Source of the DNA: Tetraselmis striata | Lineage: Eukaryota; Chlorophyta; Chlorodendrophyceae; Chlorodendrales; Chlorodendraceae | Length of the DNA stretch: 64,000 nucleotides | Direction: 5' to 3' | NCBI GenBank assembly: GCA_006384855.1 | Contig: VCJN01002435.1 | Location: forward strand, 62,001-126,000 | In this document: one piece after another, positions 1 to 64,000 of the stretch | Position numbering within the stretch: position 1 is the first letter of the stretch | How the letters are laid out: each line of letters begins with the position of its first letter | Notes under the pieces: model-generated | Database searches by the model: none | Told to the model about the DNA's origin: nothing | What the model saw: the letters and a program-made list of their open reading frames with translations, nothing else | Position numbers and translations under genes: made by a program

Positions 1-1509
1 ATCATCATCATCGTCATCGTCATCGTCGTCATCGTCGTCGTCATCCTTGTCCGCCTTCTTGTCACACTTCTCCGGCTTTGCGCTTTTCTCATCAACACCC
101 GAGTCTGTCTCCTCATCCTCAGACTCGGAGCTCCCGTCCTCATCCTCAGAGTCGTCCTGATTCGAACGTACATGTACATCAGCCTCCTCTGCAGCCATCG
201 TGAGCCATTACTTAGCAGGCGGGGGAGACACCGTCAATTGCTGCGCTTCATTCTATCTCCTCATGGTTCACGTCAGGCATATCAAATATACCCACCTTTG
301 ATTTGTCGGAATCCTTGTCAGCACTTGTCTGGCCTGACTTGTCCGACTGGTCGCTATCGGAATTGCCATCATCGCCGCCAGGCCCATCCCTGCCGTCCCG
401 GATATCCTCAAAGTTTGCCTCATTATCTGGGTTGTAGTACTGCAGCTCCATGTACTCCACCGACGGCGCCTCCTTCTTGACCAGGTCCTTGCGCTCGAGC
501 TGCTTCCCGCACGCTTTCGGAAACAGCTTGGCGCATTCTGAGCATGTGGGCCGGTGCCATGCCCTGCCATCGCCCTTATGGCACCCAGCGAAGCGGTTGT
601 ACCGGTCGTGCTCGCAGTTGATGTCTACGCAATAGCGATCCTTGCCGTACGAGCGAGATTTCTGGCACGTGAGGCGCCAAGGATGCCTCCAGCAGGTCTG
701 GACGCACACGTCTCTTCCCGTGGTGAACACCATGTCGTAGTGACCTGCCAGCACGCATCGCGAGATTAGACCATGCGCGGATCCAAGGCGTCAGGTGCGC
801 AACAGGTCGCGCTCGAAACAGACACAGCCGCTCACCTGCCAGCACCAAGTCTTCCCAGCGAAACTCCGGGTGTAAGGCATGGAATTTGAAGCTTACAGCC
901 TCATTCGGTTCACATCTCTGGAAAAGGACAGCGTCATTGCCCATCAACTCGCTGCTGCGCCACACCTATCGCCCCGCGGAAGAATTGCGAGCCAGCTACC
1001 GCTCGACCGGCGAAAATGCGAAAGGCCGCCACAGCACCCAGCCGATGGAAAACCATGAAAAAGGGATTACTTGTGGTGTCGTTGGAGCAAGGAGCCGTGT
1101 CCGTTCATTATCCCGCAGTCGGTCGGTTGTCGACGGTGCAACTCGACGGTGCAAAATAGCGAGCCCTACGACGCCCTAAGGGTAGCCGTACAATACGCCA
1201 ACCACGCGTCCATGCCACAGAACTGGTAACGCGGCGACCGGGATATATCGTCGAGATAGAATAGCGCACCTTTGGTTGACAAGCCTTTGGGCACTCCTGG
1301 GCTTCCATGGCCCTGTCGCAGTACCTGCGGCCCTGTCCCGTGCAGCGCGCCGGTCGGCGGTAGCTGCCGTCGTAGGCGCAGAGGCCGATGCCCCAGTACT
1401 CGCACGGCTCATCCGACAGCACCAGCCGCGCGCTACAAGCCATAAGCATCAGCAACGGCGACACCACCCTAACGCGCAGGGGGGCAGATGATAACGCCGA
1501 GAAGACCAT
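1..1509 (-). CDS. Cys-rich secreted protein with acidic C-terminal tail (partial)
   Basis: I do not recognise the family. Proposed exons (- strand): 1509-1270, 917-836, 744 to about 250-295, and about 188 to the window edge. Exon 1 opens with a signal-peptide-like segment (MVFSALSS, then hydrophobic PLLMLMACSARLVL) and a Cys module (CEYW, LCAYDG, ARCTGQGRRYCD, ECPKAC). Exon 2 ends phase 1 at a gtgagc donor and joins exon 3 in frame. Exon 3 carries a second Cys module (CWRHPWRLTC, CVDINCEHD, GCHKGD, CSECAKLFPKAC), then an acidic Ser/Asp-rich stretch. The last exon reads EADVHVRSNQDD, then Glu/Asp-Ser runs ending in a poly-Asp tract at the edge. This suggests an extracellular or cell-wall protein with two Cys modules. 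The exon 3/4 junction is uncertain because several donors fit. Confidence 0.6.
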
Positions 1510-1751
1510 TATGTGTGGCCTCCGATGCCGTGCCTCGGTCGGGCAAGGACGGCGCCACCCACGAGAGGAGAGGAGCGTGCCTGCAGCGTGGCCCTGCAGC
1601 GTCGAAAAGTGGACAGCAGCAACGGTGGTGAGCGCCTACGTAAAATCCGGGGCCATGACTATGGACCTCTCTCTCATTCCGGATACCCGGAGTCGTTGCG
1701 TCGTGCCGATGTCAGTGAGCATGTCTGGGGACGCGAGCGCAGCTCAAGCGC

Positions 1752-1817
1752 GGGTCCGACCATAGAGGGTCCCGGGAGCTTTAGTCCCGGGAGCGGGTCC
1801 GACCATAGAGGGTCCCG
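1752..1817. repeat. Short direct repeat around a palindromic spacer
   Basis: The motif GGTCCGACCATAGAGGGTCC occurs at about 1755 and again at about 1796. The spacer contains two copies of GTCCCGGGAGC. No gene is associated with it. Confidence 0.5.
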
Positions 1818-2803
1818 CGTGAGTGGATCCACTTGACAGTGGCTCGCCCCAGCAGCAATCATTCAGTCAGCCACCGCCGAGCAGGTCGGCTGTCCGCATC
1901 GACAACTACGGCAGATGGAAGCATTACCTACAGCCGGTGATGGCCGCTTGCTGCCGCTCGCTGGCGTGTGGCCGGCGCTCCAGTTGTCCTGTTTCAGGTC
2001 TCCAGCTGGCCGAACAGCGATCCGCGTGTCGCGATCGGCGCGGCGGCGCCCCGCCGCGGGTTGTCACCTTTCAATCTCATTTCGCTCGGCGTGCATGGCG
2101 CCAAAATCCGCCGTTATTGGCGTATTGGCGTTGGCGGGGCCGCCGCGCCAAAACTAGCGACCAAAACTAACCCGTCGCTATAGGTATACAAAGCCTATAT
2201 GCCCGATGTGGGGAACTGATCGAGTTGCAACATCAGTTTTTATACGGGCATAGAAGTATCATATTTCGATCCAACGGTAATGGCGGTCAGTTTGTTAGCC
2301 AATATCAAGACCCGCGCCAGCCCTGCAATGGTACAGGCAGGTAAATTGTGTTGTCGCTACGTCGAGTACGGTACCCTTACATGCTATACTTTACGCATGC
2401 AAGTGATGGTAAATATAAATATAATAATCCGGAATTAATACGAATAGACTCGCGGGTTCACGTGCTGATGATGATGTACATATATGGAATTACGGACATA
2501 CATAGTAGTCGCTACAAGGCGATATTACATACGATAATATCGTCGCGTTACGTAGTCGCTATGTACCGTGCAAACACAAACTGTCCGCGTCTTCGACCCC
2601 CCCCCCCCCCCCCCCCCCCGCGCGATGAGGATAAACTTATTTAAACGTAGATGTATTACGAATAGTAAACGAATTATCCGACATTAAGGTTTAAAACAAT
2701 TCATTATTTCTGGCCCCGCAAACCGCATTCAATTCTTCGGTACGCGGCACTGTAAATTTCAAACGGTCACGTGTCTATCTGGTTTCTCGCGCTAGAGCAG
2801 TTA

Positions 2804-2867
2804 GCATGGTAGGGAGAGGGAGCCCCATGAGCCAGTTAAGATCATTTCAAACGGTCATGAGTATAGT
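2804..2867 (+). repeat. Dispersed repeat family 1, copy 1
   Basis: A roughly 65-bp stretch with a GGGAGAGGGAGCCCCATGA core followed by a CAGTTAAGATCATTTCAAAC-type segment. Diverged copies in the same orientation lie at about 8522-8585 and 49625-49695. No coding potential is conserved between copies, so this looks like a non-coding interspersed repeat. Confidence 0.5.
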
Positions 2868-5800
2868 TTTGCTAGGTACGGGCGGTCCGCGGAGCGAGTG
2901 GGGAGCGTGGTGTAGACCGGAAGGCGTGCCGGGTGAGGTCGCGTTGAAGGCACAAGAGGCGCAATCAGACGAGGCGGGGCATCCGCAGATCTTGCAGGTT
3001 GTGTTGATGTTGTTGAGGTGGAACGGCAGGTGGCGCTCAGGTTTGCGCGGGTGGTGTAACAACTCGCATTCCGACAGCTCGGCGCGGCGTAACACCGGGG
3101 CTCGTACGAGTACCGGAAACGCCCGCGCCGCATGACAGATTTTGCCCTTACCTTTGGGATGCGCCCTCTCTGGCCCCGGCGCAGCAAAGGGCCAAAGGGG
3201 ACGCATCACGACGGGATGGGAGAAGTATTGCGCCGTGAAGTACGGCCGGGCGAGCAATATGGTGGTGAAGACGGCTTGGAAAGCAAGTCGGCGGGCAGGA
3301 TGCACATGTATGCAGGCGGTTGTCTCGAGCAAGGTTGCACCTGCAACATTTTCTCAGGGCGCCGCCGCGCGTGTTACGAGCAAGAAGGACAGCGGTACGG
3401 GGCAAAGGCAAGTTGAAGCCCGCCCGGGCCTCAGTACGCGGACGGTGTCGCGGTTGAAGGTACGGATCGCCACGGGCGCATAGCCAGTAGACGGCACACG
3501 GGCGAGCGAGGAACAAAGGAACGTGAGGCCATGGGGTGAGACGGTGAACCTCGTAGTGGGCGGGGTAGCGGCTGGCTCCGGTGTGGGTGGCCAGTCGACG
3601 GCGACCATTACCGTCAGCGCTAGAAGGGAATTCAACAGCGAGGCGGGTGCCGCTGCTGCGCCGGCGTTCATCTTCACCGGCGTTCACCGGGTGCACATCA
3701 TCCGCCGTTGCGCACAATCTCACCGTGAGAAGCTAGCATGGTCGCCACGAGATGCTTGGCGCGTCTAGCAATGGATAAGCTGCTCCGACGGGCAGCTCAT
3801 GTAGCGGGCGGGGTCGCGGTTGGCTCTTGCCGACGGGCATCTCGACGGGCATCTCGGCCGCTGCATAGTGGCGGGCGCCAGAGCCCGGGACTTAAAGGCG
3901 GGGCGCGGGCTTTCGGGGGCGGAGAGGACGGGCATGGTAGCGACCCAGGGGCCAGGAGACATGAGCCGGAGTTCCCGGAGCGAGGGAGTCGCAGCCATGC
4001 AGCTGGAGGCGTCGGCTAGCAGCCATCTCGGTCTGACCATGGACGGGCGGCTACGGCGACAAGGCGCGCTGCGGAGGCGAGCAGCGCGAGGGAGAGCATG
4101 ACCGGCCTGCCGACCACGGAGCGACGACACGCGGACGGGGGAGGGGGGCGGTACCCGCGAGACCCCCTTGGGGATCCTACCGCAAGAGCTCAAGCGGCCG
4201 AGATGGAGGCAACATCGGCGGACCGCGACCGAGGCGGCCGGCAGACCGCCACAGCCGGCGCGGTTGGGGCGATTAGCGTCGCGACCTGCGGGATGTGTTC
4301 AGCGATGGCGGGCGGGTACAGTCATAACGCAACACGACGACCGAAGATTGCGCGGCGCGCCAATACTTTACCGACGTAAATGAAAACCTAAATGGGCGGG
4401 GCGAGTGTTGTATTCGTAATCCTCGTACTTCCAATTAGGCTACTAAGAATTGTTAGTGTGTTTTAGGTGCCATATGTCGCTCAAAACAGAGGGGGGGGGG
4501 GGATTTTGTAGCTGGGCAAAGTTTGGTAGCTAGTACTTTCCGCTTTGCTTACCGGCTCCAACCAACCGCCGTACCGTACGCACCGCACAACCCTCGCCAG
4601 CACTGCCGCCGCCGCGCTAGGCCGGCATGCTGCTGTGGCCCCGAGCGCAAATACCTATCCGTCCATAACCACTCCTACCTCACGTCGCCAGCCTTCGGCT
4701 TGGGTAGCTGACACCATGTCGGTATCCAACAGGCACACCGTGAAGGGGGAGGTGAAGTGGGACGGCAGGGATTTTCCGGGTTTTCCGATAAGCCCGTGAT
4801 CTACCCCCCAGAGCAGTATTGGCTAGAGGCATGTACCGTGCGCAACAAGCTATAGAGTATGCAGTGAACGACCTGGACCCTAGCCTATCCTTTGAGCTCG
4901 CTGAACACATTGTAGTGGTCGTCGTGGAGTATGAGCTGTTCAGCTCGCCATCCTCGGGCGATAAGAGGCGGCATGTGACCGGCGAGTCCGGTGGCAGCCG
5001 CATGCTCCAAGACAACCTAACGTGTGGGATTCAATGGAAGAGGTGCCCACTTGGTCTTTCTTCGAGTTAGCCTGGTGGGCACACGCCAGATAGAGGGGGG
5101 AGGAGCAGCCATAGAACACTACTGTTGTATAATCGTGTGCTTTGTGCTCTCAATGCTGCCCTCATGCATTGATATGCACACCTACGTGTGTGGCAGTTGT
5201 CCCGCCCCTACACAATGTATGGACAATTGCAGCACCTTTCCAATTGACATTGATGTTGATAGTACTTAACACAGTACATCAGCCAGCTATAAAACTTATG
5301 GACGAGGGGCGGGTCAGATAGGAGGGGGGGGGGGGGGGGGGGTACCTTACACACATTAACAATTCTGACTGGCCTTAGCGGTAGTCGCTCGTATCGGCGA
5401 CTACCCCTAGTTATCCGAAAATATCATACATAGCTACTTATCACGTAATGGAAAGAGGCGGGGTTTGAAACGAAAGAGCATGGCCGGAAGCTTGAGCTGT
5501 GATTACCCGATATTTGTTCTCTACTATGGATACATATGGCATGCCCTAAGAGCAACTCAGTCTGAGTGGGCGGTAGAGAGCAGCATGCTAGCACGTTGTA
5601 ATCAATTTCAATTTCAATTTGCCGGGCTCCCGTCTCCTCGCGCTCGCTTTCCTCGCCCGTTCTCACGGGGCGGCTGAGGGTTTCCCGGGTTTTCCGAACG
5701 GGTCGGCCGCAGGGCGCCACCACTCCGTTGTATTAGGCCGGGATTCCAGTGATTCACAGGTGGAACACATACGGTCGGGAGGTACGCCATATCTTCTGCG

Positions 5801-8521
5801 GGTTGGTCGCGGGTCGTGCCGAGGTACGAGAACACGATTTTATTTCGAACAACCCTTGCGAGGAGGCTGCCCCCGTCCGAGTCGTGTCCCCCCCCCCCCC
5901 CCCCCCCCACCTCACCCCTAAAAGGATCTCGGAGAGGCCGACGCGAGGCCGAGGTCGTACATGAATTATTTTTAGCAGCCCCCCGTACTACATGGCTGTT
6001 GCCCGGCGGCGCCAGCATGCGCTACCGGGGACTGCAAGTATTATTTGAAAAGCCTCGCCCCGTAGGGCTCCCCACGGTCGTCGCATGATCCAAGGACCCC
6101 GCCACAAGCGGCCACCCCGCTCAGCCCCCTGCCGCATCCATCCGGGCACGGGTCTTAGGGACTGCCAGCGCACACCACGTGGAGTTGGGGGTGGTGCCGC
6201 TGGACCTGCCGCACTCAGGATCCTCCGCTCCTGGTGGGCCGCTGCATATGGCGGCGGGCGCCACGTATTACGAGAGCCTATAGAGACGACCAAGAGCACG
6301 AAAAACACGACGCGATATGGCGAGCATGCGGCTGCGGCTGATGCAGAGAATCCCGGCCGTTAGATCACCCCCTGACGCGCGGTGCGTCAAGTGCATGGGC
6401 TTCCCCCGGACGAGCCGCCCTGCGAAATCGGAATACGACGCGGGTGTCGAGTTGCCAACGGGTAGCAGTAGACGCCGCCGCCGCCGTGCGACGCGATGGC
6501 AACGCACATGGCATGTCGACTACGGCCACAACACCACCGGGTCTTGCTGGGGCACTTGTTGGAGCGAGAGCAACGAGCTATGAAGACTCTATCGCATGGT
6601 GACCGGCGCCATTCCTCAAGTTGCATAAAGGTAGCGCAAAATAGCGCCGCAACACACAACGAACGGTGTCGCGACGCCATGTAAGGGCGCGCGATTCGGG
6701 TGATGATATCATCTCGCAGGACAACAATGGCCGTTCCGACAGCACGGACGCCCCCCTTCGTCTTTACCGGTTTGTTGCGATAGGTGTAGCTGTCGCGGTT
6801 GACAACTGTGACGCTCGACGGCCACGGTAGGTAACGCGCCCGTCCGCCACACCAAACCATTAGAGTGCAAGTCACCGCAAGATGTCGATTCTCTGCGGGC
6901 GCCCCGCAAGCCGCCCGTATGTTAACCACCTTGGGTGCACGAATCAGATAAACCATAATTACCGGGGGGGGGGGGGTTGTCGTTGCCGATGACAAAGTAA
7001 CGCATGCGCGGCACGACGACTCGCACCGGCAACTTGGTCCCATGTGCGAGCTCACGGCGCACCCGCATGGTGTTTTGAATCGGCGATAAGCGTGCAAACA
7101 AGTGTCTCATGTAGCGCCCGTATAAGGACCACCTCCATCCCATCCCCGAATCGGCCACTAGCAGTTCACACGACATGAACGAGAACGTCTAGACCACCAC
7201 CCGCCATGGCCCCTTAGGGGCTAGGGATGGGATATGTGTCGAGTCGTGTGGGATTTGGAGAGGCACGGGTGAATAATGGTGCGATTTGGCCCGTGTCTCA
7301 CCTCCGTCCTTTGACCGTATTTCCGCTATTTTTAACAATTATCACAGCTACCCGCCGTCACTCCATCGGCTCCCGGTGTACTTACAGGCAGACGAATCGA
7401 CCCATATTGATCTCTATCTCTAGCATATGGGTACAGTGGTCTTCAATAGGTGTAGGCAGATGGACCGTGCGTCGACCACTCATTTACGGGTGGTGGTTGA
7501 CCTGCCCCCCATTCAGCCAGTTTACCTACTCTCGGCTCAAAAATACGGGGGGAGATGGGGCACCGCACACCGACCACCTCATGGGCCACACATGGGTTTT
7601 ACCGCACCCCTAGGAGCTAGGCCATGGGACGGTACATGTGCGATTGGCTAAACAGTAAGCCGCGGGTGGCAGCGGATGGCTATGCGGGAGGGGATCGAGA
7701 GCGCGGATAATCCGGGTCGGTCGGCCCCATCGCGCCGCCATCGACCGAGATTGACCTCAAACTTATCGCCAGCGGGCGCCAGCCCTGCGTATGGGCCTCT
7801 ACTAGCGCTCTACGATCCATAAATAGAGAGCTACCTCAGCCGCTCCCGCGGGAGGGGTTGAGGCCGGGATTGTATTTCCAACTACGCGAGTTCTAAGATC
7901 ACACGGTTTCTTGAATCGAGGGCACATCAGGCACCGTCCCTAGAGCCCCCGACCTCTAGCTCAATGCTTGTATAGCATCCCTATGAGATAGGATATGGAT
8001 CTATCCTATTTCCATGCCCGTTCGGCTCAGGCACGAGGCCGTGATCATGCCCCCCCCCTCCCCCCCCCCCCCCCCCCTCCGTGAGCCGAACGGGCACTGC
8101 CCGTCCGCAGTTGCGGCCGACAACATGATGAGGCCGTTTTCGCGCACTGTTACGCAACACACGAGCAAACTATAATGGAAATAAGCGATAAACAAGATAC
8201 ACTATAATTCTAGAGTACTTAATCACGTACCGAGAAATTCATATTTCGCTTGTATCTACGATTAGTCACCCGTTGGGTGCGCTGTGCTTTATTATCCCGT
8301 GACCCTTACGCGCACTAATACGCGAAGCCGCTGCCGAAGGCATCAGCAAGCTGAAGGACGATGGCCATGCGAGTGGAGTTGGCTGCCCTACGTAGCTTCC
8401 CGGCCGGAAGCGGAGCGTCACGGGCGGTGGGGGCAACCCGTATAGAGACCCGTAATAGCGGTACCGGTAATATATATACCCGGATGGAACCAGCAAACCG
8501 TACAAGAAGCGAAGGGGCAGT

Positions 8522-8585
8522 TAGCATATGTTGGGAAGAGGAAACCCCATGACCCAGTTTATAGATCAATTCAAACGGTAGTTTC
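8522..8585 (+). repeat. Dispersed repeat family 1, copy 2
   Basis: Matches the copy at 2804-2867: GGGAAGAGGAAACCCCATGA, then a CAGTTTATAGATCAATTCAA-type segment. Confidence 0.5.
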
Positions 8586-8999
8586 GTGCCTTCAGCGACT
8601 ATATGACGATGGCTGTTGCGGGTACGAGTGTTGAAGGCTCGCCAAACAAAGGTGCTTGGCATGCACCCCCTTAACTTTTTCAATCCGACCGGCGATGTTT
8701 TCCCTTTGATGAGCCCCATTACATTGACGCGTTGGGAGGGTCAAATTTCGAAGGACTGCAGGTATTGTATGTGCACTGAACAATGCATTGTGCATTGTAC
8801 CATGGTCATACTACTAAAAGCGCTACAACCCTACCTCTCAAGTTAAGAAATGTATTCTTATATTGAACATATTTGCACCGCAGATGTGATCTTTGGGGAT
8901 GTTGTGTCACGCCTTTTCCGAGAGCGGGCGGATGAGCTAGTAAATACGTAAATAACGAAACCCTCGGTAATTACGTGTTCTTAAAATAATTAGGTGTTC

Positions 9000-9050
9000 T
9001 TAGGGTTTAATTAGGGTTCTTAGGGTTCTTAGGGCAGTCTATTAATTAAG
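9000..9050 (+). repeat. Degenerate telomere-like repeats
   Basis: Contains TTAGGGTTTAATTAGGGTTC followed by further TTAGGG units spaced by TTC. It resembles decayed plant/algal-type telomere sequence (TTTAGGG or TTTTAGGG) embedded inside the chromosome. It is too short and irregular to be a functional telomere. Confidence 0.4.
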
Positions 9051-10947
9051 TGTTCTTAAAAGCAGGGTTTTAAGCACTAATTATGGTTTTTGGGACAGCA
9101 ATGCCATTTGCACTGCACATATAATAGCGAATGTGAATAAAGTAAAGATACCTTATTGGACTAGAGACTCGACCCCGCCATGGATTTTATAAGGAATCTG
9201 CCACAATCCCAGCAACCTGAATCTTTGTCTGGGTTAGTGGGCTTTCGCTACATGCGCATTTCAGGGTATTTTGAGAAAACCTGTTTCTGTAGGGTTTGAG
9301 AATAAAGGGATAGTGGCATTTTCGAAACCCTTGACTTCGGGCCGAGTTTCTGTTGCAAAGTGGTCTAATTTTTCCCATTTGATATAATAAGGATGAAAAA
9401 AAAAACATGGAAAAAAAAATATAATAAGGATTACAGCGACTACGCCTAATGTAAATTGCGGGAAAATGCTACCATCCTACGCGGGTACTTAGAAGCTAGC
9501 TGGCACCTTTATTCTTCACGCGTTCAGCGAGCCATCCTCGTATAGCGGCGCTGCCCCTCGGCGCGCTTTCTTTGTTCGTCGGCGCGTTGGACGGCCCGCA
9601 TCATATCCTGGCTTGTCGGAGATATCGCGACTAATAAACAACCGGTAGTGCCGGCCGACGAAGGGAGTTGACCTGCGCCCTCCTCTGCCGTGATCATCAT
9701 TCCTCAGTCCTCCCGCGACCCGAAGCTAGCATACCGGTGTAGGGAGAAGGGAGCTGTTCTACTCAGGAGAAGGCACATCTCAGGATTATACGCCTCTCCA
9801 TTGCCAGGTGCGGGCAGTCCCGCGCAGCGAGGGTGAGGGGCGGAGGGCATGCTGACAGGTATTGGGTCGTGTTTTTTCGTTGCCGCGAGCGGGCCCGTCA
9901 ACCGCCCCGGAAACGCGCGCCACCTCTTGACGGTCAGTTCGACGACGCGTCGAAATACGCGGCGGCAGGCTCACGCTGTGCACCGGCACCGCTGCCGCCG
10001 GGGGTCCGCCCGCAGCCCTACTCCCCCCCCCCCCCCCCGAGGCCTCGCCAGTACTCTCTCGTGGGCGGCGTGGGCCGTGCAACTTCCCGCCGGAACCACC
10101 GTCGCGGGGCGTTGGGTCTGGATGAGGGTCGCCTTTTGCGCTGGTTAGACTTGCACGCACTATTGTACTTGTGTAGTTGTACGCACTACACCCGGTCGAT
10201 GGGCGCCGGTGGCGCGCGGGGGGGGGGGGGGGGGGGGATAAATAAGGGTATACTGTTACAGGTAGTTAAGTAAGAGGTACCATTAGCTACGTAGGTAAAG
10301 CTGTAATTTAATTAAAATGTCTTCATGATAAACGAGGGCACGGACGTTGGTACGAATGGGTAGCCTCACCACTCTCCGCTCACTATCGCAAAATCTCTGG
10401 TGGAAGTGACTGCAGAGGATCAAGGGCCCCCAACGCAGGTGCACACATTGACTCTGGCCACGTAGCGGCCACGGCACTGGCGGATGTCAGACGGGAAACA
10501 GCAGCTGTTCGTTTTGCGGGGGATGCCGATTGATGTTTCGTCGCGCTTTAGTCGCGGTGCTTTTGGCGATCGGGAAGCGCGGCTGCAGTCCCACTAGCCT
10601 CTGCTTCGAGCAACCACACGCTGCTGGTGGGCCGGACCGATGCGTTGCCGCGTGGAATGCGCTCGTTGAGCGATTCCAATGCGCCGGGAGTCGAAATACT
10701 TGCCGGGCGGGACTCCCGTCTCCGTTCCCATGGCGGGGTCGACTGGTGCTGCGGGAGCGCAGTCTCGCGTTGGCCACTCGCCGATACGCCGCACGAGACG
10801 CGCCCAACGCGGCCTCTCGCCGATACGCAGCGCACCAGCGACACCGCGATGGCTGGGCTATGTGTGATGAGTGCGGCTGTACGTTCGTGTCTGCCCAGAC
10901 CACGGAGCCCTAGGACGCGTAATTTGGTGTCCACAATAGACCGTGAG

Positions 10948-10970
10948 CTGTGTGTGTGTGTGTGTGTGTT
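10948..10970. repeat. TG dinucleotide microsatellite
   Basis: A run of about eleven TG units, followed by interrupted G runs to about 11000, upstream of the kinase-like gene starting at 11249. Confidence 0.8.
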
Positions 10971-11248
10971 TGGGGAGGGGGGGGGGAGGGGGGGGGGGGG
11001 GCTTCCACTCGATAGACCTTGGACACACACGATCTCATCGTGGTTCCGGCCGTGGCTATGCGGCTGGGGGGGAGGGCGAGGTCAAGAACCGCTGACTAAC
11101 CAACCCTCTCCCCCCCCCCCCCCCCCTCCTGACAATGCGCGGCGCCAAGGGCAACAGGAGAGGTGCAGGAGGTGCCGTGGCTGCGGACCACTCTCGATAT
11201 CAGTAGGGAGCGCAGAGGAGCGGAACGGCGTGAGCGCTAGCCAGTAGC

Positions 11249-14200
11249 ATGGGCGCGCTAGGCGCAGTGTTGCCCGGGAGCGGCAGGCTGGTGCTGCAGC
11301 CTGCTGCCGGCAGGCAGGCCGCCCGGTGTGGTCGGCGTAGCGCAATGCCGCCCGCGGCGCTGCCCGCACCGCGCCCCTCGCACTTCCGCGACAACAGCAG
11401 CCTGGGCGGCAACGGCGGCGGTGACAGCAGCGGCGGCGGCACCGCCCCCAACGAGTCCGTCATGGCGGAGTACATCAACCATGTGTACAACAGCATGAAT
11501 GACATGGAGACGGTCGGCCTGACGGTGGACCACGACGTCGTGACCGGCACGCCGGCGGCGCTGCGCTCGCTGGACGTGCCCAAGCTGCTGGCCTCCATGG
11601 CGCAGATCCAACGCAAGAACACGGAGCTGCAGCAGCAGCTGACGGAGACGGTCGGCATGCTGAGCACCGCCGCGGAGGTGCTCAACAACTACAGCGACGC
11701 CAAGCAGGTGCGCCTCCGTCCGCGCCCAACCCACCCAAGGGCGCAATGCTGTCGCGAAACGGCGATGGCGCATGCCGCACTCACAAACGGCTGGCCATTC
11801 TGTTGGGTGCTGCGATCCTGGAGGGATCCGATCTGCAGCACGCAGCCACTGGGATCCACCGCTCTGCCCCCCCCCCCCCCCCCCCTTCCCTTTAAATTAC
11901 CGTCATGTTGCACAGCTTGCACCGACAAGAGGGGGGGGGGGGGGGGGGGGGGGGCAATGACCAGTTTTCGCCTCCTCTGCTGCACCAGCGCGCGGCTGCA
12001 CCTGTGCACATCACACGGCTTGTGGAGCATGGCGGAAAGTATCGCCGACTGACTTGTGATGGTTTGGTCTGGTCTCTTTCCTGCACGCGCTGCCAGCTCC
12101 ACAGCGCTGCGGCCGTCAACGGCTCTGCCTCAAGGAGGGCCAACGGCGCGGTGAACGGCGCCAATGGGCACCCGCATGGCGCGCCCGGCGGCGGGGAGGT
12201 GTCGCCCGACGCGGCGCTGGAGGCGGCGCTGCGCGCCAAGCTGCAGGCGCAGAAGAACGGCAGCGAGTTTGCCATCCAGCACCCGGGCACGATGGCCAGC
12301 ACCAAGACCAGCCTGGCGCGCGACTTTGACACGGACAGCTGCATGGTGACGGTGCAGGCGGTGGCGCGGCTGACCTCCGTGCCCGGCAGCGACCAGGCCA
12401 AGCCGGGCGGCGTGGAGATGCCGCACCTGGTGGCGCTCGCCGCGCAGGCGGCGGTCAACTCGGCGGCGGAGCTCTCCCGCACCCTCAACACCAACCTGAA
12501 GGCCACCACGCACACCGCGCGCCGCATGAATGTGCACAAGCACCTCCGCAAGGTGCTGCTGCGCGGCGCGATCGTCCAGGCGGAGAGCATGGGCGCCAGC
12601 GAGTTTGGCCACGAGTCGTTCAGGGTGGAGCTGAAGGACCCCGACTCAGAGCAGATCATAAAGGCCATCTTCAAGCCGCGCGTGGCGGGTGCGCCCAGCC
12701 GGCCTTCCGCATTGCTGCTTTCATACCTACGGGTGCCGACGCACCTACAGTAACCCTTACTCTAACCCTCGAATTGGGCTTGCTGGCAACCTGAAAGAAC
12801 ATTCAGATTAGTCTCGTCTCGACTTGACCTCTGGCGGGTTGGTGTTCGCGGTGCTATTATAACCATGCCCGCACCCGTATCTAGCGCACTTTGATGATCT
12901 CAATTGTCAGTCTATGCAGGTCGCCAATAGCCTCTTCCCGTCATTGGCGGCACGCATGATTCCTGCTGTTGTGTTTATATCTTCGTGTGTGTCTGTGCGC
13001 ATTTGCGTATATGCGCCACTACTGGATGTACGCGAGTACACATCTCCGCCCATGAAGTGTCTGTTCATAGGCTGATAACTCCCCTGCTGCCTTCAACCCC
13101 TACCGCCCCCCACCGCCTCCTGGCGCTGCAGCTACCCAGTCCAAGGTGGTAGCCGGGCTGACTGGCTGAGAGTAGACATGCCCCTGAGCCCCCCCCCTCC
13201 CTCTGCACCTCCCTCCTCCCCCCGGCTCGGCAGGTGACGCGCAGGGCTGGCACCGCGCGCCCATCGAAGCCGTCGCCTACAAGCTCAACCTGCTGCTGGG
13301 GATGGACCACGTGCCGCCGGTGGCGTACCGGACCGGCGGCATGGACGTCGACTACCACCACTTCGAGGAGGGCGCGTTCATGTACTTTGCGGAGAACGCC
13401 TCGGAGCTGAAGGTGCGCAGCCGGTGGAAGGGCGCCGGCGCCGCGCGTTGGGAACTCCATGTTTGAGTTGTTAGCCCCCTCGCAAAGAAGGGAAGCCTAC
13501 GCTTGTCGGGACATTCCGCACACAGCGCCATAAATGTGGCACGGAATCTCCGGGTCGGCGGTGCGAAACATTTCATTGTGTTGGCGACCCGCAAACACAG
13601 CTCAATGTTGCGGTGCCTGTCATGGATTATTGCAAGCGGCCCCAGAGCATGTTCTGGCTGCCTAATGAGTGGCTGGCCCTCCCCTGTGACGCCCGCGCCC
13701 CCCAGGAGCACGACCCGGCCACGTGGGGCATCCCCAAGGAGGTGCTCCTCTCGGACACGCGCATCCTGGATGTGCTGCTGCACAACAGCGACCGCCACCA
13801 CGGCCACTTCCTCATGGGCAGCCACTGGGTGGAGGGCAGGTGGGAGGGCAGCGAGTGGAAGGTGCGCCCGCCGCTGACATCCCCTTGCCGGAGAAGTACC
13901 AACGCAGCCCGGGTGTGTGGACCACATATTTCTGGAAATAAAATCGAAATTTCCCGGAAATAGAAAAGGGAAAGATATCTCGTCCAGGAATATGTCAGTA
14001 CATTTCTGCCGTCATTACATTTTGGCCGCCCCGGGATGGGACGGCCTCTCCGTTTGCCATGTGGTGTAGACGGGGCAGAGCATCCGCGCCCACCGGCGGA
14101 CGGCCCATTCACATGCCCTACCGTGCTCTTTACCAGCGGGCGGCCACATAACATAACTCTGACACGTGCTCTCGACGCATGTCTGTGTGCCATTAGATTG

Positions 14201-14810
14201 CCGCGACACCCCCAGCCATGATTACCCCGTTTGCACACCATCGCACGCAAACATCTGTGCCGCGATGTATTGCATTGTGATACATTTGCTCTCTGTAATC
14301 GCCCCCCCTCTGTGTGGGTGATGACAACCTGACAACTTGAGCGAACCCACAGCTTGCGCACGCTGCGCCCGCGTGCCCCACAGACACGCCCTTGAGGGTC
14401 GGTTTTTAGGGCATGGCCTTAGCAAGCAGCCAGTCACCCACTCTCATGCCTGCGGCGCGGTGCCGACCTGACCCCCCCCCCCCCCCCCCCCCCCCGCCCA
14501 TGTGTGTGCCCCCCCCCTCGCGCAGGGCATCCAGCGCCCGATTCTGATCGACCACGCGGCGGGCTTCCGTCAGGACGCGGTGGTGACGATGGAGCACGAC
14601 AACGCGTTTCAGACGGGCTCCGTGCGCGTGGTGAGCGCCAAGACCTACCTGCGCCTGCGCTTCCTGGACGCCTCCTCCATCGCCAACAGCTTCTCGCACT
14701 TCCTGTCGGAGCGCGAGATGCGCGAGATGCTCATCCGCCGCAACCAGATCCTGCGCTACCTGGACGGCCTGGTGGAGACGCAGGGCTACAGCAACACCGT
14801 CATCGAGTGA
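11249..14810 (+). CDS. Atypical kinase-fold protein, FAM20-like (5 exons)
   Basis: Exons 11249-11707, 12097-12688, 13234-13412, 13601-13861 and 14526-14810 join in frame to 591 residues ending TVIE. All four donors read gtgcgc. The N-terminal ~110 residues are Arg/Pro/Ala- then Gly/Ser-rich, and a coiled coil follows (QRKNTELQQQLTETV, about 115-150). The C-terminal ~280 residues show an atypical kinase core: AIFKPR (likely ATP-binding Lys), GWHRAPIEAVAYKLNLLLG with DHVPPVAYR (typical of FAM20/HipA/PI4K-like N-lobes), ILDVLLHNSDRHHGHFL (catalytic-loop Asp) and ILIDHAAGF (metal-binding Asp in a DFG-like place). The substrate is unknown. No clear signal peptide or membrane segment is seen, unlike secretory FAM20 kinases; the basic N-terminus could be an organelle-targeting sequence. 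A later in-frame ATG at 11341 is an alternative start. The fold assignment is firm; the subfamily is inferred. Confidence 0.8.
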
Positions 14811-17150
14811 GCGGCCGAGCGCCGCCGCCCAAAGTTAGAGACTCCAGGAAGGCCCGGGGGTGGTGCCGTGGTCCTTGCAGACGTCCAGCCAACCCCCGAC
14901 CTCGCCAAGATATCATTCAGACGCATGAAGTGCCTCCAAAGGCTGGAAGCAAGCGGGCCGCCCGCCGACAAAGGCTCATAGTCCCCCGGCGAGATCACGG
15001 GAGGGTGGGCGGGGCCGCCCGCGTGCTACGTGAGCCATTTTTCCCCCTGGCCGGTGTCGGCGGGGGGTTTGCGTTTACACACGTGAAGCGTAAGGGAGTG
15101 GGGCCCGCGTGGGCCCGACTTGGGGTTTAGTTTGTCTGGATTAGGTTTCCTCATTACTTGCGTAGCGAAATGGTGGACATGACGCGTGGTAGGTGAGCCA
15201 GCGGCCGAGGGGTTTCCTGTAGCTTCAGTTCAGGTAGGCAGTGGCGCCCACATGGCAGGCGTGACGGCGCCTACGCGTCGGCAGGCGTACATACAGTGGG
15301 GACAGAGCAGTTGGCTGCCCTGCCTGCCGAATAATAAGTAGAAGTAGCGTCAACGTATGGTTTAAGACAACAAAATGCCCCGCTGCTGTGATGCATTGCG
15401 GCTGAGCGCCGCCCTCCGCCCCCCCCCCCTGCGCCGCCGCTGCCAGGCATCCATCCCCCTTCGCGGGTGTAAAATCCACGGACCCGGGCGGCAGAGAGAT
15501 TCATACCATAAAGTGACAAAGCCATAGTCTGGAGTCGCGTCTCATGGCGCGGTTCAGTGGGAGCAGTGATTGGGATATAACCCTTTTTAGGCAATCTCAT
15601 AGAACATAAGTACTGCGGAGCGGCATGCAGAAACTGACACCGATGCTCTGCGCCGGTACCCGGACTAATACTTCGTACTTGTATCGGGGTTGGGGCACAG
15701 CACCAATAAGGCTGACCAACGTCGGTCTTTCAGTAGTCACACTCACATGGCCCGCCGTCAACATCCCAGCAACACAATCATCCACAAATTCAGAATGCTG
15801 GTGGGCCGTTTCAAGGTTGGGAAACTCAGCTGGGGCAAGGCGCGCTCTCTTCCGATGCGCCCCGCCACCTCCGCTCCCGCCACAATCATGCCAACAGATG
15901 GGCTGATCGTGCGGAGGGGCAGTCGAGATGGAGGGCGTACTAAACTCGTAGCACGGCTGCTCACCGGTCAGTGCCGTCCTAGACGACGACCGTGGTCCCC
16001 CGGATGCGTTTTGGAGACCGTGTTCGAGACGAGGTAGAGAGAGTGGCATGTGGCACTGTGCGAGTGCGACTTTCTGCCGGCGAGGGGGTTGGTTTCTTGC
16101 ACCTGTCAACGCTTGAAGGTCTTTGAAGGCGTTGACCGGGGCACAATTCCCGATCCTTGATGTTAATACCGCTGATCTCAGCAGCGAGACGGCCGAGCCG
16201 CTCGACCACCGGGCGGTGGGAGCGCAGCGCTGGGACAGGCTGCGACTTCCGGGCGGAGCACAATAAACGGCGGCAAAAGCAAACGAAATGCTTTGCTCCG
16301 CGGGTTGGGGCTTGCCCCAACTCGCATTCCTCGAATGGGCCGACGCCCAAACGGGTAGGGCGGACCTTTCGTGGTCAGTGCCGGGTATTTTGATGGCAGT
16401 GTTTTAGACGGTGATCCAACAGTGTTGGAAATTCCGTCACTGGCGTCCAATTAGACTTGCAGAATGCTTCGGCAATTTGCTTGATGACTATAACGGAGCG
16501 TCGCCTACCCAGGGCTTTCCGTAACTGGATCGCTGCCTAAACGGCCGTCGTAGAGACGCTGCAAGGGTTTCACTGGTGCCAGTCCTGTCCCGGGGGCGGG
16601 AAAATCAAAAACGGCGGCAAGATGTGCGGAAACGGCGGTCATGGGTTTGTGCGGCCGGGGTAGCGCAAACAGGCTCGCGCGCCATGTAAAGGTACGCGCG
16701 TAATCCCCCGTAAGGCTCACGTCAGGAGTCACGTGTCGCGTGCCGTGCCTCCAAATTTTAAAACGCCGTAATTTCAATTTTCACATTGTTTTAGCGGTAC
16801 TGCCTGGTTGAAGGCCCGAGAATCATCAGTGTACAGCGCTTTCTGGCCGTCTGGCGGTGGACGGAAGTTGTGGCGGACCATGCTGGACCGCGCAGCGCCG
16901 CACGAAAGCATCGCACCATACAGAGTGGAATTTTCGCTTTCCACGACAGATCGCGTTATTTTCCCTGCTACTGCGCATACCGTCCGTGCTTGCTGCCGCC
17001 ATCGAGGCGGCCGGGTCCCAGCCTCCCTCCCTCTTCCGACCTAGGTATGGCGCCGCAAGCAGTGGGGGGCGCAACCCCGCCGGCTCTCCAACCACGAGGC
17101 GGCGCATGGCGGTGGCCCCACCCCACCGATTGGGTCCCCACCGACCCGCG
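14811..17150. other. Intergenic region, no supported gene
   Basis: This lies between the 3' end of the kinase-like gene and the 3' end of the convergent PGP phosphatase gene. A TGTAA poly(A)-type motif lies near 15466 but is far from the upstream stop. A copy of dispersed repeat family 2 occupies about 16364-16606. Open frames are short and overlapping without recognisable domains. Confidence 0.5.
16364..16606 (+). repeat. Dispersed repeat family 2, copy 1
   Basis: About 240 bp beginning CCTTTCGTGGTCAGTGCCGG and ending near CACTGGTGCCAGTCCTGTCC. A diverged copy lies at about 54500-54748 in the same orientation, and its 3' part recurs at 19987-20052 (GTAGAGACG then TGCAAGGGTTT). It is non-coding, possibly part of a mobile element's end or a short non-autonomous element. 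Confidence 0.6.
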
Positions 17151-17323
17151 TCACCAGATGCCCGGCTCGTTCACAAACGCCTGCGTGGCCGCGCGCGCTG
17201 GCGACTCCAGCAGCGCCTGCTCCGGCGGGTCGTATCCCCAGCTGGTGAGCTGATGCACCAGGTTGTCCTCCAGCTTGCGCGCCTGCCGTGGGCAGACACG
17301 AGAGTTTTGGGGGGACGGGTGAA

Positions 17324-17354
<31 letters not shown>

Positions 17355-18926
17355 AGGTTGACTGAGCTCACTTGAGGGGCTGCGTCATGGCCCACCGGGC
17401 TCTATAATGCCGCGACAATTGCCCCCCCTATCCGGCCCACCACGGTGCCTCCGACCTCCAAGGGGCGAAGGGGGGGGGGGGGGGGGGGGGGGGGGGATGC
17501 GCGCACCATCCACACGGTGCTGGGCTCGCCCTTGCCCGTCAGTGGCGCGCAGCGCACGGTGAACATGCCGTTCTTGTTGCCGAAGGCGACGTCGGTGAGG
17601 TAGCGGTCGCCCACCATCACCAGCTTCCCGGCGCCCACCCTGCCCATCAGCACACCGCGGCACGTCGCATCATATCACATCCTATCCCATCCCATCCCAT
17701 CCCATCCCAGTAGACGATATTTACCTCGCCACACCACGATGCATGGCATCACCCCTAATCACATTGTCTCGCACTTACGACATCCCACCATATCACATGC
17801 CACCGTATCATATCATATCACATCACACCATGCCACGCCACCTCGCAACTTGTCCCGCCACATCACAACGCATGGCATCACAATGCATCAGGCCTCCTGC
17901 GACATTACATCACATCATGTCCCTTCTATCCTAGGGCATTGCGACACACCATGCCCCGCCACATCACAACGCATGGCATCACAATGCATCACGCCTCCTG
18001 CGACATTACATCACATCATGTCCCTTCTATCCTAGGGCATTGCGACACACCATGCCCCGCCGCATCACAACTTGCCACACCAGACGATATCACGCCACAC
18101 CACAACGCAAAACATCACAACGCATCACATCATATCAAACCATGCCACGCTGCCTTGCCGCTCATGGTATCATACGACACCCCATGCTGTGGCAGGGCAG
18201 CACGGGGCGCCGGTCTGGGGGAGAGGGGGCAATGAGGGGCGCACCCAAAGTGCTTCTCCAGGTCCTCCGCCCCACCCGCAGGTTTCTTCTCGCGGTGGCG
18301 CAGCACGTCGATGCCCAGCGCCGCCTCGATGGCCTCCGCCTCTTTGCCTGTTACTCCGCGCCGCCTCAGCCGGGGACCCGCCAGACGAGAGAGAGGGGAG
18401 AGTACACGGGCAAAGAAGTGGGGGATGGGGGGGGGGGGGTTGGGCGTTTGGTTTGTAGGGAGGGCATTACCTTCGGGGTCAAACTGCTGCAGCCCCGCCG
18501 AATTGCTGTACAGCGCAACCGCACCCCCGAAGACCGCCTTGCATTCCTCCAGCGACGCGCTCAGTGGCGGGTGCACCTGCAGAGGCGCCCCAAAGCGGCG
18601 GCGGCTGGTGAGTCGCGCGGCGTCCCCCGCTACCCACCGCCTCCTTCTCGGGGCAAGCCCCTGCCCTGCCACGGAGCAGCTGCATGCTGGATTCTGTAGA
18701 CAGCTGACAGGCGTCTGCGCGGAGGGCGGAGTGAGAGCGGATGTCTCCTCGGAGGTCGCTCACATTTGGTTTTTGTCCTGGCGTGGGTATAGATGGTAGC
18801 AATGCAGTGGAGTCCGCCCCTTGACCCACAATCAGCAGCAGGCCGGCGCAGAGATTGGGAGACAGAGGCAGCGGCAGAGACAGAAGGGGGGGGGGGGGGG
18901 GGGGTGCAACAGAATGGCGCGCTTCT

Positions 18927-18957
<31 letters not shown>

Positions 18958-19479
18958 CCGCAGCGCGTACGGCTCCGTCAGCGTGTTGTCCTTGTCAAAC
19001 ACCACTCCGCGGTAGCCCGCCTCGTGCAGCGCCTTCCAGTTCACCTGGGCGAGCGGGATCAGCGCAGCTTGCTCAGCCAAGGCGAAGCTACTTCTGGGCC
19101 ACCGCTTCTAGAGCGCTGACGAGCCCCGACTTTTTTTTTTTTTTTTTACAATCTGTCCTTTTTTATATTGTCCTTTTCTTCGCAGTGAGCATTGGCTGCC
19201 GAGCAAGACGCTCACCCAGCGGATGTCCGGCAGGTCGATGTGCGGGATCGCCAGCCTCCGGTTGCCCTGCATATGGAGCGACACGGCAACTCAGCCTCCG
19301 GGATGCCGCTGGCGACGGCAGTGTTCGCAGGACGGACGGTGTATATCGGCGGGGATATGGGGAATCGGCCGCCGCCACGTGCGAGTCGGCCGCCCGGACG
19401 CGGCAGCACTCACCCCGATCACGCCCAGAAACAGGCCGATGCCCGCTGAGTTGAAGTTCTGGCCCAGCGAAGACGCCAT
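17151..19479 (-). CDS. Phosphatidylglycerophosphate phosphatase, GEP4/PGPP1 type (7 exons)
   Basis: HAD-superfamily phosphatase that dephosphorylates phosphatidylglycerol phosphate to phosphatidylglycerol, needed for thylakoid and mitochondrial anionic lipids. Exons (-): 19479-19414, 19266-19216, 19044-18958, 18576-18471, 18347-18245, 17639-17507 and 17282-17151 join in frame to 225 residues. Family signatures in order: GQNFNSAGI near the start, AIPHIDLPDIRW, GYRGVVFDKDNTLTEPY (HAD motif I; the first Asp of DKD is the nucleophile), VALYSNSAG (motif II Ser), VLRHREKKPAG (motif III Lys) and LVMVGDRYLTDVAFGN (motif IV GDR...TD). The order matches plant PGPP1 closely. The start used lies only three residues after a possible acceptor, so a further upstream exon carrying a transit peptide may exist. 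Most introns carry long poly-C on the sense strand. Confidence 0.88.
17670..18170. repeat. Intronic tandem repeats in the PGP phosphatase gene
   Basis: Inside the 605-nt intron between exons 5 and 6. It starts with a CATCC pentanucleotide run (about 17670-17708) and continues with CA/AT-rich text. A tandem duplication of period 101 bp (17858-17958 and 17959-18059) differs at very few positions, and a partial third copy follows. The few differences suggest recent duplication. Confidence 0.75.
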
Positions 19480-20403
19480 GAGGACCTGCACGTGGCCAGC
19501 GGCAGCGGTGAGGGAGGGCGCAAAAGGGGGGGGGGGGGGGGGGTGTATTCCGGTATGGTGCAGCTTTACCGGGCGCCGGCGAGATCGCCGGCCGACAGAG
19601 CCCGGGGAGGTGGCCTGCGGAAGGTGCGAGCGGTCAGCGGTCAGCCTTCCCTGCCGCACGTAGGGCAGTCGCCAGGGGGTCGGGCGATGGGGTGACGTGG
19701 GGTTGCTGTGGGCGCCTACGTGCGGGTGGGGGTCGCAGGGCGTGCGTTGCGCGGCGAGAGCCGGTCGGCCAGCTGCGGGCCCGCCCACGAGCATGCCGCG
19801 CCGCGGACACCGGCGGTATGGAGATTATCGGCTGCGCACGGTGGTGGGGCCGACGGCTCAAGTAGCGATGCGTGGGGACTACTCAGCAAACGGGGAAGTC
19901 TTTGCATACTCCACTCGCTGCCTGCTGACAGACGAGCGATGCTGCTGACGAGATGGACGCCGTGCTCAACATTCGCCTTGCTCACTACCGTCGTAGAGAC
20001 GATGCAAGGGTTTCATCAGGGGTCAAAAACCCCTGGTTTCACTGGTGCCAGTCAACTACCCGTAAGTGCCCGGGAAAACAACTACGGGTACCCGCGGGCA
20101 CTCGCGGGCCTGCCGGGCTGTTTCCGCTGATGGCAGGACGATGACAGACTCGGCGCGCGCGGGCGGCTGGTTGATGCAGGAGGCTCCGAAACCATCAACA
20201 GCTTCCACTTCAACCGAAACCATCAATCCGCGCGCGGAACGCGCCACCCGCGCCGACGACGGGTACGGGTACCAGTACGATGACAACCGAGCCGCGCTAC
20301 GTACTGATGATAGCGACTATATGCTGTTCGATTTTCTGGATTTTCTTCTGGACTTCTGTTCGGATTTCTTGAATTTTGCAACTAGCACATATGTAATCAT
20401 CAT
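19480..20403. other. Intergenic region upstream of the PGP phosphatase gene
   Basis: Contains the 5' flank of the minus-strand PGP phosphatase gene, a G run near 19526-19542, a partial copy of dispersed repeat family 2 (19987-20052), and a dispersed segment at about 20335-20400 that recurs at about 29432-29490. No supported gene. Confidence 0.5.
19987..20052 (+). repeat. Dispersed repeat family 2, partial copy
   Basis: Shares GTAGAGACGATGCAAGGGTT and CACTGGTGCCAGTC with the longer copies at 16364-16606 and 54500-54748. It has an internal insertion that forms a small inverted repeat (GGGGTC, spacer, GACCCC type). Confidence 0.5.
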
Positions 20404-20525
20404 TTACCCAAGGAGGCACGATTTGCCAAAGAATGTCAGCTCGCTTACATTTGAGGCTAAGACGAGAACCACAGGCTTGGCCTGGGTGTCTCCTAGCGCA
20501 GAAAGATGGCTGTGGGTGGGTGGGT

Positions 20526-20699
20526 GCGCGAGCCGGTTGAGGCGAGCGCAAAGCAGAGAGTGCCGGTGCCCGAGGGCGGATCCCTCAGGTCGTGGTGCTG
20601 GTGCGGGCCGGCAGGCCCCAGTCCGTGCGCCGACCGCGGGGATCGTGCGCAGTACAACATTGCTAAGTACTGTAAACCTCTAGATGACTACATCTGACC
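20526..20699 (-). repeat. Direct repeat A2 of the YR element
   Basis: About 174 bp near-identical to 22083-22256. The shared block runs from TGCGCGAGCCGGTTGAGGCG to GATGACTACATCTGACCA on the plus strand. High identity implies recent insertion or gene conversion. Confidence 0.85.
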
Positions 20700-20701
20700 A
20701 T

Positions 20702-22038
20702 TTACCCAAGGAGGCACGATTTGCCAGAGAAGAAAGCCAAAGGCTTGCACAGGTAGCGAAGTGTAGCGGCCGGACGGGGACGAGCTAGCAGCAGAACCGC
20801 AGCATAGCAGCTCGCTGCCGAGGCCGCGCCTTTGCGCAGCCTGTGCGATGCCCACGTGACACTGGGGGGCGGCTGGGCGCCCGCCGCCAGGCAGGCGTCC
20901 CGCAGCCAGTCAGTGGGAGTGGCTGAAAAGGACCAAGCGGCGGAAGGCTCCAGCGGGGAGACGCTCCAAAACTTGGTCGGCAGGCCGGCGCCTGAGAGAG
21001 GGCGGCAAGAAGGCGGGGCTCGGCCGCCATCGACACCGTCCAGGGCGCTCCAGAGCCCGGGCGCGGGCGCCGTGCGCGGGACGGGCGGCCCAGGTACTGT
21101 ACACGGTACTGCAGTGACGGCCGTACCGCCAGGGATTGGCCGCAGGCCTTAGCATAACAGCGAAGATACAGGTACTTGTCGTACGCTGTCAGACCCCGCT
21201 GCTCCGCGAGGCTGCGGGCGGCGGTGTCGTCGGTCAGAATCCACAAGCGAGGCTCGTCGCCGTCGCGTGGGGGTGGCTCCAGACCGGAAGGGGGGACTTG
21301 ACCGAAGTAGGCGAAGTCGACGTACTCGAGCTCGGTGTCGAGTGCGTCCAGCTCAGCAGGAAGGGGCTCTCGCGCTCCTTGCTCACCACCCTCGGGCGCA
21401 GGCGCGCCCGCGGGAATGGCTGGCTGGGTGCCTTTGGGAGGAGGCGGTTGCACGGGAGGGGCCAGTCGAGCGAGTAAGGCGGCCGTAGCCGCCTCGAACT
21501 GCTCGGCCAGCCGCTTCTCCAGGGCTATTGCTTGGGCCGTCAGGCGTTTTTCCAATTCGGTGTCGTCGTCGGTCAGAATCCACAAGCGAGGCTCGTCGCC
21601 GTCGCGTGGGGGTGGCTCCAGACCGCAAGGGGGGACTTGACCGAAGTAGACGAAGTCGACGTACTCGAGCTCGGTGTCGAGTGCGTCCAGCTCAGCAGGA
21701 AGGGGCTCTTGCGCTCCTTGCTCACCACCCTCGGGCGCAGGCGCGCCCGCGGGAATGGCTGGCTGGGTGCCCTTGGGAGCAGGCGATAGCACGGGAGGGG
21801 CCAGGCGAGCGAGTAAGGCGGCCGTAGCCGCCTCGAACTGCTCGGCCAGCCGCTTCTCCAGGGCTTCCGCTTGGGCCGTCAGGCGTTTCTCCAATTCCGC
21901 GATGGATGCCGCAGTGGCGCCGCCCGGGGCGTCGTCGACTAGGGCGTCTTCCGGTACAGGACGAAGGGGCATCCTGCTGTCGCGGGGTGGGGAAGGTGTA
22001 GCGTCTCGGGAGGCTGAGGCTCGGGTCCGAGTCGGCAT
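20702..22038 (-). pseudogene. Gag-like/coiled-coil ORF fused by frameshift to a tyrosine-recombinase C-terminus
   Basis: ATG at 22038 (MPTRTRASASR) opens a long frame to 20785. Its body contains a tandem duplication of a 113-residue unit (339-bp period, copies starting near 21231 and 21570): coiled coil LEKRLAEQFEAATAALLARL, a Pro/Ala/Gly linker, DTELEYVDF, and EPRLWILTDD. After GLTAYDKYLYLRCYAKACGQ the likely coding frame shifts. Another frame then reads DWLRDACLAAGAQ and WASHRLRKGAASAAS (HRLRKG at 20845-20828), the H-x-L-R box of tyrosine recombinases, and stops at 20702 in repeat B1. The recombinase Tyr region is not recognisable and the N-terminal catalytic Arg is absent, so the enzyme is not functional. 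Probably an internal-deletion product. Confidence 0.6.
21231..21905 (-). repeat. Tandem duplication, 339-bp period, inside the element ORF
   Basis: Two in-frame copies of a 113-codon unit starting near 21231 and 21570, differing at scattered positions. It keeps the reading frame, so it arose while, or regardless of whether, the ORF was coding. Confidence 0.8.
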
Positions 22039-22082
22039 AGAGTAAGCTGACACTCTGCTCGACTGCTAGAGTCGAGACTGCT

Positions 22083-22256
22083 TGCGCGAGCCGGTTGAGG
22101 CGAGCGCAAAGCAGAGAGTGCCGGTGCCCGAGGGCGGATCCCTCAGGTCGTGGTGCTGGTGCGGGCCGGCAGGCCCCAGTCCGTGCGCCGACCGCGGGGA
22201 TCGTGCGCAGTACAACATTGCTAAGTACTGTAAACCTCTAGATGACTACATCTGAC
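22083..22256 (-). repeat. Direct repeat A1 of the YR element
   Basis: Second copy of the 174-bp repeat at 20526-20699. The sequences immediately outside the two copies differ, which fixes the boundaries. Confidence 0.85.
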
Positions 22257-25094
22257 CATATGCTGATCGATGCGGGCCGGGGCAGAATCTACCCTAGTAC
22301 TCTAGTACTGGTTTTCGCGAGGCGTGCAGCCGGGCAGGGGGCGAGGGTCCGCCATATGCTCGTATGCTGTCCAGTCAGAGGGCGCGTTCGCGAAATTGCA
22401 CGGCGGATGCGGGTGCGGCGCGTCATCGCAGTCGCCCCGAAACCATCGCATCTGCTGCTCTACGACGACGACGGTAATCGTCCGCCGCCGCGCGCTTGCG
22501 CGCGCCCGGCAGCAATGGCATGGTACACCACTCCACATATTAAGCCCTATGCCCCTTAAACTTATGCCCCTTAAACTCGCCGAATATCCGAGTTTACGAA
22601 TAGCAGGGCAGCTGAATCTACGGTGGATGACCTAAAACCCTGGAATATTTCAATGGAATATCTTCAAATTGCATCATCACAGGGTTTACTCAAACCCTGT
22701 TACCCTAACAACTGTCCTACACGAGTGGTTTTGGGGCGTGTATCTAAATACTAACCCCCCTTTGACACATCAGAGGTTGGGGTGCGCCAAAGACGTACCA
22801 CTGCGTGCACGCATGACGCATAGATAGAGCATTGCATGGTGGCATGGCCGTGGATGGGTGAGAAAGAATGTTAGCAAAGGGGCTAGGGTGGTGTTGGGTG
22901 GGGTGCTGGGGCCATGTAGGCGCGAGCCACTGTGTATGTTATACCATTGCCGCCCACTGTGGTACAACATGGGGGTGTAACTTCACGACAACTGTGTCGT
23001 AAGCCTGACACCTATCGGTGGGACAGTGTGTTGGGTGTACTTGCATACGAGCCGCTCACACTAGGTGCATGCCCCCTTTTAGCGATGCACCTGGAGTCTT
23101 GACACAAGCGCCACGCTTGACGTCCCATTTCACAGTTCACATCATTGGTTCAAGCACAATAGGAACATTTCAGTGCACTCCATTTCTGTGCCACCTGGGC
23201 CACAACGTGCTATACGGGAATGTAATCATGCACTGCTATTATATATAAAAGGTTAGCTTCCCCTCGCGGCAAGCCGGCAAGGAGGCCACGAGCAGCCTCT
23301 CATGCTTGCGCATGCAACAATTATTACATCAGCAAAGAATTCGCCATGATTTTGCTCCGAAACTAGTGAAGTCGATACATAGGGCTTGTCCCATACCCTG
23401 AATGACCTAGTTTCAGTGCTGTACACTCAAAGTTGATAGTTGCTGGCACATCAATGGCGATGTGGTATGAGTATACGGCGGTAAATGTGGCCCATGGGTA
23501 TGTATAGGCATGACGAGTCCCGCAACTCGCGATGGTTTTGTTGCGCCATGCCGCCATCGCCTCACGCAGTGCTGTGGCACGATTGAAAGTGTTCACGGCA
23601 ATGGCTGCGACGCGGGTCTAACGCGCTATGTCACAGCATTGTCCCCAAGCCGTGCGATTTACCCGTGGAAAGATGCACGCACGCGCGCACGGCCTCAATG
23701 TAGTGACCACTTCTGGGCATGTGGGTAGTTGAATTCGCAATCCCCATACTTACGTGGAGTGGCGCATAATCCTCATAGTCGTCGTCGTATCTTATAGTAG
23801 TCTATATTCTTTATTCTGAATATATTACTACTGATGCTGGGCATCTACTACTGGCGTACTGATAACTACTGAGTACGCGGGTACCTGCTTACGACTTACC
23901 GGACATTATTTTCAACCAATGTCCATGGCGGGTAGTAAGGCACTAAGGCAATAATGCCTTATTATAATTTCTTTTTTTTCGCGCGTACTCCACGCCCAGG
24001 ACGTGTATACAGGACAACGATTCCTGGCAACTACAGTTGAACAGTAAAACCCTGCAGCTTACAAATATATGTCTAGCGGTACCGATACCTACTTGCCGCT
24101 TGCTGCGTACGTGACGTGATGTTGGTAAACGGACTTTGTCGAGCTAGTGCCAAGCTTACTGATGGCGAACATGCATTAGCGCATATAATTATTGCCAAAT
24201 TGGCATAATGTATTATCCATGTGTGTATGTAATAATATAATCAATTATGCTGTCGACCGTTGTTGTTATCCGTTGGATGGATGTCGAGAATCAATTAGTC
24301 GTTACGTTGGTAAGCTGGTTAGACATGCAAACGAGGTCAGCTAGACGACGCGCGATTATATCAATACTTATGCACATACATGCTGTTTTCCTCAAAGTAT
24401 GGGCCTATAATGAAAAGCAGTCTAGCGCCAACGAGGGGGGGGGGGGGGTCAGAGACGAAATAAGGCATTCGTTACACAATAAGACGAAGCGCTGCTGGCT
24501 CCCTGGATCTCGTCATGGAATGATGACCCTAGCGTAATGTGAAAAACCGAAAACCCCGCGACATTATAACGCGCGCTGCTAATTCTCGTTATCTCGAGCT
24601 CCGCGACATGTACATCGTAGTCATCATAGTTACCGTATCAGATAGCCATTGACACGATACCAGTATACACCATTCATTCCACATCATAAGCGTTAACACA
24701 TAGGAATCTTGACAGATGCCGTGAGTTGCCAACTCGCGTCAGCTGCTGGCGACTGGTAGTTAGCCACTTTGCACGGCAACCGACAGCATGGGCGCCTAAA
24801 AAAACTTGAGCTGAGGGTGATGGGGCGTTGGGCAGGCGGCTAGGCGGTCATAAGCAGGCCAAAAAGTTGCGGATCTTTTGGGGCCACAACAGCATTGAAG
24901 ATTATGGCACTGTGGCAACCTCGCGGGCGTTGCTTACAGCATGTGCAGGCTCGCAGCCCAGTCCCCCCCCCCCCCCCCCCCCGCCCCCGCGGCCCACAAC
25001 TCAAGGGCCTCAGTTAGGGCCTACAGGAAGCCCTAGCAGTTTGGAGGCTGCGACCGCGGCTGCTCCCGGAAGTCCGCACATGCTACGCCGGCGC
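22257..25094. other. AT-richer intergenic region, no supported gene
   Basis: Short overlapping frames only. A tandem CCCCTTAAACT motif lies near 22550-22577 and a G run near 24436-24448. The likely poly(A) motif of the UNC-50 gene lies at its right end. I see no gene, RNA gene or mobile-element coding domain. Confidence 0.5.
24934..24938 (-). terminator. TGTAA poly(A) motif downstream of the UNC-50 gene
   Basis: TTACA on the plus strand (TGTAA on the coding strand), about 157 nt past the UNC-50 stop. TGTAA is the usual green-algal polyadenylation motif. Confidence 0.45.
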
Positions 25095-28000
25095 TCAGTC
25101 GAAGTATATGCCCAGCGTGAAGATGGTGGGGTTGAAGCCGGAGATGAGGGAGAAGGGCATCATGAAGAGCAGCGCGCCCACAGGCCAGAGGAACACCTGC
25201 GGGAGGGAGGTGGCACAGCAGTGAGGTGAGCGGCCAGGTGAGCACGCCCTGCCTCACGCCCGCGACGGCATCTGTCACCCCCACCCACGTGCTTGCCTGT
25301 AATCCTACGAGAGCAATATAGTCTCTGACAGGTGCCGATGCGGAACCACGATAACCACGGTCAGAACCCACACGTGATCTCCCGATGACCCAGGCAGGCG
25401 GCACAACAGCCAATTTGCGGGCGACTGTTGCCACGCATCGCCTGCCAGCTAAGGGCGTATCCGGGGCTTGTCTATGCATATTGGGTCGGAATAGATGCGG
25501 TGGAGCCCGCACATGGGAAACAACTACACCGCACCACACGGCACGGCATCACACCACTCCACACTGCACACATGACCTGACCGGACCTGACATCAAATCC
25601 AGCCCCACCCGACCTAAAGTGAATACAATGTACATTGAAAACAATTACACCACACGGCACCACACCACACCATGCGACATGACATGACATCAAATCCAGC
25701 CCCACGCGAGTTCAAATGAATGCAATGTAGAGGCGCCACAATAAGAACGCTTATTTTTTTCGACTTTGGAAAGGGGGCGCTAGGAAATTGTTCCGGTAAG
25801 TGCGACATTCGCGGAGGCCGCGGGGGGGGGGGGGGGGGGGGGGGGGGGTACTGCTAATAAGTAAGAACTTGTAATAAAGCACAAGGGTATGGTTCAAGTT
25901 TGCCCATGTCTGGCGACTTGGCGGGGGCGAGTCGGTACTTCGCGCGTCTTCACCGCCCGCGGAGGCTGCCGCCGCTACGAAAGTCGTATTTACGACGCAC
26001 CTCGCGCTGGCTGGCTGCATGCCGACTGCCGGACATCGCATCAGCCTTGCAAAGCGGCATATGCCGGTAGGGCAGCGCGTGTGCTCAACGAATGCTCTTA
26101 TAAGCGGGTGCCCTAGAGTAAACGGCGAAAGGGCGGTGTCGCGTTCTTAAGGAAATGTTCCCATAGTTGCGCCGGCACCCGTAGTCCGTGCCGAGTTCAA
26201 CCGCACACCCCGGCGTGTTTCGGCTCCCGGCGTGTTTCGGATGGGATGCGCCCCGGTTCGGACGCCCGTTGAGATGATTGCGGGAGCGGCAAGTTTGTCA
26301 TGCTCTCGAGGCTGGGGTGCCTCGCCACCCTTCCGATCCCCCGTCATCACTCTGCTGCTGCTGTTGTGGAAGGGGGGGGGGGGGGGGATCGCGCGCCTCG
26401 GTGTGCTCCAGGAAGGGCAGCGCGCTGTAGCCCAGAAAATTGAGGTAGTGGTACACCGTGAGCGCGAAGGCGTACAGCACGTTGGAGAAGACCGCGGGCA
26501 GGTAGCTGTTCCACAGCAGGAAGGGCGACAGGAAATACTGCACCACTGCGGACCAGAAACAGGATGGGGGGGGGGGGGGGGGGAGGGGGGTTCAAAGTAG
26601 CGTATGTACGGCGAATCCACAGCGTGGTTGCGGGACGGGACATGGTGGTGGTACTCAGGGAGTGGTGGCGGCGGAGGCAGTGGTGGTGGTGTGGCTGGGA
26701 GGGCAGGAGGGGGGGGGGGGGGGGGGGGGGGGGGCGCACCGTAGAGCAGAATGAAGAGCGGGAAGTACGAGTTGCAGTGCACGTCAAAGGCGTAGAGCCT
26801 GGGAAGGGGGAAGGGGATTGGGGGGAAGGGGGAAGGGGGAAGGTATGGTCAGGACTGGAGGGCAGCCGCCATGGGGGGGTGGCGGAGGAGGGGAGGGCAC
26901 ACGGCGTGCGGCAGCTGGCCGTGCTAGGGCCAGGGCTAGGGCCCGGGTCGGGCTAGGGCGTGGCTAGCCAGATGGTGGGGCGGAGCAGGTGGCAGGGTGG
27001 CGGTGGCGGTGGCATGTCGTCGGCGCAGAGCGGGGCACAGGATGCTTCAGCAGGCGGTTGGCATGCTGCCCCCAGCACCTTGCCGTGGGCGGTTCACGGG
27101 TGCGCCGCGCTACTGGGGGGAAAGGGATACGCCTGCGACATGCCGACTACTCGTGTGTTGATTCATTCATTGATGGACGGACTGCCGCCCTGATTGAGTA
27201 ATTGGAACGCCGTGCTGCAAGTAATCCAAATACTCCCTACGTTGGTGTGAATCCACGGGATGCCCCGCCCGGCCGCTGAAGTGCTCACCAAAGCCGCGCA
27301 CAGGGGGCCAGCCCCCCCCCCCCCCCCCCCCCCCCCCAATTATGACCGTACTGTCCAGCATGTCGCGCCGACAGTGTGATCCCTGTCCAGGTGTGCTGGT
27401 ACGGTGCCAGCCTAGCCCAGCGCTGCATGTTCGTAACCACACATAACATTGGCAAACGAGGCCCGTGATCACAGTGCCAGCGTGACGCGCTGCTGAAAAG
27501 TCCTGCCACATGGGGGGCCTGGCGTGCCCCCCCTCCAACCCCCCCCCCCCCCCCCCCCCCGCCGCCGCCGCGTGCCTTTTGGACAAGCAACGCGACAGAC
27601 CAAAGATGCGCGATACCCTGGCGTGCGTGATACCCTGGCAAGAGAGAGGGGGGGGGAGATCACCACTCCACGTGCTGCTCCACGGCGTGGCTGTGCTGCT
27701 GCCGTTTCCGCAGGAACTTGTTGGCGACAAACCTGGGTGCAAAGGGGAAGGGGGGGCGGGGGGGGGGGGGGGGGGGGGGAGGCAGGGGGGAATGAGCTAG
27801 TCCCCCGTGCCCCCTCCGCGCGGGCCCACCCAGGCCCAGGCCCGCGCCAGTGCGGCAGCGCACTCACCAGCAGGCGGTGGCGATGAGGCAGCCGATGAGC
27901 AGGAAGTCCACCACCACGGCGGACAGCACCGTCAGCGCCGAGTGCCACAGGCTGTCCCCGAACCTGCACCGCGCCGCACCACAGTGCGTCGGTTTGGCCG

Positions 28001-28972
28001 CGGGCTCCCAGCGGGCGCCTGAGGGTGCCCCGCTCCCAAGGTGCGCTGACCTAGATGGAGGGGGGGAAGGGGGGGGGGGGGGGGGGGGGGAGCGGGGGGC
28101 CGCACGTGACGCAGTAGGCGGCCGCCGCGATGGCGAGCAGCATGCAGCACACGCACACGTAGGCGGGGTCGTCTCGCGCCCACTGGTTCTTGGTCTTCTT
28201 GTGGTACGCGGTGCTCTTGTACCTGCGAGAGCCCGGGTCGCGAGGACGTGGCAAGCGGATTGCTCAGCCGAGCCGTGAATGTCTCCCCCCCCCCCCCCCC
28301 CCCTCCCCCCCGGGTCCAGCGCCCAGCGCATGTGGGTGTGTTCGCGCGTATATGTGTGTGTATGTGTGGGTTGATCGGCATCACCCCTCCAGGGGGACAG
28401 ACGGTGGAAGGGCGAGGGGGGGAGCGGGGTGTGTGGTGGGGGGGGGGGGGGGGTACGCTGTCTTTGGAGAGATGCACAGCTGCAGCATGAGCCAGAAGGT
28501 GTACCTGCAGGTCAGGGCCAGCGTGGTTCAGCGTAGAGCCAGGGAGGAAGCAGCCGTGTCAGGAAACCCCCCGCCCCCCGCCCCCACTCCCCAGCCCGCC
28601 GATGCACAGGCGCAACCTGTGTTTTATCATCTACTTTCGTTCACGCAAAAGAATAAAGCTATTCAGACTCGGGATCAATCCCGCCCCCCGCCCCCTCTCC
28701 GGGCGCCAGGTCCAGTCAATGGGCCGAGGCGAGAAGCCACGCAGACGTTGGGTCAAGTGTGCGGCGGAGGGCGGTTCTCTCAGGTCCGGGCGGGACAGGG
28801 TGGGACGTGGCGGGCGGAGTGCGCACTCGAAGTCCATCTGCCGGGGCTTGACCACCCTACGGAGGTATTGCGGCAGGTAAGAGTAGCTGCGGAAGCCGGA
28901 GCCGTGACGCCTGAGGCCGCCGCCGCCGCCGCCGCTGCCGCCCGCGCCACCGCTCTTGTGCAGCGGCAGCAT
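25095..28972 (-). CDS. UNC-50 family Golgi membrane protein (8 exons)
   Basis: Homologue of animal UNC-50 and yeast Gmh1, multi-pass Golgi membrane proteins involved in membrane trafficking. Exons (-): 28972-28827, 28504-28457, 28222-28106, 27963-27868, 27732-27664, 26798-26740, 26545-26397 and 25196-25095 join in frame to 261 residues. Landmarks in family order: LPQYLRRVVKPRQMDFE, TFWLMLQLCISPK, YHKKTKNQWARDDPAY (the hallmark block), FLLIGCLIATACW, FVANKFLRKR, HVEW joined to LYAFDVHCNSYFPLFILLY, YHYLNFLGYSALPFL, and FNPTIFTLGIYFD at the end. Several hydrophobic segments match the usual membrane helices. The Gly-rich N-terminus is short. The last intron (25197-26396) is long and, in this model, starts with a GC donor. 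Introns carry many poly-C runs on the sense strand. Confidence 0.9.
25519..25729. repeat. Diverged tandem duplication inside UNC-50 intron 7
   Basis: Two units share ACATCAAATCCAGCCCCAC and an AATACAATGTA/AATGCAATGTA end (about 25519-25631 and 25639-25729). The text is CA/CACACC-rich, similar in style to the PGP phosphatase intron repeat. Confidence 0.55.
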
Positions 28973-29647
28973 TCTGGCTGAAGGTCCGTGCGCTGCCCGC
29001 GCTAGAGGCGCCGCCCCCGCTGCTCGCTGAGCCCCTTATTGTCGCGCCGCACAGGGGAACCGCCCGCCCCAATAAAAACGGGCCGTCACCGCGGAAAACA
29101 GCGCAGAACTCCCCGACTTCCGGTCCAACCCCGCGCGACCTCACGCCGCCTTACACTCCGGCACTGCACTGCCGCGAAGTCCGACGGCTCTGAGAAAGGG
29201 TACTGATATATCTGGCAAGGAGTGAGGTGCCGGGGGGGCACGGATCTTTTACGGCGGCTTGAGTGAAGTATGTGATAAGGGTGACATCAACTAGCGCGTA
29301 GGTGGCAAAAACTTGAAATGGCGGGGCCGGCCCCCGCCGCGTTTTGCCACCCTTGCAGTAGGAGTTGTAGCGTTATTTTTCAAAATATTGTCGCTATGCT
29401 CTGCAACAGCCTACAATAATAATGCTTCTGGATTTCCTTCTGGATTTCTGTGTGGATTTCTTGCATGTTGCGTCTAGCACATGTAATCATTATAATAATG
29501 CTGGGTATACGCGCCATGATGAGATAATGTTACACACACAGGGTGCGATATTAATATGTAGGATTATAGGGGACTGGGACTAAAAGATTCGAGCGTAAAA
29601 GGTACAAGCCGGGGCGCTGTAGTCTCTAAATTGTCATCCCGTTTTGG
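28973..29647. other. 5' flank of the UNC-50 gene, no supported gene
   Basis: A GC-rich upstream flank changes to AT-richer text near 29350. It contains the dispersed segment at 29432-29490 that is related to the flank of the 20.4-kb element. Confidence 0.5.
29432..29490 (+). repeat. Dispersed segment related to the flank of the 20.4-kb element
   Basis: Shares TTCTGGATTT, a TTCTGGA(C/T)TTCTG block, CGGATTTCTTG/TGGATTTCTTG and CTAGCACAT(AT)GTAATCAT with about 20335-20400. In the first locus the repeat stops at the element terminus; here the sequence continues uninterrupted. Confidence 0.55.
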
Positions 29648-30082
29648 GCAGCTAGACAGCGTAGATTTTGCATCAAAATGTACCAGGTCGGCTGGGACCA
29701 AAAGATCCACGGGGTCGGCTGCCTGGGACCAAAAGATCCACGACTGGTACGGGGCCGCCAGACCGGATGGTGTCCGGAAAGGCGCCGCGCGTCCCGAGCC
29801 CCCGCCGGTGTTGTAAATTACATGCCACCAGCGATCACGTGGCTCATCAGGATAGTACATTCCGCTATGCTGCTCTCGGCCCCTCATCACGGCTAAGATG
29901 CTGGGAAAGCCTGACTAATTGCTGCCGCACCTGGGCTTATCGGACACGGAACACCCCTGTGGGATGACGTATATCAAAATGATATTCACTCCCCACCTCA
30001 GGTGCTTTCACAACTAACCAGACTATCCTTAATCCAAATCGAGCAGCATCCGGAAACGTACCACAAAAGCGAATAATTGTGG

Positions 30083-30293
30083 AGACAATATAGTCGGGTG
30101 CCTTCCAACAACTGAAGGTGCCCCCGGTCCCCGGCCGCCCTTTATACTCGGATATAAAGGGTGCCGCCGGACCGGCGCCGGCCGGTCCTGGCGTACCGGG
30201 CCGGCAGGGTCGTCACTTAACCCTGACGGCGCTGCGAAAACCAGCAAGGTTTCCTAGGTCGTTCCTCCCAAGGAAACCCTACAATTTTCGCAG
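30083..30293 (-). repeat. Direct repeat A2 of the 29.6-33.2 kb element
   Basis: Runs from AGACAATATAG to CAAGGAAACCCTACA on the plus strand and is highly similar to 33048-33243, with a few small indels (for example GGATATAAAGG versus GGATAAAGG). Very GC-rich centre. Confidence 0.85.
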
Positions 30294-30462
30294 CTAGACA
30301 GAGTAGATTTTGCATCAAAATGTACGGGGTCGGCTGGGACCAAAAGATCCAACAGATGAAAGAACAGTGGCCGGCGGTCTGGCGGGGCCCGTACACGGAC
30401 ATATGTGAGCCAAATTATACAGGGAATTATATTCAATCAGGAACAAACACAGGAACGGGGCA

Positions 30463-31459
30463 TCACCAGCACGGTATAAAATTGCCACTTAGAACGGGAC
30501 TAAGTTGCGTCCCGGGAGGTATCCGAGTCCGTGTCGGATGGATAATAACTGTCAGCGTCACTATCGTAGTATCGTCCGGTTCGTCCTCTTCGGCAAGTGA
30601 CATGATCGCACGCGACACGGACAGAACGTGCTCCTCATCCAGCCCCATATAGCGGAGCTGAGCAGAGGATGACTTCCAGCCACCATGCTGGCCCCATGTA
30701 GTGAGCGGGCTGTCTGCGTTAGCGGCGGCGGAAGCACCTACTATGTGCCTTATTGACAAAGCCAGAGATGAACAGCCAGTCATCAAGATAGCAGAGCATC
30801 ATGCTGCCCCTAATGCCCCGCCAGTGTCGCACCAGAACTCCCATGACTTTAGAAAAGAAGCGGGGGGCATCAAACAGCCCAAAGCATAGAACTCACCGAG
30901 TGTAGAATTTTCCTCTCCATTCAGACCCGCTGTAAGGAGCAGCTGAGTCATGGAGGCGGACATGGTAATAGCCCTGAGTCAGATCTATGCTGGTCAGCAT
31001 GTCGCCGGGATTCACCAGGTCTGACAACTTAGAAAACGACTCCATGTTGAAGGGAGTCTAAACCTAGTGTTTGTTGACATGACGCTGATCGCAGTTCAGC
31101 CTGAGTCCACCATGGGGTTTAGGAACCACACCCAAAGGGTTCAGCACCACAGGACGCATAGGTTCTTCTCTGATATGGCCCAACGGCAACAGCAGAGCGA
31201 TCTGCCCATCAATAAAATCGGGGTGCTGCAGCGCGGAAGGGTGATTTGGCAGATGACTGGGTGGTGCGGGACCATCAGCCCAGTTCATACGGTAGCCATG
31301 CCTGACCCAATCTCTGACCTGACTGTCTCTGACTGATTCAGTGAAGCTGTCCCAAAATTGCCAGCCTTTACGGATAACACCGGCCGATTCCACAAGAGAA
31401 TTGACGTCCAAAGCCGGCTCATGAGGAAGCTCAAAATTAGCTGACGTTAAAACCGTCAC
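30463..31459 (-). pseudogene. Reverse transcriptase, YLDD type, frameshifted
   Basis: Minus-strand frames give ordered RT motifs: PLGVVPKPHGGLRLNCDQR (about 31140-31075), then after a frameshift SIDLTQGYYHVRL (motif A Asp, about 30990-30950). An in-frame stop follows near 30895, then FGLFDAPRFFSKVM and CYLDDWLFIS (motif C double Asp, YLDDWLF at 30790-30770). A further shift leads to QLRYMGLDEEHVLSVSRAIM, which resembles the segment after the palm. The YLDDW form is typical of DIRS-like RTs. Catalytic Asp residues are present but the gene is broken at least three times. Confidence 0.75.
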
Positions 31460-31906
31460 AAAATGCCAACGCCACAGACAACATCATAGTGGTCAGCAAG
31501 CAGCCTGGATGCCTGCTGCATGAATCAAACAGTGAGTTTGAACTCGAAATCGTCCGAAACTGAAAATAACAGTATTTTCAAATTAAATATCGCTCCGACA
31601 CAACGGGAGATATGAATCGTCACACAGGGTGTGCCGCCCTTTACACGAATGCATCGCCGGCCAACTTATGGAAAGTTGCCGAGACAATTGCCAGGGGCAG
31701 CACATAGTCGCAGGGACATCATATGTATTACATACGAGGTATCTCTCGGAGATATACAGGTGACTCTCACTGAGGAGATCAGAGCTGCTATGACACAAGC
31801 ATGAGCTCAGCTCCCGGAGGAGGGCTAACAGTCGCCCGGAGGCCTAACTGCAGCTACACGAAACACCATCACTGGCCAGGCCAGGAGGATTGCAGACTCC
31901 ACAGCT

Positions 31907-32957
31907 TCATCGACGTGCACTCGGGCAGTCCCTACTGAAGTGTCCCTTCCTCTGGCAGCGATAACATGTATGTGATGTCTGCAGCAGAAGACCGACCAGG
32001 AGGAGACTTCTCCTCGCGACGGCCGCCCTCCCTCCGGTTGTCGCTCCCACGGTGAAAAGACTCGGGCTCGCGAGAAGAGGAAGAAGGCTTCGCGCGCGAA
32101 GAAGAAGAGGAATATTTCTTGGCCTTGACCTTCTCAATCGCCTTCTTCAGCTCCTTGTAGTCTGTTGAGCCCTTCTCGCCGAGAGGGTCCACTGCATCGA
32201 ACTCCTTGGCGACCTCCGCGCCGTACTCGTGCTCCACATGCAGTTTCTTGCCACGCTTGTTAATCCGAAGAGCCACAGTGGTACACAATGCCAGTGCCGC
32301 GGTAATCGTCTTGAACATCTCCGCAGACGAAGCTGGCGAGGAAGCAGGAAGATCGGTGCCGTCCCCCACCAAGTCACGCAGGGGCTCCTCCGCCGGTGCC
32401 AAAAGGTCTACATCTGGTCGTCTAGGTCGCGTTGAAGAATACGAGCATCAGCGGTATGGCGGCGGTGAACCTTAGTTACCATCTTTGTCCAGCCAGCCAT
32501 CCTCGGGTGCGTTGATGGAGCGAGACGGTGCTTCCACAGCCGGAGGTTGAGATGATCTCTTGCCCTTGCGGTCGTAGTTGGCGTCCCCCTCCGCAACGCA
32601 TTTCGAAGCTGAAGCCGAAGTGGACGGACCGCTCGACGACGCGACTGCCTGCTTTAGCTCAGAAACCTCTCGTTCGATACGGAGTAGAGCAGCAGAAGTA
32701 TCAGCTACTGCATGTTTAGCGGCGACGAGAGAGGGAGATTCAGCTACCCCGTGTGCAGGTAGAGTGTCGCCACCTAGGACAGTGAGATGATTTTTGCGCG
32801 TAACGAGTTGTTCACGAAGAGCTTTACAGGAGTCCAGTAACTCGTTCCAAACGAGTTCAAACTTGTCTACTGCTAAAACAGAGACGAGAAAGCATGGCGA
32901 CAGCACCACGAGCGAGACAAAGAGCCACGCCCAAGACGTACTTGCGGAGCGAGCCAT
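31907..32957 (-). pseudogene. Gag-like polyprotein with CCHC zinc knuckle, frameshifted
   Basis: ATG at 32957 (MARSASTSWAWLF, unusually hydrophobic start) opens a frame to 32472 with a helical region (SAALLRIEREVSELKQAV) and basic Ser-rich text. The next frame (to 31932) has KLHVEHEYGAEVAKEF, KELKKAIEKVKAKK and an Arg/Ser-rich domain. A third frame gives CYRCQRKGHFSRDC, a C-X2-C-X4-H-X4-C nucleic-acid-binding knuckle, stopping at 31907. At least two frameshifts separate these parts. It lies directly upstream of the RT in transcript order. Confidence 0.65.
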
Positions 32958-33047
32958 GGTGAGTGCCGGGATCAAACACACTACAGAACGCGGAAGAAAT
33001 TTGAATTTTTGTAGTCGAAGACGAAACGAAAATGTACCAGTCGTAGA

Positions 33048-33243
33048 AGACAATATAGTGGGGTGCCTTCCAACAACTGAAGGTGCCCCCGGTCCCCGGC
33101 CGCCCTTTATACTCGGATAAAGGGTGCCGCCGGACCGGCGCCGGCCGGTCCTGGCGTACCGGGCCGGCAGGGTCGTCACTTAACCCTGACGGCGCTGCGA
33201 AAACCAGGGTTTCCTAGGTCGTTCCTCCCAAGGAAACCCTACA
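33048..33243 (-). repeat. Direct repeat A1 of the 29.6-33.2 kb element
   Basis: Partner of 30083-30293 in the same orientation. It lies just upstream of the Gag-like start at 32957 on the minus strand, so it probably carries the element promoter. Confidence 0.85.
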
Positions 33244-33679
33244 GTTTTTATTTTGGTACAAAATACACGCAGTAACCCTGTGCGGGTTTTAGGGTTTCGA
33301 TCAGTTTGCATAAACTAGCATGAGGCACATGCGCAGGTGCATGCTCACGGCGGGGCGGGGTACTCCCAAATACAGTCGTGCGGCCATTTGTCTGCTTCCG
33401 TTGCCTAGTCCAACCGATCTTGTATCGGGGGGGGGGGGGGGGGGGGGGCTCGCATGCAGCCCCACGCGTCCCGAAGGCAGGCATGCAGCCACGGTCAGCA
33501 AGGTAGTAGTAGAGTGCAACTGGACCGGCGATTCGTTTGCACGGGACGATGAGGCACTTTCGAACTCCCCGTCTAACGCGCAAGCAGCCAAACCCATACG
33601 CTATAATTGGGCATTGCCTTCCTGCCGAAGAAGGCCACAATGCATATATATGCCGCCGCATATGGTCGTCGGCTTCAAA

Positions 33680-35440
33680 CCCAACACCTTGGCGACCGGC
33701 TGCCCCTACATGATGTGGAGGGCGCCTCCGGCTCGGCGGCAGTAGCGCCGTGGGATGCGGCGATGTTGCCGGCTTGTTGGGCTTGTGCAGTCGGAACAAG
33801 GGGGTCTCGCTCCCGAGGGCGACAAATTTATCAAGCCGTAGTAGAAATGTCAATGCGCATGTCAGCGTTATATCGCAGCAATGGCGCCCACCTTGGCCAA
33901 CCGCCGGCGACCGGTTCCGCCTATGTCGAGGGCGCCTCCAGCTCGACGATGACAACGGTGCGTTGTACGACAAGATTAGCAAGCCGTAAAACTATTTATG
34001 CCCACCGCATGATGATATCGCAACAACACCACCCACCTAACGACCGGTTGTCCTGCCGTCGGGGCGCCTTCAGCTCGACGGCGACGGCACGTGGGGCAAC
34101 AAGATTATAAACTATATACGCTCACATCAACTTAATATCGCAGCGATGCTACGTTGGCGACCGGCTTACCCTATGCCGAGGTCGCCTAAGGCTCAATGGC
34201 GGTAGCGCCTTGTGGTGCGGCGCCGGTGCCGGTTTGGGCTTCTGTAGCCGGAGGAGGTAGGTCATGTACGCGAGCGCGACAAAATCAAGAAGTCGTTAAG
34301 GTATTAATGCGGGTATCGGCATTGTATCGCAGCAATGCCACCGTTCTTGGCGACCGGCAAGAACGGTCGCCAAGAACGTTCTTGGCGACCCAAGAACGGC
34401 TATCCCTCTGTCGAGGGCGCCTCTTTATCAACGGCAATCGCGGGTTGTGGCTTATTAGTGCGGCGATGCTACCGGCTTGGGCTTGTGCAGTCGGAGGATC
34501 AAGTGGGTCATACTCGCGAGCGTGACAAGATTAGCAAGCCGTAACACGGTTCATGCCCACAACAACATTATTCGGCAGCGATGCCACCCACCGTGGCAAC
34601 CAGTTGATGTTGTGCCGAGGGCGCCTCCTTCTCGATAGCACTGGCGCCTTGTGACGCGGTGCCGGTGCCGGCTTGGGCTTGTGCAGTCGGAGCAAGGGGA
34701 TTTCTCTGACGAGCGCGACCAGGTTAGCAAGCCGTATTACTATTTATGCTCTCAGGAGCATTTATTATATCGCAGCAACGGTACGCGCTTTGGCGACCGG
34801 CTGCGCGCTTGTCGAGGGCGCCTTCAGCTCTATAGCAGGGGCGCATTGAGTGACAAGATTATCATTTATCAAGCTGTAAAACCATTTAGGTCCGCATCAA
34901 CGTAATATCGCAGCGATGCCACCGACCTTTGGACTGTCTGCCCCTCTTTCCACGGCGCCTCCGGCTCGACGGCAGTGGCGCGTTGTGGTGCCGCGCTGTT
35001 TCCGGCGTTGGCTTGTGCTGTCGTAGCATGTTGGTCATGCTAGCGAGCGTGATCGAAAAGGATAGAAAGCCACGAGACTATATAACTGCCCACATCGACA
35101 CTATACGTCAGCAATGCCGCCCACCTCGGCGACCTAATCCCCCTGTGCCGAGGGCGCCTCCGGCTCGAGGACAGTGCCGTTGTGGTGGTGCGGCGCCGGT
35201 GCCGGTTTGGGCTTGTACAGTCGGAGCAAGGGGTCTCGCCGGCGAGCGCGACAAGATTAGCAAGCCGCAGCACTATTCATGCCCACAGCAACATTATTAT
35301 GTCGAGGCTATGGCACCCCGCCATTGGCGACCGGCTGTTGTTGTGCCGAGGGCGCTTCCGGCTCAATGGCAGTGGCGCCTCGGGGTGCGGCGCCGGTGCC
35401 GGCTTGGGCTTGTGCACTCGCAGCAAGGGAGTCATAGACT
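33680..35440. repeat. Diverged satellite-like tandem array (about 145- and 195-bp units)
   Basis: Recurring landmarks: AAGATTAGCAAGCCGTAA, ATATCGCAGCAATG, CACCTTGGCGACCGGCTG, TCGAGGGCGCCTCCGGCTCG and GGCGCCGGTGCCGGCTTGGG. The AGCAAGCCG landmark recurs at about 33829, 33976, 34103, 34283, 34531, 34723, 34867, 35064 and 35257. Spacing therefore alternates between about 130-150 and 180-250 bp. The short units lack the segment containing the GGCGCCGGTGCCGG and TTGTGCAGTCGGAGC motifs. Open frames over the array are repeat-derived and not supported as genes. Confidence 0.8.
34365..34390. repeat. Perfect 26-bp palindrome in the tandem array
   Basis: GGTCGCCAAGAAC followed directly by its exact reverse complement. 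A third inverted arm (GTTCTTGGCGACC) starts about 25 bp upstream. It looks like local inverted duplication of the TTGGCGACC motif of the array unit. Confidence 0.85.
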
Positions 35441-37129
35441 CATGGTCACTCGCATCGCGGGGGGTGTCGTGGGGCCCGGTTAGCCCGATGAATTCCCGTA
35501 GGGCCAAGTGACGATTGTACTACAGCTAGTATTAGTACAAAAATGCCCGCCCATTGGACCCGAAGGCAAGTGATGTTCCGGTAAATTGTCGTCCTCCATG
35601 GACGCGCGCATGCATACATGCGTGCAGCCGCGCCATCCGCGCCGTCGACTTGCCGGGGCTTTCGCAGTGTTTTGCATGTGCGAATTCTACCCGATATTCA
35701 TACCGAGGCAGCGACCGCGCGCGCCCTACTGGCGGGTATTACTCCATCCGCGCCCACGGCGGGCGGTACTCGTACCGCTACGTTCGCCAGTAGTCGGTCG
35801 TTCATATCGTCTTCGTTTGTGACGCCCGCCCATATAACGACCATAGCAACAACCGTGAGGGCACCCCCCCCCCCCTTAAGCCCCTCGCGTCGAATGCGCA
35901 CGCACCTCAGATGTTCGGCGGACGGTCGTGGCGTTCTGCAGAACACCATTTGCTACAAACTAACTGACGCTAGCTTAAGGTACAATCTTCTGTGGCTTGG
36001 GTGATCAACATGTAAGTGATGCGCCGAGTTCTCGCGTGTGGCGATGAGTCAACGCCCAAGACTGGCGATCGTGTGATGGCTCTGTGAAGTATGTGTTGCA
36101 GTCGTGGAGCCCCTGATGAAGTCGATAGCAACCAAGTTCGTGGAGTAGCGACTATTACACACGTGCCAATGGATTATATAGTAAGCTCCTTGAGGCTCCT
36201 TGCGACGGCAGCACGGCGCATGACTCCGGGCGTACGTGGTGGGATGAAGAGCATTGGAACACGCGATTAGCGGGCACTACTACTGCTCGCCGATGTGAGC
36301 GACTTTACCCCCAGCACCCTTAGGACCAGCCTCTCAGCCATTTCTGGCAGCAACTTGGGCAGCAACCGTCGCCACTTGCTGGCTCTGAGCGAGTTGGCGA
36401 GTCGTCGTGGGCACTTAGCAGTCCCGGGCACTTGGCGCTGCAAGACTGCAAGATGGATGCAGTGCCGAGCTTCGCGCCGGCAGCCGGTCGGTACCGGTAA
36501 TTGGGCCACCTCGCCGCTTAAGTCGGTTGCACGTGGTTTTAGCAATTGTACCCCATATCGATAAAGTATCGAGCATCCAGCAATTCCACGCCGCCGCGCA
36601 ACAATCCATTGCCTTCGCCCCACAGCCGTGGCCGTCGATTTTGCATCGCCAAGGCGCGGTCCAATGAAGATCGGACGGTGCTACTGGACGAGGCGGCAAA
36701 TTTTTCATTATCGTGCATACGGGTGCAGCCATAGTGGCATTTTCATTGGACAGTGACTCCACGCTCGACATGCTATAAATAAATCAGGTCATCACGTTGC
36801 AATAGTACTTTGTACATTTTTGCATCGTCGCACAGGGCGCCTGGATATTTCGACGTGTTGACCCGCAAACTTGGTCATAATTTGAGCAATGTCGCATCGT
36901 CATGCGGGTAGCACAGTATACTAGTACGGTACAATACTATGTATACGTATGTGTTTCCATATGTTCCACGATAGCGCTAAACAACTACATTACATTCGTA
37001 AAGTCAAAAGTCGCGATGATGATGGCGCGGGCCGGAGCAGTACAATACATTGCTAGAACATTATTAGCAGCCTAGCCCGTCGGCTCCATGTATCCGCAAT
37101 GATGACCGGGCCTAACAACACCACCCCCC
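35441..37129. other. Region between array blocks, no supported gene
   Basis: Mixed-composition sequence with a short C run near 35868. Frames are short and overlapping. A methionine-start frame near 36295-36564 (+) has no recognisable domain. Confidence 0.45.
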
Positions 37130-37480
37130 GCGATGCATGTGGAAGATGATAAGATTAGCATTCAAGCCGCGAAACTATTAATGCCCACAACAACATTACA
37201 TCGTAGTAATGGCACCCACCTTGGCGACTTGCAGTCTCTCCGTCGAGGGCGCCTCGGGCTCGCCGGCAGCGGCGCATTGTGATGCGGCGCCGGCGCCGAC
37301 GCCGGCTTATTGGGCTTGTGCAATATGAGCATGTGGATCTTGCTCGCGAAGGCTACAAGATTAGCAATCCGAAAAACTATCAATGCCCATATATAGCAGC
37401 GCTATATCGTAGAAATGGCACCCACCTTGGCGACGGGCCGCGCCTCTATCGTCGGCGGCGCCTCCGGCTCGATGGGAGTG
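37130..37480. repeat. Outlying block of the satellite-like array
   Basis: Two more units with the same landmarks (ATTCAAGCCGCGAAACTATT near 37155, ATTAGCAATCCGAAAAACTA near 37360, and a GGCGCCGGCGCCGACGCCGG variant). They are separated from the main block by about 1.7 kb of unrelated sequence. Confidence 0.7.
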
Positions 37481-39793
37481 GCAGCCTACCATTGGCGGCA
37501 AGCGACTGCGGGCGGCCCTAAGGGTTCTAGGGTTGGCATCGTCGTCGTCAGCTGGAAGCTCTCATGAGCACAGTCATACGCACATGTTTAGCTTAAGCCC
37601 CCCTCGCCCCCCCCCCCCCCCCCCCCCAAGTATCCATTATATCGGAAACGAATGCCGAGGCCCTTAATATTATCTTCTTCGCGATAGCCGCGGCTTCGGC
37701 CGCAGAGTCGGGCTCACCCGGCCCAACAAACACCGTGCCCAACAGCAAACGCCAGCGGAGAGGGTGTTGCAGCTGGCGCTACTAACCTGCCCCCCTTGCT
37801 TTCATCGGCATGGCTTTTGCCAAGGGTAGGCTGGCACTCGGCAACATCATGGATTTTAGTTGCGACAGCGGCAGCCAAACTCGCCGCCATGTTTGCTGTT
37901 GACGGTTTTTGTTGCATGCCCTCCACCGACTCCGTGTCCATCCGGGTTTCGCCATCGGCCGGCACCGCCGGACGACAAGAGCGTCGGGCCGTAAAGATCG
38001 GCCGGGCCTGCTGGCTGCATGTGGCGAGGGTCGCCGCGTACGTGGAGGAATTGTGCTCGGCACGTCCAACGGAATGGGCGATACCCTAGCTTGCCATGCT
38101 AGTGCCAACATAGGTAAGCTGCAAGTCCCGCCACATTTTCATTGCAGATGAGGCACACGCACGCAGCCACGTAAGGGCATGCCGGTAACATCTCTTGCTT
38201 TATTTCCAGCCGGGCGGACGCGCGCCGATGGTAGGTGGCGTATGTTCTTGTCACTAATCCGGGCGTGTGCGCCATTGTATTGTACAAGTAAGCTCATACG
38301 TTGGACGAGGGTTGTATCTGTCTATCGTGTCACGGGGCTGTATATATGTCTCCCACCACCCGGTTTGGGTTCTGCGCAGGTTCTTGCTTGGTGGTGGTGG
38401 AGAGGCTAGACTGCCCGGCATCCCCACTCGCGTGAGCAAGGTGGCGGTTGGCGGTTGTTCAGTCGCGTACGCGAGTATAATATTGCTTTGCGATGTACTA
38501 ACCTTCGGCTACTAATTCACATCGCCCGCGGCCCATGAATTGTGCCATTTTAGTGGGTTAATTTACGAGGTCGTGGATTGGACCAAAAACGCTCGAATAT
38601 TGCCCTTTTCTCGGATTCTAGGCAGCTGACACATCGCCGGACAGCTGATACGATCTAGGATAATCGCCGTTGATATTCGTACGTTATGCTTGTCGTCGAA
38701 TGCCTGCTATGATACTAGTCGCAACTTAATCGTTGTGCATCGGCACGCATTTCTGCAATTTTATCTAATTTGGAGAAATATATGCATCATTGTCATAATA
38801 TGGGCAGTACACGATGATATGAGCAGTACCTATACACAATTATAAGAAAATGTTGTCATTAGTGCTTCCTCTATGTGCCGCCTGGCTGGCATGTTCGCTT
38901 TGTTAGCGCCATCCCGGCGTTGTGGAGCGGCACCTTCATGGGCAACCTTTGCTGTAAAGCAAATTTGGCTCCACCAACAAGCACAACGGCGAGCACGTGT
39001 GGGCGGCCTGTCACGCCTCTGGCCTCAGCGAGCCCATCATCGAGGGGGCACGGGCGGGAAACGTCGCAGTTGGGCGACAATGGGGACCACCTGAGCTACA
39101 ACGACGCCAAATTCATCTTGAAATTGAAGTACAACTGCTAGTGCGCTGCTATTAGCCGCCCGGACCGTGCCGCTCTAAGGGCATGCCATCTCTAACCATT
39201 GTAGGGACACATATGTGTGTATTACAACTCCGGCTCCAGCTACCGGCCATCCTCTTCCGTTTCCATCCCCGCCTCCTTTCGTCGCAGCCTTGGGCTGCCC
39301 TTCGTGTCTGCTTTCTCTGACTTCGCGGCATGATCTCCGTCTTCCGCGCCTAGTTAATTATAGAGCCCCATCCGTCCTATGGGTGTTTGGTCCGCTATGT
39401 GCAACTTCGACCCCTTAATCGGGTAGACAGCTAGCTAGGGCGGCGCCGTGTTGCCGTCCATTCCCATTGGTGGGGTGTGCCCCGCAGAGGAAGCGCATGC
39501 GGGCTGAGGCAGCCGAAGCGTCCCGCCATGCCCAACGCCCCGTACATGGGTCTCCGGCACTAGATGAGGAGCCGTCCCAAGCCTGCGGTAGCGGTGGTTG
39601 TGACTTGGGGGATGCATTATGTGGCCCGAGGCCAAGTTGAGGGTAACGTTTGGTGCGCCTTTGGGGCGCGTGGGGTTTTGTGTGGGGAGGGAGCGCTCAT
39701 AGGCCTGCCACGTTTGCGCCCATAAAATCTTCTTCATCGACAAAGTCGCCGACTTCGGCGCCGGAGTCATGTTCGTCGTCAGCCATCCGCTCG
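37481..39793. other. Intergenic region, no supported gene
   Basis: Contains a long C run near 37597-37627. Frames at 37714-38111 on both strands overlap each other and show no domain. No splice-consistent model could be built. Confidence 0.45.
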
Positions 39794-40432
39794 TCATCGC
39801 CGGTGAGAGCGAAAGAGGGGGAGATTGAGGGAATGGAGCGGGCCGCCCGTGCTGAGGGAAGCGATTCTTTTTGCGATGCGCATGCGTCTGCGGTGGGAGC
39901 TGCGATCCAGCATTTGGTGGACATCTTTCCGAATGAGGAGTAGTAGGGTGCGGCGAGTGGCCTCCGGAGAGATGTCGCGAGTGGTGAGTAGGTCGTCCGG
40001 GAGGCGGAGTCTGACCCGCGGTGAGCAGCTTCCGGAGTGGGAGGAGGGCAGGACCGGGGTTGACCGGGCGGAGAGGGGTGTATGTTTGCGCGCCACGCGT
40101 TTATTCTCCCGGGGGCTGGGGCCGTAGCTTCGGGCTGGTTGCGGGCCGCCACCGGTGGCCATGCCTTTGGCGATGAACGGGCGGATTGGTTGGTTGCAGA
40201 TGCGAGTGGAGACGGCCTCTTCCGGTTCCTCATCAATATGAGGTGGGTTGTACTGTGGCTCGGAGGCGATGGGGGATGGCAGGTTGCGGCCGCGGCCTTG
40301 TCCACGGCCTCTGCCGAGGCCAAGGGTGCGGCCGGAGCCATCGGTTGGGCCGCGGCTTCGGCCGCGACCGGTGTGAGTTGCAGAGGCGGGGGGAAGACGG
40401 CCGGGTTGAGAGTTTTTGGGGTCCGCGGCCCT
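39794..40432 (-). CDS. RG-rich Gag-like open frame (probable element relic)
   Basis: The minus frame is open from just after a TAG at 40433-40435 to 39794. It reads GRGRSRGPTDGSGRTLGLGR, GRGQGRGRNLPSPIASEP, then PQYNPPHIDEEPEEAV, and ends in helical basic text (RLPDDLLTTRDISPEATRRT, RRRMRIAKRI). Upstream of the TAG the same frame gives RRWAERAEFQKAAISQLLG and VEYTRHIKK, so the original ORF was longer and is interrupted. The RG-rich nucleic-acid-binding segment resembles the C-terminus of the Gag-like frame at 50-51 kb. A second frame (40341-39697) is also open across much of this span. I favour the RG frame on composition; no enzyme domain is visible. Confidence 0.35.
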   Translation of the reverse strand, partial: RAADPKNSQPGRLPPASATHTGRGRSRGPTDGSGRTLGLGRGRGQGRGRNLPSPIASEPQYNPPHIDEEPEEAVSTRICNQPIRPFIAKGMATGGGPQPARSYGPSPRENKRVARKHTPLSARSTPVLPSSHSGSCSPRVRLRLPDDLLTTRDISPEATRRTLLLLIRKDVHQMLDRSSHRRRMRIAKRIASLSTGGPLHSLNLPLFRSHRR

Positions 40433-42059
40433 CTATTTCTTGATGTGGCGGGTATATTCGACGGTAACCCAACCCAGAAGCTGGGAAATCGCCGCTTTCT
40501 GGAATTCGGCGCGTTCGGCCCACCGACGCCAATCTAGTGTGCATCATTCGCGCCATGCTGTCCACGCCCGATTTGATGACGAACTCCAACACGCTAGAAG
40601 CCCAGGGAAAATTGATGGCTACCCACAAGCTAGGCGGCATGCACGCCTGGGTGCGCGATCGGCGGCTTGCGTGCCTCACGTCAGATGAAAGCAAAACAAA
40701 AGATCCGCGCATATCACATATCTGCGGACATCCGCATTTATCGCCATACATCCGGTACACGGCGCGGCTAAGTACATGTCTATCGCGTTATACGAGTATC
40801 GATCATGAGCATCCGACTATCGTCGATACGATGAGTACAACTAACATCTGAGTCTCTGCCCCCGCTGCGCTTGGAACCAAACTCAAGCCAGTCCTCTTGT
40901 CCACCAAGTTGAACTTCATTCGGTCGATGCAGACAGTAGAGTGGTTCTAGAATAGGACTAGCCTGGGATATCCGCTTACGGCTTTAGCAGCTCGAGCAAC
41001 CACGGCAAGCGGGGCTGAGCCGTGTTGCCACCTTGCGGCGGATCATCGGAAGATGGGGGGGATGCGGGGGGGGGGGGGGGGGGGGGAGGTAGGATGCATG
41101 CTGCCGGGGTTTAAGGGTGCGAGCTCCATGATACTAAAGCACCGCGGTGGCCACACACAATGCGAGTGCCAGTTGGGGCCGGCATTCCGCTGCCTAAAGT
41201 TACTTGACAAAGAGCGCAGTCGGCCTTGGCGCCGGCCGTTCGCCGGCGGAGGAGAGTGCTCCCCCGGTGGAGTTGGGTGGGGCTGTGGGAGGCGCCTTGC
41301 GGACTTTTTTGTGAAGTCCCATACTTGGTTTGTGAAAAAACGGTATGCATTTAGCTGCAACGGGCATCATGATGACAATAAAGCGGCAAATTGCTGCGGA
41401 TCATTTAAACGCGAAGAAGCAATTTCCGCTTGTCCTTCAGAGGCGAACAACAACGTTGCTCGGCATTGCACATCATGTAGCCTACAAGTTGACCTCAGAC
41501 CGCAGGTGGTGCCACGTAATATATGGGCTACCTCCATGGCGAAGCTCAGGTCATATATAGCTTGTCACGTCATATGCTTCCGATGTCATCGTGCAACTTC
41601 AACGCCTTCCCAACACTGACAAATATGTAGGGATTGTGGCGGACGCAAAGGCACTACGATGCCACGAGATCACTCGCTTGGCACGATGGATATTCCCAGA
41701 ATTTGTTCGTCTAAAGTAATATTTTCGGCGTTTGAAGCCCTAAGAGCATGCACATCACCTCCATGAAGTCGTTGCAACTCATGCGACCGCATTACACCTT
41801 TTTTTGGTTGAACAAGAAGCAATTTTCTCACAGTGCGCGGGAAAGCAACATCGCATGATACGATGAATTAAGTCGACGTTTTGGAGGGCGCGCTGCAAGC
41901 AAAGCCATGCTGATAGCGAAAATTGTTTAGAGTATGGAATGCAGTTTGTGTGGTTTCGACTATTTGCGAGGTCGCTGTGATGCGTTCACATGCATATATG
42001 TTCGGGGCAAGATGTTTGTAGGGGAGGGTATACATTAGCCGCCGCTGCTCCTACGTGTT

Positions 42060-42610
42060 GAGATATCAAGCTCGAAAAAGGTGCCGATCGGACATGACTG
42101 TCGTCACCCGATATTGCATGTAGAGCTTGTATACCGGTATGAACCGGGCCGAGGCCACACCTACCACATGTTTCTATACGAGGTATCGCGTCCCAACACC
42201 CATCATCATCCCGCGGATGCGAGCGAAGCGGACCGGAAAGTATGGGTGGAGATCCAAAGACCCGAGGCACATGAGCCGGAATCATCCGCACTTGAGCCGT
42301 GATGTAGGAGAATCTTGGGAATTGAGGATCGCATCACCGGAACCTACGAATCGGACTTGCACCGAATATAGCGGAAGAATAACCCGTGAAATCTTGAAAT
42401 TTGTGCTACGACAGCAAGTCGGAGTAAGTTGAACCCTTGTGTCCTGATACGCATGCTCGCCACATTAGCTCCGAGACTATGTTGAGAGATATCAAGCTCA
42501 AAACGATGCCGACCGGACTTGGACGTCATCATTTGATATTGTAGACGTTGTATACCGGTCCGAACCGGGCCGAGGACACACCACATGACTGTACGAGGTA
42601 CTGTCCCAAC
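42060..42610. repeat. Direct repeat pair, about 130 bp, 426 bp apart
   Basis: About 42060-42200 and 42486-42610 share AGATATCAAGCTC, TTGATATTG/CCGATATTG, TTGTATACCGGT, GAACCGGGCCGAGG and ACGAGGTA...GTCCCAAC. They are diverged copies in the same orientation. They could be old terminal repeats or a two-unit tandem repeat; no coding domain lies between them. Confidence 0.6.
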
Positions 42611-44922
42611 AAAGCGAAGCGCCGCCGCCCCGGGCCCGCCATAGTGTGCACAAACCATATCATGGCAGTGCTCTGCCACGCAATCGTGCTGCTCAGCGCG
42701 CTCTTGGGCGAGAGGAATGAGAGGGTGGAGGAGAACATCGAGGTCGACATACATTGCGCGAGCACGCGGAGATTACTACTGGATGTGGACCGAGTTGGTC
42801 AGCAAGTGCATGACACACATGCCACCCCCCTGGCTACACGTGCTGGTACCGCAGCAAGATGCCAAGGCAGGAGCACACCCCCCCCTCCCCCCCCCCCCCT
42901 CCCCCGCGCGCCCCCTTGCCTTGGGTCCATCTATCATTGTCTTGCCCGGTAGCACTCACATACGATTAAAATCTGGTGCAGATAGCTGGCATTGCCACGC
43001 TGAGGCGCAATCAGTCCGAGTCGCACGAATTGAAGAAGCGCCTACGATGAAGACAATAATGAAATAGCGGCCAGCGTGAAGAAACATGGCCACGACATTA
43101 AGGAATAATCAGCTCAAGCGGTAGCGCATGTAACGGCGGCTCGATCGCCTTCCGATGGAGATGCGATCAAACCCAAGGTTAATGGCGGCAAAGATGCCAT
43201 TGACATGTATCCTGCAAATGTCATGCTGTCTGTGGGGTGTCCAAGTTTTACGCCGGACCGGGCAGACGGGGCGGCAGATGAGGGAGAGGCGCGGGGGGGG
43301 GGGGGGGGGGGGGGTGCAGCACATGCACACGTTGTCAAATGACGAAACTCCACTTCCCGGCATGACTGTACCGTGAACATTGTCGACCTGCTTTGTCATG
43401 TGTATCCCATAAACGCCACTTCTCGAGCCAACTGCGGTTGCCGTTCACGTCGTGGTAATCGCAGCTATAACAAATGGCCTACCGAGCCTCCCTGTAACCC
43501 GACCCCCCCCCCCCCCCCCCCCCCCCCCTGCTTGATTCTTGCGCGGGTCATGGCGCCGAGCATGTGCACCAGCACCGTGTGGCAGCCGGTACAACTTACA
43601 GGCGCGGCAACAACAAAGGAAGCCGCCGTGGATGCACCATGCACCATAGTACACAAAGTGACAGCCCAGCGAGCTCTTGGCGCCACGCTAGGGGGTTGTC
43701 TCCACTACCATGCATGAGTCAGCCGCCCGAGCCTGGCGAACAGCATGCGGCTCCAAAGCCAATGGCATTGCGCGTCCGCCACGTGAAGTGACCCAGCAAA
43801 GACACTACACAACGGCGTAGGTGGCCGCTCTGGGCCGCCCCCTAGCATGCTTCAATAGATTGGTATCCTTCCCGACACATCGGGGCACAACAGCCGTGTC
43901 CACATGCCATGAACGCACGAGTCTATTAGAATGGAAGTTCGGTAATTGGAATAGACATAAAGAATAATAGAAAAGAAATTGTCTTGATCATTTATTACGT
44001 TCTATGAAAAAGAAAACCGACAGATAGATCTTAGTCGTAGTGCACACTGATTTTGGATAGCACAAGGGGCATTTTTTGAATTGTGTATTGATGCGATATG
44101 TGCGTACAACATGTGAAAAACATATCGTTCTGGTAGTGCCAGCACTCGAGTAATCAGGTTAACACCTTAATGTCCTTGTACCACGCTAGAAGGGTGGCAA
44201 ATTTGAACATTACGGCTAGGCACAGCTGTTTAGAATTAACTGCCACCTTCGCGGTATGTTATTCTGCATCATTTGGCGTTTCAAAGCAAGACACGCCGCA
44301 CCATAATAAGTTAACAACCTCTCGCGAATTATTTATTGTGCAATCCATGCTCATGTCTGCACCCGCAACACAAACTACAAAGATACAGACCCTTGAAATT
44401 CCGGCCATGTTGTGACTCTAGGGCTGCGACCTGATCATTTAACACAGAGCTGTGGGGTGCATACCAGTATTACAACCCTACATTTAGACAGTAGGTAGGA
44501 TGGATATCGGGGTACTGCAGTATGCATATGGTAATTGAGCGGCCAATGTCATTGTATTGCATTCTGAAATTTGAAATTTCTTACAACTCTTGCTCAGTCT
44601 TTGATGCTAAGCAGGGCAGCTGTCTGCACGCACCCGCATAGGGCTCACTAAGTAAAGCTCGTAGCGTGCAACCCTCTGAAGGCCAGGTCCCTAAACGTGA
44701 GAGAGTGGTGTCCTCCCCCCCCCCTTGCCCCCGGCCCTGTGACAAGCTAATCCCGGCGCTTTTCGTTTGCGTTTGGCTTTGTGTTTGTGTGTGTCGCAGG
44801 TTTGTGGGCGGTGCTTGATTTTGTATGCCTGCAGCAGTCTGTGTAGCCATTGTACCGCGAGATGTATGCATTTGAGGAGGGCAGCGACCTGTGCCGGGGT
44901 GTGCTCGGGCGGTTGTAATGAA

Positions 44923-44947
44923 ATTCGGTATTATCGAAATACCGAAT
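44923..44947. repeat. Small perfect inverted repeat
   Basis: ATTCGGTAT, a 7-nt loop, then ATACCGAAT. Isolated and without an adjacent gene. Confidence 0.6.
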
Positions 44948-45227
44948 ACATATTGTCATGTTACATATTGTCATACATATCATCACATTCAGTATTATAT
45001 TATTTGGGTGACGATATGAGTGCGTGTGTGCTTACAATGTATCTCGTGCGACCTGGCGGCCTCGCACGTGTGAGCTAGCGCCTATCAGACATGGCCAAAG
45101 GCAGCCGCCAAATTGTCTTGGTGGCCAGCAAGCCTGGGCCAGGCACGTGATTCGGGGACTACACGAGGGGTTCAGTCAGCTTCACGGCCAGCGCGGTGAT
45201 GTTCTACTTGGGGGTATCCACTGGGAT

Positions 45228-46390
45228 TCAGCTAGCTGCGGATGCCTGGGCCGCATTGACTGCTGCGTGCATGTCATTCATGGCTGCCGGTCTGCCCAGC
45301 ACCTCCCGCTCCACCGTCTCGCTGCCCAGCGTCATGCTCTTCGCCGCCTCCGCCCCATGCCTCTGCACGGCCACCGCGCCCGCATGCTGCTCCATGGCCT
45401 CCTTCACCGTCTCCAGCAGGCCCAGTCCCGCTGCGAGGGCTCTGTTGGCGGGGGCTGCGGTTATGCTGGCAATCGCAGCACATGCCTCTGCATGCGCTGC
45501 CTAGGTGAGCCTGCATGGCCTTCTGGATGTCGGCCAGCAGCCCCCGCCGCCCGGCCTCCTCCTGGTTGGCAGAGTTTCCCTCTGTGATGCGGCTCACGGC
45601 CCAACACCACACTCCTTTGGCGGTGAAGCCACCGATATATCGACCAATATGACGCCGCGTGGCCTGCTGGATGTCGGCCAGCAGCCCCAGCCGCCCGGCC
45701 TCCTCCTGGTTGGCCGCGGTGCCCGCTGTAATGCAATACATTGCCATGCAGGCCAAGCGACGGACCGGAGAATCACAAGGGAGTCGGTGCATGGCCTTCT
45801 GGACGTCGGCCAGCAGCCCCAGCCGCCCGGCCTCCTCCTGGTTCACTTGGCAGAGTTTCCCTCTGTGATGCGGCTCACGGCCCAACACCACACTCCTTTG
45901 GCGGTGAAGCCACCGATATATCGACCAGTATGACGCCGCGTGGCCTTCTGGATTTCTGTCAGCATGCCCAGTCGCCCGGCCTGCACCTGGTTGGCGTCCA
46001 CACCGTGTGTGATGCGTCCGATTGCCATAGATGCCTCGACTTGGCCACTGTATTTGCCGGCATGCTGCTGCATGCTCTTCTGGATGTCTGCCAGCACACC
46101 CAGCCGCCCTGCCTGGGCTTGGTTGGCACGGGCGGCGGATGTGGTGCATTGGATTGCGTCGTATGCCTTGAGCTGCATGTTGGCGTTGTCGGCATGTTGG
46201 CGCATCGCCTTCTGTATGCCAGCATGCCCAGCCTCCCCGCCTTGTCTTGGTTGGGGCAACTGGCGTCGGTGATATGTGCTATCGCCGTGCATGCCTTGCT
46301 CTGAAGTCTTACGTGGCCAACGTGTTGGGACATGATCTGTTGGATGACTGACAGAAGACCCAGCCGCCCCGCCTCCTGCCAATTGGCGAA
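45228..46390 (-). pseudogene. Armadillo-like repeat protein, frameshifted
   Basis: About eight consecutive repeats of roughly 44 residues on the minus strand, each with the pattern NQ..AGRLG.L..IQ..M..H, then a second helix such as LQSKACTAIAHITD. Examples: AGRLGLLSVIQQIM, AGRLGVLADIQKSMQQHAGK, AGRLGLLADVQKAMHR, and a diverged last unit LAAGLGLLETVKEAMEQHAG that ends at the stop 45230-45228. The two-helix repeat resembles the armadillo/HEAT type used for protein-protein contact. The frame breaks at least three times: a 4-nt deletion near 46220, a 4-nt insertion near 45853 and a larger deletion near 45500. A stop precedes the first unit, but a good acceptor (TTGGCAG, near 46378) suggests an internal exon. 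Two units are almost identical (about 45563-45660 and 45847-45945), showing recent duplication. It may be a pseudogene or carry assembly errors. Confidence 0.6.
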
Positions 46391-48101
46391 TTGCTAGAGC
46401 GGGTTGGTTGAGGAGTCGAGCGGGCTACGAAGCCCCTCTGTGTCGTCTACCTGTAGCAGCTCAAGCCAAGGGCCTGCCTGATGAGGGGTTTGGGGAAGAG
46501 TAGGGTGAAGGCAAAGTGCTTTGGGCCGCACGAAGGGGATAATAAAGCAAGCAGGCAGGCCAAAGGCCCTGATCACACCGGTTCGCGCAGGTAATCCTTA
46601 CTCGTTTCTGAAGACCGTACACGGGTCTCAAATCCGAGATGTGTAGCTGGCAACGCTTTCTGGTGACGTGGCACACGCTACGTGCGTAATATTAGCACGT
46701 GACCGCTCGCGCTCCTCCCTCATCATCCCGCCGCCAGCCCCACCCTGCCCGCGACGCAGAAGACGAGGCACCTGAACGCCACCATATGCCTACGTTAGCG
46801 CGCTGCTACCGCGTTATGCGCGTGATGGTGCCGGCCGGTGTGTCCGATTGACATCGGTGGGGCGGGATGGGTGGGCGAGACGGGTGGTCACGTGGGCTCT
46901 GAGTTTTGATCAAATGACGTTATATTTGACAGTATCAACCGGATATTAATCGCTACTCACACTCGTTTCGGTAGTTGCATCTCGGGATTGTGACCCTGCT
47001 ATACACAACTTCGTACCGGGAGGATTTCATTTAGCGAGTACCCGGGGAACCGGTGTGATGCCTATTTCATCTTTTTGTCATCGCACAGCAGGTGCCGGGC
47101 GCCTAAAACCCTAAAAACCCGCAGCAGCCTGGATGACGTGAGAACGCGCGGCGGGTGGCGCGCACATCAGCACGCGCGGGATGTATACCGGACCACGAAG
47201 ATATTTACGTGCAAAGATAGGTACCAACCAGTACATTCCTTGTCCGCTGGGTTGAGCGGTCGTCTCATGCAAAAGGTCCTCGGTTTGCATGATTCCTGGT
47301 CGATGTATTTCGGCAATATCGGCCCGGCGTGTCCTGGTGAACAACGATGCTTTACATTAGCCCTGACATTAGCCCTTCGGGGCTCGAACGAGGCAATGCT
47401 ATAGGGGATATGCCAGACTTACGACCGCAGTCGGCGCAAGAGGTCAAGTGCCGGGGCGGCTTCGGCCGATGTCCGAACTTTATTTTTACTTTATATGCAC
47501 GACCGACGCAGTGGTCGAAAAGTCTGCCCATCCTTGCTGCATGGGGACTCGGTGCATGCAGGGATTTGGAGGCAGGCAGGCAGGCTCATGATGCCGTCAA
47601 AGATTAAAGTACGGGGCAGGGGAGGCCATGCTGTGCCATGGCTAACCTGGCCACTGCACCACTTGCCCTCAATCGCACCATGAGGACGCCGGCACCCCTG
47701 CCCGCGGACCCAGCAGGCAGCAGCATATGCAGCGCCGCTACTGCTTACACCGGAGGGATGTCCTGGAGAGGGGCAAGCGAAGCATTGCCTGCAGCTTGCC
47801 CGCGCCCATCACAACCTCAACTTGGGCCGCACACATCCTACGCCGCTATCGCTCAGCGCACACGATGCAAAGCATCCAGGACCAAGTCAAAATTTGGTCA
47901 CATATTGTATTCTTATACATTCTCATGAATTGCCATCCAGCCAAAACACACAAAAGGCACAAAGTCCCACAAGCTTTTCTCAGCGAGGTCATCCAAGTCA
48001 CCGTGCGCAAGTCAAATCATGACGAGATGGGCCCGCCGCATGTGTGTCTCGCCCCCACCACTGCGCCCTCCACGACACCCCCAGAGCCTTGGGTGCGCTG
48101 C
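46391..48101. other. Intergenic region, no supported gene
   Basis: No domain, splice-consistent exon set or repeat array recognised. Frames at 47638-48240 overlap in several phases; part of this is the 3' flank of the small membrane-protein gene. Confidence 0.45.
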
Positions 48102-48750
48102 TCAGCTTTGGAGCACAACATACACGAGGGTCGCGAACAGCGCGGCAAACAGGCCGAAAAGGCCCGTCAGCAGGATGGACTCCCCATCACCAGTGGCTGC
48201 TGCCGACATCCGGCTGAGGGGCGAGGCCAGGAAGGATTGATACAGCGCCAGGCACTTCCGGGCTTCGATGTCGAACGCTGCATGGGGCGAGGGGCAGGCA
48301 CCCACATAGGGGGGGGTCTAAGGACTCATACATGTGCATTCTAAGGCAACCCAGCCAACCCAATTGGAGCTCGCATGCGGCGCGGCACCGCCTTCGGTGT
48401 AAGCTCACCTGACTCCGCATCCACCAGCCCGCTTTCCTGAGTCTCAACCCACTCCCGCTGCCGGCGCTCCGCCTCGCGCTGCTCCTGCCGCTCCCGCCAG
48501 CCGCCCAGTCCAGCCACCCGCGTTGACGCTCGCGTGCCGTGCTTCCGGAGATAGCGCTGGAGGTGCAGCCTGCCTAGCCGAGCTGGGAGACGCAGTCCTC
48601 TGCTGCCGCTTACCGAAGGCGTGGGTAGCGGGCCCTGGTACAGGTGAGCAGGGTACGGTGTGATTAAACCAGGCGTGCGCAGCCGCCAGAAGGGTTCAGG
48701 TTTTCCAGCCACTTGCGGATGCGCAAAAGGGTGGTGGCACCTGCCCCGCA
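48102..48750 (-). CDS. Small single-TM protein, 3' exons
   Basis: Two exons are supported. One ends at 48409 with a strong gtgagc donor (reading RLHLQRYLRKHGTRAS, then Arg/Glu/Gln-rich RERQEQREAERRQREWVE and GLVDAESG). The last runs 48277-48102 (acceptor ATGCAG) and reads FDIEARKCLALYQSFLASPL, then ILLTGLFGLFAALFATLVYV and a short tail before the stop. Phase 1 on both sides makes the join exact. The C-terminal hydrophobic segment is one clear membrane helix; the preceding part is a charged, likely coiled helix. The 5' end is unresolved: a frame starting at 48961 (MVLPTSPPCTLRCPARPPRS) looks like an organelle transit peptide and could be exon 1, but I could not fix the splice. Family not recognised. 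Confidence 0.55.
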
Positions 48751-48961
48751 ACCATCACGTGCCCTGATGCACGGCAGAGGGCGCCCATCCTCTGTACGCG
48801 GCGTCGACTCGAGACTTGTGAATTTGCCCCTCGGCCTTTAGTCCCGCGCAACAGCAGTGCTGAGTACAGATACCCGAGTGCCGGCGGCGTCTCACCCCGC
48901 GCGACCTTGGAGGCCGGGCGGGGCAACGCAAGGTACAGGGTGGACTTGTGGGCAGCACCAC

Positions 48962-50125
48962 ACGTTGAAGCAGGTGCTGTTTACTTTTTGGTTACAGGGA
49001 GAGCGTCAAGAGAATGGACGCAAAGTACTGGGGAAGGAAAAAGCCTACATTTAAGCAGCATTTAAGCAGGTTACTGCTTCCACCCCGCAGTCGCTGTAGA
49101 GGACCTTTCTGATTGCCTTTTATTTTGGTGATTTCCGATATCGCCTTCTGCTGCTAGCTCAGGTAATATATTCAATTAAGCAGGTGCTGTCCTGGGGATG
49201 TGCTACCTCGCCCGCGCCAGTGCTCTGTACCGTGCTCCCTGCGCCTTGGTGGACACCTCCAGACTCGCTAGACTTATTGCGGATTCGTTGCGGAAGCACG
49301 TGCAGCAATCTACCCGCCCGTAAACCACGTCTAGGGTACATAACATTGTCTAGGGTATAAACCCTGGATATGAGGGTCATAAAGCAGTTTCAAAGTTGAG
49401 TCTGGTTTTGCCAAAAAAGTCGCGCAGGCTGGTTTACACAGACAGGGGCCGAAATTGACAGGACGGTGAAGTGAATGAAAGCGTGGAGGGAAAACTGGAA
49501 GATGGCAGGCTCAGCTGTTATGGCTGCTTTTATGTCTACTCGTGCTGCACCCAAAACGGGCGCGACGACAGGTGCCTAGTTCCCGTACCACTGAGCAGCA
49601 CTTGCAGCCGAAAAGCGGTAAGTTAGAGAAAGGGAGGAAACCCCATATATAAACGAGTTTAGATCATTTCAAAGTTGAGCCAAGTTTTGCCAGTCACGAG
49701 CGAACGGAGAGAGCACCAGTACGGGTTTGCGGGGCTAGGTTCAGGTAGGAGGGCCGCCCCACGCGCCCTTCGCGCTCGTAGCGCCTGTCACGCGCGTAAC
49801 GTACACGCGCGAAGCTTTGTCGCTGCGAACCAGTTGTAACACGCAGTGTGACAACCGACTGACGCAGCGGTGAGATGGTACATGAGGCGGTCTGTTGAGC
49901 CGCCATGCGCAGGTGTGCGGATGGTTGAGCCACACTCGGCAGTAGCTGTAAGAAGCGCCGTCCCGAGGAAGGTCTAAATGAAGTCTGCAAGGGGGGGGGG
50001 GGGGGGTCAGGTCCTGACACATGGCGCTCATCCCGTCGTTGAGCTGCCAGCGTTCGCCTTGCGACGGTCACCGAAAGGTGGCCTCGCAAAGCGCCAGAAG
50101 CTCCTACGAAAGGCGCCCCACACCG
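48962..50125. other. Intergenic region, no supported gene
   Basis: Contains a copy of dispersed repeat family 1 (about 49625-49695) and a G run near 49989-50006. No gene recognised. Confidence 0.45.
49625..49695 (+). repeat. Dispersed repeat family 1, copy 3
   Basis: GAGAAAGGGAGGAAACCCCAT followed by a GAGTTTAGATCATTTCAAA-type segment, as at 2804 and 8522. A fragment (TTTCAAAGTTGAG, then TGGTTTTGCC) also lies near 49388. Confidence 0.5.
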
Positions 50126-51211
50126 TCATTCGTGCTCACCTTCGCGGCCACGCCCACGGCCGCCACCACGCCCACGTCCGCGCCCGCGCCCTGCAATCGC
50201 TACCGCTACTCGAACAGTGGCAGTTGCTTTGGCGCTGCTGCTAACTGTCGCCTCGAAGACGCGACGCTCGTAGCCCTTCATAAGGTCCCCAAATATCGCA
50301 GAACCCATATGCTCAGAAGCAGGCTGAAAGTGCTCGGCTCGCATCACGTCCAGAACACCTTGGTCACCGTGCACACGCTTGACCTCATTAAGCCTTCGTA
50401 AGAAGGCCACACGAAAGCGAAACGCCTTGTCAGTGGCCTCGGCGTGGTTCCGAGCTCTCGCGAGGTAGGGGGTGAAGTCCTAGCTTGCAGCAGGGACGTA
50501 GGGCAGCAGCTCGTCGAGTGCCACGAAAAGTGCGGCCATGTGGGCGCCGAAACACGACATCCATAGATACTCCTCCTGTGCCGGCAGACGCCGGTTATCC
50601 TGCTTGAGGCACTCGTTCGTTAGGTCGGTGCTCAAGGGGAAGAGTCCAAGCACTCCGCTGACCGGTCGAACGGCCTCGTAACCAGACTGTGCTCGTTGCA
50701 GTAGCTCCGGCACTGCGAGGTAGTCATCCTCGTCACTCACGGATTTTGCTCCGACACGGCTGCTCTGGGCTAGCTCTAGCAAGTCGGGGCGCTCTGCGGC
50801 TCCCCCGCTGCCTGTCAGCTGTCCCGCAATGCGCTGCCCGGAACCGGAACCATGTGCTCCTTCTCCATCAATAACGCTCTCACGAGCCGTCAATTGGGCC
50901 AACGCTGCGGTAAGCTCGCGCAGCAATATAGACTGGGCCTTCACGTATGCTTGAAGCGATTCGAGCGTCGGCTCAAAGACGGGTTCTTCTCCATCTGAAA
51001 TAGTAACGCGCGGACGTACGGATGAGAATTTCACACACGGGTAGTGAGCCGGGTGTGGTCTTGGTCCACAGCACTGAGAAGCCGATGTACGGCACTTTGC
51101 GTGCCGCCCGCGGCGAAAACATCGGTCACCCACGTACCCATCAAATCTTATAAAACCATCATCGTAGTCCGCTAGATTGGACCACTCTCTCTCCTCCTGC
51201 CCGCACAACAC
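50126..51211 (-). pseudogene. Gag-like protein with RG-rich C-terminus, one in-frame TAG
   Basis: One minus frame runs from 51211 to 50126, about 361 codons, broken only by a TAG at 50482-50480. The N-terminus has a Cys cluster (GDRCFRRGRHAKCRTSASQC, ending CCG). Next come FEPTLESLQAYVKAQSILLR and ELTAALAQLTARE (coiled coil), an acidic/Ser linker, and a folded-looking segment (EEYLWMSCFGAHMAALFVAL, then DELLPYV). After the stop the same frame continues DFTPYLARARNHAEATDKAF, RVAFLRRLNEVKRVHGDQGV and a GRGRGRGRGG tail. RG tails bind nucleic acid in many Gag-like proteins. The TAG may be a decay mutation or a programmed readthrough site. Confidence 0.55.
51066..51211. repeat. Direct repeat R at the divergence point
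   Basis: Shares TGTACGGCACTTTGCG, CCCATCAAATCTTATAAAAC and CTCCTGCCCGCACAAC with 54130-54284. It holds the Gag-like start region, so it may carry promoter elements for both divergent genes. Confidence 0.8.
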
Positions 51212-51289
51212 TATCGTCTCGCGGTTTCGGACCGTGCAGAGTGCTCATGCCCTCGGAAGCGGTACTAAACCTTCTATCTCCCGCTCTCG

Positions 51290-54120
51290 ATGCCGCTATA
51301 TGACCAGTTCAAGCCGAGGACTTATTTTCTCTATTCCCCACGTGGCTCACTGCCCGACGACCCCTTTGCTCTGTCAGGCGACGGCTCACTCACCGCCCCC
51401 AAAATGATCGACGCCGGGAAGGCGGCGGGGGTCGGAGGCGTCGCGACGGCGGCTACGGCGCAAGACTCCATCGCGGCGGCGCGTCATGAGGCGCAAGACA
51501 CAAGAATGAAGCAACTCATCTAGGAGCAGCTCTCCGGGTTTTTCACCACTCAAGAGACTCCTATGCCGCCGGCTGCCACCGGTGAAGAGGACGCCATTAT
51601 TCCGGGCGGGAACGAGTCCCGCGCCGGTGGTCAAGACCGGAACGCCCGTACGCCAATCGCCCCTTCGAACGAACTACATTTCTTTGATTGGAAAACCGCC
51701 CTCGCTAGGGCTCTGTCCGGTTTCGAGAACGGGATGCGTCCCGATAGGCTGCGGCGCCCGGGGCTCTTTCCCATCGCTCAAGGCCATCGTCCACATACCA
51801 CAACATGGAAGCCATCGACGACAGCCATCGGTTCCGCCGCGTCTACATCCGCAAGTATTACTGGGATACGCACGCAGATGCACCACGGCGACACCTTCGC
51901 TTTCGACGCACGTCGTTTGGGAGCGCTACCTCCGCCCCGGTACTGAGCTCACCGAGCTACAGGAGCCCTACAAGGACCGCGTCTACGACGCCAACATCGC
52001 TAGCGCCGCGAAAACCACCGCCCGTCAGCACTTCGTCGTCTACGAGGTCCTCCGGCGCAACGACTGCGAGCGAGACGGTGGCGGCGGCAGCCGCAATAAA
52101 CCTTCCAAACTACGCGCCCGGAGCGCGAGGCGGTGGCGCCACGAACCACCTTCGCGAGGGACGTCACCAAGGACTCTGGTTCGGGCAAGGCGAAAAATGA
52201 GGCCCATGCGGTCGACGGTGCCGAATGATGGAGTGCTCCGCCATGCCGACCCCATGCATATGATTGCGTTTCGAGCACACGCCTCCGGACGCGCCTTCCA
52301 AGCAACGCTGCAATGGAGTCGTCGTTATGAGCGGGACTCCCTCACCGCTGACCCTCCTACGCGAGCCGTCACCCTCCCTATACCCTCGCCGGGGTCAACC
52401 CCTCCGGCTCTACTCTGTTATTCCACATCGGGGATCTACACCGACTCCCTGTTTCTGCCCCCCCCCCCCCCCCCCCCCCCCCCGCGATCTGCCGCGCTAA
52501 TCCTCTTTGTCTGCCGGCCGCGCAGCGGCATCTCGCGGACAGCTAGACGAGCCCGGTATACTCACGCGACGCTCGCTATACGAGGTCAGCGGGTACAGTG
52601 CCCTACCCTCCTTGCATCATCTTGGTGCTGCACCTGGCTATGTTGTCACCACCCGGCGAGCACCACCCTCGGCAGCGGCGAACCCGACAGCGGCGTACGG
52701 AGCGTTCCGGCGCGTCCGCCACTCTACGAAAACACCTACCTACTTTATCGCCGACGTTGAAGCGAAGGCCCCCTGGAGCGAGCTCATGCGAGGCAACATC
52801 GATGCCCTCTACGGCACGGACGATGACTGGAACGCCAAGGTGCTCGACATTCTGACTGATTCGCTCACGGCTAGCATCTAATCCAACTACGAAGGCAAGA
52901 TTCGCCTCTTTGCCGAAGTCGGCATCGACGAAGAAGGAATGTCCCCCCCATGGACTTCACCGACCCTACCTGCGTCCGCTACCTCACCTGTATTGCGGAG
53001 CGCGGCACCATCGGCGCCGGCTCTCTGCAGCCCTACCTCTCAGCCATCAACAAACACCTTCTTGCGTCATACCGGTCGGGATGCCGCCCCGGCCACCGGC
53101 CCAGCCATCGGCGACATGAAGCGCGCGCTTCAAATCCGTCAACTCAAGACTATCGCGGAGCTGCGGCGCGCCCCCCTTCCAAGCGACGTCATCACCGACG
53201 TCCTCGACGACCTCGCTACCCTTCGTCCAATGACCACCCCCGGCTACGGCACCATCCTCTGCGAGGGCGCTGCGGCGGTTTGTTCAACATTTATGTTTTA
53301 CTCCCCTGGTGAGTCCAGCGCGTCTCTTGCCAACTCTGCGACATTCCCGTGGCGGACACTCACAACATCACCCTCTTCGTCAATAACCGCGAGAAGGGGG
53401 GACATAGCAAGCGTCGAGACGGGTTCAAGCCCATACTCCAAAACCCTGCCACCACCGTGCCCGCGTGGACAGCCCTTCTCCGCCGCTTCGTCTCCTACCG
53501 CGACGCGCGGCGTTCCGGGCAGTCCCCACCGCCAAGCAATCTCACCGATTCCGAGCGCTCCTTGGCGACAGAGGTACCCCTCCCCTTACGCGGAACGCCT
53601 CCACCCTCGGCGACTGGCTGAAGCTGGCCGTCGGCCGCATCAATCGAGCCCCCCCCCCCCCCCCCCCCCCCCCAGAAGGTTTCGTGTGGACCTGGCACTC
53701 CTTACGTAAGGGCGATGCGTCCGGCGCAAACGCAACTACATGCGTGCCCCCTAGACAATATCCGCCATTGGGGCGGTTAAGTCCGCAATTATGCAGTAAT
53801 CAACGACTACATCGACCCGACAACGCTTCCTACCCGCGCCGCCACACTTCTGTTCGGCTGCCCCCCCCCCCCCCCCCCCCCCCCTATTCGCAGCTTTCTC
53901 GATAGCGCCCCCGCTCCGTCGGACGCCGCCCGGCCCCCTCCGCAGTCCAAGACTGAAGTAGCTAATCTTCTCTGCCTACCTTCCCCTTTGAAATGTTTAG
54001 AGCTTTGTTCTTGGAGATCCCATTTTTCCCCTCCTTGCAGCTAGGGTATGCGGGTGTTGACACCAGCGCTGCCCGCGATCTCTGTGCCACTCCAGTGATC
54101 GACTACCGGCCGCAGTCCTA
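51290..54120 (+). pseudogene. Tyrosine recombinase of a DIRS/Crypton-like element, frameshifted
   Basis: Coding text moves among all three plus frames. The N-terminal part reads MPLYDQFKPRTYFLYSPRGS and later MEAIDDSHRFRRVYIRKYYW and VWERYLRPGTELTELQEPYK. The core-binding domain follows (NYEGKIRLFAEVGIDEEGMS, then AERGTIGAGSLQPYLSAINK) and MKRALQIRQLKTIAELRRAP. The catalytic part has GFVWTWHSLRKG (H-x-x-R box), NIRHWGG (second His/Trp box) and VINDYIDPTTLP (nucleophile Tyr). The position expected to hold the first catalytic Arg reads SPGESSAS, so that residue seems lost. Stops, frameshifts and three poly-C expansions (near 52458, 53648 and 53861) break it. It ends LCATPVIDYRPQS at a TAG near 54120. 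Confidence 0.7.
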
Positions 54121-54129
54121 GTGCTTCAG

Positions 54130-54284
54130 CACTGGGAAGCCAATAGATGTACGGCACTTTGCGAAACTGCCGCGGAGAAAACAACGGTCACCCCCGTACC
54201 CATCAAATCTTATAAAACCATCATCGTTTGCTAGACTGGACCACTCTCTTAGTTTTGTTATGGCCTCCTGCCCGCACAACTCGC
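54130..54284. repeat. Direct repeat R' after the recombinase gene
   Basis: Second copy of 51066-51211, with a 14-nt insertion near its right end (TAGTTTTGTTATGG). Its left limit lies within ten bases of the recombinase stop codon. Confidence 0.8.
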
Positions 54285-54499
54285 CCTCCGTAAACCCTAA
54301 ACTCTAAACATCTTTTGTGGCTCTTTGCCGCAAGTACCCCGCCCATAACTAAATGTAACTAAGCTTAAATGGAACTAAGCTTGCGCACTTTTCGGCTAAT
54401 CTTCGTCCTTGCCCACCTCGTCCCTTTATATATATTGGCATCACATAATACGCAGGGTACGGCGGGTACCAGTACGGGTAATCCTAGGGCGGATATATG

Positions 54500-54748
54500 C
54501 TGACCTTTCGTGGTCAGTGCCGGGCAGTTTGATGGTAGTGTTTTTTACCGTGATCCAAAAGTGTTGGAAATTCCGTCACTGACCGCTAGTTAGTTTTGCA
54601 GAATGCTTCGGCAATGTGCTTGCGGCGCATCGAGTACACAGCCCATGGCTTTCCGTAATCGGATCGTTGCCTAAACGCTCGCCGTAGAGACGCTGCAACG
54701 GTTGTGAGATACACTGTTGCCAGTCCTGTCCGGGCCTGAGGGCAGGAA
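54500..54748 (+). repeat. Dispersed repeat family 2, copy 2
   Basis: Diverged full copy of 16364-16606, from CCTTTCGTGGTCAGTGCCGG to GTTGCCAGTCCTGTCC, lying just beyond the 50-54 kb element. Confidence 0.6.
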
Positions 54749-55599
54749 AAACGAACCAGTGCGGGTAATCCTTATTATTACGAGTTCTGTCGTCGGGCCA
54801 CTGCTGGTGACAACTACGCGCATGCTGCGCCAGGCGAGCGCCAGTCGCAACCACTTCTCCGCTCAACACTGCCGCTTTCACCCATCCAGCCCTCGATAAT
54901 CTGCTATACGACACTCCGCTTGGCCTCGTGCCTCACTGTCCAGGTACACATACGCCCAGATGACACTAGCGCACAACTCGCGCTCCGAGCTGCACCTGTC
55001 GCTGTAGACTGGCCTGCCCGCCGAGCCGCATGCTGCGCGCTGCCGCCTCGTTGGGCCGCCACCCTGGGCTTGCGTGTTACCCTCTCCTCGCCGCCTCGAA
55101 ATCGCTGTAGCGAGCAGCCCCGTAGTCGCCTGGGAGTTCCGACTCATAGGGGAACAGAGGCGTCCACTAGCGGTCCAGTGTTGGTCGCGGGCTGGGAATG
55201 GGTAGGCCGCTTGCCTATTTCCGCAGCTGCACACTCGTACCTGTACAAGATCTATGGCTGCCAGATACGACCGACCGCTTCGTCGTCGCAGGAGCTAGGG
55301 TTCACCCACGCCGACAAGTGTGCCCGCGCCAGGACAGCCGGTAGCCGCATTTTATCCACACCAGCCTATTTAGCGAGTCTTGCCGCGGCTGTTGCACGCG
55401 TGTGTCAACCTCATAGCCGCAAGGGCAAGGCGAATTCCTAATTGATCGGCGGACGTCGGCGGCGCGTAGCAGGCCAAACCCGTAGATACTCTACCTCCCG
55501 CCCCCGCCGCCGCGGAGAAGTTGCCGGAACGAGTTTTCTGACGCCTGCCGCCACTCGTAGGCCACTCTTCACCCGCTACCCACTCGCCGGGCCGCCGCG
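54749..55599. other. Upstream flank of the iPGM gene, no supported gene
   Basis: An open frame at 54920-55441 (+) has no recognisable domain and overlaps a minus frame of similar length, so it is not called. The last 100 bases are GC-rich and probably hold the iPGM promoter and 5' UTR. Confidence 0.45.
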
Positions 55600-58527
55600 A
55601 TGGAGCTCGCCCCCCACCCGACCCTGTCGAAGCCGGAGGCACCCGTGATGGTGTGCATTCTGGACGGCTGGGGCGAGAACAAGGTGCAGGACGAGTACAA
55701 CGCCATCGCGTCCGCGGAAACTCCCGTCACCGACGCGCTCAAGGAGACCGCGCCCGACCGCTGGAGGACGGTGCAGGTGCGCAGAGGCGTCCGGAGCTTG
55801 TCCTGTCCTGTGCCCCATCCTGCTACCCGTAGCCCCACCTGCCTCACCCTTACGACTGCTAGCCGTGGGCCTAACCCCCTTCTCCCCTCTTCGCGGGTTT
55901 TTCCTGTTGCCTGATAATGTTGCGCGATAGGCGCACGGCACGGCGGTTGGTCTGCCCACTGACGACGACATGGGCAACAGCGAGGTGGGCCACAATGCGC
56001 TCGGCTCGGGCCAGCTGATCGCGCAGGGCGCCCGGCTGGTGGACATGGCGCTCGAGGACGGCTCAATCTTCAAGGACGACGGCTGGAAGTACATCAGCTC
56101 CGCCTTTGAGGCCAACACTGTCCACTTCATCGGCTTGCTCTCCAACGGCGGCGTGCACTCGCGTGACGACCAGCTCCACAAGATGCTGGACGGCTGCGCC
56201 GCCTCGGGCGCCAAGCGCGTCCGCCTGCACGTCCTCACGGATGGCCGCGATGTCCCAGACGGCTCCTCCCGTGCGCCCCCCCCCCCCCCCCCCCCCCCCC
56301 CCCGAGCCATTATGGAACCAGCATAGCCACTCCATGCTCTGGATGCTGCCCGCCATGAGCCCTTGCTTCATTCGCACCGGATCCTGCCGCTAACCAGCAC
56401 CACCACCGCCCCGCTCCTGCCAGACGAGTTTGTGACAGCCCTGAAGGCAAAGTGCGAGGAGCTGTCCGCGGCGGGAATGGACACCAAGATCGCGTCTGGC
56501 GGCGGCCGCATGGGCGTCACCATGGACCGCTACGAGGTGCGCCCTGGCGCCGCTGCAATCACAGATAGCTGGGCCATGCCCCGATGGCAGCTGCCGGCTC
56601 CACATCCTCTGGCTTGCCCAGAGCCTCTTCCCCCCCACCCACAGTTACTGGGATTGCTCTCTTCCTAAGTGCATGCAGCCCTCAAGAGGCATTGCTGCAC
56701 CTGCTAGTGGGGCACGTAGTCGGAGCTCACTCCGGTTGGAGCATGTATGGAAACACGTGGGAGGGACACCGAGCCGCCCGTCGCCCTGGCTACGCAGGCG
56801 GACTGGGACATTGTGAAGAAGGGCTGGGATGCGCACGTCCTGGGCGAGGCACCCAACAAGTTCACCGACCCCGTAGAGGCTGTCTCCACCCTGCGCGTGA
56901 GTCCCCCCCCTCCCCTCCCCTGGGTGACGTCTTGTCGTCGGCAGTTGTCTCAGCTGGCAAGAGCCTTGCATCCCTCCTCTCCTGTTCTGCAGAGTGACTT
57001 CGCGTTGCAGCACGGTGTGGAGGAGAGCCGAGCTGCGCCTGTGCTTGTGCCTGTGGGGGGATGTGTGCGCGCTGATTGCCCCCCCCCTTTGCCCCCCCCC
57101 CCCCCCCCCCTTCCCTCCCCCCTCACTCCTCTCGCTTTCCTCCAGGGCGACCCCGACAACCCCATTACCGACCAGTGGCTGGCCCCCTTCGTCATTACAG
57201 ACGACGCCGGTGCGCCGGTGGGGCCCGTGCAGGACGACGACGCTGTCGTCATCTTCAACTTCCGCGCAGATCGCGTGGTGGAACTGAGCAAGGCGCTCGA
57301 GTACGAGGATTTCAACGCCTTTGACCGCGTGCGCTTCCCCAAGGCGAGCGCCCCCTCCCCCCCTTCCTGAACTCTCAGCAGCCCACCAATAGCTTGCTTG
57401 CATGGCTAGCCTGTGGCCCACTTTCTTCTGCTCCCCACTGCCCTAAGACGATTCACACGCGTTAGCCCTACCGGCTGGCTGCACACTACTTTCTGCCGAG
57501 CTAGCCTGGATGGCTGTGAGTGCGTCTATGTGTACAGGTGCCCATGCCTTGATAAGAACCCATATACCAAGAGCCTCAAATTTGGGCCGCATGCAATCTA
57601 CATGAATATTCACTATCTTTCCGCTACAGTTTAGTATGTATTTCACCTCTTGACTAGGAGGGGCGGGTTGTTCCTCGCAGTGATATTCAAACCACGTCGG
57701 CACTTGCGGGAAGAAGGGGTGGGCGTATGTTTACAGTGAGGGGGAGGGCAGGGCTCTCAGCCTGACGCGCCCCTGCTCGGCGGGACCATCTCCCCGCAGA
57801 TCAAGTTTGCGGGGCTGATGCAGTATGATGGCGACCTCAAGCTGCCCGCCAACTTCCTCGTCCCTCCGCCCGCCATCAGCAAGGTCTCAGGTGGGGCGCC
57901 CTCCCCCGCCTTGTCCTTGCTGGGTGGTTGCAGCGCATGCCGTGCCATTTGGGAGGGCGGTCATTAGGGAAGATGGGCTGTGTGAGGACTGATGAGCGAC
58001 GGCGGACACCCGCTGTAGGCGAATTCATGGTCAAGAACGGCGTCACTACCTTTGCCTGCTCCGAGACCCAGAAGTTCGGGCATGTGAGTGAGATTATGGC
58101 GACCAATCCCATAATGCCCCCCCCCCCCCCCCCCCCCTCTCTTCCCTATTTCTCCGTCTCCCAAATGTAGAGACCAGACCCCCCCCCCCCACCTCCCCCC
58201 TGGGTCCTCGTCCCAGGTGAATTGATTGATTGTATCAGAACGGCCTACAGTGCGCTGGCTGTTGAACCTGCCGGCCAGCGAGAGTCAGCCGCAGTCGTTC
58301 CCCCGCCCCCTCCTCAAGTGCCCCCCTCCCCCTCCTCTAACTGGCACCGCCTCTGCCCCTGCGCCATCAGGTCACCTTCTTCTGGAACGGCAACCGCTCG
58401 GGCTACTTTGACGAGAGCATGGAGACCTACGTGGAGGTGCGGCGCGGCCGGTTGGCAATGCCGGTGACATTTCGGACATTTGGGAGCGGTGGGAAAGTGT
58501 GATGTGATGTGATGTTGTTTGGTGGTG

Positions 58528-58558
<31 letters not shown>

Positions 58559-60085
58559 TTGTTGCACAGCATTGGGCCCCAGGCAGTCGGATTGACGGCC
58601 TCGGCGTTGTCTCCCGCCCGGCGGCAGATCCCCTCTGACAAGGTGCCCTTCAACGAGGCGCCGCTGATGAAGGCGCGCGAGATCTGCGAGGCCGCCAAGG
58701 AGGCGCTGCGCTCCGGCAAGTACAAGATGGTCCGCGTGAACTTTGGTGCGCGCACGCATCCCTCCAGCTATGGCGAGGGATTGGGGTTTGTATAGCGGTA
58801 CTTATAATATGCTGATCTACACAGAATGGAGTATACTCAATGTAAGTAGATGGGTCGGTATGTATACCTTTCTGCAATGCTTGATTGATTGCAAGTGGGT
58901 GGGTTGAGTATCCCTGAAGGGTGTCGAGGCCCAGCCGGGGTATTATGGAATAATTGTCGATGTGTTCGGGCATACAAGCCGAGGAAGTTCAGGTGACTCC
59001 AGTCCATGTGCTCATGCGCGGCCCTGACGCTGTGCCCGCTGCTGGCCGCCCCCGTTGCTCCGCAGCCAACCCGGACATGGTGGGCCACACGGGCGACCTG
59101 AAGGCCACACGCGTGGCATGCTCGCTGGTTGACAAGTGCGTCGGGGAGCTGCTGGAGGTGCGCCGCCCCGCACCTTGCTGTCCCATTAGCTCGGCAACAG
59201 TGTCATGATTTCGGATTTTCCAATTGGAATTTCACATTGTAAGCAGTTTACGTTTGCCATGACTATGTGTCAACGTAATGCGTACCGAGTCTGAGTACTT
59301 TCTGCCCCCCTCCCCCCCCGGTTTTTTATTGTGTGTCACCGCGCCAGGTTTGCAAGGAGCTGGGCTCGCGCTGGCTGCTGACCGCGGACCACGGCAACGC
59401 GGACGACATGGTGCAGCGCTCCAAGAAGACCAACGAGCCCGTCAAGGACAAGGATGGCAAGATCCTGCTGCTGACCAGCCACACCCTGGCGCCGGTGAGT
59501 GCCCCCCGCGCATGCACGCCACCTCTTCTCCGAACATGTGGAGGAGGGGGTTCAGGGTTTTTAAGGTTTCGGGTTTTAAAACCCTACAACCTATACCCTA
59601 AAGGGTGGGCTGTCTCACCGTGGAGTAATACTCAGTTGACTTTTTGAGCATTACTCAGGGTCAGTCATGGCGCATTTGTTGCTGTTGTTGGCTGAATCAC
59701 TGTGCACAAAAATAAAATCAGCGCACAATTGGCACGCGCCCCGAAAGCATGTATTACACACTGAAATCGGATGGATAGGAAAGGTAGCAGAGTTTTCCTT
59801 TTTGTTTGAAATGTACTCAAAAGACGGTCAATTTTGTCGCATAAGAATGACAACTGAGTACCGTTGATGAGACGTTTGTCGGCCCCCACCCCTGTCCTAC
59901 ACCATGGCTGACTGTGTGGCGGCGCTGCTCAGGTGCCCGTGGCCGTGGGCGGCACGGACCTGCCGGACTCGGTCAAGATGCGGTCGGACCTGCCCGACGC
60001 GGGCCTGGCCAACATCACCGCCACCTTCATGAACCTGCTGGGCTTCAAGGAGCCCGACTTCTACGAGCCCTCCCTCATCGCCTAG
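55600..60085 (+). CDS. 2,3-bisphosphoglycerate-independent phosphoglycerate mutase (12 exons)
   Basis: Interconverts 3- and 2-phosphoglycerate in glycolysis/gluconeogenesis using two metal ions and a phosphoserine intermediate. Exons: 55600-55776, 55931-56270, 56424-56536, 56798-56896, 57146-57343, 57800-57890, 58019-58083, 58371-58436, 58628-58745, 59066-59157, 59348-59494 and 59933-60085, joined in frame to 552 residues. Motifs in family order: [10 protein letters not shown] (metal Asp), [15 protein letters not shown] (nucleophile Ser), [82 protein letters not shown] (metal site), [12 protein letters not shown] (metal site) and [15 protein letters not shown]. Length and order fit plant iPGM. 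The start has a strong GCCGCCGCGATGG context; no transit peptide is evident, so it is probably cytosolic. Intron 5 begins GC rather than GT. Five donors are gtgcgc. Confidence 0.95.
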
Positions 60086-60189
60086 AGCGACCCCCGCTCC
60101 CCTCGTAGTCCCCGCCCAGTTGCCCCTGGCCACAGTTCACGCCCAGCTCGCCGCCGCACGTAGTACATACGCATTCCCGCGGATGAGGC

Positions 60190-60338
60190 GTGTATGTGAT
60201 GCCGCATAGCCTCGTCTATGTAATATCATGGAGACCCCCCCCCCCCCTCCCCATGTGTCACACTCAACTGACACAAGCTTGCGACGTGGGTGGATCTCGA
60301 TCCAAAGCCGGCGAATACACGCTGCCACAAGAGAAGCG

Positions 60339-60374
<36 letters not shown>

Positions 60375-60810
60375 CGCTGCATATTTAGTTTATATTATAA
60401 ACACATAATATGAAGCGTGCATGTGAAGCCGGACAGCCCCGTCTATGTAATATCATGGAGACCCCCCCCCCCCCCCCCCCCCTCCCCCCATGTGTCATAC
60501 TCAGTAGGCACAAACTTGCGACATGCGCGGATCTCGATCCAAAGCCAGCGAATACACGCTGCCACAAAAGAAGCATATATACATATATATATGCTTATTA
60601 TATAAAAGAAGCATATATACATATATATACATATATATACATATTATATAATGTCAAGCGGGTATGTGACGCTGCATAGCCCCGTTTTTGTAATATCGTG
60701 GAGACCCCCCCCCCCCCCCCCCCCATGTGCCATTACCAACTGACACAAGTGCGACATGCGCGGATCTCGATCCAAAGCCAGCGAATACACGCTGCCACAA
60801 GAGAACGAAG
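60190..60810. repeat. Three-unit tandem repeat at the iPGM 3' end
   Basis: Units start near 60190, 60416 and 60656 (periods about 227 and 243 bp). Each has TGTAATATCATGGAGACC (TATCGTGG in the third), a long C run, CGGATCTCGATCCAAAGCC or close variants, and GCGAATACACGCTGCCACAA; the first two units end in TATATACATATATA tracts. Each unit carries a TGTAA motif (60219-60223, 60446-60450, 60689-60693) on the iPGM strand. Confidence 0.85.
60219..60223 (+). terminator. Candidate TGTAA poly(A) motif of iPGM
   Basis: 134 nt past the stop, in the first tandem unit. It is duplicated in the next two units, so alternative 3' ends are possible. Confidence 0.45.
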
Positions 60811-62111
60811 CCCTGCGCATGGAATTCGTATTCCTGCTCCGAGCTTAAGCTAAGAACCAGATATGACCGCAAAGGGCCTTGCCACAGTTTAAAACAATTT
60901 TTGGGGGTACGCAATAGCGGCCGGCACGGGAGAGCAGCACTGAGGTCGTCACCGCACCCTTTAGCCTAGAAGTGTACTTTCCGCCTGACTTCGAAACTAT
61001 AACGTGAATTTGGTTCTCTGACCTGTTCTGACCTGCATTTTCATGCCACCGCTGCATCCATGCCAGGAACACTGTCCTCTCCCGTACCTGGCGCACATTC
61101 ACTTTTCCCAGTACACCATTATTGACACATACTCGCTGGCCTACGAAGGGCCCTACAGACCCCGCTTACCTACCGCAAGCCACTCCCGGCGCGTGCCAAA
61201 ATTGTCAAGAGGGCACACTGGTCATACAGTTCAGCGCAGCAGAGGGGCATCCAGTTATGTGTGTGTCGGATGAGGTGGACGTTTTACAGCATTGGGTGAG
61301 TGGACAGGGATGGGATGCACAAGGAGAGTGGGGACATAACAGCAGCCACATGGCGCCATTGCGTATGCGCTCGGATGCGCCTGCCCACGCAGCGGGTGCG
61401 CAGCAGGGTGCCCTCCCCCATGGGCGATGGCCCATGGTGGCACCGCGGCTTTAAAGGCCTCAAGGAGCGGCCGGAAGCAAGCGCGCGCCGTACAATCGAC
61501 CCACCAGCAGCAGCATTCCATAATCATCAGGGGGGCTCTCGTGTGCTGGTTTCCCTGTGGTGTAATGGCGCAGACCCGCCCACGTTGAATGCGAGCTGTA
61601 TGGGCAGAGCGCAGGCCTGGAGTGGAGGTTGAACCACCGGGGTGTTGGGACACAGTAACCCACAAATGGCTCGGTGTGGGTTGCAGGGCTGCTGCGGACT
61701 GGCAGCCATGGGAAAGTGGGGCAGCTGACGGGTCGACCCAGCCTGTGCAACATCCCCGGCTGAAATCCTAGGCAGGCCCTGGGGAATGAATGACACAAGT
61801 GTAGCGCGACCTTGATACTGTGAGCAGTGAAGATGAGGGCGGCCGGGGGGTGGGGGGGGGGGAGGCCCCTGCAGGGCATTTACTCTGCGGGCGGTGTTTA
61901 GTTAGGGGCACCGTCTGCTGCCTGCAATCGGCTCCGAGCTGGGTGCTGCTGGGTGGGATGGAGGTTAGGTCCCTCATCCATTACCATTAAGACTGCCAAG
62001 TGCTTCAAGCGCAGACACTGGAAGATAGGTGGGTTCAGGCGGATAAGGCGGCGGCCTTGATGTGACGGAGCGATGACTGTGTTCTGGGGGCGGAGGCCTG
62101 GGAGGGATTTT
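60811..62111. other. Intergenic region, no supported gene
   Basis: This lies between the convergent iPGM and CURT1 genes. Open frames at 61043-61880 overlap on both strands and show no domain. Confidence 0.45.
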
Positions 62112-62116
62112 TTACA
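62112..62116 (-). terminator. TGTAA poly(A) motif of the CURT1 gene
   Basis: TTACA on the plus strand (TGTAA on the coding strand), about 64 nt past the stop, a typical distance in green algae. Confidence 0.55.
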
Positions 62117-62179
62117 ACGGCCGCCCCGTCAGGCGGAAGGGTCGGCCGGGCTGGGATCTGAGCCCTTCGGGCCGGGCGT

Positions 62180-62638
62180 TTACTTGCCGGCCACCTTGGC
62201 CAGGAAGCCGTCGATGTTCTCCATCAGCTCCGCGCGGTCGGGTCCGAAGAGCAGGTACCGGTAGATGAACCAGCCCGTGACCAGCAGGCCGACGAGCTCG
62301 AAGAAGTCGCCGATGATGGGCAGCTTGTCGAGTGCGCCAACCACGCCGGAGGCAGCCCAGACACCCACGAAACCGGCGACGGTTAGCGCGATAGCGGCGG
62401 GCTTCTCCTCCGTCGCCTCCCACTTGGCCTTGAGGTCGTTCACGGTGGCGCTGGCCTTGGCGGCGAGCTCCTCCGTGTCGAGGGGCTCCTGCGACGCGCG
62501 CACGGGCGCGAGGGCGCGGCGGGCGCGCAGGGGACGCAGCGCGGGGGCGGACAGGCCGGCAGCGGGGCGCGCGCGAAGAGCCGACACGCTGGCGGGGCGG
62601 GCGGACAGGCTGGCAGCGGACATCGCCATGGCGGCCAT
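62180..62638 (-). CDS. CURT1: CURT1-type thylakoid curvature protein (CAAD domain)
   Basis: Single-exon gene, 152 residues. CURT1 proteins oligomerise at grana margins and bend thylakoid membranes. The first ~48 residues (MAAMAMSAASLSARPASVSA, then Arg/Ala-rich to LAPVRA) form a chloroplast transit peptide. The mature part has an amphipathic helix (ASATVNDLKAKWEATEEKPA), a first membrane segment (IALTVAGFVGVWAASGVVGA), the conserved LDKLPIIGDFFELVG hinge, a second membrane segment ending TGWFIYRYLLF, and a C-terminal amphipathic helix (RAELMENIDGFLAKVAGK). Order and spacing match the CAAD/CURT1 family. I chose the ATG at 62638; the frame stays open upstream to 62815, but that text does not look like protein and 62638 gives a standard transit peptide. 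No intron is needed, unlike the other full genes here. Confidence 0.93.
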   Translation of the reverse strand: MAAMAMSAASLSARPASVSALRARPAAGLSAPALRPLRARRALAPVRASQEPLDTEELAAKASATVNDLKAKWEATEEKPAAIALTVAGFVGVWAASGVVGALDKLPIIGDFFELVGLLVTGWFIYRYLLFGPDRAELMENIDGFLAKVAGK

Positions 62639-64000
62639 AGTGGCGGAGTGCAAGCTAGCGAAGCAGGTGGCGGAGGTGGGGGTGGCGGGGGGTTGGCGCG
62701 GGTAGTGTTTGACTGGGGTCGTGGGAAGTAGTCCGACACACCCGGAGTAGGATCGGTTTAGGGTTGCAGTAGCAGTCGGATCGTGGCGAGCGATCGCTCG
62801 TGGATCACAACGCACGCGGCGCGACGGTGACTACGAAGCAATCCCACCACCTACAGTACTTCAGTGGCCTGCACGCTCTCAAAAACATCGCCTTGTTCAA
62901 ACGCTGTCCAAAAGCAAAATCACTGCGGCGCTTTCATGGCCAGAAATGTCGAATGAAACAGAGTACTCTGCGGATTCTAGAAAGCGAATCTCTTAGAATC
63001 CCAGGATACGACGAATATCTGCCATGAATCCGTCATTGGCGGGTGGTGACCGGCGCAGATATATTATTAGCAATTGAATGATGCTGGCATTCCACGTGCC
63101 ACTGTTGGCGGCCGAAATACTGCTTCTCGGTACTGATACAACTACAATAGCTGGCACCCTCGTATCAACTCATGCATAGTTGGACATAAATTTGTCCAAA
63201 CATGACAGTCAGCAACACTTCGCCCCGTACGAGAGCGCTGCTGATCTGCGTTTTTAACATAATTTATAAAAGAAAAATGCTTTCATCCGCCCTCCACCCT
63301 TCCTCCTTCGGTCCTTCCCCTTCCCGGCCCCCACCATCCCAACCCTCCAGCATCCCCGCCATATCCCGCCCCGCCGTCCCGGAAATCTATGTATTTCCCG
63401 CTGCCGCATAGAATTACAGGTAGTATTTAAAATACTACACGGATTGTACCGTCCCTTGAGTTCTTGGTTTACTACCTCGGTACATACAGTACTGCCAGAC
63501 GCACTTCCGAGATAACAGCGGCGCGGCGCACAGCTCGACTTCCAGCGCGGCAGGCACTAGGCAGTGTGCTGACTCCTTGCCTGCTGTCGTTTAGCTCTAT
63601 CGACGGCAGCCCGCCAGGAGCTGTATAGGTGGAGCCACTCGAGTAAGAGTGAGCGGCCATATACGGTGCGCAAGCCAAAGCCAATTCCTCCAGCGGCCGC
63701 TCCACCTGTAGCGGCACCTCCTGCGGCAACACCTGCACAAGCACCTGCGGCGATGCTGTCTCGCCAAGCTGCGCGGGTGAGGAACTGCCGTCACCAGCAT
63801 GCATCGATGACAGTGAGTCATCTTTAGAAGAGAATTGACGTTATTAATACTAGTAGTACGCGAAACCACGAATAACGGATGTTGCGAGTCTAGATACCGC
63901 CAGTCAAGCAGTCGCTAAAGGATTTATTCCCGTTGAGGGAGCTGTAAGTTTGAATTACGCGGCACACAGCTGGCTGCGCGTAAACTCCAGCAATAGAGCA
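62639..64000. other. Right-edge region, no supported gene
   Basis: Contains the 5' flank of CURT1. A minus frame at 63804-63472 (starting MHAGDGSSSPAQLGETASPQ) has protein-like composition and could be an exon of a gene extending past the window, but no domain or matching splice partner is visible. Confidence 0.4.

Follow-up and report, generated by a model that had tools for sequence, protein, structure and literature searches.

The window, as we call the entire 64,000-nucleotide stretch of Tetraselmis striata DNA analysed here, contains a segment of less than 2 kb that is framed by two pairs of direct repeats, and this raises the question of what kind of element it is and how an element so short could have moved. 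We conclude that it very probably belongs to a PAT/TOC-type (DIRS-order) family of tyrosine-recombinase (YR) retrotransposons, as a non-autonomous member with internal deletions. An earlier note had proposed a miniature non-autonomous YR element mobilised in trans. We looked for outcomes that would speak against such an element and found none, so that this part of the proposal is supported; that it is mobilised in trans by its relatives is something we infer.

The edges of the element were set by comparing 20 copies (the one in the window and 19 fetched from elsewhere in the genome), and they lie at 20404-22259, which gives a length of 1,856 bp with the minus strand as the sense strand. On this strand the order is A1 - ORF - B1A2 - B2, exactly as had been described before; the size of 1.85 kb also stood, although the compared copies make the element 3 bp longer. 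The outer repeat at the 5′ end, A1 (22083-22259, minus), and its inner copy A2 (20525-20701, minus), located by direct-repeat comparison, are identical at 177 of 177 positions (100%), so the direct A repeats are present but measure 177 bp rather than the 174 bp first reported. B1 (20702-20731, minus), the inner copy of the 3′ end repeat, abuts A2, and the two together form a B1A2 segment that resembles a circle junction. B2 (20404-20433, minus), defined by repeat comparison and by the edges of the compared copies, is separated from A2 by a unique stretch of 91 bp (20434-20524, minus). The second repeat pair, B1/B2, was likewise borne out: 20401-20433 and 20699-20731 agree at 32 of 33 positions, and the parts within the element, B1 (20731-20702) and B2 (20433-20404), have one mismatch in 30. 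Rfam and tRNA scans of the window gave no matches.

The interior is a mosaic. A 417-aa frame (20785-22038, minus) begins like the gag of the longer, autonomous-type relatives described below, then crosses a duplicated gag part, a remnant of the end of the reverse transcriptase (RT) and the start of the YR, and finally YR sequence that is out of frame. The duplication, which was absent from the earlier description, is a tandem one of 339 bp (21226-21897, minus), whose two copies are 96% identical by repeat comparison and both align to a single stretch of the autonomous-type element at locus L029; it is visible in the maps of all 19 fetched full-length minis, as we call copies of the short form. 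A C-terminal remnant of a tyrosine recombinase is recognised at 20807-21015 (minus) from 81% identity to L029, from the frames and from comparison with the recombinase of another relative, L013. The recombinase H-x-L-R box without an RT that had been noted before is indeed there, as HRLRKG at 20845-20828 (minus), in a frame that differs from that of the 417-aa ORF; to judge by these alignments it is a recombinase remnant, and the YR part bearing the catalytic Tyr is deleted. RT sequence is absent from the window copy save for a short 3′ piece, beyond which we found no RT remnant in this copy.

We then asked how widely this arrangement occurs in the genome, for which 224 Mb in 2,903 contigs were searched. 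An exact 27-nt pattern spanning the B1/A2 junction occurs 204 times genome-wide, whereas the same pattern written backwards, as a control, occurs 0 times, which confirms that the split repeats are not a product of chance. Versions of this junction extended to 36 nt number 84 exact matches of the mini type (CGA) and 100 exact matches of the autonomous type (CTG), counts that may be inflated because near-duplicate contigs exist: the tubulin loci L041 (contig C826) and L042 (C1961), for example, have 23 differences in 3,498 positions. For an alpha-tubulin frame of this genome the closest match in the PDB is chain 6u42_2, from Chlamydomonas, and this one protein suggests a green alga. The genome-wide search for further copies suggested in the earlier note thus found many, and the A and B ends lie at the expected places in the compared copies, with no A1 or A2 outside the B repeats. 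A similarity search that took 174 bp from the left end as its query scored 40 of 651 candidates, and 19 of the 20 copy regions fetched carry the mini with both ends, at lengths of 1,844-1,860 bp and with 97.3-98.7% identity to the window copy. In the twentieth region, L013, a mini truncated in A1 meets a longer, autonomous-type relative head-to-head, with a short palindrome at the joint (L013:6100-6140). Both elements are cut at the same A point, which reflects either a genuine inverted fusion or a fold-back of the assembly. Outer ends number 275 and B1A2 junctions 251 (two different patterns, each with at most two mismatches); as these figures leave room for few solo A-B units, a large class of such units was rejected.

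Among the copies selected by their left end, A1, B1, A2 and B2 vary by 0.17-0.65% and the 44 bp following A1 by 0.23%, while most interior parts vary by 1.3-2.9%. A less selected sample was taken from the list of 84 mini-type junctions, from which four copies were fetched and one (L050) was dropped, its outer left end being unrecognised; L053, of 1,536 bp, also comes from this list. In the three copies retained, A1 differs by 2.0-3.0% and the interior by 3.5-5.0%, and A2 differs by 1.6-2.7% outside the query and by 2.0-3.5% in the query part, so that the ends are about 1.4-2.3-fold more conserved than the interior. Strong conservation of the ends was thus discarded as a finding, since beyond this factor it is largely an effect of picking copies by left-end similarity.

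The same split direct repeats, in the order A1-ORF-B1A2-B2, are found in longer elements. L013 contains one with gag, RT-RNase H and YR frames, and six further loci were fetched (L029-L034). Three of these six (L029, L030 and L031) hold elements of 4,908 bp in which gag, RT and YR each have a long frame; L029 and L030 differ by 0.22%. Of the five autonomous-type elements read, two have a gag frame that is short when counted from the usual start (83 aa in L032 and 69 aa in L034), and L033 is a tandem with a broken RT frame. With an RT-RNase H query, 77 loci of 4,163 candidates were scored, at 90-100% identity; the matched main stretch is free of stops in 59 of the 77 and contains one in 18. Given the long frames and the stop-free RT stretches, some of the relatives look intact.

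We ran Pfam on the proteins of two relatives, L013 and L029. Matches above cut-off were obtained for RVT_1 (E-values of 1.5e-12 and 1.1e-11, respectively) and for Phage_int_SAM_1 (1.2e-5 and 4.3e-5). RNase H (best E 0.00039) and Phage_integrase matched below the Pfam cut-off, as did the methyltransferase family Dam, with E-values of 0.059 in L013 and 0.013 in L029 that do not reach its curated cut-off; with the Dam match goes an NPPW motif that can be recognised by eye. The gag proteins of L013 and L029 gave no Pfam match of any kind. A phmmer comparison aligns the C-terminal part of the L013 recombinase with Cre (0.00046), and by eye the YR of the relatives has H-S-L-R and a downstream Tyr. 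This YR is co-oriented with the RT, and B1A2 is located after it.

Two of the longer elements are unusual in structure. The autonomous-type copy in L032 (L032:1084-1200) has a partial A-end repeat 83 bp before the B1A2 junction, possibly the result of a slip or a template switch. In L033, two family members share a single A1-end/B2 junction at about position 5256 of the minus strand, as if one member had entered, or had integrated as, a circle-type junction. This tandem is consistent with a circular DNA intermediate carrying a B-A junction, and the sites C555:96471 and 96773 have a similar spacing.

The derivation of the mini becomes apparent when it is aligned with the reverse complement of L029, counting the mini in its sense direction from window position 22259 as 1. 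Positions 1-695 of the mini correspond to L029 864-1559, positions 702-1108 to 1227-1630, positions 1134-1246 to approximately 4185-4363, positions 1245-1453 to 5057-5264, and positions 1462-1856 to 5377-5771. Compared with L029, the mini therefore has one duplication and three internal deletions, with about 2.6, 0.7 and 0.1 kb lost. The two are 94-95% identical in the A repeats and 92% identical in the B1A2-B2 end, while interior stretches have 69-91% identity. Because the mini differs from L029 by 5-8% at the ends and by 9-31% inside, none of the sampled relatives is its immediate parent. The search for a full-length parent thus led to relatives with RT-RNase H, YR and similar ends, but not to the direct source of the mini. 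The mini itself has the ends of autonomous-type copies, no RT and a truncated YR, as expected of a non-autonomous element, and the common shape of the 19 fetched full-length copies points to descent from one founder.

To see how the element enters its targets, we compared the joints of 25 elements, 20 of them minis and five of the autonomous type; L013, with its right end cut, and the tandem L033 were dropped. All 25 have T directly before the B2 edge, and this T is preceded by A in 18, G in 6 and T in 1. At the right joint, CCA is followed by T in 20 elements, by A in three and by G in two, and AT comes next in 23 of the 25; most copies accordingly end CCAT at A1 before the flank, and a few end CCAA or CCAG. 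AT flanks the element on both sides in 17 of the 25, and the left and right flanking dinucleotides are unequal in eight. The AT that had been noticed at the A1 and B2 edges is real in the window copy, but across the 25 elements it is a preference and no rule, so that the term crossover core overstates it.

We searched for empty counterparts of eight joined insertion sites at once, scoring 40 of 2,521 candidates. Locus L044 is an empty paralog of the L020 site, with 97% identity and the joint intact. Four fetched paralogs of the L028 site are identical to it at the joint, with a 16-bp gap and a few differing bases to the left, and a 79% paralog of the L018 site, found inside L024, reads through the joint. 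L047, a read-through for the L034 site, is too diverged at the joint; for L010, L015, L024 and L027 no empty site was present among the 40 scored candidates, and none was found with the joined flanks of the window copy, the left half of which lies in another repeat with copies ending 1-9 bases either side of the joint. The uninserted L020, L028 and L018 sites, which are paralogs of unproven allelism, are not shorter than the joined flanks and therefore exclude a 2-bp duplication. We accordingly rejected a 2-bp duplication of AT, which would fit 17 of the 25 flank pairs and is at odds with the other eight. The absence of a target-site duplication, which had been expected from the window copy, was thereby upheld on the empty paralogs and on the unequal flank pairs: insertion is precise, without duplication, at AT-rich sites. 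Seven cross-element flank pairs share a stretch of repeat, and among the 25 elements there is no pair with both flanks in common. The other repeat in the left flank of the window copy is dispersed; its end, at 20336-20403, terminates in AATCATCAT, listed copies are 86-91% identical, and it is possibly the tail of a non-LTR element or SINE.

The two A repeats of an element change in concert. On average, A1 and A2 differ at 0.55 columns within one mini versus 1.93 columns between minis, distances that are lowered by the selection of copies resembling the left end of the window copy, and the within-mini sum observed was reached by 1 of 20,000 random re-pairings. A1 and A2 carry matching private changes in L014, in L018 and L024, and in L019, L031 and L034. 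Nine columns separate the mini from the autonomous type in A1 and A2 alike, with the disrupted A2 of L032 as an exception; one more such column, which results from a 1-bp insertion, was left uncounted. The corresponding A1-A2 means for autonomous-type elements are uninformative because the count for L032 (167) is an artefact of the partial repeat in its A2 region. The concerted change fits new ends that are copied from the internal junction, and gene conversion could also make the A repeats within an element identical.

If gene conversion does keep A1 and A2 identical, the mini could move as DNA only, its circle being excised and re-inserted by the recombinase of the relatives in the manner of a Crypton. 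A YR requires DNA alone, the L033 junction could arise by recombination between DNA copies, and shared A mutations are also expected from conversion. However, the 84 exact mini-type junctions demand some replicative step, the RT stretch is free of stops in most of the scored relatives (59 of 77), and B1A2, which is dispensable for cut-and-paste, is found nearly as often as the outer ends (251 versus 275), so we regard movement as DNA only as very improbable. It is also improbable that the gag-like frame supplies the mini with a protein of its own, which would package its own RNA or interfere with the helper. The frame has been kept at 416-418 aa in 13 of the 20 copies and at 446 aa in one, while it is shorter in four and its start string has no exact match in two. 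Against this, the interior is more variable than the ends, and the gag part of the 20 copies has 40 synonymous and 79 non-synonymous variants, a ratio that falls between the two neutral expectations of 663:1794 (all changes) and 290:529 (transitions). These variant counts thus give no sign of coding constraint on the gag fragment, and a functional gag fragment was set aside as unsupported.

An LTR retrotransposon, or another element with a DDE integrase, whose repeats merely resemble split direct repeats would account for the two long direct repeats, and the AT on both sides of 17 elements could be read as its 2-bp duplication. Yet the element ends at B2, outside A2, the relatives encode a YR, the eight unmatched flank pairs do not agree with such a duplication, and a fixed-length target-site duplication of the LTR kind appears neither in the flanks nor in the empty sites. 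The empty paralogs of L020, L028 and L018, whose sequence is complete and would be shorter had there been a 2-bp duplication, contradict this explanation unless they are precise excisions, and we assign it almost no probability. The probability is just as slight that the copies are an immobile satellite or a segmental duplication spread through host recombination; near-duplicate contigs such as those of L041 and L042 may inflate the counts in favour of this idea, but the ends are exact and the flanks differ, no two elements having both in common, and empty sites exist. We therefore consider both the LTR and the satellite readings ruled out by the empty sites, the exact ends and the differing flanks.

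For a non-autonomous member of a PAT/TOC-type family, the following course of events can be proposed. The mini would be transcribed, and its RNA would be packaged and reverse-transcribed by the proteins of the relatives. The missing ends would then be completed from the internal B1A2 segment, so that a circle closed by a B-A junction results. The recombinase of the relatives would finally insert this circle by exchange between its junction, CCA^TTT, and targets resembling A^TAT.

TOC1, a larger non-autonomous element, is a precedent, and the mini is no new kind of element in that short versions of YR retrotransposons are known, namely TOC1 and the SIRE element discussed below. The passages on TOC and Toc3 in PMC4157794 describe PAT elements with split direct repeats in the order A1-B1-A2-B2, with YR and RT in the same direction and with no Gag zinc finger; in the relevant part of PMC8969392, algal PAT-type elements are reported to have no target-site duplications, and a section of PMC3266345 describes PAT-like families in Chlamydomonas and Volvox. 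The family found here resembles TOC and Toc3, as presented in these passages, in its split direct repeats, its co-oriented YR, the absence of a target-site duplication and a gag without a Pfam match, zinc finger included. Unlike TOC and Toc3, the window copy is 1.86 kb long and has neither an RT nor a working YR, and the likeness is one to published descriptions. In Trypanosoma cruzi, SIRE and VIPER illustrate how a short version of the ends of a YR retrotransposon can exist beside full-length copies; according to the passages on them in PMC6681497, SIRE is the A2-B2 region alone, and its mobility was left open there. The mini is likewise a short form beside full-length relatives, but unlike SIRE, as portrayed in that account, it retains the two ends, B1A2 and a constant remnant of the interior, and it inserts precisely.

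Two further groups were considered for the relatives. Kangaroo of Volvox, a green alga, belongs to the PAT group and has split direct repeats in the description given in PMC4157794; its YR is inverted and its internal repeats lie between MT and YR, whereas the YR of the relatives is co-oriented and is followed by B1A2. Ngaro elements are presented in part of PMC8547959 with the order A1-ORFs-B1A2B2 and with RT, RNase H and YR, and the passage on them in PMC4157794 states that a methyltransferase is missing, in contrast to the relatives here with their sub-cut-off Dam match and an NPPW recognised by eye. Because a methyltransferase is missing from Ngaro as described there, PAT is favoured, though unproven. 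The sub-cut-off methyltransferase match and the co-oriented YR appear to fit a Toc3-like element better than Ngaro or Kangaroo.

The proposed completion of ends has its model in DIRS-1, for which a circular intermediate was demonstrated in a mutant strain; the scheme in which an internal region templates the missing ends and the recombinase inserts the circle is treated as not fully proven in the corresponding part of PMC5633606. The mini is a convenient substrate for testing this DIRS-1-type circle model. Both ends and B1A2 survive in an element of 1.86 kb, with 84 exact junctions next to longer relatives of intact appearance, which narrows the candidate cis-acting sequences to a small set and supplies natural pairs of full and empty (paralogous) sites. 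We tentatively raise the possibility, to which we give somewhat less than even chances, that the mini is a long-lived satellite lineage and no casual deletion, having arisen from one founder that had the duplication and the three deletions, with a drifted interior (69-91%), ends that were held (92-95%) and A repeats that every new copy renews jointly, with no exchange of ends with the helpers (nine fixed columns). If so, the asymmetric junctions, with an invariable T on the left and a changing base on the right, would locate the exchange of strands between CCA and TTT, and the chemistry of DIRS-order integration would be readable from sequence.

The window holds a second split-repeat element, unrelated in sequence and of the same architecture, at 29643-33248 (minus). 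Its A repeats (30083-30288 and 33048-33248, minus) are 96.6% identical and its B repeats (29643-29709 and 30285-30351, minus) 93% identical, and it contains a 235-aa frame and, by eye, a short RT-like piece. In a search with 30000-30400, 40 of 677 candidates were scored, the other 39 at 90-94%, and copies of this element also occur in L024 and, partly, in L016. Further tandem or direct repeats lie in the window at 45511-46128, 17854-18071, 60183-60805 and 51069-54249.
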